From Tubulanus polymorphus (Eukaryota > Nemertea > Palaeonemertea > Tubulaniformes > Tubulanidae): a stretch of 64,000 bases of DNA. The notes beneath the pieces are model-generated. The model did not search any database, was not told the DNA's origin, and worked only from the letters and a program-made list of their open reading frames with translations. The translations under genes were made by a program, and so were the position numbers. Of this stretch, positions 1 through 64,000 are shown in pieces. The first letter of the stretch is position 1. The number at the start of each line of letters is the position of its first letter. Where the stretch lies: contig NC_134025.1 in assembly GCF_964204645.1 (NCBI RefSeq), positions 28,116,001 to 28,180,000 of the forward strand. The letters run 5' to 3'.

Positions 1-1608
1 ACTGGTTCCCTTCAGTACACAAATAACGCACATGCACATGGTTGACGGTTTACCGTTGATAGTTTTGTTTGCAACGACTAGCTTTGGCTGTAATCGAATT
101 TCATTTAATCATTCATCCTGCATTTTGAGTATGGATTAAATAGATTCAAGGTAATTGAAATAAAAGATACTGAATTCCGTGAATTGACACAATTCTTCAT
201 CCTGATAACAAACTACCTGATTGTAGAATTATCACGCGGAATGTTGAAGTGTATGTTGCAGTCGCCATCTATACTACTGGATGCTAAATATTTATAGCCC
301 GTTGCGGTATTATATCATATCAATATGAAACAAACAATAACATCAGTGTAATATAGAATCTGTAGTAGATGTTGAAGTCCTCTTCAATGAAATATCTATT
401 GTTAGTAGGAAACAGTGAATGTATGCGGTAACAGGAATTATATCAATTCATTGTCCGGATATTGTCAACTTAGATTAACTCATTAAACTAACATTTCATC
501 ATCGGATTTTCAAATGATGTTGGATATGTTACAGTTATTCTAGCAGTCTGCTGCATGAGTGAGTATTTCTAATGAAATTGTCTCTTGATTCTAAATCTCA
601 ACAACCTCGTTTTATCTTGAAGTGAGATATGACTGTGATGATTTTCAAGGCAATGTCCGAAATAGATCAGATCAACTTCTCATGATTTAACAGATATCTG
701 TGGATTCATGTTGCGATTACTATATGGTGATGTATGTCATGAGATCCAGTTTGTTCTACTTTTCCTTGTCTAATTACTCATAGCTTTACAACTGAATCTA
801 CTTATTTTGCCTCAAGTCCCGAATATCAATGGATACGATGTGTGTCGGTGATACTTAAAAATTGATTTGTTGACAGAGAAATGAATGAGTCAGATGGTAC
901 AGATTTTGGTGTCGTATACTTTTTATTTGTCACCAAACGTCCATATGTTCCGTGGCATGAATGGAAGTTGAGGATGCTTCAGATGACTGTTGAAACGTGA
1001 TACGAGGCTGATTTTCTTGTCGTTCTAGAATAGAAAAATTATGTTGACTTAGACACGATTTCTAGGAAAGTTTTGGCTCGTTAAAGTAGAGTATGTTTTC
1101 TGTACGTTATGGTAAGTTTCTCTGGGATGTGTAATGATCCGTTTAATGTCTCTCGCTATATTTGCCGAAACAAATTTCTCACAGAAATCATGTGCCTTGA
1201 ATGAGTTTAGTACAAGTGTCTGAAGAGAGATGAAAATGTCATTGATAACCGATTAATGCATCAATTCTGTTGATTGTCTGTCTGAATATCTTCTGCTGCG
1301 GTTTCGACTCCCAGTTCTTCACGCGTCAGTGAAGAGCGGCTGTTTTTTCGGGTCTCTTGCGAAAATCGTCTGCCGCAAGAAAGAAGTCTTTAATTCCTTC
1401 AATCGAATTAGTGAAGAAATGGAAGAGTTTAAAATGCGAAGATTTATCAATCTCGACTCGATTTAGTGCAGAATGAATGGTTTAGTCTCCGTATAGTGGA
1501 GTCTGTCACTGCGACTCCCGTTTCATAAGATAAATCACCTTGTTGGATAAAGGTCTCAGTTTTCAGTTGCAGGATTTACTGTCTCGTGGTTCTATCCAAA
1601 CATTGCAT
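1..1608. other. Upstream region of tensin, no gene seen
   Basis: No coding exon could be supported here. The frame of the first tensin ATG (1609) is open back to a stop at 1531-1533 with no earlier in-frame ATG. The stretch may hold the 5' UTR and promoter of the long tensin transcript. No TATA box or CpG-rich block stands out to me. Confidence 0.4.
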
Positions 1609-4600
1609 ATGGATTGTATATGTAGCTCGGTTAAAACCACCAGTCCCTTGTCTCCGGAGCCAGTAAGTAACGACTGTCCGGTGTTTTGAATCGTTTTCCG
1701 TCGTCAGGGCTTTATTTCAATTAAAGGTTGTTCTGACATCAACAGGATATTGCGGAGATAAGGTGTTCTTCAATTTATTTTAAATCGTTTAATGGAAGAA
1801 GAAAATGTGCTAGATTTTTTTAATTCATTCGCTATTCAGCATTATTTTTTTGGTGTATTTCCAGCCTGAAGACATTGGTAAATGCCATACATTTCATTTA
1901 AGGACGTTTAAGAGATCTAGACCTTGTAACTTATGCGGAAAAACTATCGTAAATCAAGGTGTCACTTGTAGAGGTAAGTAACATAACTACACGGAATTCA
2001 TCATTCATTTTCAACTTGATATCATAGTTGTTTTATATTGTATGAAAACATACTTATCCTAGAAATACATTTTTAAAATTCTAATTTTTTTTTCTTCAAC
2101 GCTAGATAAAATTTTTTAGGGTATTTGATTTTCTGTCACCGCGTATCTAGTACGCTGGCGCTCTGGAGTCTATACCTCTCTCATTCTCATTATAACGGCG
2201 CTAAAAACAAGCGCGCGAATAATTATGGATAAAATCGATTGTTGAATTCGTGAAGAGCGCGAATGCTACCGATCGTGCTATCTAAAATTCAAGTCACATA
2301 TCAGTTGAAATATGATGTGAAGTAGGCAGTTGATGAATAGACTCAATTTCAAACCGATATCGTTTTACTATTAACTGCATGTCACATGTGCGTACGTGTG
2401 TGCCAATATTTCCAAATAATTAGCCTATATTCCCGTCGAACTAAAACAACCAAATTATCTACGCCCATTGAAATGAAATGCATGTCTTGACTTTTTGCCG
2501 GTGTCTTGCGTATACAAAAAAAGAATAACTTCTATAGCCTGAATGCCTGACCTTTCCAATTATTCATATTTATGACAGCTTAGGATCATCAGAATAGAAA
2601 AACATTCTAAACATAGCTGTCATTAATCAAATTTCACGTCACAAATCAAATTGATATCGCGTCGAAGCCCCGAGACTGATACGATCTTTCTCTCGAATGA
2701 AATTCCTCGCTAGTTCTATTAAATCTAATATTACTAAATCCGATTACGAGGTTTTTTTCGGGTCAGTTAAAATCAGATCATAAGTAGATTATATTTGACG
2801 ATATTGATCAGACTTTGATCGAAGTAGATAGCGAAACTGACTGCGCTGATGGAAGTTACAACTTGTTCTTCCGATCTCTATCTTGATTTCCGATAACTCG
2901 TGCGTATCTGTTTTGTATCTTTATTTTGAGCTCGGATAGTCAATATATAATATGGGAATATTTCATGTTTTCGAGTATAAGCTGAAGTATTAGAATTGAC
3001 AGTTTTATGGGCATTTCCTGTCAAAATCAAAATGACAACGTCTTCAATGCTTTTTGCGGCTACGTTAACATAAAACGCACATTACCACTATATATATGGG
3101 ATATGAAATGCTTCAAAGACAATATATGGCTGACAATTTTCTGAAATATGTTTTTCCTAGCGTGTCTCGATGGTATATATCATAGTATATTCGTTGTTTT
3201 TCAGTATGCAGATATATGTGTCATCAGGAATGTCAAGGACTGGTAAGTATAGATTTTTGATGTAATCTGCTTTATCGGTTAATTGTCATTCATCCGCGCT
3301 GCTGTATTTCGATCGTTGAAATATACTGATGTTTTTATAGTGATGGGGTATGTATGAGTCTCGGTATTCGTACGGTTAGCTATTAAACTGGGAAAACTGT
3401 AGTCAGAGCTTAGGTTACTATCCCGAGATTCTAGTTTCAAGACAGTCACGACTTCAGAGGTTCAGTATAAAGTATTAGTGGAAATAGTTTGATAATGTCA
3501 GGCGATATAACACTGTGTCAACCACCAGAGTCTGATGAGAGATGTGGTATTCCCAGGTTATGTTTCCAGACTATTGCTGTTATATGACAAGTTACAGATT
3601 TATGCGTATAATCTGTCTTAGTGCTTTGATCACTCGGTCAATGTTTGTAATCTCTTGATATCTCCGAAGCTTTCTTGTTTATAGAGAACTTCACATTTTG
3701 TAATTGGACAACTTTTTAGTGCATTATGATAATTCATCTGCCGTATCTAATGTTTGTACATTCGTTGTTGATAATATATGGGATCAGGATGAGCTAGGAA
3801 TCACATTTTTGGCATTATCGAGGTATTTAGATCAATTTTGTCTTAGAATCGCTTCAACAACTTAAGCGAATGTCCAGAAGATGGCGAGTCAGATTCAGAG
3901 TAATTACATGATACGTGTCCGGGTTGATTCAATCGGGTTATTACTTCAAATTCCACATATGCAGACCTGAGTATAACTACTATTTGATAGTAGTTTTTAC
4001 TCTTTAAGACATCCCAAGTACTCAAAATATCAAATTACTCTAATATTTAATACGCTTCTATTTTTTATGTCAAATTACTCTGAATATCGGGTACTCCGAT
4101 CTGCGCGACTATCTTTGAAAGTCAGACGGCTTCCTTACATAATTCAATGCTACGCCTACGTAATATTGAACCAAAACTAATATTGGCACATACCATATTT
4201 ATTATACAGTTTTGTTTTATGGCAATTATTTTATGATGTGTGTGGGCTATATCTTCAGTACTCCAGCTGGTCAGTAGTTACACCTCAGTGAGATTTACTT
4301 AACATGTTGCCCTGAGGATAACCACCTCACCGCTGGTTAACTATATAATCATGTTCTCGAAACTCTCATTTCTCATTCTGCGATCAAAGTTCATCAGTGT
4401 AAAACTGAGAAAATTGAGAAATGCTTAAATTCGTAAGGAAACCACCAAAATACGTAAGTTCTCAGATTCTACTTTTCAGATATTTTTTTGTGTCACACTA
4501 GTCCATCGATCCGACTCTTCCTACTCTCACATTAGATACAATAGAAGCATATGTCCAATGGGTACAATAATAACAGTGTGTAAAGTCATACCAGTGTCAA

Positions 4601-7600
4601 ATAGAAGGGGCGACTTCCATGTGATTCATCTCAATTGACATTTTGTTGACTTCATGGAGTCTTTGACGTCGCTGTGTGTCATTTCTGAAGATGAACTTGA
4701 CCCGATCACAGAGAGAACGCACTGGGGGCGGAAATTGAAAATCGCAATGATATCTTCGCATTCACGGCTAGAAATGAAGATATTCAGTTACAATGCCACT
4801 TCAGGGTCGTAGAAATCAGAGCCGTTCTTTTATTGCTAAATGAAAGAAATCCAAACACTGGTCGCAAGAACTTTCCGTAGCTTATCTCTAGACACTAGTG
4901 ACACGCGGTGTTAAGAATATACACTAAAGCTACATCTGTGAATGTTTTTGCAAGTTCTTTTGTCTGCAAGAGAAAAAACCCATAAGTGTCTGACATGAGT
5001 GGATGGTTGGGTATAGGGATGTGTGAATATTGTGAAGTATGATGTTGAAAGGCAGACAAATCAAAAATCATTTATGGCCCTGGTGTAGAAGCGTCAAAAT
5101 AATGATGACACATCTACTGAGAAATTAATTCAGTAATCTATTAAAGTGTGAAATTGACTTCATTAAAATTTTTTCAGTACGTTACTTCTTACATTAAATG
5201 CTTCGTTCTTGTTGCATCAGTGTACACCTTCCCCTGACTGTTACTATCTCCGGAACGCTGTATACTGATCATCGTTAACATAGCCATATAAAGCTATCTG
5301 TTCTAAAATTAGCTCATCTTCCTATCGTCGGATTTTAAGTTTTTCAATCGAAAGAAAACTTAGATTTGATTCGTCTGTATTCTGTCTTGTTCAGGTGTCC
5401 AGTTTATTAGATACTGAGAATATTTAGTAAAATGCAGATGATTTTCAGTAAAGTATTTCCATCTCATTTCTTCTGAATGTTTACAGATGGCTGGTTCAGC
5501 TTGCAATCTGGTGTTTGCTCTGCAAACCACCAACTACCAGTCACGTTTTATGAGGGAGGGGGGCTCCCTTTCTGTTTAAGCACTGCTGATAGCATACTTC
5601 ATAAAATACTAACCTGATTATTGATATTCAATTATAAAGCGAATGTTATCAGATCTGTGGTTCATTTGGTAGGTTTTGTGTTTTCAAAATCTCGATGTTG
5701 TTTTCATTTCTATTATCAAACCCCTGAAATTCATTTATTCTGGAAGTGCGATCCATTTTATAAGGTATTTTTCTGGTATCAGCTGGGCGAAATCTTGTTT
5801 TGCGAGGTAGTAATGCAGAACTGAGTTGCCGTGTGAGTTTTACCCGTAACAACAGATGATATCCGTATTACTGAAACTGGTTAATTATCAGAAAATCTAC
5901 TCTGCTCTTATTGCAGATATTTCAGCTCTTCCAGGATCTATTCTCTCTGTACACAATTACTCAGCTTACTGTTCATAGAAGTACTTTTGATAAATATAGA
6001 GAAGAGTCATTCATTATCTTATCAATTCATTAAAGATAAAAACATCATCAGATGACACGTATATTTGTAGTTGATTATTACGATTAAACTTGATCTAAAG
6101 AATGCTTGTTTCTGCTAAAGGCTAAAGGCTTTAGTGCCCCTGTTGTCAGGGTGATTTCTGATGTAATGTCTTAAAGGCTTATAAAACTACATCGAGACCA
6201 ATCACCAATCACTTTGTGGACATTTGAAGACCTTGATGTGTCTATTTACGTATGCAAAGTGAATGATCAAGTCATTTAAGTTAAACTGTACGGAACTTGT
6301 GAGCCATTTACCGATAGTAATCAGGGAACGTATTTGTCATTAGCGCGATGTTTCAGAGATATGACCACTCCTATACCTTATATTACTCAGTCGGCAGTTC
6401 TTCTTATCAAATGTACATAATAATTAATTTTTCACCAGTTCCGATTGTTTCTCAGCAGCAAGAAGTTTGATAGACTCTCGATATACCAGTCAGTAAAGAG
6501 CCGACTAGGTTTCTGATATTTTTAGCCACTAATTGTATCAATCTAAAGTTGTTTCCGCTCACCACCTACATGTTTGATCAGTAAGTGGGATGGTGATGGA
6601 ATGAGTATAAAGATTCGTATTGGTCTTGTACTTGCATTCCGATCATCCGCAGTCTGGCTCAATAGCAATTTTTGACCGGACTGATGATAAATTATCACCA
6701 TCAGCGATACTGTTTTTAATACATTAAACATTAAAAGATGTTTTACACTCTTTGTCATGGATGAACTTGTCTTTTCGGGTTGTATAAATATAGATGTTAC
6801 ACCTGTGCTAATTCTTACCAGGCAATCCATTAGGAATCTTGTTGATTATTACGTCTACTTGTGAGAGGCCGGTGTGAGAAATGTAAATATAAAACCCTCT
6901 GGAGAGAGTAAGTCAAATGTCTTAATAGCAGAAACCCCTGCTGTAAGGATCTCGGGGAGATTCATGGTTTTTATTAGAAACCAGGAGCACAAAATCTGGA
7001 TCTTGTTTAGCTTAGAAAAATAATGTTCCACTCATGTTACATCATGATTTTCATTGTAATAAAATGATATCTTTAAAATATTCTACATGTCTTGGTTTCT
7101 CGCTGTTCTGAGAGGATATGAATTTTTTTTTTGCTATGAAAACACACCTTGCGCCAAGTTGTATTACATACCAACACAGTATTCTAGGTATTCGTGTAGT
7201 TTCTGAAAGCAATTAGAACGGCTTTAGATGCAGTTTTGTTGGCGCCGATGTTCGGGGTAAGTTTGAATATTTAAACAGTCGATGTTCGTGAAATAGGATT
7301 GCTTTTGTTTTCTGGTATTTTTTACGCTCAAACTGTTGACATTTTCGATGCGAAATGATTTGCTTACATCGCGCACAGAACGTGAGAACGTCAGCAAAGC
7401 CTCATTATCAGCAATTATGACAAAATTACAAGAGGCTAATATGAAAATTGCTGTAATTCTCTTCGTTGAGTCGCTTTATCTGATAGACAAAAGTTGACCA
7501 CTAAATACTTGATGAATGATTGTGATGTTGATGTATTCCCCTTCTCGACTGGCGCTCCTGTGTTATCCTGTGACTGCTGCGATCAATTGTTAATGGAAAT

Positions 7601-10600
7601 TTTACTATTGTGGTCACGTTACTGCGGAAGAATCGCTGATTGTATATCTAATGTACTGACGGAACAGTTCATTTACAACATATATTGACTTCAATCACTC
7701 TGAGTTACGTATTTGGAATATCTGCTTTTTGCTATGGCCTGTAAGATACTTTATTGCATGGTACTTTGACAGAGATAGGTTTTTAATGTCCCGACTGTGA
7801 CATGCCTCTTGTAACATCGTTATTACTCTAGTTCGGCAAAAATGGCCTCGTTTCATGTGTTTATGTTACCTATACAAATTTGTCGCTCATAAAAAAGCTT
7901 TTGTGGCTTTTTTCTGGTGTTGGGTATGTTTGATTAAAAATCTCGCAACCTTTAGAGCATGAAACAAGTTCGATTATACGATTGTTTTTCACGACGACCA
8001 CTATCGATTACGGAGCAAACATTCGTTTCGTGAAACATTGAATATAAATGTCACGTTCAAACATTTATTATGAGAATATCTGCTGTTCTCGTCCAGGTGT
8101 GAGTTGTTTTGGTCGGTTGCTTTGGTAGCCTCATGATCCAATTCATCGCGAACTCAATGGCGGTCGCGATCTATATCAGAAATAATTTTCATTTTGTAGA
8201 GGTGCTCGGGATTGAGTGTTACACTAGATTGCCATACTCAATTATATTTGCCTATAGTTTTTAGTTACCCTCGAGCATAAGCTTTCGGCTTCATTGATCG
8301 CATTAGGATCGTGAACTTTTTGCACAATGGGTTTTAGGCCAATGGGACAAAAATACCCTTTGCAAAAAGATATAGCCGGATTTAGCATTGATTGTCCGCG
8401 TTCAAGAAGATGCTTCAAGAAATTTAAGATTTTACCTACCACGAATATCATTTCTAGCGAATGAATCTGAAATTTCAATTTCCGTCATGTCAATGATAAT
8501 TCGAAGAAGGTTTATTAGTCTCAGGCAAGATTTCTATATTAAGTATAAGACGTTGATCCCTTTGCTCACAATATTTACCCAAACTTACTGACCATAGTGA
8601 ATTATAGAGGTTTACAAATAGATAATATTTGCTTTAGACCCTTGTTCTCCCTGAATTGTTTGTCCCTATACCTGTTCTACTGCTGTCAGTTCGGTCTCTT
8701 AAATCATCATATTATCAATAAGTAATCATATTTTCACTCTTTCAACTTATCGTCATTATTCCGTGATTTTGGGAATAAGAATGATTTTCAAAGACCTTTT
8801 CAGTTCTAGTAGTTCGTCAAAAACTGCCCTCGATAAGCGCTGTTAATGACGAATTAGAGATGACCACGGGCTAGAAATGTTCACTCTTGAGACTGAAAAT
8901 CTGATAAAGACTCAGGTTACACGTCGTGGATGAAAATACAGAAATATGAAGAGTATGATCTTTCTGACGGCTGCTTCGTGCAGGAATAACATAAAAGTTT
9001 GCGATAAATAACACGATTAATTAAGACCCACATAACGAGTAAACTAGTTATCAATATATACATTCCGAAGATAGCTAACTACAGTAAACTTGTGGCAGTG
9101 GCCAGTGAATCAAAACACGTGTAGTGCTGAAAGTGCCATGAAAATGCTGCTAATAAAACAGTTCTGACTCAGTCACTTCAAGAAGGATCCCTGAACTGGA
9201 TAGTTTTCTTTACACCTGACGATTGTAATAGTTCAGTTCTTAAACTAATGGCACCTTTAAACATCGAAGAAAGATTTTCACTTTGGAACTAATGCATACT
9301 CTTTTCATGTACATTTCATGAACAAACATTGTCACCTGGCGTTGGCTTGTTTAACCACTTCAGTATCAAAATGTTGATGTCGATTGGCCATTAGGACCAT
9401 CTGGTAATCAAACGCGCGGGAGGTCAACATTTTATTCGGATCTATTCATCACAAGGAGTTGAACTTTCAACTTGTTTCAAATCTACCCGGAGCTTTACTA
9501 CTGCTGCAAGTACGGGATTTATGAGTTGATCTACAAGTAAGACAAACAGATTCTATCAGCTATCTGAGTAAAGCTTTATATCGGATAAATTGACTACGCT
9601 TCAGTTAGTGAAGAGTATTTGAATCATTGTCCCAAGCCGGTACTAGTGTCATTGACAGCATCACAGGTCTGATAGGATTGATTCTACTGACATTTATCAC
9701 CGTCGTCTGATGTTAGTTCGCGTTACTGGCGCTCTGGCTGCCGAGACCGTCAACTACTTACGACTGTCAACTGCAATCGCCTGCCAGGCATGCGAAAATT
9801 GAATTTGCAGGTCAAGCATGCGAGAGTTTGTAGGGGAAGAAATATTTCTCAGGTCATTGGATTATATAAGAGATGAGCGACGTGTTTGTCAGTTATTTAT
9901 TGACGAATGATTGGTTCAGATATCGATGAACAGGTTCAAACTGCTGCATGTACATGTTTTCTACGACCACGTGCGTTCTTGTTACCCATGTTTCTTCTCT
10001 CGGAGTCGGAATTTTATGTAGTGGAATATAAGTTCGATGCGAGTTGGGGCTGTTGAGGCGTGGTACGATGTTTATATTATATTATATGTTTCCTCGCGAA
10101 TGAAACTGATAATGAGGAATTATTTATCGTCTATTATTGATAGAAGAATACCAGTCATATTGTTCATTGTAAAAGCCGATTGGACCAGGCACATTTACTC
10201 AGAATACATCTCAGGAATAACGCACAGATGATTCAGTGTTGCTTCCTCGTGAAACTCTGCACGGGATTCGAGTGAAGTTTCGTCGTTTTTGTCGTGCGAG
10301 GAGTGAGTTATAAGTAATTTGTGGTTTTTTTCGGTTGTTATAAAGATGCCGAGCTCGATGAATCTTTGCGGTTGCGTCGGGAAACCACCGGTTGTTTCAG
10401 CACCTGTTACTGTGCCGAGTAAACCTATATTACATACTAATAATTACAATACGTCGTCGTCGTCGGTCAAAAAGTGTCAAATAAGTAAACCGGCTAATTC
10501 TGTGAAATTTGCATTCGCCGGTGAAAAGTCGTTCTATGGAGCATGTTCACCTCAGAAATATAAGGTAATGATGACGGAATATAACCATTTTCTATTGACG

Positions 10601-13600
10601 ATCGATGAATTTTGCTTTTTTTCCATTTTATTCCTTTATTCATCATTGAATCAAATTTATGTACCTCCTCGTGTTTGTTTATACCCATATGCAACCTTAG
10701 CTTTTATAAAAGATCAATTTTTTCTATCAGTAAAGTTTGTTCGAAGAGGAATCACTGCGACGACCTGCTGTTCAGCCTACTTCACAAACATGTTACTGTT
10801 ATCTTATGTTTTGACGTATTCTGTCTTTTGAAACCCTTCATGTTTTCTCTTGTTTGGGGTTATATTCCTATGTAAGAACGATAAGAAAGTGATTACGATG
10901 AAGATGTAAACAGTGTCATATCCAGTTACATTTCATTAACTATTAGTGGAAAAAACGTTGTGCAGCTAAAATAGCATGCCGGTAGATGAAATAGTCAAAA
11001 TTTGTCCCGTGACAAATGAGTCATCTTGAAAAAGATATAGTTATGGGCTTTATGAGCGCCAGACAGGTCTAGAGGACTGGTTTTGTGGTGTTATTTGGAG
11101 TGTAAAGATTCTAAATGACGCATCTAATTGTTCACGCGATAGAAAATGCACACGCTTCGATTGTGTTGCATTTTAACTGGGAATGGACCAGTGATGTTCA
11201 CAGTTATTGTCAAATAAAAGATCTAATTTGTAAACTAAACAGTTTTATGCCCACGTAGATGTGAGTTACCCGGTCAATACGCGAAGCTAGAAATAATCGA
11301 TCGAACAAACAAGAACATCACGAACACCCAGTTAAAGTTTCATGCAATTTAGACGTTATTGGTTGATTCCAAATCAACTATTTGGGATAAATCGCATAGA
11401 GCTTAACTTCCATAAGAAACCGACCAACCCTCTTAAGTTTTTGAGACTATAGATTAATAATGGTTTAATGCGTCTATCATTGTAGGTAACTCAACCTTGT
11501 GTTCCACCTACAAATTACGAATTGGTAAGTTTTATTGGTTCTTTCATTCGTTAAGCAGTAAGTGTCTATTGCCGGCAGCGTTCAATCAATTCAAATGTAT
11601 TTTGCAGCAAAGTCATGGTGGAATCAATAGTAAGCAACCCTTGCCTCAAACACAGCCTCCTCTCCATCCTCATCAGCATCATCATCAACAACAGCATCAT
11701 CATCATCATCGGTCAAACCATGTCCACGTAACTAAATCTGTAAGTACAATTACGGATTCCGGTGGTTTTATCGGAATCAGCGAAATGCCTTCGGACATGA
11801 ATATCTCAAATTCCAGTGTATTGTCATATGTGCATTGTCTATAATCATTATCACAATAGATTAATAATCAATAAAGCAATAAGTAGCGTTGAAACAGATG
11901 GTAAACTGTACACACACATATATCAGATAATAGATATATGAACTGAACTCTGATCTTAATGCGTTTTTTGTCTTCAATTTACGTACGTTTTTCAGCAACC
12001 TTTGCCGTCATCCCAACCACCTCAACCGAGCATGGCTACCAGGAAATATCATTCGACCAAGTAAGTGTTACTTCTTTCGATCGTAATTGAATGAATGTCA
12101 GTTTTCAATGAACGAATGAAAGCAGTTAGTGTTGTATATATCATCTGGATAGGAGATCGCGAACCAAGTCCGGTATTGTTTTCCAATAAACAGTAGTCGT
12201 TAAGGGGCAATACACTGTACAGTTTTGACAAAATGTATGATCATTCATCGACAATTATTCCCGGGAGGGGAGAGGAAGGGGAAGACAGCAGAAATACAGT
12301 ACAGATTGACCATTTGTTAGTAATAATACCTGTCGTATATGCGTGATATAACATGGCATCGTGTGTTATGATTTGATTAAGGTATGTTGTGAATACTTCA
12401 GTACGATGGATTAATTCGCTGATTATCCCCTGCTTGATTGATGCACGTATGATTTTTCTGTAAAACGAACACTATTTGTTATCGATTTACTGATAACGCA
12501 TGGCAAACACAACTATCGGTATATCTGCCCTATTACTGTACATCGTAAGCCAAGCGTGTATGAATTTAAAAAAAAATTCTTCATTTAGGCATTGCGGTTT
12601 GACGTTGAAGTTAAGCAAACACTTTGAAATGATTTGATCTATATTTTTCAGACGAATGGATGATGAACAATTTGAAGTAGACCTCACTTATGTGACTAAA
12701 CGCATCATAGGTAGATAAATGCTTTCTGGCAGTCTAGGTCTTATTCCACTTATTCCGGCGTACATTTCATTTTAAATCTCTCTCCACATCTATCATCAGA
12801 TACTGTGTAATATATATATCCCATGCGTATTTGTCGTACATGTCTTCAGGATTCAAATTTATTTTATCACTCTCGAGTCACTGCATCTACATAATCAATA
12901 TGTCTGATTAATTAAGCAACGTCTCGTCATTGTAGACACTGTAATGTAATTTCAGCTATGACTTTTCCTGTGTCAGAAGGTCACGAGGTCAGCTATAGGA
13001 ACAGCATGAAAGAGGTGACCGCGATGCTCAAGACCAAACACGGCACACATTATTTCATCGTTAACCTATCTGAGAATCATTTCGATTTATCCCGATCAAA
13101 CGGAAATGTACGTTAATTTTTTTTGGTAAAAGCTTGAATTTCTGCTGCTGATGATATGTGGACTTTACGGATTATGTTTTTTTGTAGCTTTCCGAGCAGG
13201 GCTGGCCAGCCACGTTAGCTCCTCCATTAGAACGACTGTGCAGTATCTGTAAATCTATAGATTCATGGTTAAACTCAGATCCTAATCATGTTATCGTGTT
13301 ACATTGTAAAGGAGGAACCAGTAGAGTGGCCGTCATTTTAGAAGCTTATATGCATTATAGTAATATTTGTGCTAGGTTTGTATCAGATTTAAAGCCGAGC
13401 TTTTGACAAACTGTGCTTGAAATCAAGTTCCAGTTTAGATTTATTTAATTTGCTTACAGCGCTGACAAAGCTCTTGACCGGTTTGCGATGAAACGATTCT
13501 ACGATGAAAAGGACGGAATGAAACATCCATCACAAAAACGGTAAGATGCATATACAATTGTAGCAAAGGGTTAGGCTTCATATTGTCAACAGCAATCATC

Positions 13601-15561
13601 GCTACCGGTATATTAGCACCTGTCCACTCGACATAATGCTCAACGCAGTATGTATCTGAATGTACATTATAGAGGAATATTCTGAGTTTAAATGAGGACA
13701 GGGCAGCTGGACTCTCAAACTGTCCTAATCTTGCACCTATGAAGTCATTGTCAGAATATATCTCCCAGGTTGGACGTCAATGATCGTTTGGAAATGGGGC
13801 CAGTCGGCTATTCATTGAGAACCTCTATAAATAGCCTCATAAACCTAACAATTGCCCACCATACAATTAGGATTCTTCTTAATAGATTTAGTGTCTAAGT
13901 CATCTTTGTCCTGTAATAAATGTGATTTATACATCGATATAGCACCCACATGTGTCTGATCAACTGGCTCATTTATGCAAGTTGTCATTGTCATTTTGTT
14001 ATTTTTTCAGCTATGTTAATTACTTCGGCGGACTCTTATCCGGAGCTTTAAAAGTCAACAGTAAACCTTTGTATCTTCACAACATCGTACTGCAAGGAAT
14101 CCCGAACTTCGACGGAAAAGGTGGCTGTAAACCATTCATTAAAATCTATCAAGGATTGCAACCAATTTTCACATCAGGAGTTTAGTAAGTTTTGCCGAAG
14201 AAACAGTAAAATGCAATGAAATAGTGTAATACTGTATTTCCAGTGGTGTGTGGTGTAAGTTCTGGTTACTATTAGACCGAATGTAAATGTTGCTTGTTTT
14301 GTAAGACAAGTAGGTTTGGGATAGCCAGGCGTTATGGTATGCTTTCAGTAATGAATCTCATTGCAACGAAAGCAAGATTGGATCCATATTTCAATGAAGT
14401 AAAGCATTTACCTATAAATTCCACTCCCACCTACGAGAATGTTGTTAAAAATACTGGTGTGAAAAGAATGTGCATGCAACTTCAACTGGTGGAGCTTCAT
14501 TAAACATCTTTCCGGGAAGATGAATTATCGGAAAGTCTCCCTGAACTGTCCAAATTGAATCCAATTCTTTGGGTTTTCTGTGGGAAAACTTTTAATCTTT
14601 GCTGTCAAAGACGACTGTCACTGTTATATCGTCAAGTAAATTGAGTTGAATAAAAGTTTAATGACAATGTTCCTTAACGTACAAATAAATAGTATTGTAA
14701 CCCGTCAGTATTATTAGATAGGTGTTGGAATGTATGATCCATTGATATCTTCATGTTAGAATCATTGAACGCTAATGTTCAAAAGTGACTCATACGCACT
14801 CAACTATTTGAAAAGTCTGTCTAATCGTAAAATCATTCTTATCTATGAAATATCGGTCTGTCGTTTCCAGTCTAAACACGGTATTTGACTTCTTTACAGC
14901 AATGTCACGGAGAATATGCAAAGAGTTTGTTTTGTGATTGAACCTGGATTACTATTGCACGGCGATATATTGATAAAGTGCTATCATAAGAGATCTCATC
15001 GGGCGACTAGAGACGTCATTTTCAGATCACAGTTTCATACATGTGCTATTTCGGATTATACACTCGCATTTAAGAAGATGGATTTAGACGATTCGTGTAC
15101 AGGTAAGATGTTGCGTTATTTCGATTTTTTTCTCTCGAAAGTTAGGCCAACTTCAGGCACTGTTCCGTCAGGAGTCTTTTATCTTTTCTGTGGTCGTTAC
15201 GCAGTACTTGGTTCGAATAATATATACATACGATATGATTATAGAAATATAATGCTCATACTTATATAATAGTCATTTACGAAGATCGGAAATCTTGTAC
15301 GACTCATAAAGCGTCAATGCTAGTACAATGTATATACGCAATAAGCTTTTCTGTTAATTCGACGGCGCAGTAGATTTCTATAACACAACGGAGCCATCAT
15401 GATTGTCATTCAATTATCGAAATTATTTTACCGATTAAATTTCAAACATATTTTTGAGTAGGCGCTGCTGACGGGCATTCATATTTCTGCGGCTGTAAGG
15501 CGCAATACATCAAATAAAAAGCTCCTATTGGTTGGTTTCCCATGTGAATCGAAACTATAAC

Positions 15562-15605
<44 letters not shown>

Positions 15606-18600
15606 GTGTGTATGTTCGTTTTACATGTGGGTCAATAGTGGCCCACTTAACATCGAGTAATAAATAGGAAATTGGCCAGAAATTGACGACTTTAAAGCAC
15701 CTACGATCATCATCGAAGGGAGAGCTGTATCACACACATACGGCAGACTGAAATAATCTTCCGACAACTGCGGCTGCATTCTGGAGTCACAGGTGGTGCA
15801 TCGGTTTCAGTAGTAGTACTAGTTAGTACTAACCGGGGGATATATAGCATTCAATTCTTTGAAGGACTATGAATTACTGGAGCTCATAGTAGATTATTAT
15901 TGTAAATAACATTTTCAGGTGAGTGCTCATTAGTTGATTATATTGTGAAATGTTTGAGGTGTTGGAATCTGGATATGAAAAACTTGAACATTTTTTCTTC
16001 AGGATATTATTTTATATATATTACATATATACTCGATAGCAGCTTTGATGTTATATTTTCGCACTATCCACAACCTTTAGTCGAAGTGATCCACTTATGT
16101 TCAAATGATATTTTTGGTAAATCTACGTCTATATGGCTGGCCCAATTGAAATACCAAGTTAGGGATATGGGTCTGTAGGGTATTATTATTAGACTTAAAA
16201 AGAATTAGACTTAGTTTAGATGATTGAAATTAAATATGGGGGCAAGATTTTGAAATTCTTTTTGATAAATTGAGAAATATTTGGTTAATAATGTCTAAAT
16301 AGTGTTTGGGGGATGATTGCATCTCTATCTGAAGTGTTTGGGAGGAAACATCTACATAACAGAAAACACACCTGGATCATCGAGATAGTTCTCTAGCCAA
16401 CGGATATTTATGATAACGAGCAGCGCACGATTGAAAAGTCAGGGGAAGGTGTACATGCCGGTAGCTCAGTGAAAACATGGACTAAGGTTAACATAAAAAG
16501 TCTACTTGTATAGAGTTGAGTAAAAATCAGTTAATTGGCACTTAACAGAATTTTGAACTGTTTGTGGTTGAATTGAAACTGAATGTAGTTTTTGGGCGTT
16601 GAAAGTCTCACTAATAAGTCTTATGAGAAAACGTATTGTACTAAAACAATGAAATATTTTTAGTTGTTATTGGGTTTGATAATTACCACAAATAGCTCAC
16701 TTGATTAATAGGTGCATGTATTTTAGGTGTCCCCTTTTTTTCTGACCTAATATTCGAAATGAATAGTGTATTTGATTAACACAGTGTCCTAGTCGATCAA
16801 GGCTCGTTATTTAGATTGAATATTCTATAATGAAGATATCAATAGCGATCTATTCTATTCACATGGCCATTTGTTGTTGAATAATACATAAAAATGTATG
16901 AATTAAAAATGTTAAGTTCAAGTTGGTCCGATTCATCGAATTCCATTGCTCACTGACCCGTACAGTTTGTTTTAATAACTATTCATATTTTAGAGGATAG
17001 CATATGTTACTTATTTCATAGACTAGAACAAGTAGTTTTTGTTCTGGTGTCCTCGTGTTTCAAACTGCTGTCTTTATTTGTGTTAATGACATTTCGAAAA
17101 GATTTATGTACATTAATTTGTTAGAAGTGCTGAGGTTCGTTGATGATGTTTGATTTAATAAAGTAATAAAAATATATTGGGTAAGATATTCAGTGAACCA
17201 ACTCTACTTGAAAATAAGAATTTCAGAAAATAAACTGCATAAATATAAGAGACTTGTTTGAGCTTGCCAGCTTCTAGACTAAACCCGGTACTTCTACGAA
17301 TTCTAAAAAAAATTCTTTGAAGTTTATACCTCTTCTGGCTTCCAGACCTATCAACTCCTTCGTTATGAGCATGATGTTGCATAGATGTGTGTCTCGAGAT
17401 TACTTCATTGTGGATAAAATTGCTAAATTTCATGTTGAATATAAACTAGAGTTAATGCAATAAACATGAGTTAGTATATATGAGTGAAAATTAAATGTGT
17501 TTAGTCACTATATAATCACTTATTCGAATTGTGATCTTTTCCCACACTACTTCTAACCTACACAAACTTCGATTTTTTAATTCGATTTGGAAATAGTTCA
17601 TATTCATGGCCCGTTCTACGTTCAATTTGGATAAAAGCCAATCCATTTTGCTAATGTGCTTATGGCAATATCCTTCGATAAAAGAAAATCATTTCCTATT
17701 TTCTTTCAATTTAATGTTTAGTTATCGTAAGGAGATTTGTATAATTTGCAATGAATATGCAGCTAGTTTTTTCTTTGCAAAGATTGCAAAATATTCCAAC
17801 AAATTGACATCATTAACTAGTTCATAGCCTCACAATTTTATACACATTCAAAGCCTCCTCATACTTTGTCTGTATGAAATATATTTCACAATTAACATCG
17901 TTATTATATAACTGAAGTCCTACATTTGTTCAATAGTTAATTGTTCTTATCATTATGATTACCTTCCAATTTCATATCATACAAATAATTCTTGCATTGT
18001 TCGGCTTTCATATGATCTAATAATCAAAAGTTATCCTGTCATAATTAGAGCTTTTAAATCATTTGGTTCCTACGGATAAGAATTGTTCTAGGTTTGGCTA
18101 ACAGCGCAGTAAAATAGCTATGTTTATCCACACCTATTTTCCACTGAAATACATTCTGTAGAAATATTCAGAGTTTCCTAGTTCCATCCAAACAAATGTA
18201 GTTTTATTAACATTCCTGTTACCCATCTCAAATATATATACATATATCTTATGTCTGTGCTGCGATTTTAGATGCAGAACTAAGGTATAACTCATTCTAT
18301 GTTGTAATATGTAATTTTAAAAATTTGAATGACTTCGTTGCCAAACCCTCAGTGTGGTTGACTCATTATCAGGTAATTCGCATAACTGAATCATTATTTC
18401 TTTCAGATGAGCGATTTCCAGATCATGGGAGAGTTGAGGTAGTGTTCTCTTCATCTCCTCACAAAACTTATGGTAAGTTGGAATAATTACAGTCTAGACA
18501 ACGTTTGCCTAGGTCCAATTGAATCAACTGTTGCTTTCATTGTGTTTTCCTGTTTCGTGCATGATCTAATTTCCTATTCTACTTAAAACCGTTTCAGTTT

Positions 18601-21600
18601 ATCTTTAGTAGCAATCCATCTTCTGAACTGTTGAATTATATTTCGTGATTTGTTTATTTTTGTATAATCATTAGTTTTTGTGTTTGATCACATGCGACGG
18701 TTTTTTCAAAAAGATTTGTTGCCACGTTGTAGTAAGGACGTCAATTATGCTTTGCATAACGATTTGATGGGAATTCGTGTGATCCTTTTAAGGGTTTATT
18801 TACCTTTGAAGATCTAACAAAATTCTCAAAAAATTCATAAATCAATTGTATAGACAATTTGTTTTGTATCATACTTTTTGTAAATCAACTTCCGGACAAA
18901 AACCGCAAATATTTCAATAATTTCTTTATATCAAAGTTTAATCGTGACCTACTGCAGCGATTGTATATATACATAGAAAACTGTCTTACGCTATGACTAA
19001 AGCATGATTCTCTGCGCTATATTTATTTGACGTTTCATACCGGTATTTTGTTGTTTTTTGTGTAGTAGCAGAGGATATAAGACCGAGCATGAATTCTGTT
19101 TGGGTTGAAGAAATAAGTCGTAGAGGTACAAAACACTTTCATTCCCTTGCACTGTAATAATATGTTAACCCATACACCTATTATTATTATCCATTGGTGG
19201 AAGATTCCTGGTATTTGTGGGTGGTTTCTGCTATATTTAGAGAAAAATTCTAGCTTCATTTAAAAGTCTTGAGCTAACATAACTGAATGTCTATATTATA
19301 TAAAGCATGTTTATGCAAAACATGTTTATATTGAATTTATTAATATTCTTTTTAGTCTAGTATTGTTTTTGTTTCTCATTAGTGTTAATTTCAAAATATT
19401 TCATTTACTTGAATTCACTTTTTTTCGCACCAAATTTACTTCGAGTTTCAAAATATTGTTTGTTCTTTGAGTTGTATTGTTTAAATATGTTTTAGTGGAA
19501 CAAAATATCTAAACATTTTTTCAAGTTGGTTGTGATAATATTTGCTTCGCCACAAATATATTTCCTGTTGGGACGTTTAAGTCGAAAATGTCTGTCTGAG
19601 AGGAAATGCTTATCAGGTGTGGGAGTAAACATCCGTAGTTTGAAACTTGTAAAGGATAAAGCCATCATCCAATAGCATTCATCGACTGACTCCCAGTCTA
19701 CATATCTGGATAGATAGATGTCTTGTATGTTTTTATGTAAAATATGATTAAACTAACGGAAAGTTGCTACAAAGCTTTATCCGAGTTTGTAACTGGTAAG
19801 TTTTTACTTGGTGTTATATGATTCTAGAGACTTTATAGAGGGTTATTTACTGGTGAAATGTGTTAACCCTATGGCTTCACTGGGTGGTTGGAGAAAATCG
19901 GTGATGGGGCTGTGTTAGCAGTAAACTTGTGTGGCTTATATTGAAACATATTCTTATTATTTCACTTTCAACACCCTGAAATGATAATGAACACTGTGCT
20001 AAAAAAAAAACAGATTTATGAATGATGTAGGTTTGTTTTTTATGTTTCAGTTAATGATCTGTTGAATGATTCTGGTGTACTCATTGATGATGCTATGGAC
20101 CCATTGGTAAGATGGGACTCGTATGAAAAATTCAATTCGCATCCTCAAAATACTGCTGAAGGTAATTTGAAAAAATTTACAAAAATGGGTCTCCTCCATC
20201 AAACTTATAGTGAAGGGATCGAGTATGTTTGATCTCTGGTTAAAAAGGATATCCTGTTACAATTGGTAGCTGTAGATAATGATAGGTCTTATATAACGTT
20301 ATATATAGCTGTATGACTAGACTAATTACTACTCCTAGGTCACTCACTCAATTCACCAGAGGAAACTTTAGTACCCACTAACAAACAATTTGACATAAAG
20401 ATAACCATGTTTAATAACTATCGCTGGTGGTTTTATTATTACAGAAAATGGTGATATTATGAATTCATTCTCTACATCGTCTGCTACAACTTCTCATCAT
20501 AAGAAAATTATCCGCACGACAACGCAACAAACGCAGCAGCAACACGTTGAACATACGTCTGGACCCGACGGTAGTTTATACGCTAAAGTACATAAGAAGA
20601 AAGATGGCACGATGCACAATGGTTCTAATGATGTTCTTCACAATAGCATGGATTCAGGCATTTCTTCCACTTCAGGTATGTTCAATATTCTTGAAATTTA
20701 ATTCTGTATTTCATTCTGTTTTTACCGATGTTGTGCATCAGATTCACGCGTACTAAACGTACATACAAATAGACTAACAGGTATCTGAGTATGTTCACCT
20801 TGCTGAAATGTTTGTTTCATAAATAGTTGTTGGATAGCAGTTCTATACAAGCAAAGGACATTTCTTATTACGCAGTTCCATGCATTGAGTCTGTGTTTTG
20901 ACTTTACAAATATGCCTTTACGCAGTATAAAAAGAAACAACCCGTGTGGACTGGTTAAATTGTTGAGTAGTAGCGTAATAGAAATAAATCTGACCTGTTT
21001 AAGTAGAATCTAATCACAACCTTAATGACAGACACTATTATCTGGCGAAAAAATGCGGCTTTCTCATTTCCATGATTCGATTGTGACTTGAAAATGAATC
21101 AATCACCACTTTGATTATATCGATACAAAAAAACACTCAGTGCTGGAGTTATAGTCGTGAAAATCTACGTTAATTTTATTTCTAGGAGTGACTGGTGTAA
21201 GTGTAAGTTTAAGCACAAGTACATCTGGAGCTAATCAAAGTGTAACATATAGTCAGACATCAACTATGAAATCGGATGAGCAATCAGAGTTGGATGCTAT
21301 TCTCGCTGATCTACTCGGTGGACAAACTTTGATAAGCACGGTTCCAATAACTTCAACAGCGGACTCGGAATCAAAGTCATATTCGTACAATACATCGAGC
21401 AAGAAAACTGTACCTCAGTCAGAAACTGTGCATCAGACTTATTCATTTTCTGAAAACCGTACGCAATCTGGTCGTCCTTTAAGTCCGCAGCATTTTTCGA
21501 TGGAACGTACATTTCAACGTGTCGCGAAAGATGATTTAGATGCCGGTAAATTGTCGACATTACCGTATAGAATTGAATGTTCAGGTGATGATGATCCATT

Positions 21601-24600
21601 CGTTTCGGAGCACGTTCTGCCTCGTTCATACTCGTCGGGTGATACGACTTTGTCCTGGTTACATCAACAACAACAGAAACTTCGATACCGGCGAGACAGC
21701 GAGAGGACCGATCAAGAAAAACAACTCGTACAAGAGTTGAAAAATGCTCAAACACGGCTGATAACTAAACGTGAGATGAATGAAGCTGAAGAGAGAGCTG
21801 TATTTGATCATTATTCACCGGCTTTCGAACCTTCTCCCAATGAAGGCATTTCTACTTACTCTAGAGTAGAAAAACGCTACGAAACTCAAGGCTCCCCATT
21901 TCGTAGTTCCCCTGGACCATATTCTATCACCTATACTACTGCCGGTCATGGTTCCAACCCTAATCTATCGATAGATAGCCAAGTGCATCATCAACCGACT
22001 GTGACTACAGACAGCTATGCTACAGTGATTGTCGGTGGACTGGGTCAAACCTCAAAGCCTCCACCATCACCAGCTCAACAACAACAGCAACAACTGCAGC
22101 AGCAACAACAATATGTCCAACAGACTACTCATACTAGTGCACCGACATCACCGGTGGCACCAGTTCGAGGTTCTAGTAGTCGTGATGCTGTACTGAGGAC
22201 ACGTAGTAATACAGTACGTAATGAATGGCAATCTCATTCTAGACCATTACAACGACAAAGATCTGATACTTCATTTGATCGAGATCGGCCGGTTAGCTTT
22301 CGCTCATCTAGACATTCGTCTCCGAGTCGAAGTCCTCAAAATTCTCCGAGATCACAATCTCCGACATCTTACTATACATCGTATTTCTACACGTATCGAG
22401 AGCCTCCGGTCCACGCTCCAGCTGCAGTCGACTTCTCTTTCACGGTACCAACCACGAAAGCAGAGTTCAGTGGTGTATCATGCTTCACCCAGTCGAAATC
22501 AAACACGTCTCTGTCTGATAAATCTCAAGTCGAAAAGCGTTCGGCCTTTGAAAATTACAGAGATATTCAATCTTCATCACATACGAGTAGAAACTACCTG
22601 TACGATTCAACAACACTGCCTTCTCAAAAGACAAACTATTTTGATTCTTACAACCAAAAATCGACTGATTCATTTTCAAAGCCGGTTTATGGCGACCCAC
22701 TTTCGCTTTACGAATCTAAACCAAAGGAATCATTATACAGCTATAAGACAACCTCGACGCAACAGACCCAAGTAACACCGTCTCAACCCTATCGTCGAGA
22801 GCCATCTCCTCCATCATTTGATTATACGTCACTGGTGAAAAAGGTGAAGCCACCAGTAGAAGAACCAGTCCCGATAACTGTCAATAAAGGCCTGTCACCA
22901 GCTGCTAAAACTCCAACTATTCTACCAAAGACTTTACTGTATGATATGCAGACTCAAACGACTGAAATGGCGAATGAAGAAACACAAACTGACACTGCAG
23001 TCAAACCTAGAGCAGGTGAATATCAATATTATTCATATTATATGGTCACAAGTTTGTGTTGTCATTGATTGCCTCAATATTCATTACTGTTCTGGATCTT
23101 ACCTTCATTCTAAACTATAGCTAAGAGAGGCATTAGACATAAAAACTTGTAGCCTTTACGATTATAGAAGAATGCATGTCAACTATCGTAGATTTTAAGT
23201 GATAAGTATTTCTGTGTCTGAAAGAATGCATTCGGAGGTCAATGACAAATCTCTTGTCTTATTCTGTACTTGTGATGTACATTTAAAAGAATTGTCTGTT
23301 CTGTCTTATTTACTTTTCTCTCGAGAAATTTTATATTTATTCAATTATCGAATGCATGAGAAATATTGACACATTTTGTGATGTCTGAACACTACATTGA
23401 GATAATATCAATTGCTATACATAACCTTAAGGTTGTGGTGTTTATCAATTGCTCAAAGATATGGACAATATTTGTCTAATCTTTAATAGCATCTAACATT
23501 TTAATATTTTGTATATTCACTATTTCTGATTAATTAAACGTCTGTCTATGTAATTTGAAATACATCCTACAGTAAAACATGAAACATTCTCCTGGAATGA
23601 ACTTATGTAGAATGTATTACGACATTCAACTAATCTTTTAAAAATGTCTATACTTCTATCGTCATTGCTTGCGCCCTATATATCATTTTGTGCTTAGCTT
23701 TTCTCTGATGCCTGTTTTGTTATCGCTTGTAATGTTTACAGATGAATTGAGTTCACCAATATCTGATACTTCATCTTTCTCCGAAGGTAAGTAATATACC
23801 CAGTATTCTCCTCGTTTTGAGATGATTCACTTTTGAAAGGTTAATTTTTTCTTGCCAAGATTTCAATCTTCACCATGTAGAATTGTATTCATAGCGCGCT
23901 AACGTAGCATGAAAACATTTGATTTATATTCATTAATTTAATGATTATTGTTATTATTATTAATAATAAATTAACACAAATAGTTAGAGCTTAATAACTG
24001 CACTGTGATGAGAACATCAAATTATGCTCAGTTGTACAAATACATTTTCAGAGGTATTTGGTGTTCTAATCAGACAATACTAACTTATTTATGTGGTATC
24101 TTGTTATACTAACCTGTTTTGCATTTTGACGAGGGATTAATTAGATTAACTCAAAGTTGTTTGTGCATGCTGTATAAGTTATATTTTTGTTTTTTTATTT
24201 ATTTCAATTATCTAGATTTAGACAAGGCCATAAGGCAGCTCGAACAAATGCATGATTCTGCAACTGAAATGCAATCGTCATTAAGGCAGGGTTTGCGACC
24301 TCCTAAACAACCTGATAGAAAAATTGACAGTCCAAATTATCCAAAGAAACCTGTTCAAAATAAGCAGCAAGATTCACCAGTTTTGGATTATTTACCGAAA
24401 CAGAAAACTGTTGATCCGATTTCGGATCTGAAACAAACTGTGCCTGCTACATCACAGTATAGGCATGTGTACTCAAATGCTAGACATCCCGTAATTACAA
24501 ATCAAACAAACATTAATACCTGGAATACCGACCACAAATCAAATATAATGCACTATCATTTCAATGATCCACATCAGACAGGAACTCCTCGGCATTCAAA

Positions 24601-27600
24601 TAATAATGAACCGATACAAAAAGATCCATCAATTGAAAAAGAAACGGTTCCTGCAAAGAAAGCCCCAGATACCGAGGATGCTTCAATTCCGGATAACCAA
24701 CAACCTATGAAAAACAGTTCCAATGTTGGCGATGAAAATGCTAATATCGATAAACCACAGCCTGATCCGGTTGTTGAAGGCAGCATTGTCCCTCGACATG
24801 TTGAATACAGAAATGTAAATGGTAAGTTACTGAACAAGGTTTTAAAACTGTGGAAGAATGGTGTCACTGGTGATGTACAAAAGGAGTCGCCTAAAAATCC
24901 GAATGATGTTAAATCAAATGATACGGAACCCAGTGATCACGATCCTAGTGAATCGTCATCAACCGATGAAAATGTTCCATCATCCAATCAAGAACCTATT
25001 GATAATGACCCCGTTAATGATGATTCGGATTGTATAATTCCTGTTCGGGATGATAAAACTGAGGGTAAGAAAACCTCTAACAATCCGTTTGTTAATCATA
25101 TGATAAGTTTGTTTTGAAAGCTAGATATACCTTGCCAACTACATACAATATGGTAAGCATTTGAGCTACCTGGGTATTGATGCTTTGAACCTTGAAAAAT
25201 GAACGAGGGCTGTCCAGTTCTGAAGAATGATGTATGCCTCATCTGTCCCCACCTTCCTTGTCCTGGCAACATGGACCTCCTAAGGAGCACTTACTATTTT
25301 TGAGTTATTTTGACTGGAGTCATGTAGTGAAGGCATGGATGTACATTTACTCTTTAAGAATATTTTTTATATTCACTATGAAGCATGTTTTTAATTAATG
25401 TCTTCAGTTCTTCGACCACCAAAAAATACTGAAAGGACAGGTAAATTTCATGTTATACTGCCGTCTAAGATGTTAGCTGTTTCATCAGCAATACAATCAG
25501 TATTGCTGACTGTCCATCTACATAATTTATTTTGTTCAATGGGTCTCTATCAGTGTCTTATGTCCCTGCTCAAATTTCAGCTTTGCTTTTCGTTGTAAGC
25601 CCCAATACATGCCTATAGTCATCTTTTATGTTCCGATTCAAATCATTTTGAAAAAACTGTAATCGATTGATCTAGAATCAAACATATTTCATAGTGTTGC
25701 ATGAAATTGTTCTTGTAAAGCTTGCATTTGAGATACGCATAAATGTTATACTAACATATTTGTAAATATGAATAATATGTATCTATGGATTATTTGTATA
25801 TGTTATATCATAGAAAGAATACCAGTACATATACATACTCATGGTATGTTGATTATGTCATAGCATGTTGATTTCGAAGCCTATAAACAATAGTAAAAAA
25901 TATATGCGCTGATTCAGAATGCATTGATTTATGATCGTAGATGAAAGCGAAAAAGTTGCATGAGAAATAAAACGGCACACAGGAATTCGCTGTGATGTTA
26001 CGTGAAGCTAATTCAAATACTGGAACCTGGATGATATTTGTTTACATACAACTCAACGTAAAACATATGTCTAGCTTAAGCAGTAAAAATTCTTTACCTG
26101 TAGATCTGTAAAGACGTTATTGCGCAGTTCATTGATTCGTTCGACATATTTTTGTAGGATTTGGTAGTAAATTGGAAGAGCTAGAGAGAAGTTTGAAAGC
26201 AGCTGAGAATGCTATTGCTGCTCAATCGTCGTCGGTACATACAAACTATGCATACCAGAAACCAGCACCAGAACCTAAACCGATTTCTGAACCTTCTGTA
26301 CCGGTTCCTGTGAGTATCACGATACTCACATCAGCTACGACTATTTGAATTATTGGTATTTTGTTATATCGTGATTACTATTTCTGTTAACTATAGGCTG
26401 AACCACCACGAGCTGCTCCAGCTCCTGATCCACCACAGCCACAACCAGTGCACCACCAGACATTTTCGACCACTTCCACAACTACTCACAATACATATGT
26501 TAAAGAACAGGTAATCTCAATTCTAAATCCAGCAATCTATTCTCTTCGATTTTTATCTAAATATCAATTATACATCTCACAGATACCAGGATTTCCGAAG
26601 CAACAAGTTGCTCCTGAAGATGATGATATTATAACACTACGCCCTGTAGGTGTTCATAACCTTGAATCTGATACGATTGATGCAGCCCGACCGGGTACCC
26701 CTGGAAGATTAAGCTCTCCTGGTGGTAAGTTGTTAACACTTTATTTTATTGAGTGACAGCAGTTTTTTTTGTAGCATTTTGTCTATACTTTCATTTAGAT
26801 TCCCTATTTATATCAAGAGAATTACCGATAGAAATAAGGAAATTTTCTTCCTAAAAAGTGGATTTATTTTAGTTCAGCACTAATCAATGCACACCACTTG
26901 ATTTAGGTAGATTGTATAGTTATTCATTCGAACCATGACATTGGTTAGATAGAATAAAACAATCTTTGTCTGGCATTCCATGCATAGGCATTTAGATTCT
27001 ATTTTCAATAACAGTTTTAGTACATCCTTCAAATTAGCTTGTCATCCAGTAGGTTAATACTACTTAATGTCTCTTATATGGAATGTACGTAATTACGGTT
27101 GAATTGTAAGCCTAATTTCCCTTAATGGTGCCTTATTAGCGACTTAAAAAGTACATAGCTAACCCAGATAGCAGTAAAATCTGGTTGGAAGACCTCAAAA
27201 GTTGTAAAATCTTTCTGTTAATTAAGATTGATTGGATTGAATAGATTAATCATGTCGCATGTGAAATTACCTATTATTTAGTTTATGTCTTTCTTTTTTC
27301 AAGATTGCATATGTTTTTATGTTTGCTTATATTCTATGTTTTTATATAATGTTCTAGTATACATTATATCGTGTTCTGTGTTTTTATAGCCACCCCACCA
27401 TTTCCTGTGACTCCTTATCAAAACCAAGGTTAGTTCTATTCAAAAGAATTTACACAAACTCCTCGCGCTTCTAATTGTGGCCAGGGTAAACCACTTACGG
27501 TACTTCAGTTTTCCGTTGAAATGTTTTTAAAAACCAAACCCCAAGCACTAATCAGCCTAATATAGGATAACCTTGATGCTATGATTTTACAAGCTCTCTT

Positions 27601-30600
27601 CCACTGCAACTCGTCCTTCATACACTAGATTTAAAGTATAATTTTCATTTTCAAGCAGAACTGCACTTGGCAATTTTGGAAAGACGGACTTCTTTTTAAA
27701 GCAGATAAATAAGAAAAAGAATACATGGAATTTTTTCTGAAGATATTTACTTGTGCGTTTGTAAATAATGCACAGAATTCCTGCTTTAGCAAGTTCTTTG
27801 ATGCTAAACAGTACACTATTGTAGTTAGTTATATGTTGATAAACAGAACGTCAGAGCTTCATTGCAATCCAACTATCTTATGAAAGTACAATACAGTAAA
27901 CTGTATACCCATCACTTGCGTGCCCACGGAAAAGTGGAAAACCACCTTGAGTTTTTGTTGTCGGGAATACTGCTGCTTAGCTCTTGTTACATCTTAAGAC
28001 AATTAGCAGAAGGAAGCTAAAAGCGTTGTTGTAAAGAACTGGCTTGCACTTTAGTATACAGTAAATTTCCCTTCACATGTATGACCCAAAGTTAGTTTCT
28101 GAAAATCTGTGAATTGTGCGTATTTGCCTGTAGAAAGTTTAGAGAAATCAATAGCTGCATTGCTTCATATTGCTTTATGTAAGGTGTGCATGGCTGGTTT
28201 TTTCGACAACCTGCCTGCTTTATGTTTCCTTCAGTTGGTGTTCTATATTCTGATAGTCGACTTTATGCTTTTAACTGTAGCTACAATGCTGAGGTTTGGA
28301 TCTTCTGCCACTTCTAGTTTAAACTCGCTGCCAGATAACAGTCAGTTTTTCTGTTCTGGGTATAGCGATATAGATCCTCTATATGCGTCTATACCTGATG
28401 AACTGGCCCGTTCTAGACGTTCAGGTACTTCATTTACTAAAATCATATAAATCTATCCAATATATGAATGAATGCACATTGGCTTTGATCGCTGACGAAT
28501 CAAACTGAATGATTTCACAATTCGAGTTGGATATGATGATTCTCTTTTCTAGTATAGTAGTCTACTAACAATATACCAGTAAACGTTTTTCTTTCATATA
28601 CAGAATTATTGAAGAACTAAATAGATTGAATGTTAATCAATAAATCGCTTTGTATTGTTTTAATGCTTGGGTGCAAACTGTCTTTCATATTTCCATTTCA
28701 TTAGTATCATATCTAGCAGTGCAGCCATCAATGGTACTTAGAAATCTCTAACCCGCTTTCTTATCTCAGTTTTCATACACTCACGACCACATGGGCTTAC
28801 ACTTGTCTTGAAATTCGTTCGAATATCTATGATCTATTGCAGCAAATGAAATCGGTTCGCATGCTTTCAATGAAAGATATCATTTTCGCATGATAGAAAA
28901 TACGCAAGAGAATTCTATTTATGGTCGAAGATATTCTCTACAAATATCGCAATCATGTAGACTTTGTTATCGATAGCTCTAATGAATCGATTTTATTATT
29001 TTTAGTGAGTCCTTCAGTGAATAACGAGAAAGATACAGCGACCATAGTCAGAGCTACAGTTCATACGTTGGAACATCATCATCCACATGAATACCATGGA
29101 CAGACGCAACCTGCTCAATATCAATCTGCAACGTTACCTGCACAGCGGTTCTATACACCTCCACCAAGTGGCGCTGTGTTCAATAAATCAGAAAATCAAA
29201 ATATTCAGTATTCATCTGCAACATTACCCCCACAACGGTATCATACCCCTCCACCGGGTCAATTTCAACAAAATGAAACTCAACATTTTCAATATTCATC
29301 GTCAACTATGCCTCCTCAACGACAGCAAAGTCTGCCACCTATGGGAGGTCAGTTCCAACAAACAGATCCGAATATTCAATATTCATCTGTGCCTCAACAA
29401 CCGCAACGATATTATACACCGCCACCTAGTGGTCAAATTCAACAAACAGAAATTCAAAACCAAAATGTGCAATATACGTCGAAAACTTTACCACATCAGC
29501 GTTTCTACACACCGCCACCTAGTGGACAAATTCAGCAAGTTCCTCAACAGCAAGTACAGAATTTCCAGTACTCGAGCGCTACTTTGCCCGCTCAGAGAAC
29601 TCAACAGCATAGAGAAGAGTATAAAACTCAATTTCAATATTCAACAACGACAAATCCCCCAGCGCGTAGTATCAGTCAAACCTTACCACAGGATGTGATA
29701 CTCGTTGAATCACACCCAAATTTAAACAGTCAACAACAACAACAGAATCAACAATTTATTCAACAACAACAGGAGCAACAAAATTTGATTCAACAACAAC
29801 AGAATCAACAACATTTAATTCAACAACAACAGAATCAACAACATTTGATTCAACAACAACAGAATCAACAACATATGATTCAACAACAAAGTCAACTCCA
29901 GCAGCAGCAGCTGCAGCAGCAGCAACAACAGCAACACCAACAACAACAAAGTCAACAACATGTTTCCGGATCATACATACAAAGTGGATCAGCTACATTG
30001 CCACCACCAGCTCTCAGACGAGGTGAATCCATGTCATCGCAAACTCACGTTGAACAATCGAGCAGCGTGTCGCAAACTCTACCCCGAAGTCAACCAGACA
30101 TGTAAGTTCATTTAATGTATTCATTATAAGAATGGGTCCAGGTCCACTACCCTAGAAATTGCTCATTGTTTAGGTTTAATTGCCTAAATGATAAATTACC
30201 ATATTCCCATAACTCCCATAATTAGGTTATTTCTTTTCCATATCTCAGTGGTCTTGTGGATTTAATAATAACTAACTCATGTATTAACATTAGTCGAAAT
30301 GCTACAATGAAGAATTAAGGCTTTTCAACATCAGACAAAACTTTGTTGAAATTGTTTACCACTAGCAAAGCAATTAGTGGCAAAAACATTAGGCTATTAG
30401 GAAAACAATTAGTAGCAGCAAGGTGTATAAAGAGAACGTGCAGGGCACATGGGTGAATTAAGAGGTATGTTCATCCAACTATATCCACATGTCTCTATAA
30501 ATCTTCTGTGAGTCACATTGATGTGGGATTCTGACCTGGCCTTGAATATATAAAGATACAAGTCGATTATTTAATCAGTGCCAGTTTATAAGAGAACTCT

Positions 30601-33600
30601 GGATTGTGATAAGAAATGGATTTACTTCACGCTAAAGATGATATGGCTCATTTTGAGGCTATTCTATCAAGTATATTGAATTTTACGGTACCTGAGTAAG
30701 TATCAAAATAGTTTGATTATCATTATTACTTCTCAATTTCATGTGCATTTTACCAAATTTTAAGAATTTTGATAGATAAATTTTTGTTTAATGCAATGTG
30801 AGGCATTCTTTTCATGATCCTTTCATCTGAAGTTTTTCTGATATTTTTTTCCTCTAACATGAAAAGCACATGTATTATACACATACAAGTGGAATTTATT
30901 TTTTCAACGAAACTTTTTAAAGCGAAATTGTAGTGCTAATCAAGTTTAAACCTAGTTCTTTTTTAACTGATGTTTTGAACCAGGAGATCAAAAAGGCAAA
31001 CAAAGTCATACCATGAAAAAAGTTTACTTGATTTTTGTGATTGAAGTCTCCATTCAAAGTCATTCAGAAGGTTTCAATTATGTGCCTCATAGTGAGTGGA
31101 ATATGTAAACTGTATTCAGTTCAGTCTGCTGTTTTGTCTGAGCTTATAAAAAATTCCACAGATTAGACCATTTTAATAAGCAAAGTATACAATGATATTT
31201 ATCAAGATTCACACTGGGCGCTGGTTGAAATTTTACCGAAAAAATTTATATGACTCCTTTGACCACTGTGGAACTGGGTCTTTAGTTGTTTGTTTTACGG
31301 TTCTGTTTTTGTGATGATCTATTTGTTACTGTAATAAGCCCTCCAGACATAATTATCATTATGCGGCGCTATTTCTTTCCAGCAATAGATCTGTGGTGCT
31401 GACAAATAATAATAACTATTCCAGCTTATAATATGCCATTCAACATTTCACTGATAGTAGTATTAGGTTTTCAGTGAAACCAGGTCAGAATAACATTAAG
31501 CGTGGTGTACTGTGTAGGAGATGAATATACTTGTATGTAGTTTTCCTTGAGGTTTATTAGATGTTAGCCAGGAAGAACTGTATAACAGGTATATAAGCTT
31601 GCTCCTGACCTTTTAAACTGCTTTGCTTGAATGTAATTTCGAATGCTGAAACATATTCGTATCCAGTTAGTCAGATGTATTGCAGCTTATATACTAAAGA
31701 ACATGTTTGTGTTATAAAGTACAACGTATAAAGTAAGACAATTTTTTGTCATGGTATAGCATATTTATTTGGCAGTTTTGTGGATTGACTATTATTGTCA
31801 ATGGAATTGTTTTTGATGCTCAGAATTAGTCTATTATATTTACAGACACGTTCATGGGCCAGCCTCCCCAGCACAGATCAATCAACTAAAGCAACAACTG
31901 TCTAGTGAGTCTCATTTACTTAGTACTCATCCAGCAGGACAAAGTTCACCAAGTGTCTATACAGGTCTGTCTAGAGGAGGCAGTATGACTTCACTTGCTG
32001 CTTCAGGTAAATATTACAATATATACAGAGACAATAAATAGTGTTATTTGCAGCATATATATGTTTTTGATACCTATGGGCATCTTCAATTACAGATATT
32101 GGTGTGGAATTTGTACACCACACACCCAAATTTGTCAAGGACACATCGAAATACTGGTATAAACCAGCAATTAGTAGAGAAGAAGGTACTTGGCTACGTG
32201 CCTACACTATGGCTGGTTTCTAACACTTAAATATTATGACAAAAACAAATTAATACAGATTCTTCTCTCTGCTTTTTGATAATGATTATTATTTTATTTT
32301 ATAGCAATAAATTTATTAAAAGATAAAGCCCCAGGAACATTTGTTGTGCGAGACAGTAACTCTTTCCCGGGTGCGTTTGGATTGGCTTTAAAAGTGGACC
32401 AGGTACCAGCAAACATAGCTAGCAAACCAAGTAAGTTCATCTTAGCGAATCTGATTCTCTAATTGAGAAGCTGAGCAGATCATTTAATATGATGATTTTT
32501 TCTTTTTCAGATAGTGATCCATCTTCTGAACTGGTTCGGCATTTCTTGATCGAAAGTACAGCGAAAGGTGTAAGGCTCAAAGGCTGTGCGAATGAACCAG
32601 TTTTTGGTAAGAGTGCCAAATGATTGTGTAAAACTTAGAATTTCCAAAATGATGAATTGAAAGTAAATTTTGTTTTTGAAATATCTATATTTGTAGGAAG
32701 TTTAGCTGCCTTAGTATATCAACACTCTATTACACCTCTGGCATTGCCCATGAAATTAGTTCTTCCTGAAATAGGTAAAGTTAAACAAGTGTTTGAACAG
32801 AATCATTCAGGAATATATCTGGCAGAAAATGATTTAAATAAATTTTGACAACTTTTTAGAAGTTCTTGAAGACTCAAATTTACAAATGGAGCTGCCTGGA
32901 TCTGCTGAAGCATTACTGACACAAGGAGCAGGTATTTTGAAGATTCTACATACTGACCTGAATTGTGATGATCTTACTTAGTCCGAAAAAAGATAGATAT
33001 ATGAAGTATAATTGTATTTACTTTCAGCGTGTAATGTAGTGTATTTGAATAGTATTGATACAGAATTGCTGACTGGCCCACAGGCTATTGCCCGTGCAAT
33101 GGAAGAAACATTAAAGATGGATTCAACACCAAAAACTACTGAAGTACACTTCAAAGTGTCTTCTCAAGGCATAACTCTGACTGATAATCAGAGAAAGTGA
33201 GTTAGAATGATTCTCTACATGCTTCGATATTTAGACATGGAGTTAGTTAAACATCACCATTTGTTGTTTTCTTTGGCAGGTTATTTTTCCGAAGACATTA
33301 TCCTGTAAGTACAGTAACATATGCAGGCATGGATCCAGCCGATAGAAGGTAAGTACTGATACATATCTACTGAAAGATTATTCTTTATTCAACACAATTA
33401 AGTATGATTAATAGTTATTTACTACTGGATACTTGTTTCATTATTTTAGGTGGACTGGCTCACAGATGAATGCGAAGTAAGTTTTGTAATTTTGGAAGTT
33501 AAACTTATTTCATGGAGGTCTGTCTTTCTAACATGAATCTTATTCGATTTGCAGAGTATTTGGATTTGTAGCGAGGAAACAAGGCAGTCCAACAGATAAT

Positions 33601-33702
33601 ACATGTCACATATTCGCTGAATTAGATCCTGAACAACCAGCTTCAGCTATAGTTAACTTCATCACCAAAGTCATGATAGGATCTGTATCATCGAAATCAT
33701 GA
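1609..33702 (+). CDS. TNS: Tensin (C1-PTP-C2-SH2-PTB), complete multi-exon gene
   Basis: Tensins are cytoplasmic focal-adhesion scaffolds that bind actin, phosphotyrosine proteins (SH2) and integrin beta tails (PTB). Thirty-four coding exons keep frame through every junction and sum to 7,149 nt, about 2,382 residues plus a TGA at 33700-33702. Approximate domain order: C1 at residues 25-73, PTP-like from about 148 with the loop HCKGGTSR (Cys256, Arg262), C2 about 305-453, a long Ser/Pro/Gln-rich middle, SH2 about 2100-2215 (Arg2137 in FVVR) and PTB about 2245-2380. Family signatures seen include [30 protein letters not shown] and [10 protein letters not shown]. The protein is longer than the vertebrate tensins I know because of the enlarged middle. 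Start chosen at ATG 1609 because it splices in frame to the C1 exons; an alternative first exon lies at 10346. Identity as tensin is very secure; exact borders of weakly conserved exons are less so. Confidence 0.95.
3243..11485 (+). other. Large third intron of tensin
   Basis: This 8.2-kb interval separates two exons of the C1 domain. Apart from the candidate alternative first exon at 10346-10564, I found no exon that keeps frame and completes the C1 cysteine pattern. The short ORFs here have no recognisable family resemblance. The region is mostly unique AT-rich sequence. Confidence 0.5.
10346..10564 (+). other. TNS: Candidate alternative first exon of tensin
   Basis: An ATG at 10346 opens 73 codons that start [17 protein letters not shown] and end in AAG at a GTAATG donor, in phase 0. 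It can therefore join directly to exon 11486 (VTQPCVPP...) in frame. An in-frame stop at 10304-10306 and no ATG in between fit a first exon. This form would lose the first 67 residues of the long isoform, hence most of the C1 zinc ligands. The LCGC near the start could be a palmitoylation site (inference). An AG after a pyrimidine tract directly before the ATG also allows it to be an internal exon, but it would break the C1 spacing, so I favour a second promoter. Confidence 0.5.
11608..12060 (+). other. TNS: Tensin exons 5-6: His/Gln/Pro-rich linker
   Basis: Exons 11608-11739 and 11996-12060 encode the linker between C1 and the phosphatase-like domain. The first contains [15 protein letters not shown], a histidine/glutamine run; the second reads [21 protein letters not shown]. 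No domain is recognisable. Frame and splice sites fit on both sides. Confidence 0.7.
15103..18406 (+). other. 3.3-kb tensin intron, low-complexity stretches
   Basis: This intron separates the last two C2-domain exons. It contains a (TA)n/(TG)n tract near 15562-15612 and long AT-rich sequence. Several 60-90 codon ORFs exist but show no family resemblance and no matching splice context. Confidence 0.5.
15562..15612. repeat. (TA)n/(TG)n microsatellite
   Basis: About 20 uninterrupted TA dinucleotides are followed by a short TATG/TG stretch inside a tensin intron. Confidence 0.9.
19066..19125 (+). other. TNS: Possible 60-nt cassette exon of tensin
   Basis: After a T-rich tract and TAG, 60 nt stay open in tensin phase 1 (reads [19 protein letters not shown]) and end at a GTACAA donor. 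It enters and leaves in phase 1, so it could be skipped or included without frame change. Neighbouring exons align to known tensins without it, so it is at most optional. Confidence 0.25.
25408..25440 (+). other. TNS: Possible 33-nt cassette exon of tensin
   Basis: After TCTTCAG, 33 nt read [10 protein letters not shown] in tensin phase 1 and end at a GTAAAT donor. The length is a multiple of three and both phases match, so inclusion adds 11 residues without disturbing frame. Both splice signals look usable, but there is no conservation to confirm it. Confidence 0.4.
29113..29600 (+). repeat. TNS: Degenerate ~30-residue repeats in tensin exon 24
   Basis: Six degenerate copies of a unit like [19 protein letters not shown] followed by a Gln-rich spacer lie in tandem inside the coding exon. 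Copies start near [60 protein letters not shown] and [12 protein letters not shown]. Each carries conserved Tyr, Leu-Pro, Gln-Arg and Pro-Pro-Pro positions; in copies one, two, four and five the Pro run is preceded by Tyr/His-Thr. Confidence 0.85.
29758..29889 (+). repeat. TNS: 30-bp in-frame repeat, poly-Gln tract
   Basis: Four head-to-tail copies of a 30-bp unit plus a partial fifth encode [10 protein letters not shown] and near variants. The copies start at 29758, 29788, 29818 and 29848. A further Gln-rich run follows to about 29970 (Q/H/S). The low divergence suggests recent expansion. Confidence 0.95.
31846..33702 (+). other. TNS: Tensin exons 25-34: SH2 and PTB domains
   Basis: Exons 31846-32006, 32096-32185, 32305-32430, 32511-32606, 32697-32774, 32860-32931, 33028-33196, 33280-33348, 33450-33476 and 33555-33702. 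The SH2 reads [44 protein letters not shown] and [13 protein letters not shown]; the phosphate-binding Arg codon is 32349-32351. The PTB reads [40 protein letters not shown] and [19 protein letters not shown]. In tensins this tail binds phosphotyrosine ligands and NPxY motifs of integrin beta tails. The match to known tensins is close along its whole length. Confidence 0.96.
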
Positions 33703-34083
33703 CGGGATCTTAAACAATAACTTAATGTTGGATACGTTGTTAAAGCTGACTAATTTTACTTGTGATGTTAGATAAATGAAATTAAAGTGCTGGTCCTGGA
33801 GAAGAAAGATTTTCGTTTGGACTACCAGTACTTATTTTTTGAATGAAAACTGAGGAAATGTATATTGCATCAAAAAGTATTTGCTTTTTGTTTAGAAATT
33901 CAACGGTGAAATGTCGATAAATCGCTAGCATTTATAGATGAACACCGCACGTTTATTATGTATATTTAACACTGTAGACATATTTATTTTCATTTCGCTG
34001 AATCCTGCTCTTTTTCGACTACCGGTAGATTATATTATAGAGGCCTCATATTTATCTTGTTACGGCGATACGTTGAGCTTATG

Positions 34084-34089
34084 AATAAA
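34084..34089 (+). other. Poly(A) signal candidate, tensin
   Basis: AATAAA followed by an A-run, 382 nt after the tensin stop codon. Confidence 0.5.
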
Positions 34090-35657
34090 AAAAAACGAAT
34101 TATCATTATCATAACTTTGATTAATAATATCATTAAGTCATTAATATATTTAAAAAAAAGCTTCATTTGTAGCCAAATATATATATAAGGCAGATATTTT
34201 GTGGATTTAAAAAACTGTTGACTGAATTTATCTTTAGATCTTCGGCCTATTTGATAAAAGTCTTCCGTTCATAGGATCTTAATGCTAGATATAAAGCTTT
34301 TGTCAAAGATGGGACTTTTAATCTTTTACTTAAATGAAGCAAGTCAGCATTTAATATTTTGACATAAAGACAAATTGCTCACAATAAAATCTCATAGTTG
34401 ACTCGCTTGATGTAAGAGTATCTAAAGGACTGAAAAATGATATACTGCTTATTGATTTATTCACAATGATAATTCAACTTAGAAATTTCCAATTAACAGT
34501 GATGTGAATATGTTGGGATTGATGATAGGCTGCTGTATATAAATATAATGTTTTAAAAGGAAGAAAGCAATTTGTCTCTGTTTGTGCCAAACATGTGTAA
34601 CTAGAATGTCCTTATTGTTTATATATAATTATTATATGTGCAAAGATAATATTTAGTTGATATATCATCCTTAAATTCATATTAGTTTAGTCATGTACTA
34701 ACCTATTATTTGACTAGATAAAAAGAAATGAAGTTCAGTTTTTATGTATGATAATGATTTTTATTTCGGAGAACTGCTTGTTTTGTATGAAACTGTCAGC
34801 AGCTTAAAACGGGTCTATTGTTTTTATCATTGTAGTCATATTTTTTAGATAAGGGGTCATTGGATACCGTATGTTGTAGACTTCCCTCAAAAACTTTTGT
34901 AGTTGTTAGAGGGATGCAGTTCAGGTTAGTTCAGATACAGTGTTTAGATCTTGATAGTTACTTATGTAGTTGGTCCTTCTCTTATTTATTTCGACGTAAC
35001 TAACCTGATTGAAGGAGTTGTATTTCAATGGTCGCCTTATGTAGGTATAGCTTAAATTGGACATGTATGCTATGACAAGATCATAAAGCAAACTTCTTTT
35101 AGGCCTTATTGTTTATAAGGCCAAACCTTATACAGGGGTTTGCGTGTGTTCATATGTAAAATTTCGATATGGTGGTCAAATTTTGTGTCCACCCTCTTAT
35201 GGAATATTATCTGGTAGCAAATGAGGAATTTAATTTGCAAGATGTTCTAAGCAGAATATTTTTATTCAATCGATATACATGTTTGTTCATGTTTTACTTG
35301 ACCTGTCTACACTCACATCTCTCCTGTTGTGCGACACAAAATATTTTGATTTTTGTTTATGCTTCCAACAAATGAAATATATGTATGGATTCATGTCTAG
35401 GAAAGCGTTGTCAAGTGTGATAAGTACAGATTACTGTATGTGTGTATCAAAAGCGATCAATGACTGATGATAATATAACAAATAACGAAATTCTAAATTG
35501 AAATGAAGTAGTTTACATGAAACGTTTTTATAAATTAGTGAATGATTTTAAATATTTGTTTTAAAAAGTTATTGTTATTGCAATTTAGGAATAGATTGTT
35601 ATCTGCCTGACCCAATTTAGCCACCTGCCGAATATTTTTTTCAGACTTTCTTATGTC

Positions 35658-35663
35658 AATAAA
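35658..35663 (+). other. Distal poly(A) signal candidate, tensin
   Basis: AATAAA followed by a GT/T-rich stretch (ATGTGATTCGTGG, TTTTGTTTC), a good 3'-end context. Confidence 0.4.
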
Positions 35664-35870
35664 CTATTTCTAGACATTATGTGATTCGTGGCATTTATTT
35701 TGTTTCATTGAAGATTTGTGGTGGTGGTCTCATCCTCATTATAGGTTCATTGGTTCAAAACATGGATATTTAAGTATTTCCTGTTGTCAACAGTCCTCTG
35801 GTCTCTCGCCATCAATGAAGAACCTTTATCCTACAGATAGCACACCTAGCAGCAGGTTGCTTGATTATAA

Positions 35871-36210
35871 CAGGGTCCGTAGAACCCCTTGATTGCTTTT
35901 AAACTCCTAAACGGCAAATGCTTTTAAAGGTGCTGGAAACTCCTTTGAGCAAAATGCCCAAAACTCCTTTATTTACAGTACTGTGCCAAATTGGTACTTT
36001 TGGGACCAGAATTCTTGTCAGCCAATTAGGTGTTTACTGAGTAAAGTCATTAATTCAGTGGTTATTAATGGTTTACCGAGCCAAGATAAACGGTACCAAG
36101 TCTATTACTATAATTGGGATATAAAAGTGATGCAGACGCTTCCTCGAAATTTGAAACTTTCTCCTTTCAAACTCCTCGTATCCAGAAATGACTGATCTGT
36201 AGGAACCCTG
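35871..36210. mobile_element. MITE-like element with CAGGG termini
   Basis: The 340-bp stretch starts CAGGGTCCGTAGAAC and ends with the imperfect inverse, TGTAGGAACCCTG. It contains the repeated phrase AAACTCCT with spacing typical of small hAT-type non-autonomous elements. No transposase and no clear 8-bp target duplication were found (GATTATAA versus TAAAAGCA). Confidence 0.45.
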
Positions 36211-37908
36211 TAAAAGCAATGTCGGGTCGAATGAAGAAAGAAAAACAAAATGACAAAAATGTGTTAAGCATAAGATATTTATTAATAGGCACATGAAAAT
36301 ATGTATCCACCACCGAGTGCCAGGTCACACTCAGAAAATGTTATCACATAATTCATAACGATATTTTATTGTTTTGAGGGCCGTAAATGATGATCATTGC
36401 TTAAGCATAGTTAGTATTATTAGCGATACATATAAGTTGGTGATTGTACAGGACTTAGATGACTACATGACTTAGATGACTAGATTCCTAAAATTCATTC
36501 TACATGCATTATTACCATTTGAAATTGGCTATTTTTAGATCCTATTTCCAGACCACGAACTTTGAGAACCCAATGAAACGCTTTTGAAATGAACAATAAA
36601 TAAATACATCAATTTGAATGTACACTAGGGGCCTGTTAACTTCAAACCTATGATGCAAAACCACTATTGAGTGTGAAATGGATAAGATTATTGAACTGCT
36701 TGGGAGTCTCCCTATTTATGTATTACCAGATATCAGTAAATCAATGAAATGGACACCAAAATGAGGAAATGATGCTACAACCAAGGAATAGTGATACATG
36801 CACCGGTAAGGCAAGTTATACTTTCATTTAACACCACTATCCTTATAACTAGTCTAATGACTTAATTTATTCAATGCTTTAAATTCGTACATCCTGAACA
36901 AATGAAAACAATGATAATATACCAACAAACAAATAAAATTACTATTTCTCAGATATTTAGAAATCTTTCTGATCTGTGAATACAATAAGAAATGATACAT
37001 TCATCTTTGAGTTAAAATATTCTCATAACCCATCAATAAATTACATATACATACAGTGATTATATCTAGATGTATCATTACATAATGAATATCTTTGCAT
37101 ATTCATATTCAGGAATATGAATAATGATTTCTATATAGGCCTACTTCACTGGCCACCTCGTTAATATTCCGATGAGACTTAAACAACGCCAAAAACAACG
37201 ATTAGGTGCCAATTAATTTACAGTGGTTGTCGCATGTTTTCTTTCTGAAGTTCAAATTTTCTTTTTGCGGAGATGGCGACCTTGCACTTGAGAATCTATT
37301 GACGTAACCGTCTAATAGCAGATCAAAAAATATTAGAAGAAAATTCGAGGTACCGGTAGATGTACATCAAATTATAACACAGATTCACATATCGAAAATA
37401 TCTTTAAAGAGAGAAAAAATATACAGATTTATCATCATTGATAGACACATTATCATCTATAACAGAAACAATAAATAATAAACTATACATTCTATAATAA
37501 ATATACATCGCTATCTATGAAAGCCCCATATCTTCTCGAGTAGTACTACTAGTAACCTGTTGTTTAGATAACGCACCATTGGCACCATATCCGTACTACT
37601 TCAAGTGTAGTTGACCAGTTGTGTAATAACAACTTCATTATTTTGTATTTACAAACTTGAAGTGATATAATACCTCACTTGATTATTATTACGGCGACAC
37701 AGAACCCACAAATACAATGGCTATCAACAAAATTTACAAGTGAACAAACAACTTACATCTAACAAAACTATTAAAATGACGCTTCACACCACAATAGACT
37801 ACTCATACATGAACCATTAGCCTTTCCCACAATCTACATTGGGTAACATTTTTAAGCCACGTTACGTATTTTTGGACAATTCATCGTCCCAACGAAGAGA
37901 AGTGTTTA
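36211..37908. other. Intergenic region between tensin and Dopey 3' ends
   Basis: No gene seen. The two genes converge here. Near 36278 the + strand reads TTTATT, a possible AATAAA signal for Dopey on the minus strand. The rest is AT-rich unique sequence and probably includes Dopey 3' UTR. Confidence 0.4.
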
Positions 37909-40900
37909 TTAACCTTTTGGCACAGGATCTATGAAGTCGTATTCGATCAAGGTTTCAACGTATTCTTTCCATGATTTGCCTTTTGTATTATTCGCCGATT
38001 GATTTTGAGATGTTACGTTCGTGACATCTGGAGCAGATTTCGATTTGACGATAGTTTTCGCACATGTTGTTTGGTTGACAGTAGTAGCAGGAATACTCGT
38101 TGAATCAGAGTGATAGGAGTGATAGAGCGTATTGAAAAATGGAAACAGTTCATCGATAGACTTGATTTCTGTCATCGTAATCATTGGATAGTTCGGAAGA
38201 TGTTCCATCCTTGGGTCGATCTTCTGATTCTAAAATTGAACACACCTCAATAAATATCGAATCAGTCACCACTGCCCCCCCCCCCCCACATATATGCAAT
38301 ATAGATACTCACTCTTGCTTTCATAAGCTTAGCAATTCGTATAACATGAGGAATGAAAGGTCTTTCATCTTTCTTTTTGTTTTTTACGGGATCCTCGATC
38401 GTGGAGTCTCCCAGGAAAGCCCATCGATAACTGAAAAATAGATGAAAGATTAATATCTAGTTGTATAATGAAGACATTAATCAGATCAAGCTCTAATGAA
38501 AGTAAACTTACACTTGAAACTGCGGTAGACTATCAGCTGGCATTACTAGAGCTAAATCTAGTAGTTTACAAGCTGATAAATACAGCTGTAACCACGCTGG
38601 GTTATTGTGCGCATTAAGACCATTGCTATACGCCCAACTAGCATCTACTGCAGCTATCTTCTGCAACTGCATTCTGTTTTAATAGAAAATGCAATGAATT
38701 CATGAACAAAATTTCAGAAATTTCTGTTTGTCTTTATTTTGTTACATGCAGAATAATCATGTATGGTAGGTATATTGTTCTAAGATTAACCATTGCCACT
38801 ACATTTATAATATACACCTACTTATACAATATATAGATAGATAGTACATATACTGGACCAAGTGTGTATGTGAATACATATCTATATGAAACAAGACTTC
38901 AGGGGGTAAGGGATTTATGATGGTTCCAAGATGCAGAGCCACATCTATTTTATGAATGAACCTACGAATCACCAGCCCTCTAACCAAACATCTATATGCT
39001 TATCGTATACCTGATGTTATCAACAATAGTTAGATCACTTAAATCACTTGAACTGTTCATGTAAATTAATGAATAAATGAAAAAAAAAATGTTTGTTTAT
39101 TCGCATGTGTGTAGCTACTGTATGTATTGAGAAATGACGTCTTTTGACTGATAGAAAACAACTTGTACTTACTTGCATTCATCTCCTTCTGGTGAAAGTT
39201 CTTGCTCAATTTGAAGGAAAACGTGAACCTAGAAAGAATTGAATGAATTATCAGCTTCAGATAAGTCAATCATTCAGCAGGCACCACAGCAGTTTAACCG
39301 ATTTTACTTACCAGTTCAGTTACAATAATCGTCCATAGATAGGTTAAATGCTGCGGTGAAATTCGTAGCATTAAAACTCGGAAACATAAAAACACCTGAG
39401 CTTGTATGATAGGAATCTGCGATAACTTTAATGCATCTGCCAAACGCTCTACAAAGATATACATTAAAGATATAAAATCTCATCAAACTTGAATCTTTAT
39501 ATCTGTCATTCTGGACATAGATAATCATTACCTTGTATGTCAGGCATATGACGTTGATATTGGTCCATTTCACTACAGAATATCGTGAATGATAATTTCT
39601 TGAGTAACTGTGCTCGCTGTTCAAATTCAGCTTCACGACTACTGAACAGATGAAGTGTACCGCTTTGAGCTGTGTTCACTCGGGCTGCAAGAACATAACA
39701 TCAGTTGAACGAATGCGTTTTAAATCAAGTTTTGTGGAGCAGTGGAGCAGTGTGGCTTAGTGGTAGAGTGCTCGCCCCCCAATCGGGAGGTTGTGTGTTC
39801 GAAACCCGGCTGTGCTGTAGTGTCCTGAGGCAAGGCATTAATTCACGATTGCTACTGGCTGACGACACCTTGATCGCTCTGCAGCGTATCGGTGTTGCAT
39901 CTCCCCAGGGAGAGTAAGAATGTACTGGATTGGTAACAGAAGCTGGGTAATAATTGAGTGACAGCGCTTTGAGCATTCATTGGAAAGGCGCTATATAAGC
40001 ACTAATTATTATTATTATTATTTTGAATAGTATAAATCAATGCACTTTAAACTCACTCATCAGATCTTTAAACGTCGTTTTATCGTGCGTCATTAGATTG
40101 TCGATGATACTCCTCCAGAATCGCACGCACGCCACATCCATCTGAAAGAATCCTGTATCCATCACCAGATCAAACGCGTCTTTCTTCCACGCTTTACGAG
40201 TGTATTGATAATCGCTTAAACTCGCTAATATCTGAGACGCTGCCAGGAAACTTCTCATGTTGTTCGCGCTGAAACAGAGACAGTAAATATAGTTGATGCT
40301 GTTCAGCGTGGTCATTTTCCCCATTTGCAATTCCCTAGAGTTTATGCTTGTTACAAGATGAGTGAGAATCTGCAGGTGAATGCATAAATTTCTAGGTTCA
40401 AAATATTACGACCATTTCATTTTTCACGAGTCACGTATTGATAAAGTAACATACGCATATCCAAATTCTCTTGAGTTTTCCAAGGTTTTTTCCAAAATTT
40501 GTCAAATTATTCCCTGATAATATTTCTAGATTTTTCTGATTCCAGTTTTCCAGGCCAGTGGCTACCTTGCTGTTTTAGAAGACAAATTGATTGAAATACC
40601 GGTAAGACCCATTTCTCTATTTTGTACCTGTGATGTTTCAGATATGGAAACACGTTATACATGATCGACGTAGTGAGGAATGGTACAACTCGATCTTTCT
40701 CATCACTTCCGTAAACTACATCTAACAATGGCGCGATCAACTGAAATATAGAAATAATTCTTCAATATCCGGATGATAACTGTTATGCAGGGCCCAGTTC
40801 CGCAGTAATGAGTTAAGATTTGACTCTTCAGTCATTGAAAATGAACTAATTTAACGGGTATTTTACCTCGGCGAGTAAAGCTAAAGCTTGAACGCTGTGG

Positions 40901-43900
40901 TGAGCGGATATTTTCATCAATTTATCTGCAGTAGGTTTCGGGGGTGGTTTATCATCGACTTCATCTTCGTGAAGTTCGTGTAAATCAGTTTGTAAATCTA
41001 CATTCACGGCTAAATTACGCCTGAACCAGGTCACTTGTTCCAGACTAGAGCCGGCGATTACGCTACACGCTTCCAATAGTTTCTGAGTTATCTCCTGTAA
41101 CGAAAAAAAAAAAAACGATTAACTATCAATACACACTGGATTCCCTATTCACCTGTTTGAATCTATTGTTTGCTAGGATATCTGACCTGCACATCTTTAT
41201 GGTCTTTCTTCTCTTCGAACGATGGAGTTTTATGAATGAATTCGTTGAATATCCTACAACAACGGAATAAAATCACAATCATTCAGGTTTATCCAGTTAC
41301 CGGTAGTAGCGGCAAGTATATTTGTTGTAGACTTACACTTGTAGTAAGAATATTCCCGGTGGCACCAGATTGCTCTGTAGTCCGTCTTTCAATAAAGATA
41401 ACAATGAGGGCCATGAATCCATCAGTTGAGTGGCTGTAGTTCTCTGTACATACGCGTAGAAGAACTGTAACATACTGACTTCTAATGGCGTTCGTTTCTG
41501 TAAATATAATACATCTCGTAACTTACCGGTACCGATCTGAAGGGGTGAATCTATCTATCGCACGCGGAAGGTAGAATTTACCTTGTTTTTATCCTGATTT
41601 GTGGGCGGTGGCTGTTTGATAACTTGTTTCACAGTTTGTATGAGAGTATCAGTCGGTAGTACTTTAATAGAGCTCACGAGATCTACTAATAACAGCTGTT
41701 CATCGCAGAATCCGGGAATAACCTACGAATACCGGTAAATCTTAATTCGTACGAATCTTTGAATTCTATACAATATGTCAACTAAGTCGTTTTCAAACCA
41801 TTCGAAATTCTGGTAGAAATCGAGTTGAATTTATACCTTTTTTAAGGTTGGTGGCGAGTTACTTTTTCTGCGATCGTTCCAAACAACGGCCATCGCGGCG
41901 AGTAAATTCACCGAGTGATGCACTGAAATCGGACTGAGGAATTCTAGTATATGTTGTCTGACCGCTTTAGGATAGCCCATCATCCACGCCGGCGGTTCGT
42001 GGTTGTCGGATATCTTAGTCTCCGACCAGTAAGTAGCCTTCCAGACCGCTGACAGACTAGCGATGATCCGTGGTAGAATACTGAGTAATCCACGTCTCGA
42101 GGAAATAACCGGAGGTAATGGACTCGTACCATCTTTTGCTGGACTCGTTTCCTAAAAAAAGTTACGCTTTCTGATAAGCTACCGCTATAGACAATTTTGT
42201 TGCGCTGACCGAGTCTCAAAATTTCATTATTCCATTATAGATTAAGACTTGATAACCATGAATGATTTCAAACTGAAATTATCTTTTTAATCCCTCAACC
42301 CACCAAGTGCCACTTGCAGATAATTTTGGTCTCTTATGGGGACGAGAGGCCAAATTTAATCAGTTATCTCATATACTAAGTACTGGTAACTATTGTTATT
42401 ATCAATTATTGTGTTAGTACAGCATAAATAATCGGATTATAAAACCACGTGTTTTAAATATGAAGAAATATTTAAAACCACCTTTATAATCTAACATCAG
42501 ATAGATCAAGCATTCAGTGTTAATTATTTGAAAAACATAGATTAGTATCAATAGAATAAAGCATATTAGGAGTTTTTGTATGAATTTACATACATATATT
42601 TCTTTGGTGACGTTCTTCACAAAGTCTGCAATCTGCAATGTCGCAGTAAAACAAACATTCCATAGCTGGTCAACATTCAAAAAGTGACTCCACTAGGCCT
42701 AATGTGTGGATATTGTAATAAATGTGACAGGAACATAAAGTGGGAAAACATGCTTGTTTTTTGTTTCACTAAGTAAGATATCTACGGGCGAGGGTTTAAA
42801 ACTACATACACGGATATATTTATGATCCAATTACATTCAATTCAGTGAGATATCGAAACTTACTCTTCCAGCTCCTTGAGGAGTGAAAACGTGTATCAGG
42901 TTACTGATGATCTGTCCCGTACTCGCGGTACTGTCCTGTATAGCTACCGTACTATGTAGCGGAACGGCTTGTCCAATTGACACCTGAGCGACGTTGTCTA
43001 ACAGCGAATAATGACACAAAGTCGTTAAGCCTTCTAACATCGTTATTATGTGATCGGGCGGAACATGCTTTGGTTGACTGTTCGACCTGTAAAAACAAAC
43101 GAATACCGGTACATACGATTATACACAATATTGACAGTTTGTTACACTGATGTCTCCAAAAGAATGCTTCAACCAATTATCCATCTTCAGAGATTTGTTC
43201 GAAATAAATTGACAGTTGGTTACTTAGAAGCTTCGTAACCAACTTTTACATAACCAACTGTCTTATTAATTTTGAATAAAACTGAAGATGGGTAGAAGCA
43301 ATCTATCTCCAAAACATCATTGCAACAGTTTTGCGTTATAAATCATCGATACCGAGGGTGACTAATTTAAAATGATTGCGACATATGATCATATTCAGAG
43401 CAGGTCTCGTGAGAGTGGTATGAATCGACAGAACTTACTCAGTTTTCAGATAACCGCATTCGTATTGAACGGCCAGTAATTCGATGTTTCGACACAACTG
43501 ATTCACGACAGAGATAACGATGCTTCCCAGTGAACGTCCCATATAAGGCATCGCTAACGTAATCATATTCATCCAGTGACAGTGCATGTTAGACATGTGC
43601 TGCTGTTTCAGAGCACTGAGCGCTGCCGAGATGAACATACCCTGGTAAGCAACCGGTAACGATTGCATGTAGCGAAATGTCGAGGCTTCCAGTTGAAAGT
43701 TCACTTTCGGACGTTCCCAATCGGGATTAGTGACCGGTAACGTGTCGCCTTCTCCTTTCTGAACCCGGATACAATCTTCCAGTATAATAATCACTAGTAT
43801 GAGTTTAATTAATCTAATCTGTAAAGTTTGGTTCGTATTGCAGTCCATTCCTTCTTCGTTGAACGTAATGATCGCCTCGGTTAGTCCGATATTATTCATC

Positions 43901-46900
43901 GAATTGTTCGAACCTTTCAAACGAGCGTTATAAACGCTCGCCAACAGACAATGAAGCATCGCTTTCTGAACTTTACACCGAGCGAGCATATCGCTGAGAA
44001 ACGTCGCGAAGCCTTTACCGCTGTCTTTACACAAACTGATCAATTCGGACAACAGCATCGTCAGGATCTCCGTGCTGAGTATCTGAACCTCTTTATTCGA
44101 ACGCACTTCCTCCGACAGTTTACTCATCATCAGATTCGGGTAATAACCGCGAATGAAATACAAACAAATCGATATCAAAATCTCGACGTACATCGTACTG
44201 CGGTAGCCGGACAAGGCGTCCGAGTCCAACTCGCTGAAGAAGTTCTTACCGAGTATCGAGCGCCGGTGTCGCGCTAACAGCAACTGAACCTGCTGGAAAT
44301 GAGGCGTACGCACGCTGTTCACGCCGGTCGTAGACATACTACAAATAACCAGTCTTGGATTCGCTTGTAAAATCGCTCTCAAAGTCGACAAGGCGTATAA
44401 CGTACGCTGACAGTCGTACTTCCTGAAGTACAACAGGATATGCGTGTGTAACGGATGAACGCCGGTCAGATCGGGACCGTCTTTCCGTTTGGAATCGGGC
44501 GACGTTTCTCCGTCGCTGACGTCCGGCGAATCGATCGTCGACATCGAAGCTTTATGATCGATCGTGTCGAGGAAGTCGTCGACGCTGTTGTTCGAGCCGG
44601 TGCTGAACGTTCTCTGTTTCGACACCTCCGTGCTGCACGTCTGTAACTCGATCGCTTCGTTCGCTTCGATCTCGTCGAACACGCGACGCACGAGATCGTC
44701 GACGATGCTCTTCGCGATCGCTTCGACGTTTTCGTCTTCCGGTTCGGCCGGCTCGGCGATTTCGTCGATCTCCGTCTGTTCGTCGGCGTCTTCGTCGTCG
44801 AAACTGATGCCCTCTTTCTGGCACGTGTCTTTGTCGAGACGTTTGATATTTCGTAGGTTCGGAAAGTCGGATTTCGGCGGCGTGTAACCGTCGAATATGA
44901 TCCGATCGAGCGAAGTCTCCGATCCGAACGGATTCACTCTCAGGTTCAGATCGTCCGGATTAACTCTTTCGAACAGTAGATCGTCGTTCGCCGCTCGACT
45001 CGAACAGATTTTCGTCGCTCCGTCTACAGCTGTCGTCAACGTCAATGTTTGTAATTCTTCGGCTTTTTTCTTCGTAATAGTTTGACCCTTCGCGCTGACG
45101 TGATAGATCACATTCCCTCCTTCGTTACTTATAGCGAATATTCGAGCTTCCGATAAGTCGTTGCTGTCTACCGTATTCTCGTTGTTATCGTCTTTCAAAC
45201 AGACTTTTCGTTGATCCAGAACATTTACGTGTTGTATGGAAATCCTGAAATGAATAACAAGTCAATGCTATACTACAACTACGGATAAGAAGGATTACTG
45301 TATGATCAACTTGTTGATCTCAAACTTCCAAATCTAAAATTCCCTGATATTTCCCTGACCCTTGACCAAAAGATTCCCTCATTAAGTTATCTTATAAGAT
45401 ATCCTCAGTGGGGGCAGTTTCTTCTCAAGTGGTTCCTTGTATCACTAACAAGAACTGAACCAAAAATTCAAATTTCCTGATTTTCAAATAATCATTTGAG
45501 AATGAGAATTCCCTGATTTTCCTGCAGGGGAGAATAAAGGAATTAGAACCCTGACTATAGATAGGACTATGACATAATTAAGTTGTAGATCTGAATGTTT
45601 TTCTAGTACCTGGCAGTATCGGGATTTAAAAGCATCAGTAAAATAGGCTCAAGAATGCGGGCGATATCACCACGTTGTATCGCATGAGTCATCCAACTAT
45701 GAGTTAAAGACTTCGTCGTACTAATATCGCTCTGTAAACTGTCCAGAATGACGAACATAGATCTGTCGAACGTTCGCGGAGGCATTCCGAGCATCGATTT
45801 CGGTTTCTGACTGCGAGTCAAGTGCCACAACAACGCGAACTTCTTATACGCCTTGATTCTCAACGACTGAAATTATTAATGTAAACATTGAGAACAAACT
45901 GGGGTAGGGCTACGATACATAACGTGTAATATAAAGTATCGTACCATATCATCGGATACAAGATCATGTCCAATTACATCTTCACATGTCCAGATAGATG
46001 GTGACAGTTGATGTAACTGGTAAATCAGTTCTACCGCTCTTTGGTGAAAATCCGGTGTACAGTCGTCCAAATAACCCCACAACTTCGACGCAACTACCTG
46101 AAATGTGGAGTACAATTTAGTTTGAGTTCCTATCGCAAAATAGTAGAGATTATACAGTTCATTATTACCGACCCAATAGAATGGCGTATGTCTATTGATG
46201 TGGATGAGAATTGATGGAGCTAAAGATGGTAAAATAAGGACGGATACAGTCCCTTCCGACGATCCACGATTCTTAGCGTAATCCTGTCCAGCTCCGATCA
46301 CCGACTGAGTTAATGAGATTAGATCGAGAATGCTCGATACTGACGCCGTTTGAATATCAAAGTTTTCAACGAAACAGCAACACGATATCAGAGCCTGTAA
46401 CCAATCTGGAAATGTAACTTCATCACCTGCAAACAGAATACATACCGTATACACTTTAAACTATACTAATCACCGGTATCTTCCAAATCTGAACATAAAA
46501 GTCGTAGCTAACTAAATACCTCCTTTCATAGTATGGTCCAGAACACGATTATGGTCCGTACAATAAATAGGGAATGTCGAGAAATCAACGAGAAGTTGAC
46601 AAGCACGTGAATACGCTTCTTTACATTCATTGGTCACTTTCACCATACACGAATCGAGTGGTTCTAAAATTCAGTAATAGCAGGCACAATTAGGTATATA
46701 TAATATACCGAATTATAGTTACTGAATCTAGTTCCGCAGCCAGTTGATTCAAGTTTAGATTTGAATTCAAATCACAACTTTAGACATGGTGACCACTTTC
46801 CGCCCATTTACAAATTCCCTGAATTTGCTCTGATTTTTCCATGTGATTAAAAAAAATTTCCTCGAGTGAAACAGAGAAATTTCTAGGTTAAAAATGTTAC

Positions 46901-49900
46901 AATTCATTCAATTTTCATTGAATCATGTACTGATAAAGAAACGCGTGGTCAATAGCATTATCCGAATTTCCCGAGTTTTCCAGGTTTTTTGGTAAAATTT
47001 GTCAAATTCCCCGAGTTTTCCTTGATTTTTCTGATTCCCTAAGATATCCAGGTTTTCAAGGTCAGTGACCGCCCTGTTAGAACTGGGCTCTAAATTCATC
47101 CCCATCTTTCTCTACGTACCGATCTTAATTTCGGGCGGTTTTTTCTCGTTGCACACGTCGATACTGTCGCGTAGGAAATTACTCATCGCGTTTTTCACGA
47201 TGTGTTTATCGGTGAATATACGCTCGGTGACGAAAGTATAGTAGAACTTCTGGAAACACTGGACGCAAGCTTGAATCAACGTCGTCGGATTCACGCCGTT
47301 CGAACTGGTTGAAATCAAATGCGATCGTTGTTGTTGTACGCGAGGAATAACTTTAGCCGGAGAATCGATGTCACTTTCCGCGCTGAGGAATGTTTCGCTT
47401 TCCGTCATTTCGGGCGACTTCGACGAGTCTCGTTCGTTGTTGGAAATGTCGCCGTTTCGCGGATCTTTCTCCGTGTACTCGAGCGACGCTTTCTCGGTGA
47501 CGTCGTCGAGCTCGTCGGCCATTACGGCCATCGACGGCTGAACTTTCGTCAAGATTTTGCTGCAGAATTCGAGGCTGCGAGTAATTTCTTGGTATGTAAG
47601 GAATGCGCAGTTTTCCTGTAACGTGTTCGCGATACGTCGTAGTAAATCTGGTAGATATTCCGTCTGAGTTTCTGTGTACGTTTCCTGTTAAAAACAAATA
47701 AATGAATAAATAACACGTTTAAAATACAAAATATCATCAAAAATAGAATCAACTCTGCTCAAGTCTGAATATTTTTGGGTGGTGAAAATTCTTATCCGAC
47801 CGGAAAGCGATATTTGTATCATTAATACTGTAGTTCATCTTCTCTATTTGAGTACCGATTTATACTTCCATTTCAATTTACCGGTACATAATGTAAGTCA
47901 TCATTTGGATAAGTCATCAGCATAACAGTCGTCCACACTATGAGATATTCTAACCAATATCCGAGTTGATAAGAGCATACTATTAACTTACCAGTGAAAC
48001 TTTTTCGAGCAGAAAATCCACTAATTCGCACAGCTCTAGAATCGTAAGACCTTGCGTGTTCGTTTTAAAATGTCTATCACAGGCTTCTTCGCAAACTTGT
48101 TCGAATTTCCGCGCGATGTTATCCCATAAATAATACGGCTCGAATGTACCGAACAGCAGATTCGCCGTTTTAATGATTTCGGTCGCGTTTTTCTCCTGCC
48201 GGGCGATCGCGTCGCGGTTTCGTTTGTTCGACCGATTGCCGCAGAGTTTGTTCAGTTTTTGCGCCGAGTCGTCGGTTTTCAGGCGGAAAACCGACGCGCA
48301 TTCGCGATACAAACACCGGAACACGTCGATCAGCAAGTCTTCTACGATCACCGAACCGATTTCCGGTTTGTCCAATAAACTAATCAAAATACGAAACGGA
48401 CGTAAGCTCGTCAGAATACGAGGCGGAACTTTATTTTCGAGATCGTTCTTTTGAGCGAATGAAACTCGTACGGCGTGCAGCAGCAATTCACGCGAATACG
48501 TATTGAAATACTTCTCGCTTTCGGCTTGGTTTTTCTGAGCGGCGCTGCCCGAACTCGCCGGAATACCGAGCAACCACGCGAACAGACGTCGGTTTAAAGA
48601 CATATCGCGGCGTAGCACGACGTTAACGACCGCTATCACAATATGAGTCATATCCTCTTTAGTCAGTTGACTGTTGTGCATCGGAAACCCGAGCAGCAGG
48701 AAATCTAACAAACATCTTTGCACTAGAACGCTACTGTCCTGAACTGTTTCGCAAATAGCTTTCACCTAAAAATAACGGATGACTTTCAGTATGCAAAAAG
48801 TAACAAACATACATAAACAGATATGATTATTATGATTATCTAAATTCCTTAATATAAACGCCCAGATGAAACCATCCATTTCAATTTAATTAAATTTTCA
48901 TAAGTGTTGGATAAATTAGTGTTACTTGTGATAAATGAAATCAAGTATTTTAGAATAAGGATAAATTGTTTTTCAATGCAAATATTATCAAGATTAAACA
49001 GGTAAATGCTGATTTCCAACAGCGAAAGCTGGCATTCTGTTGTACGACAACACACAGTGACACATCGAAGCGGACAAAAATAGGCTGAAAAGCCTTCTAA
49101 ACATCCGTCAATTGATGATGATGATGACAAAGTAACCACTGAGTTATCTAGAATTACCATTGTGTCGATGTTTGTGCCGATGAAATGGAGTTGATCTTCC
49201 ATCGTTTGTTTGCGGTTGTAATGCGACGTAACGAACGTAACGGCAGCCAGACGGATACTCGGACATATCAGGACACATTCCCACAAACAACCATAGAAAA
49301 ATGTCTCCTCAGCAGCCTTACAAAACAGTTCCAGCAGATTATTAGTTCTGAAAATAAACATATATATATCAGATCTACTATTGATGAAGCACTATATCTT
49401 TAGGAATGCTTAAAAGACTTATTGGCAATCATTTGATACAGTAAAAGAACATTTTCTCACTGATAATGGCAATGGCTGGTACAACCAAAAATACCGTAGC
49501 TGGCAAGGCAACCAACTTTTTGAGAGACTTAAGTATCTTCGGCGAGACAAAAATTAACCCAAATCCTACCTCTCATAATATTCTGATCCTTCTTCTAAAC
49601 CCGGTAATAAACCGAGTAATAGCCCAGTCAATCCAGGCTTGATACTTTTGCCTAACGGGACGAAGTAGTTCTCATACAGTCCGAGTAGAGACGGCTTCAC
49701 ATTCATCGCGGCGTACGCCAACAGAGGAAACAATCCAGCGCTGTAAATAAACAGATCCTGACCGAGATGTTTCGATCCGATCGACTTGAAGATTATTTCG
49801 TATGTCTCCAATGCTTTCAGGTGAACACCGCTCGGTAATGCCGGATGAAGACATTGAGCGAGTCGTTTTCCAATTATCACTTTACGCGGAACAACTGGGT

Positions 49901-50419
49901 ATTTCACGTGAGCTAACAGCACCTTTGAAATATACAAGAAGATGAATTACAACATTTGACAAATTATACGTCTATCAGTTGAATAAAAAAGTTCCACAAT
50001 AGAATTAAATACAATAAAAAATTTATAAAGATTTCAAAGATTTATAAAACTGAAACCATTTCATTTTGATAAATCCTCCAAATTTCATCTCATAAAATTC
50101 GATTTTCGGAAATTTTTATTTAAAATTGTCTGCAGTTGAGACGGATTAGTGTTTTATTCAACTAATTCAACTCTATCCGCTGATAAAAGCTTAGACAGAA
50201 CATGCAGAGCCGACACAGATATAAGACTAACTAATGACATAATTTTCCGACTCGTTGGAAGCCGTTGAATACCTTATTAAGTTTCCCTAAAGCCGAGATG
50301 AGATCGGCCCATTCACTCGTGTTTTCAAAACTCTTCAAAGCTTTTTCGACTTGAGATGTGTAGACTCTATACTTTGAATCACTGAGGAATTCACATTCAT
50401 CAGGTGATAAAGAACTCAT
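37909..50419 (-). CDS. DOP1: Dopey family protein (DOP1), complete multi-exon gene
   Basis: Dopey proteins are very large peripheral Golgi/endosome proteins that act with MON2 in membrane traffic. Twenty-four coding exons on the minus strand keep frame throughout and sum to 7,050 nt, about 2,349 residues, within the usual size for the family. The N-terminus ([66 protein letters not shown]) and the C-terminus ([51 protein letters not shown]) match Dopey closely. Start: ATG at 50419-50417, just after a 5' UTR splice acceptor at 50443. Stop: TAA at 37909-37911. It is divergent from the DUSP gene and convergent with tensin. Very confident identity; one junction (46173/46097) has two equivalent solutions. 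Confidence 0.96.
38275..38287. repeat. 13-nt poly-C run in a short Dopey intron
   Basis: Thirteen consecutive C (G on the coding strand) lie inside the 83-nt last intron of Dopey (38230-38312), between donor GTGAGT and acceptor TTTTAG. Confidence 0.95.
39727..40040 (+). mobile_element. tRNA-derived SINE in a Dopey intron
   Basis: The element has a pol III A box (TGGCTTAGTGG, 39753-39763), a B box (GTTCGAAACC, 39797-39806), a body, and a 3' end reading GGCGCTATATAAGCACT followed by an ATT-repeat tail. TAAATCAA occurs on both sides (39721-39728 and 40033-40040), a plausible target-site duplication. The GCGCTATATAA end is a motif I know from several old metazoan SINE families. It lies antisense to Dopey in the intron between exons 18 and 19 and is not a functional tRNA gene. 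Confidence 0.85.
40380..40580 (-). repeat. Dispersed repeat copy A (Dopey intron)
   Basis: This AT-rich copy shares phrases with 46790-47076: AAATTTCTAGGTT, TGATAAAG, GAGTTTTCCA, AAAATTTGTCAAATT, GATTTTTCTGATTCC, TTTTCCAGG and an end like CAGTGGCTACCTTGCTG. It looks like a fragment of a small non-autonomous DNA element. Confidence 0.6.
43126..43345. repeat. Long imperfect inverted repeat in a Dopey intron
   Basis: Two arms of about 90-95 bp face each other around a spacer of roughly 28 bp. The left arm contains ACTGATGTCTCC, AATGCTTCAACC, CCATCTTCAG and GACAGTTGGTTA (43211-43222). The right arm holds their inverses, including TAACCAACTGTC (43251-43262), CTGAAGATGG and GGTAGAAGCA. This could be a foldback-type MITE and would form a hairpin in Dopey pre-mRNA. 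Confidence 0.75.
45320..45556. repeat. TTCCCTGA-rich repeat in a Dopey intron
   Basis: The intron between exons 9 and 10 contains several ATTCCCTGA / TTTCCTGATTTTC phrases and ends GAACCCTG. It resembles the other two dispersed copies in wording but aligns only loosely with them. Confidence 0.4.
46790..47076 (-). repeat. Dispersed repeat copy B (Dopey intron)
   Basis: On the minus strand this begins CAGGGCGGTCACTGACC and runs on through GAAAACCTGGA and repeated GGGAA/TTT phrases. It shares order and wording with 40380-40580. The CAGGG terminus suggests a hAT-like MITE; a matching second terminus is degenerate (GGTGACCACTT near 46795). Confidence 0.6.
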
Positions 50420-50442
50420 CTTTAAATTAGCAACTCATCAAC

Positions 50443-51176
50443 CTACAAGATGCAAAGTCAAACATCACTGCTAAAAATGTTTAACTAGTATTTCATATAT
50501 ATGGTATGCACTTTTGGCATGCACAATTATCTGAAATATGCTTCATTCTTGTATTGAACCCTTTTAAAATAGGCTATAGAAATTCATTTCATATACATCG
50601 AAAAAAAATTACTTGAAAAAAGAAACTGTCAAAAAGACAAAATGTCAGAAAACGAACCAGGAAGTGTCAAAATTTATTTTTCAAACTAAAACTTCAGAAA
50701 GATTTAACAATACCTACATTCACCAGTTTAATTACAGACAGTCACATATATATATATGAAGTTCAATCTATCATTGTTCAGAAATAGATTAAACATGGAG
50801 TATCATAATTTTCATCGATAAATAAGTAAAAATCATCAGTTTTATTGGCCCTGACTTCATCAGCAGATCATCCATATTAGGAGTAAACAGTATACAATGT
50901 TAGTAAGTAAGGACAACTCCGACCGACCGGAGCCGAGCGGAAACCGAGCCGACCAGATACTAAAAACTATATGGACCTAATATATACTCAAAGAATTACA
51001 TAGTTTTATCAATACATAGTTTTATCAGGCCTACACGCCATTAAAATGTGGGCCTAGAATTAAGAAATGTTAGTGCGCGTTGTTTAACTGACTCTGCTGT
51101 ATGGGAAATAGTTGCCCTAACCCGGAAATAAAATATTTCGAGCTCATAAGCCAAGGTGAGAAAATTTCATCTAGGG
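50443..51176 (-). other. Dopey 5' flank and probable 5' UTR intron
   Basis: A minus-strand acceptor (CTTGTAG) ends at 50443, so a non-coding first exon must lie further right. I could not place it. The stretch holds a short GC-rich patch (CCGACCGACCGGAGCCGAGC, about 50923-50942) and one degenerate inverted copy of the ATGGCGTG motif near 51028. No gene on the + strand. Confidence 0.4.
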
Positions 51177-54100
51177 CAATCTTAAGACCTGCTGCATATG
51201 GCGTCACAAGCCCCGAGGCTTGTCACGCCATATTGGGGCCTGACACGCCATGTGGTAAACGTAAAATGAAAATCAAATCCTATGCATGAGATGAAACGTC
51301 GACTAAGTCTCGCGGGTTTTTCTTCCGAAGTTGAAATATTCGGTTGGATATTAATTTGTCTTAGATGATTAACAACGTATTATATATACATAATAAGAAC
51401 TACATATTACATCGCATTTACACTAAAATGAGTTTTACAGAATAGAAATTGATCGTTGTTTGTTAATCTAATGCAGTGTACACACATTTTGAAACACAAT
51501 TTAAACAATCATATATTTCGCCAGCATATGAAAAATACAAAAACATTACATATATATCTACTGAATGAGTTTTACAGGATAAAGATTTTAATTAACTATC
51601 TTACATTTCAATGAATCATTCATCTATTTCACATGATTTGTTGATCAATTAGTCTTAGAAGAACATGGATAATGTTAGAAAAACATATATGGTGAGCCAG
51701 GCTCCAATCTAGTGTGATCTGCAGTCATATGGCTCCTAAAATCGCTAAGCCTTCTACATGGCGTGTCAGGCCCCAAATGTTCTGCAGCCAATATGGCGTG
51801 TCAAGAGCCCCAAATTGTCTGCAGAATAGCTTCAATAATTGAAACATGGTTTGTCGAACGGTTTTCTATGGAAGCAATTAAATTATATCTTTAGTTTCAA
51901 TTAGTTATATATTGTTCATGATTTGATAATCACAAAGCAAATACTGCTAGAAAAACCGCGATTTGTCTTCTATATGGCGTGTCAAGCCCCGAATGTTCTG
52001 CAGCCAATATGGCGTGTCAGGCCCCGAATGGTCTGCAGAATAGCTTCAATTGAAACATGGCGTGAGAGGACCCGATCAGTTTTCCTATAATTGTCACTAA
52101 TTATCATAAATATTCAAAGATTTATCATTCTACATGGTTTGTCAATCATTTAGACTTAGAAAGAAAGCAAATATTGTTTCAAAAATAGCTCCTCAAATCA
52201 CGCTGTCTTCTACATGGCGTGTCAGGCCCCAAACGGTCTGCAGCCAATATGGCGTGTCAGTCCCCAAACGGTCTGCAGAATAGCTTCAATTGAGATATGG
52301 CGTGAGAGGACCCGAACGATTTTCCGTACAAACAAATGAATAATTGTCACTAATTATCATAAATATTCAAAGATTTATCATTCTACGTGGATTGTCAATC
52401 ATTTAGACTTAGAAAAAAAGGCAAATATTGTTTCAAAAAGCTCCTCAAATCACGCTGTCTTTCACATGGCGTGTCAGGCCCCAAATGTTCTGCAGTCAAT
52501 ATGGCGTGTCAGGCCCCAAACGGTCTGCAGAATAGCTTCAATTGAGACATGGCGTGAGAAGACCCGAACGATTTTCCGTACAAACAAATGAATAATTGTC
52601 ATTGATTATCATAAATATTCAAAGATTTATCATTCTACGTGGATTGTCAATCATTTAGACTCAAAACAAAAGGCAAATATTGTTTCAAAAAGCTCCTAAA
52701 ATCACGCTGTCTTCTACATGGCGTGTCAAGCCCCAAACGGTCTGCAGAATAACTTCAATTGAGACATGGCGTGAGAGGACCCGATCGATTTTCCGTACAA
52801 ACAAATGAATAATTGTCATTAATTATCGTAAATATTCAAAGATTTATCATTCTCCGTGGATTGTCAGTCATTTAGACTCAGAAAAAAAGGCAAATATTGT
52901 TTCAAAAATAGCTCCTAAAATCACGCTGTCTTTCACATGGCGTGTCAGGCCCCAAATGTTCTGCAGCCAATATGGCGTGTCAGGCCCCAAACGGTCTGCA
53001 GAATAGCTTCAATTGAGACATGGCGTGAGAAGACCCGAACGATTTTCCGTACAAATAAATGAATAATTGTCATTGATTATCATAAATATTCAAAGATTTA
53101 TCATTCTACGTGGATTGTCAATCATTTAGACTTAGAACAAAAGGCAAATATTGTTTCAAAAAGCTCCTAAAATCACGCTGTCTTCTACATGGCGTGTCAA
53201 GCCCCAAACGGTCTGCAGTCAATATGGCGTGTCAGGCCCCAAACGATTTTCCGTACAAACAAATGAATAATTGTCATTAATTATCATAAATATTCAAAGA
53301 TTTATCAGTTTGTCAATCATTTAGACTTAGAAAAAAGGCAAATATTGTTTCAAAAAGCTCCTCGAATCACGCTGTCTTCTACATGGCGTGTCAGGCCCCA
53401 AATGTTCTGCAGTCAATATGGCGTGTCAGGCCCCAAACGGTCTGCAGAATAGCTTCAATTGAGACATGGCGTGAGAAGACCCGAATGATTTTCCGTACAA
53501 ACTAATGAATAATTGTCATTAATTATCATAAATATTCAAAGATTTATCATTCTCCGTGGATTGTCAGTCATTTAGACTCAGAAAAAAGGCAAATATTGTT
53601 TCAAAAATAGCTCCTCAAATCACGCTGTCTTTCACATGGCGTGTCAGGCCCCAAATGTTCTGCAGCCAATATGGCGTGTCAGGCCCCAAACGGTCTGCAG
53701 AATAGCTTCAATTGAGACATGGCGTGAGAAGACCCGAACGATTTTCCGTATAAATAAATGAATAATTGTCATTGATTATCATAAATATTCAAAGATTTAT
53801 CATTCTACGTGGATTGTCAATCATTTAGACTCAGAACAAAAGGCAAATATTGTTTCAAAAAGCTCCTAAAATCACGCTGTCTTCTACATGGCGTGTCAAG
53901 CCCCAAACGGTCTGCAGTCAATATGGCGTGTCAGGCCCCAAACCATTTTCCGTACAAACAAATGAATAATTGTCATTAATTATCATAAATATTCAAAGAT
54001 TTATCAGTTTGTCAATCATTTAGACTTAGAAAAAAGGCAAATATTGTTTCAAAAAGCTCCTCGAATCACGCTGTCTTCTACATGGCGTGTCAGGCCCCAA

Positions 54101-55418
54101 ATGTTCTGCAGTCAATATGGCGTGTCAGGCCCCAAACGGTCTGCAGAATAGCTTCAATTGAGACATGGCGTGAGAAGACCCGAACGATTTTCCGTACAAA
54201 CAAATGAATAATTGTCATTGATTATCATAAATATTCAAAGATTTATCATTCTACGTGGATTGTCAATCATTTAGACTCAAAACAAAAGGCAAATATTGTT
54301 TCAAAAAGCTCCTAAAATCACGCTGTCTTCTACATGGCGTGTCAGGCCCCAAACGGTCTGCAGAATAGCTTCAATTGAGACATGGCGTGAGAAGACCCGA
54401 ACGATTTTTCCGTACAAACAAATGAATAATTGTCACTAATTGTCTTAAATGTTCAATGATTAATCCTTCTATATGATTTGTCAATTATTTAGTCTTAGAA
54501 AAAAAAGCAAATACTGTTACAAAAAGCTCCTAAAACCACGCTGTCTTCTACATGGCGTGTCAGGCCCCAAAGTGTTCTGCCGCCAATATGGCGTGAGAGT
54601 ACGCGATCAGTTTTCTATGGAAGCAATTAATTGTCACTAATCATATCTTTAGTTTCAATTAGTTATATATTGTTCATAATCATAAAGTCTAAGAAAAAAA
54701 AACAAATACTGCTAGAAAAATCGCGATTTGTCTTCTATATGGCGTGTCAGGCCCCAAACGGTCTACAGAATATAGCTTCAATTTACATGGCGTGAGAGGA
54801 CCCGATCAGTTTTCCGTAGAAATAAATGAAAAATTGTGACTGATTATCTTAAATTAGTACAATAATCATTAAGTCTTAGAAATAGGTTTATAAATCGTTG
54901 TTTCTATTTTGTTCATATGTAAAAATATACAAAATCGCTTATGTAAATGTAGCTGATGATCTCCTGATCGTCTCGCACCATAACGGAAACCTATAAAAAA
55001 CATATTCGAAGAATTTTACATAAAAATCTGTCGATATATATGCATCTGAATATAGTTATGAAGTAAAAACGGGATATAATTTTCTTTCAAAGTGGTTGCA
55101 CTGAACGGAATACTACAATATAACGTATAAGTACATATTATATTTAGACAATATTTAGTAAGTATATATTTAGACAATAAGTTAAGAAAAAATAGAAATT
55201 CATTACACATTGACATACCGGTACTTGAAATTATCTCATTCAGGTTTTACACGTCGTATCGGACTTAAAAACGTGGTCCGTTCGACGCGAACATATATCT
55301 TCGTTCCGCGTGAATTATATATAGTCTGCATTTTACTCGGGGCTTGTGACGCCATGTCAGATATGGCGTGACAAGCCCCGGGGCTTGTGACGCCATGTTC
55401 TGCTGATTCTTAAGATTG
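51177..55418. mobile_element. 4.2-kb satellite-bearing block with inverted ends
   Basis: Both ends carry CAATCTTAAGA (51177-51187) and its inverse (55408-55418), then, after about 10 diverged bases, the same stretch of about 37 bp containing ATGGCGTCACAAGCCCCG. Just inside each end sits a near-perfect palindrome (51196-51233 and about 55361-55398) built from the same ATGGCGTgACAAGCCCC sequence that seeds the central tandem array. At 51235-51251 there is an exact inverted copy of the array motif. No coding capacity and no clear target duplication were seen. Interpreted as a non-autonomous foldback or TIR element that has amplified its interior; an unrelated satellite with inverted edges is the alternative. 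Confidence 0.6.
51700..54860 (+). repeat. Tandem satellite array, ~252-bp unit with variants
   Basis: CACGCTGTC recurs at about 52199, 52451, 52703, 52922, 53174, 53368, 53621, 53873, 54067, 54319 and 54537 (the last as CCACGCTGTC), giving spacings of 252, 252, 219, 252, 194, 253, 252, 194, 252 and 218. The 252-bp unit holds two copies of a 33-bp subrepeat (ATGGCGTGTCAGGCCCCAAA then CGGTCTGCAG), a third diverged ATGGCGTGAGA copy, and an AT-rich spacer. The 219 form has lost one 33-bp subrepeat. The 194 form has lost 45 bp between similar CCCCAAACG and CCCGAACG sites plus 13 bp in the spacer. By eye there are about 35 ATGGCGTG copies, all in one orientation. Edge units are more diverged. Confidence 0.95.
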
Positions 55419-55711
55419 ACTTCACTCGAAAATTTGGGCTAGCCTTTACGCGTCGCCGTCGCTCTAACGTATCCCTGGTCTAGAGTAAGTATTGAATATA
55501 TATTTTAATAAATTGATATGTTCCATCATTTTATCCAGTGTTCAGGCTTAACGAGTTAGTATATATGTTTTTTATAAGGCAAACGGGAAAAGTCGAAGAC
55601 GAAACGAAGAATTCATTCATTTTTCGAGGAATAACCTACTGTCCTCTTGTGGATTAGTTCACCGTGAAGTAAGTTTTCATTCTGCTGACTGATATGTTTT
55701 AAGATAAGATC
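55419..55711 (+). promoter_or_regulatory. DUSP upstream region, likely promoter and 5' UTR
   Basis: The 290 bp before the DUSP start hold CpG-containing sequence (ACGCGTCGCCGTCGCTC, about 55449-55465) in an otherwise AT-rich area. No TATA box is clear. Placement of the start site is inference. Confidence 0.35.
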
Positions 55712-56326
55712 ATGGGGAACGGAATGAATAAAATACTGGACGGGGTGTACGTAGGCAACATCCGGGACGCGCGCGCCACTCGTCAACACGTCGACAATAA
55801 AATAACTCATATTCTCTCAATTCACGACCAAGCCGAAACCGAACATAAACTACCGGACATGAAATACTGTTCAATAGCTATCAGCGATACGCCTAGCGAG
55901 GATATAACGCGTGTGTTCGAGAAATCTAATGATTTTATACATCAATCTCGATTAGACGGTGGCAATGTATTAATTCATTGTTTGGCCGGTGTTTCTCGAA
56001 GCGTCACGGTTACCGTCGCGTATATTATGACGATCAGTGATTTGAGTTGGCGCGAGGCGTTGAACGCGGTGCGCGGCTCGAGGCGATGCGCCAACCCGAA
56101 TTTCGGCTTCCAACGACAACTGCAAACGTTCGAATACACGAAGTTGGCGCAAGAGAAAAAACGCTTTAAAGCCAAGTTTCCTGCGAAAGATTTCAATGAT
56201 ATGGAACAGCTGAAAAAATTGCTGGAAATGCATCAGAATTGGGTGTTATACGGGGATGAACCTGCGTCTGATGAGAAGACCTATCCTCTAGCTCACAACG
56301 CTTATAAAAATACTCCGAAAGATTAA
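55712..56326 (+). CDS. DUSP22: Dual-specificity phosphatase, DUSP22/DUSP15 type, intronless
   Basis: Single uninterrupted ORF of 204 residues. It opens MGNGMNKILDGVYVGNIRDA, almost the DUSP22/DUSP15 start, with Gly2 in an N-myristoylation context, so membrane anchoring is likely. The catalytic loop is HCLAGVSRS with Cys90 (codon 55979-55981) and Arg96; Asp59 in ISDTPSED is the likely general acid. SVTVTVAYIMT and CANPNFGFQRQLQTFE complete the family pattern. DUSP22 dephosphorylates signalling proteins and affects JNK and T-cell kinases in vertebrates; substrates here are unknown. The C-terminal 50 residues are Lys-rich and diverged. Vertebrate DUSP22 has several coding introns, so this may be a retrocopy that kept all catalytic residues. 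DUSP15 is the alternative name. Confidence 0.93.
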   Translation: MGNGMNKILDGVYVGNIRDARATRQHVDNKITHILSIHDQAETEHKLPDMKYCSIAISDTPSEDITRVFEKSNDFIHQSRLDGGNVLIHCLAGVSRSVTVTVAYIMTISDLSWREALNAVRGSRRCANPNFGFQRQLQTFEYTKLAQEKKRFKAKFPAKDFNDMEQLKKLLEMHQNWVLYGDEPASDEKTYPLAHNAYKNTPKD

Positions 56327-56519
56327 TATTTCGGCATAATAGATTTCTTTCACTAATACCTCTTATTATTATTACATAATATTTATATAGTTGCTTTGTA
56401 TTCGTGTAGTTTTGATTAGTATTAACAAAATATGTAGAAATATTACAAAAATATTGCTTGAAGCTCATTAATTGATTATTAGATCTTAATTGTGTTTTAG
56501 CCTAAGCTGTTAATTGATT

Positions 56520-56549
56520 ATTATACGACAACCGTTCAAGTCGTATAAT
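56520..56549. other. Perfect hairpin downstream of DUSP
   Basis: ATTATACGAC and its exact inverse GTCGTATAAT form a 10-bp stem around a 10-nt loop, about 190 nt after the DUSP stop codon. Confidence 0.7.
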
Positions 56550-57367
56550 TATAATCCGTTCTTCCCAGAGTTTAACACTACAGAGTAAGAGTTGATATAT
56601 GATAGGAACACGTGATCTCATATTGATAGATACCGGATAGGGATTTGAGTTTGGAGGTATAAAACAATGGGACCAATGAGGTTAGCTAGATAAATAATAA
56701 GGTAGGCCCTACAGTAAACCCTGCCTAACTCGGACAAACTGAGACCGGCAAAATTGGTCTGAGGTAAGGGAAGTGGTTAAAAATAGGTAAATGCGTCCGG
56801 AAGTTAGCTTTTGTCCGAGTTAGTCCTAAGTCAGAGTTTGCCGTGTCTGAGTAAGGCGAGGTTCACTGTAGTAAACTTTGACCATGTTTCAAACATCTGC
56901 CGACATTCAGTCCCATTACGAAAAATATATATTTCAATCGTTGAAAACTTCGATGTATTTTCTGCTATTTTTGCTACTTATCAAAATATAATCAGCGTTC
57001 GAGATATACATGTGAAGATGTAGCAGTATGTGGTGTAAGGTGTTTTAACGCTCGTGTCTATTTATAGTTTCATACTTGAGATAAATCTTTGATACACAGA
57101 ATTCTATGTATCGCTGTCTATAGGTGCTGATAATTAATGTAAGGTTTGATCTCATTTCTAATTATATCTAAATACAACGCTGTCATAAAAAGATAAGAAA
57201 TTAATAAAATAAATTGATCAGTATAGTGTCCGCTCAAAGATTACCTGTGAACATTGTCAGATTTACTATTTTCACTTAAAAGAGAGAGAAAATAATGAAG
57301 AAACTCTAATTAATTTCTCTGGTGTTCAGAGTTTAGTATCTTAATGAGTAGTATAGAATATTAACAA

Positions 57368-57390
57368 AGAGAGAGAGAGAGGGAGAGAGA
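57368..57390. repeat. (GA)n microsatellite
   Basis: A short run of GA dinucleotides interrupted by one GGG. Confidence 0.9.
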
Positions 57391-58422
57391 TACCGATTTA
57401 ACTGAAATTGTTATATACTTTTATTTATATACTGCACGTGCCTCCAGTCTAAAGCATGTTTGTAAACAGTTAATGTCTGTGATGTTTTTGAAATTAAATG
57501 GCAAATGTTATTACAGTAGAAATTTATCTTGTTTGAGTTGTATCTACCAATACGTTATTTTTGGGGCCAACATTTGCGCTGCCAAATTATTTTTGTGTTG
57601 CCGTGTTTTAACAAGCATTGATCTAGCAATTTACCGGGCACTGAATTATCAAATTAATTTTGATAAGGCTTAACCCTTTCAGTGCGTCTATACCGCAGTG
57701 CAATGTTTAAATCAGTGATGGTTTTTTACACCAGATTGTGGTGTATTGATGTTACTGTATTAGTAATTATTTCTAATCTTTAATAAAATATGGCAGCACC
57801 TGTCAAACATGAAATATCAGTAACTAATGATACACTGCGCTGCAGAGTAGATGTACTATAGCGGTGTAAGCCCGTTATTCAACACGCAGGTGGATTTTAT
57901 TTTTAATTTTCAAATTAGTCGGCACTTAATATGAAAATGAAATTTCCAGTTGAACTGTGCTGTCTCGGGTGAAATATTTGTTCAATCAACTTAACAACGA
58001 ATGCAATGTTCCAACAATGAATAAAAGGCCTATGTAACAAACCTTATTTCATGCCTTTGAATCGTTTGCGAGAATAAGGCTATGCTATGGTTATTGATCA
58101 GAATTAGCTTGTCTATTTTGCATCCATATACAGTAGTTTCTGCTTGCCTTGGAGCCGATTGCCTCTAATTATCGGATGCCCTGGACAAAACATTTAGAAT
58201 TCCCATCCCTAATTCATGTGATGACCACCTTGTCTCAGAGAAAATTTATTGGTCCTGCCAGATCTAAGGCAAGTGGAGTCTACTGTATCCTCGGAAATTG
58301 ATACGAGGTAGGAAGAATTTTAAGCTCTTTTTAAGTTTTAACGAGCAGTCTCATAAAATTCGCCAACTGGTTTTGTATATTTACACACATTCTCTTTTGT
58401 TGCAGCTGAATGGAACCCTGGC

Positions 58423-59643
58423 ATGCGCAACATGGAAAACTGTTGGAATCATCACTCATGGAGTATTCATGAAGATTTTGCTCGAAAAGACACTAAAGAC
58501 AATAGTTTGGCATCCGATACCAATTACAAATTAGTGGGCGGTAATTGGATTTATCTTAACGTTGATGAATATACTTTTCCATATCCTAAATCTGAACTTG
58601 AAGCCGCTCGACGTCAATTAGTTCGATCATTGAAAAAGAGAGGCGATGAATTTTGGCCATTTGAAAGTGAATCCATGAATCCTGGTGGCAAGATGAAAAA
58701 ACCTCGCTGGATGAATCAGAGAGATAAAGTGGAAGAAAAACCTTCTCAGATGAGTAAAAAGAATGATAGTAATAGGAATAATCCACAGTCCGACTTAAGG
58801 GTTGTAAAGAAAAAATCGCTTCGACAATCAATGGTCTTGAAGTGTGATTACTGCGACTTATTCTATAAAAACTTCGAAAATGATGAACCGATTGATAGTG
58901 ATAAAGAAGCTATGGCTAATCATATGTCGAATTATCATCACTCGAGTGCCAGTATCTATAAAGCAGAGATGTGTAATGAAGAAATCAAACATCTTATTTC
59001 TGTACAAAACATGCTATACTTGAAAAATGTAAAATCCACTCGCCAAAGTCTTGTTATATTTTGTCCGATTTGTTTTAACATATATAATGATATATTTGAA
59101 TGCGGTCTACACAGTACTTTGATTCATGGCTTGAGTAAACAACCCGCGTATTCTATAGGACCAATATATCGTCGATTAGAAATTCATTTGTGGCTAAAAC
59201 CTAAATGTGGAAATTGTTCTGCAGAGTTTTCTACTCATAAAGCATTGAACCTACATTGGAAATCGAATTCGAGATGTTTACCGTATGAACAGCCTGAAGC
59301 GGGTACAATGATACTGTGGGAGTGTTCTTCATGTCATCAACAATTCTCAAATACATTCTTCCTTGCCAAATCGCACTTGATATGCCATTTCAGGAAAAAG
59401 AATATTGTACCACCGAAAACTGTAGTTATTCTGATGAAGAGAATATTATGCAGGGTTCCTCGGAGGACTGTTCCACTTTTGGATAGGCCAGTAGAAGACC
59501 AATTTGTGGAAAGAATGAAAATTCTAAAATCTTTGCGTAGAAATAAAAAATATAGAGTAAAAGGACAAAGCAAGCCTTCTGGTGATCGACCATTCTATAA
59601 AAAGAAAATTAATGAACTTAAAAGTTTGATTAAGTCAAAATAG
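58423..59643 (+). CDS. C2H2-like zinc-finger protein, unassigned
   Basis: 406-residue ORF with four zinc-finger-like modules: C141-x2-C144 with H167/H172 (CDYCDLFYKN); C214-x2-C217 with H230/H235 (CPICFNIYND); C262-x2-C265 with H278 and C285 (CGNCSAEFSTHKALNLHW); C301-x2-C304 with H318/H322 (CSSCHQQFSNTFFLAKSH). Spacing is looser than in classical tandem DNA-binding fingers and no TGEKP linkers occur. The N-terminal 140 residues carry NWIYLNVDEYTFPYP and a Lys/Asn-rich linker; the C-terminus is basic (LRRNKKYRVKGQSKP). The coding exon starts after a strong acceptor at 58405 and is open upstream of the ATG (EWNPG), so an extra 5' coding exon is possible. The second ATG (58432) has the better start context. 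I do not recognise the family; nucleic-acid binding is a guess. Confidence 0.75.
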   Translation: MRNMENCWNHHSWSIHEDFARKDTKDNSLASDTNYKLVGGNWIYLNVDEYTFPYPKSELEAARRQLVRSLKKRGDEFWPFESESMNPGGKMKKPRWMNQRDKVEEKPSQMSKKNDSNRNNPQSDLRVVKKKSLRQSMVLKCDYCDLFYKNFENDEPIDSDKEAMANHMSNYHHSSASIYKAEMCNEEIKHLISVQNMLYLKNVKSTRQSLVIFCPICFNIYNDIFECGLHSTLIHGLSKQPAYSIGPIYRRLEIHLWLKPKCGNCSAEFSTHKALNLHWKSNSRCLPYEQPEAGTMILWECSSCHQQFSNTFFLAKSHLICHFRKKNIVPPKTVVILMKRILCRVPRRTVPLLDRPVEDQFVERMKILKSLRRNKKYRVKGQSKPSGDRPFYKKKINELKSLIKSK

Positions 59644-60027
59644 GTCTGTGTTGATAATTGATCGTAATAAAAGTTTTGTATTTTTGTAATGTACATCAGT
59701 TTTCTTCATTTAATCTGTGGCTTGATATGAATATCATCTTGGATGGATATCCTCCTTGTTCAAAGTCTATCTCAAAAATAAAACGCATTCTTCTTGAATA
59801 GGAACTGTATTTGAACTAAAAATAAAACTCAAACAACAATTTGAGATAACATTAGTACAGCAATCACTACATAACAAAAAATATATTTTAAAAACTTGGA
59901 ATGACTATTTAGATCTTTTCTTCAAAATGATTTATCACAGTCGAGTCTCTGATCATACTACCACAGCATCAGTTCACCTCACTCAACAACTGCAGCTGAT
60001 TCTATTGCTGATTCTTCTTAACAGTTA
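59644..60027. other. Convergent 3' flanks of zinc-finger gene and MLH3
   Basis: Short AT-rich interval with the zinc-finger poly(A) signal. No gene seen. MLH3 3' UTR must also lie here. Confidence 0.5.
59666..59671 (+). other. Poly(A) signal, zinc-finger gene
   Basis: AATAAA 23 nt after the stop codon, followed by GTTTTGTATTTTTGT, a typical downstream element. Confidence 0.7.
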
Positions 60028-60072
60028 TCACAGCTTTTCTCTTAGCTTCCATAATTTAGGAGGCATTTTTAC
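60028..60072 (-). other. MLH3: Probable last coding exon of MLH3
   Basis: After the acceptor ACATACAG, 15 codons read VKMPPKLWKLREKL and stop. They join in phase 0 to ...LQPFQ if the non-ideal donor CAG|GTCTGT at 60259/60258 is used. The result resembles the KPNLTKLRK tail of vertebrate MLH3. Without this splice the reading frame stops three codons later, at 60250-60252. Confidence 0.5.
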
Positions 60073-63000
60073 CTGTATGTATCATTGAAAACAAATATTG
60101 TTGAGTGGCTTGCTTTTCATAGGTGCGACAGAAACAGCATTTTGAGCAATACAGCCGTAATTAGATACAGATAAATAAAATGCTTCGTGACAATTCACAG
60201 GCAAAATGTAGTAAATTACCACAATCAAAGCTGACTTTTTAAATTGAACTTAACAGACCTGAAACGGTTGAAGTTTTCGAGTTAAATCCATTAAATCTAT
60301 AATCGGTACGATTGATGGTCGGCCATGAGCACACTGGAACGGTAGATCACAGTTGGATAATAATTGAATAAGATTCTCGCATTCCGTTTGTGTCATTTCA
60401 TCTCCAAATTTGATGGCGCCTAAAATGATAAGAGATGATAGACCTTATTTCAACAGTCCACGTATGAAATTACAGCAATGTTTGTTTGACTCACCGTGAC
60501 AAGCTTGAGAAGACAGTAACATAAAAATACAGCGAGGAATGGTTGTATTTGCTCCACCAGTTTTTTCTATGAGCTGAAACAGATTTCACTAAATTGATAG
60601 ATTGGTATTCGCATATGAAATAAGCAGTGTCATCATCATCAAGAGACTGATGACTCGACATACCTGGATTTCATCTTGTATCAGCAACTGAAATACAAAA
60701 AGACGATAGATAATTTTGGGACGTGAATAAATATAGGAACAATGGTTTGAATAATTTACCTTCAAGTTAATGAAAGTTGTAGATGTATCAACTGCTTGTA
60801 TAAAACATGAAGGCACTTTAGTCACAGATACAGTGCTTTCAGCTTCGCAGATTGAAGAGAACTTCACTCCTGAAATATAAACGGTATATTTTATATCAAT
60901 ATCTTTTGTGAATCATTTAGGAACCCATTAATGTGTTAATTACCTTTCCTAAGAAAATGTTCGGGATTCGCTTTTAATATTCTGATTTCACTCGGATGAA
61001 GCTGTAGTTGAATAGCAGGTGAAATGTCTGTTGATTTAATATATGACGTGCCATTTACTTCTTCTTTTAGTTCTAAGCGATTAAAATCTCTGGTAAGTAT
61101 ATATATACAGTGTAACTTCATGACAACGAACAGGGCAACAGAAAATGTATTCATTTTAACAGTTGACAAAATCGGCTTATTTTACCTAGTATGAATTTTT
61201 CTAGTCGTACTCTTTCATCGGCTGCGTGTTGATCGATTAACACCAACAGATTGTGTTCTGAAACAACCAATAAATAATAACCTAAGATTTTTCAATCGGA
61301 AATGAAGCTAGATATTATCGTTTGAAGAAGGCTTCGCTTTTACCGGACTGTCGGTTGTCGACTTGCAACAAACACGCTATGAATTTACGGTCAATCTGTT
61401 GAATCACCTATGAAAAGAATAAATTACGAAATAATCCAAAAGATTTGAAAAATTTAAAGTTTGCTTCTCCTTTTCAACTTACTAATGCGTTCATCAGCAT
61501 GTCTTTAGTGAATCTATATGATTGACAACTGACGTAGGTCCTCAATGAGCTAGTGTTGGTAGTTCCTATATTCAAGATACGCTGCAAAAAAAAGAGACCA
61601 AAGTTAACACTTAGATTTGTATTAAAAAACGTAGAAACATCTGAATTCCTACCTTTTCTGGAGCCGAGAAAACTGGATTCTCCCAATTTTCCAATAAATT
61701 TATTATTCCTCTATCACCTGAATCATTCAATTCTGAAATGTATATAACTGTAGTAGATACTCAGTTCCCAAAGTGAATTAATCTAACATATTTTGTGGTT
61801 AACAATATACCATTTCTCCACTTAATGTCTCGGTCAGATTGTTTGAGTTTCTGGTGCTCATTGTAAAGAGGCTGAAGTGTGCACGATTGCTCTACATCAG
61901 ATCGCTCGCGTTGAATTTTCGGTCGAGGCATCAGTGGACCAGCGTTATGGCTCAAGAATGGATGTTGAGTAAATCCTTCAATTTTATTCAAAGAACATCT
62001 TTTCTAAATTTTGGAATTGAAAGTGCATGAATTCGTGCCAGAGATTCGACCCGAAATACGTACCATTGTTTCCTGATAAATCTTTCTTCAAATCATTTGG
62101 ACGTTCGAATGATGTGTTTCCTGATAGAAGATTAACATAGATGATCTTTCCTAAAATTTAGAAAAACTAACACGTGCTATCTTGTTTATATTAGGTGAGA
62201 TTTATCTTTCAGTTCAAAGCTCACCTGTTTTTGAATCAATTCTTGTTGTCCATTTCGCTGTGACTGGATCAAGGCCACACTGCTCATGAAGGTCTGAATT
62301 TTCATCCAATGTTGAGTCAGTAAGGAGTTGTAGGCTTTTGTCAACTTTTTCCCAGGGCCATTCATCTCCAGAAAATTCATATCTTTCCTCCGTATTTTGA
62401 TTAATAAATTCGGTCACTGGTATAGTATCCTCTTGAGCAATACCTTCAGACATGATGGTTTCTTTTGGCATAGAAACCATGCCATTTTTGTCCCAATCTT
62501 GATGTTCGACATATGTTTTGATCCTACTGTCTTCTTGGGTAATTGAAGGCTGCTGGTTTTCTGTAACTTGGCCCACATTACCTGTACCTTTTACTTCAAA
62601 TGGTTGAGTTTCAAAAGACCTGGGTACAAATTCTTGAGAAATACAAACAACAAGGTCATTCAGCGAAGAGTTCCTGGTGATCAGTGTACTGGGACGAACA
62701 TTCACACCTCTCCCACCAATACCTGATGATTGAATTCCTTGCTGTAAATCGGTTCCATCGATATTTGAATTTATTGCCTGTATTTTTTCTAATTCAGTAG
62801 ACAATTGCTTTTCACATTCCAGATTCATTGTTACAGGACGAAAACTTTGAGAATTGGTGCTATCTTCACGCGGTAATATCACTGGTGTTAATATGGCCTG
62901 ATTCTCATTACAAATTGTCAAACATCGATCACTTTTCTTTAATTCATTCTGATTGTACATATCATTTATAGAATTACTTTCTCGTCTTGATTTGGAGCTT

Positions 63001-64000
63001 TTCATGTCACTCATTCCATTCTGTACTGAATACCGTGCACATTTAATCGTCATGGGTTTGTCTCTAGTTCTATGGGTGTTATGATGAATCCATACTGGAT
63101 ACTGTGTAAATTGAAGTGATACATCTGTTTTGGGTATGTCTTTAGTTCTATGGATGATTGGCTTTTCATCGCTTCTGTCCGGAGAACAATAATAGAGTTG
63201 ACTTATAGCTGGAGGACATCTATGTAAACACTGGTAACTCCTGTTTTTCGAGCAAAATGGAAACATGAAATTGTTATTTATTTCATTTGTTTCAAAAATT
63301 GGGCGCACCTTGTTCCGTCGCGAATCATCAAGCCAATATTCGATATGACCCTTACAGATCGGTGTTTCTACCGGGAACATCTGAGATTGTAGAAAGTTTT
63401 CATCTATAAAAATCTTCGAAACTTCCCCTTGTCTACAGAGTTCTGGTTTGAATTCGAATATCTCCGGAGAAACTCTGGACGACTTGTCACCGTTTTCGAT
63501 AGGATTACACTGAATTGCGACATCAACCATCGTTTTGACTGAACGAGGTTTCTGTCTCTCAGTTTGTCGTCTCTCCATTTCAGAATTCAATTTCCTCTTC
63601 TTAGGTGGTGAAGCATTCGTTTTCAAATGAAACTGTGAACATTCATTTTGTGCATTATTTCTACACAAACTGACAGCTTTATTCGATGTCTTAGTCACAT
63701 TCTGATTTCGTCTTTTAAGACATGATGGCGTCTTGATGGATTTCTCCGTTTTCGGAGGAAGTCGAATCTTTGAATTTTCCGCTTTTAGTTTCATCAACTG
63801 GTCTAACCTGTCTTTCAATGTTAATCGTCTACCGCTGTTAGTTACGCAGAACGATTCTTTACTCGTCTGAGTTAAAACTATCGAGTCGTCCGTTTCTGGG
63901 TGATTTTCATCTTCTGGAACGTGTAATGGAGATTCGTTTTCATAATCAGAGCGGCTGCCGTTTTTGTGCTGAGTTTCATCTCTTTCTTCAGAGGATGATG
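60028..64000 (-). CDS. MLH3: DNA mismatch repair protein MLH3, 5' part beyond window
   Basis: MLH3 pairs with MLH1 to form MutL-gamma, an endonuclease used in meiotic crossover resolution and mismatch repair. Exons, in gene order: 64000(partial)-62225, 62120-62064, 61975-61811, 61732-61653, 61581-61483, 61407-61344, 61257-61186, 61087-60944, 60869-60760, 60687-60664 (24 nt), 60573-60495, then 60419-60259 plus a probable last exon 60072-60028. The visible part is about 950 residues: a long diverged linker (first exon) and the complete C-terminal endonuclease domain with DQHAADERVRLE, ACHGAIKFGD and CAHGRPS. The N-terminal GHKL ATPase domain lies to the right of 64000; the first exon is open to the edge. 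Acceptor 61975 was chosen by phase and is weak. If the last donor is not used, the protein ends FQVC at 60250. It is convergent with the zinc-finger gene. Confidence 0.93.
61199..61234 (-). other. MLH3: MLH3 endonuclease metal-binding motif
   Basis: The codons read DQHAADERVRLE, matching the DQHA-x2-E-x4-E motif that binds catalytic metal in PMS2- and MLH3-type MutL proteins. All Asp, His and Glu positions are present, so the nuclease is predicted active. CAHGRP at 60316-60333 and ACHGAIK across the 60495/60419 junction supply the other metal-site residues. Confidence 0.93.

Follow-up and report, generated by a model that had tools for sequence, protein, structure and literature searches.

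A 4260-bp unit in the window, i.e. the whole 64-kb stretch analysed (G000:C1:28116001-28180000, from a genome of 267.8 Mb with genes of animal type), is in our judgement likely to be a non-autonomous member of a cut-and-paste DNA transposon family which was recently active and makes 8-bp target-site duplications (TSDs). The family is probably related to KDZ/Zisupton, and the copy would be mobilised in trans, in a model which combines an array of transposase-binding motifs with the capture of host DNA. Three features which are usually separate are found here together: a sequence motif common to the ends and an internal array, fast turnover of this array, and the duplication of host sequences, one whole gene among them. 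As one genome contains near-identical copies, unoccupied sites and the loci from which DNA was captured, the order of events is directly readable and a link between repeats and capture can be tested. The features of the window copy are the following (positions of the window; no strand is given for features without direction).

51168-55427, plus strand: complete non-autonomous transposon copy of 4260 bp, with ends common to about 30 loci and a TSD
51160-51167: left 8-bp TSD GAAAATTT, the same 8 bases being found at 55428-55435
55428-55435: right 8-bp TSD GAAAATTT, the same 8 bases being found at 51160-51167
51168-51176, plus strand: left terminal 9 bp CATCTAGGG, present in nearly all copies and without inverted-repeat relation to the right end
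55419-55427, plus strand: right terminal 9 bp ACTTCACTC
51177-51187, plus strand: left subterminal inverted repeat CAATCTTAAGA
55408-55418, minus strand: right subterminal inverted repeat TCTTAAGATTG, which is CAATCTTAAGA inverted
51198-51251: left end motif cluster, with a two-copy palindrome at 51198-51231 and a third, inverted copy at 51235-51251
55339-55396: right end motif cluster, with three motif copies of alternating orientation forming palindromes
51758-54803, plus strand: tandem array with a unit length of about 194-252 bp and two to three motif copies per unit, all in one direction, including a 699-bp higher-order repeat

From the outside inwards the ends are composed of nine end-specific bases, which show no inverted-repeat relation to those of the opposite end, of CAATCTTAAGA, inverted between the ends, and of palindromes formed by three copies of a 17-bp motif. 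The inverted arms of the unit are short and asymmetric (about 40-80 bp), and include a 43-nt pair (51191-51233 with 55361-55403) which is 91% complementary. A preliminary description of this DNA had placed a single unit with inverted ends at 51177-55418; the single unit and its inverted ends are real, while its limits fell 9 bp short on each side, so that the unit is 18 bp longer in all.

Genome searches with the two ends gave at least about 40 places for each end, and at no fewer than about 30 loci both ends were paired on one strand at a distance of 1.8-15 kb; the ends thus do travel together, which the preliminary description had made the test of its proposal. Both ends could be read in 27 copies; the TSD is exact over 8 bp in 22 of these, matches in 7 of 8 bases in one and in 6 of 8 in another, and is absent from three. 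When the joined flanks of the C4 copy were searched against the genome, a paralogous empty site with a single CAAATTTG was found at C10:5697445-5697570, and a one-sided empty site is present at C3:8605002. With inverted subterminal ends, recurrence throughout the genome, target duplications and an empty site, the transposable, TIR-type unit first proposed is borne out. Common termini, a target duplication of fixed length, an empty site and a transposase encoded between the same ends, which define a cut-and-paste DNA transposon, are all seen in this family. The C4 copy has the same length, 2767 bp, as a copy on C1 (C1:28291767), from which it differs at one position and by its TSD, so transposition must be very recent and the family recently active. 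At its ends the window copy shares 99.9% identity with copies on C2 and C10.

Some of the copies are longer. The interior of a 12-kb copy on C7 is made of nested repeats and a LINE, while a 12.9-kb copy on C1 and a 10.8-kb copy on C5 (L024/L025, L035) have about 9-10 kb of interior in common, where no long reading frame was found except for minisatellite frames; an 87% relative of this interior is located at C1:4567954-4574444. An additional 2 kb in the C6 copy was considered as host cargo and rejected, being a nested Penelope-like retroelement (L051:1880-3830) with reverse transcriptase and GIY-YIG, of which dozens of 98-99% identical copies exist.

The insertion site of the window copy has DOP1 (minus strand) on one side and, to its right, a dual-specificity phosphatase with a frame beginning about 285 bp away. 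CCGGAAR (ETS-type) sites were counted in the flanks of 24 copies (window 51100-51160 being one example): they number 6 in the 4.3 kb within 90 bp of the insertions versus 3 in 20.7 kb of distal flanks; promoter targeting is possible, this being an after-the-fact hint since the hypothesis was formed on the same data. Elsewhere in the window, positions 28897-30105 contain the frame of a glutamine-rich protein with a 60-bp coding tandem repeat (29734-29889).

The copy on C11 (L021; 10.6 kb) has the same ends, the TSD AAAACTTT and, enclosed on the minus strand, a multi-exon transposase gene which encodes zinc fingers, a 15-aa repeat and a SAP-like piece; a SWIM-like cluster and conserved acidic blocks were read by eye. 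Its array lies between the gene and the right end, upstream of the gene. The gene is 89-91% alike in relatives on C12, where gene and right end also have the same relative placement. Against Pfam, one C11 exon matches CxC4 (PF18717, "cysteine cluster associated with KDZ transposases") with an E value of 9e-6 and 26.0 bits, just under the cut-off of 26.9, and the relative L043 has a CxC cysteine-cluster match (E 4e-5). The KDZ core PF18758 matches other loci of the genome and not the C11 gene, in which the presumed catalytic parts sit in separate exons, so that a weak match to the split core may be missed. A profile comparison with KDZ on a small set of sequences was too thin to be informative, and the transposase inside these ends has no P/THAP match. 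The TSD length of the family, 8 bp, is the Zisupton value (PMC12730594). With CxC4 under its cut-off and PF18758 missed, we call the family KDZ-like rather than a proven member of the KDZ/Zisupton superfamily, to which it probably belongs.

A multi-exon zinc-finger transposase such as that of the C11 copy would move the window copy in trans, and we infer that a transposase of this type acts on it; a point against this is that the autonomous C11 copy and the short copies share only about 87% identity at their ends. The transposase may be linked to the HMGXB3-type gene family. Long open frames are also present in two related transposase families (L048:184-2049, C4:1325910; L049:658-2226, C11:9705281), with a Josephin-like cysteine-protease domain at the C terminus (Pfam E 2e-5 and 1.7e-9, respectively), an unusual fusion for a transposase. 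Beside the C12 transposase gene are found an intact 351-aa rhodopsin-type receptor frame (L047:165-1217) and receptor pieces; this receptor gene is not callable as cargo, as there is no left element end within 15 kb.

The 17-bp motif ATGGCGTGTCAGGCCCC, allowing up to 4 mismatches, occurs 37 times on the plus and 4 times on the minus strand of the window unit, about 35 of the plus copies being interior; shuffled sequences gave 0.04 copies, and the remainder of the 64-kb window has none at this threshold. The motif count thus agrees with the preliminary description, which had seen end palindromes built of a sequence repeated about 35 times in direct orientation inside. The four minus-strand copies are confined to the ends, at offsets (+47, +67, -89 and -48) which are fixed in nearly all sampled copies. 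Single-strand folding of both ends is far stronger than that of shuffles (z -3.8 and -5.8), with no such excess for a piece of the array (z +1.3). This arrangement suggests that the motif is the recognition site of the transposase and that the array is a transposase-binding array. The site would be present as palindromic pairs at the ends and would have been multiplied into the array, which in the autonomous copy lies upstream of the transposase gene. The array may instead be passive and play no part in transposition; slippage or unequal exchange would then have enlarged it, and the motif common to array and end would be a relic of its origin from the end. Copies nearly without array, with two plus-strand motif copies (C1 12.9-kb and C5), have also moved, the C5 copy with an exact TSD, and array-length variation follows no obvious trend, both of which favour passivity. 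We nevertheless hold it to be rather unlikely, as the motif occurs two to three times per unit and always in the same direction, the end motifs are retained in nearly all sampled copies of the family, and functional internal sites have a precedent in Galileo (cited in PMC4079207).

Host DNA was found inside two copies. The C8 copy (9.4 kb, TSD CAGAAATT) has ends 99.8% like those of a short copy and an insert of 7.2 kb which replaces part of the array. The insert is composed of 2.0 kb from C6:7939632-7941621 and 5.2 kb from C6:6775521-6780775, sources on opposite strands 1.16 Mb apart to which it is 97-99% identical; four bases are shared at the first junction and two at the second, and a short filler is present at the third. 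It holds rhodopsin-type receptor gene pieces. The C8b unit (15 kb, outer TSD GAAAATCG) is composed, in this order, of a left end, the element without its last ~100 bp, 1.75 kb from C7, a 49-bp filler, 5.2 kb from C3 and the left end of a second element. The C7-derived segment is 94% identical to its source overall and 97% without gaps, and contains a complete COMMD8 frame of 190 aa (Pfam COMMD8), differing from C7 at 6 of 570 bases. The C3-derived segment is 98-99% identical and joined exactly to the left end of the second element; its source locus on C3 is itself an empty site. These two copies, and not the window copy, have the Pack-TIR feature of a host segment between the ends, one TSD and a parent elsewhere.

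Both chimeric copies would be explained by repair of an excision gap during which the template was switched. This agrees with inserts from two sources, with microhomology at the junctions and with outer TSDs left intact, and we infer it as the capture route. Gap repair has likewise been inferred for the majority of animal Pack-TIRs present as single copies (PMC8277862). A tentative second choice is template switching at repeats at a replication fork, with later transposition of the finished product. Such switching leaves junctions of the same kind and has been proposed for the repeat-rich FB4 element (FoSTeST, PMC8277862), and matching outer TSDs are as expected if the whole unit transposed; we think it the less probable of the two, since only one copy each of C8 and C8b was found and single-copy cases are mainly attributed to gap filling in the same study.

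The array itself varies in length, with spacer counts from 1 to 15 per copy; outer array units match between copies and middle units are duplicated. The C1c and C6b copies are 99.8% identical apart from one array block of 914 bp, and the window copy and C10b are 99.7% identical apart from 446 and 215 bp. Array length thus shifts by whole blocks between sister copies which are more than 99% identical, and the array turns over much faster than the ends. Unequal exchange, or slipped repair following excision, would account for these gains and losses of blocks.

The preliminary description had suggested a foldback or TIR element whose terminal sequence had given rise to a satellite, a plausible path from transposon to satellite. 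Its TIR half stands, given ends and TSDs. A foldback-type element of the P superfamily (Tetris/Galileo-like) whose terminal repeats turn into satellite would account for the sequence common to end and array, as in Tetris (a 37-bp stretch, PMC4079207), and for the variable array length; we judge it very unlikely, the arms being short and asymmetric instead of long terminal inverted arms, the array running in one direction outside any long terminal repeat, and the transposase inside the ends giving a KDZ-type cysteine-cluster match just under cut-off and no P/THAP match. No array was found outside an element: all matches listed to one array unit sit beside element ends, so no free satellite is seen and the step from transposon to satellite is unsupported.

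For the chimeric inserts of C8 and C8b, an assembly artefact by wrongly joined contigs is highly improbable: the inserts are 94-99% and not 100% identical to their sources, the two cases are independent with intact outer TSDs, and C8b has the C3 flank joined exactly at the element end while C3 is an empty site. C8b as a macro-transposon, i.e. two elements moving together with the intervening DNA, was set aside as less likely, since the intervening segments come from two chromosomes, C3 is empty at the inner end and copying fits better.

Returning to the transposon with a binding-site array and gap repair, we add, as a speculation more likely wrong than right, that self-multiplied binding sites may hamper faithful gap repair, so that an array favouring transposition would also make template switching frequent and couple its turnover to host-gene capture. 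If this is true, array growth, length turnover and the capture of COMMD8 and of receptor pieces are coupled in one active family, whose transposase would represent a branch outside the described KDZ core.

Among known systems, Zisupton/KDZ elements have target duplications of 8 bp, a value given for Zisupton (PMC12730594), and a multi-exon transposase gene (PMC9297572), both as found here, together with the CxC4 cysteine-cluster match, below cut-off in our case. The present family differs from them in having no PF18758 match, short asymmetric subterminal repeats, a large one-way array of the end motif and host cargo in two copies. Tetris of Drosophila virilis has internal tandem repeats of about 220 bp with end sequence in common, which have been proposed as extra transposase-binding sites (PMC4079207), and variable repeat number is likewise a property of Tetris/Galileo; in Tetris, however, the repeats are part of long inverted arms and have produced free satellite arrays, whereas here the one-way array is confined to the element. 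Animal Pack-TIRs resemble C8 and C8b in carrying host DNA between transposon ends, in junction microhomology and in being mostly single copies (PMC8277862). Those reported are mostly hAT and Tc/mariner, Zisupton being unmentioned in that paper, and differ from the inserts described here, which measure about 7 kb and combine two sources each, a whole gene being included in one of them. The CACTA element Jozin of Chenopodium also combines subterminal direct and inverted repeats, a satellite array near one end and gene-fragment capture (PMC8978399), but belongs to a plant superfamily with another transposase, and its satellite is a captured addition, while the array described here derives from the element's own end motif. 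The closest parallels are therefore Tetris/Galileo for internal repeats derived from the ends and Pack-TIRs for capture, both being combined here in a KDZ-like family.
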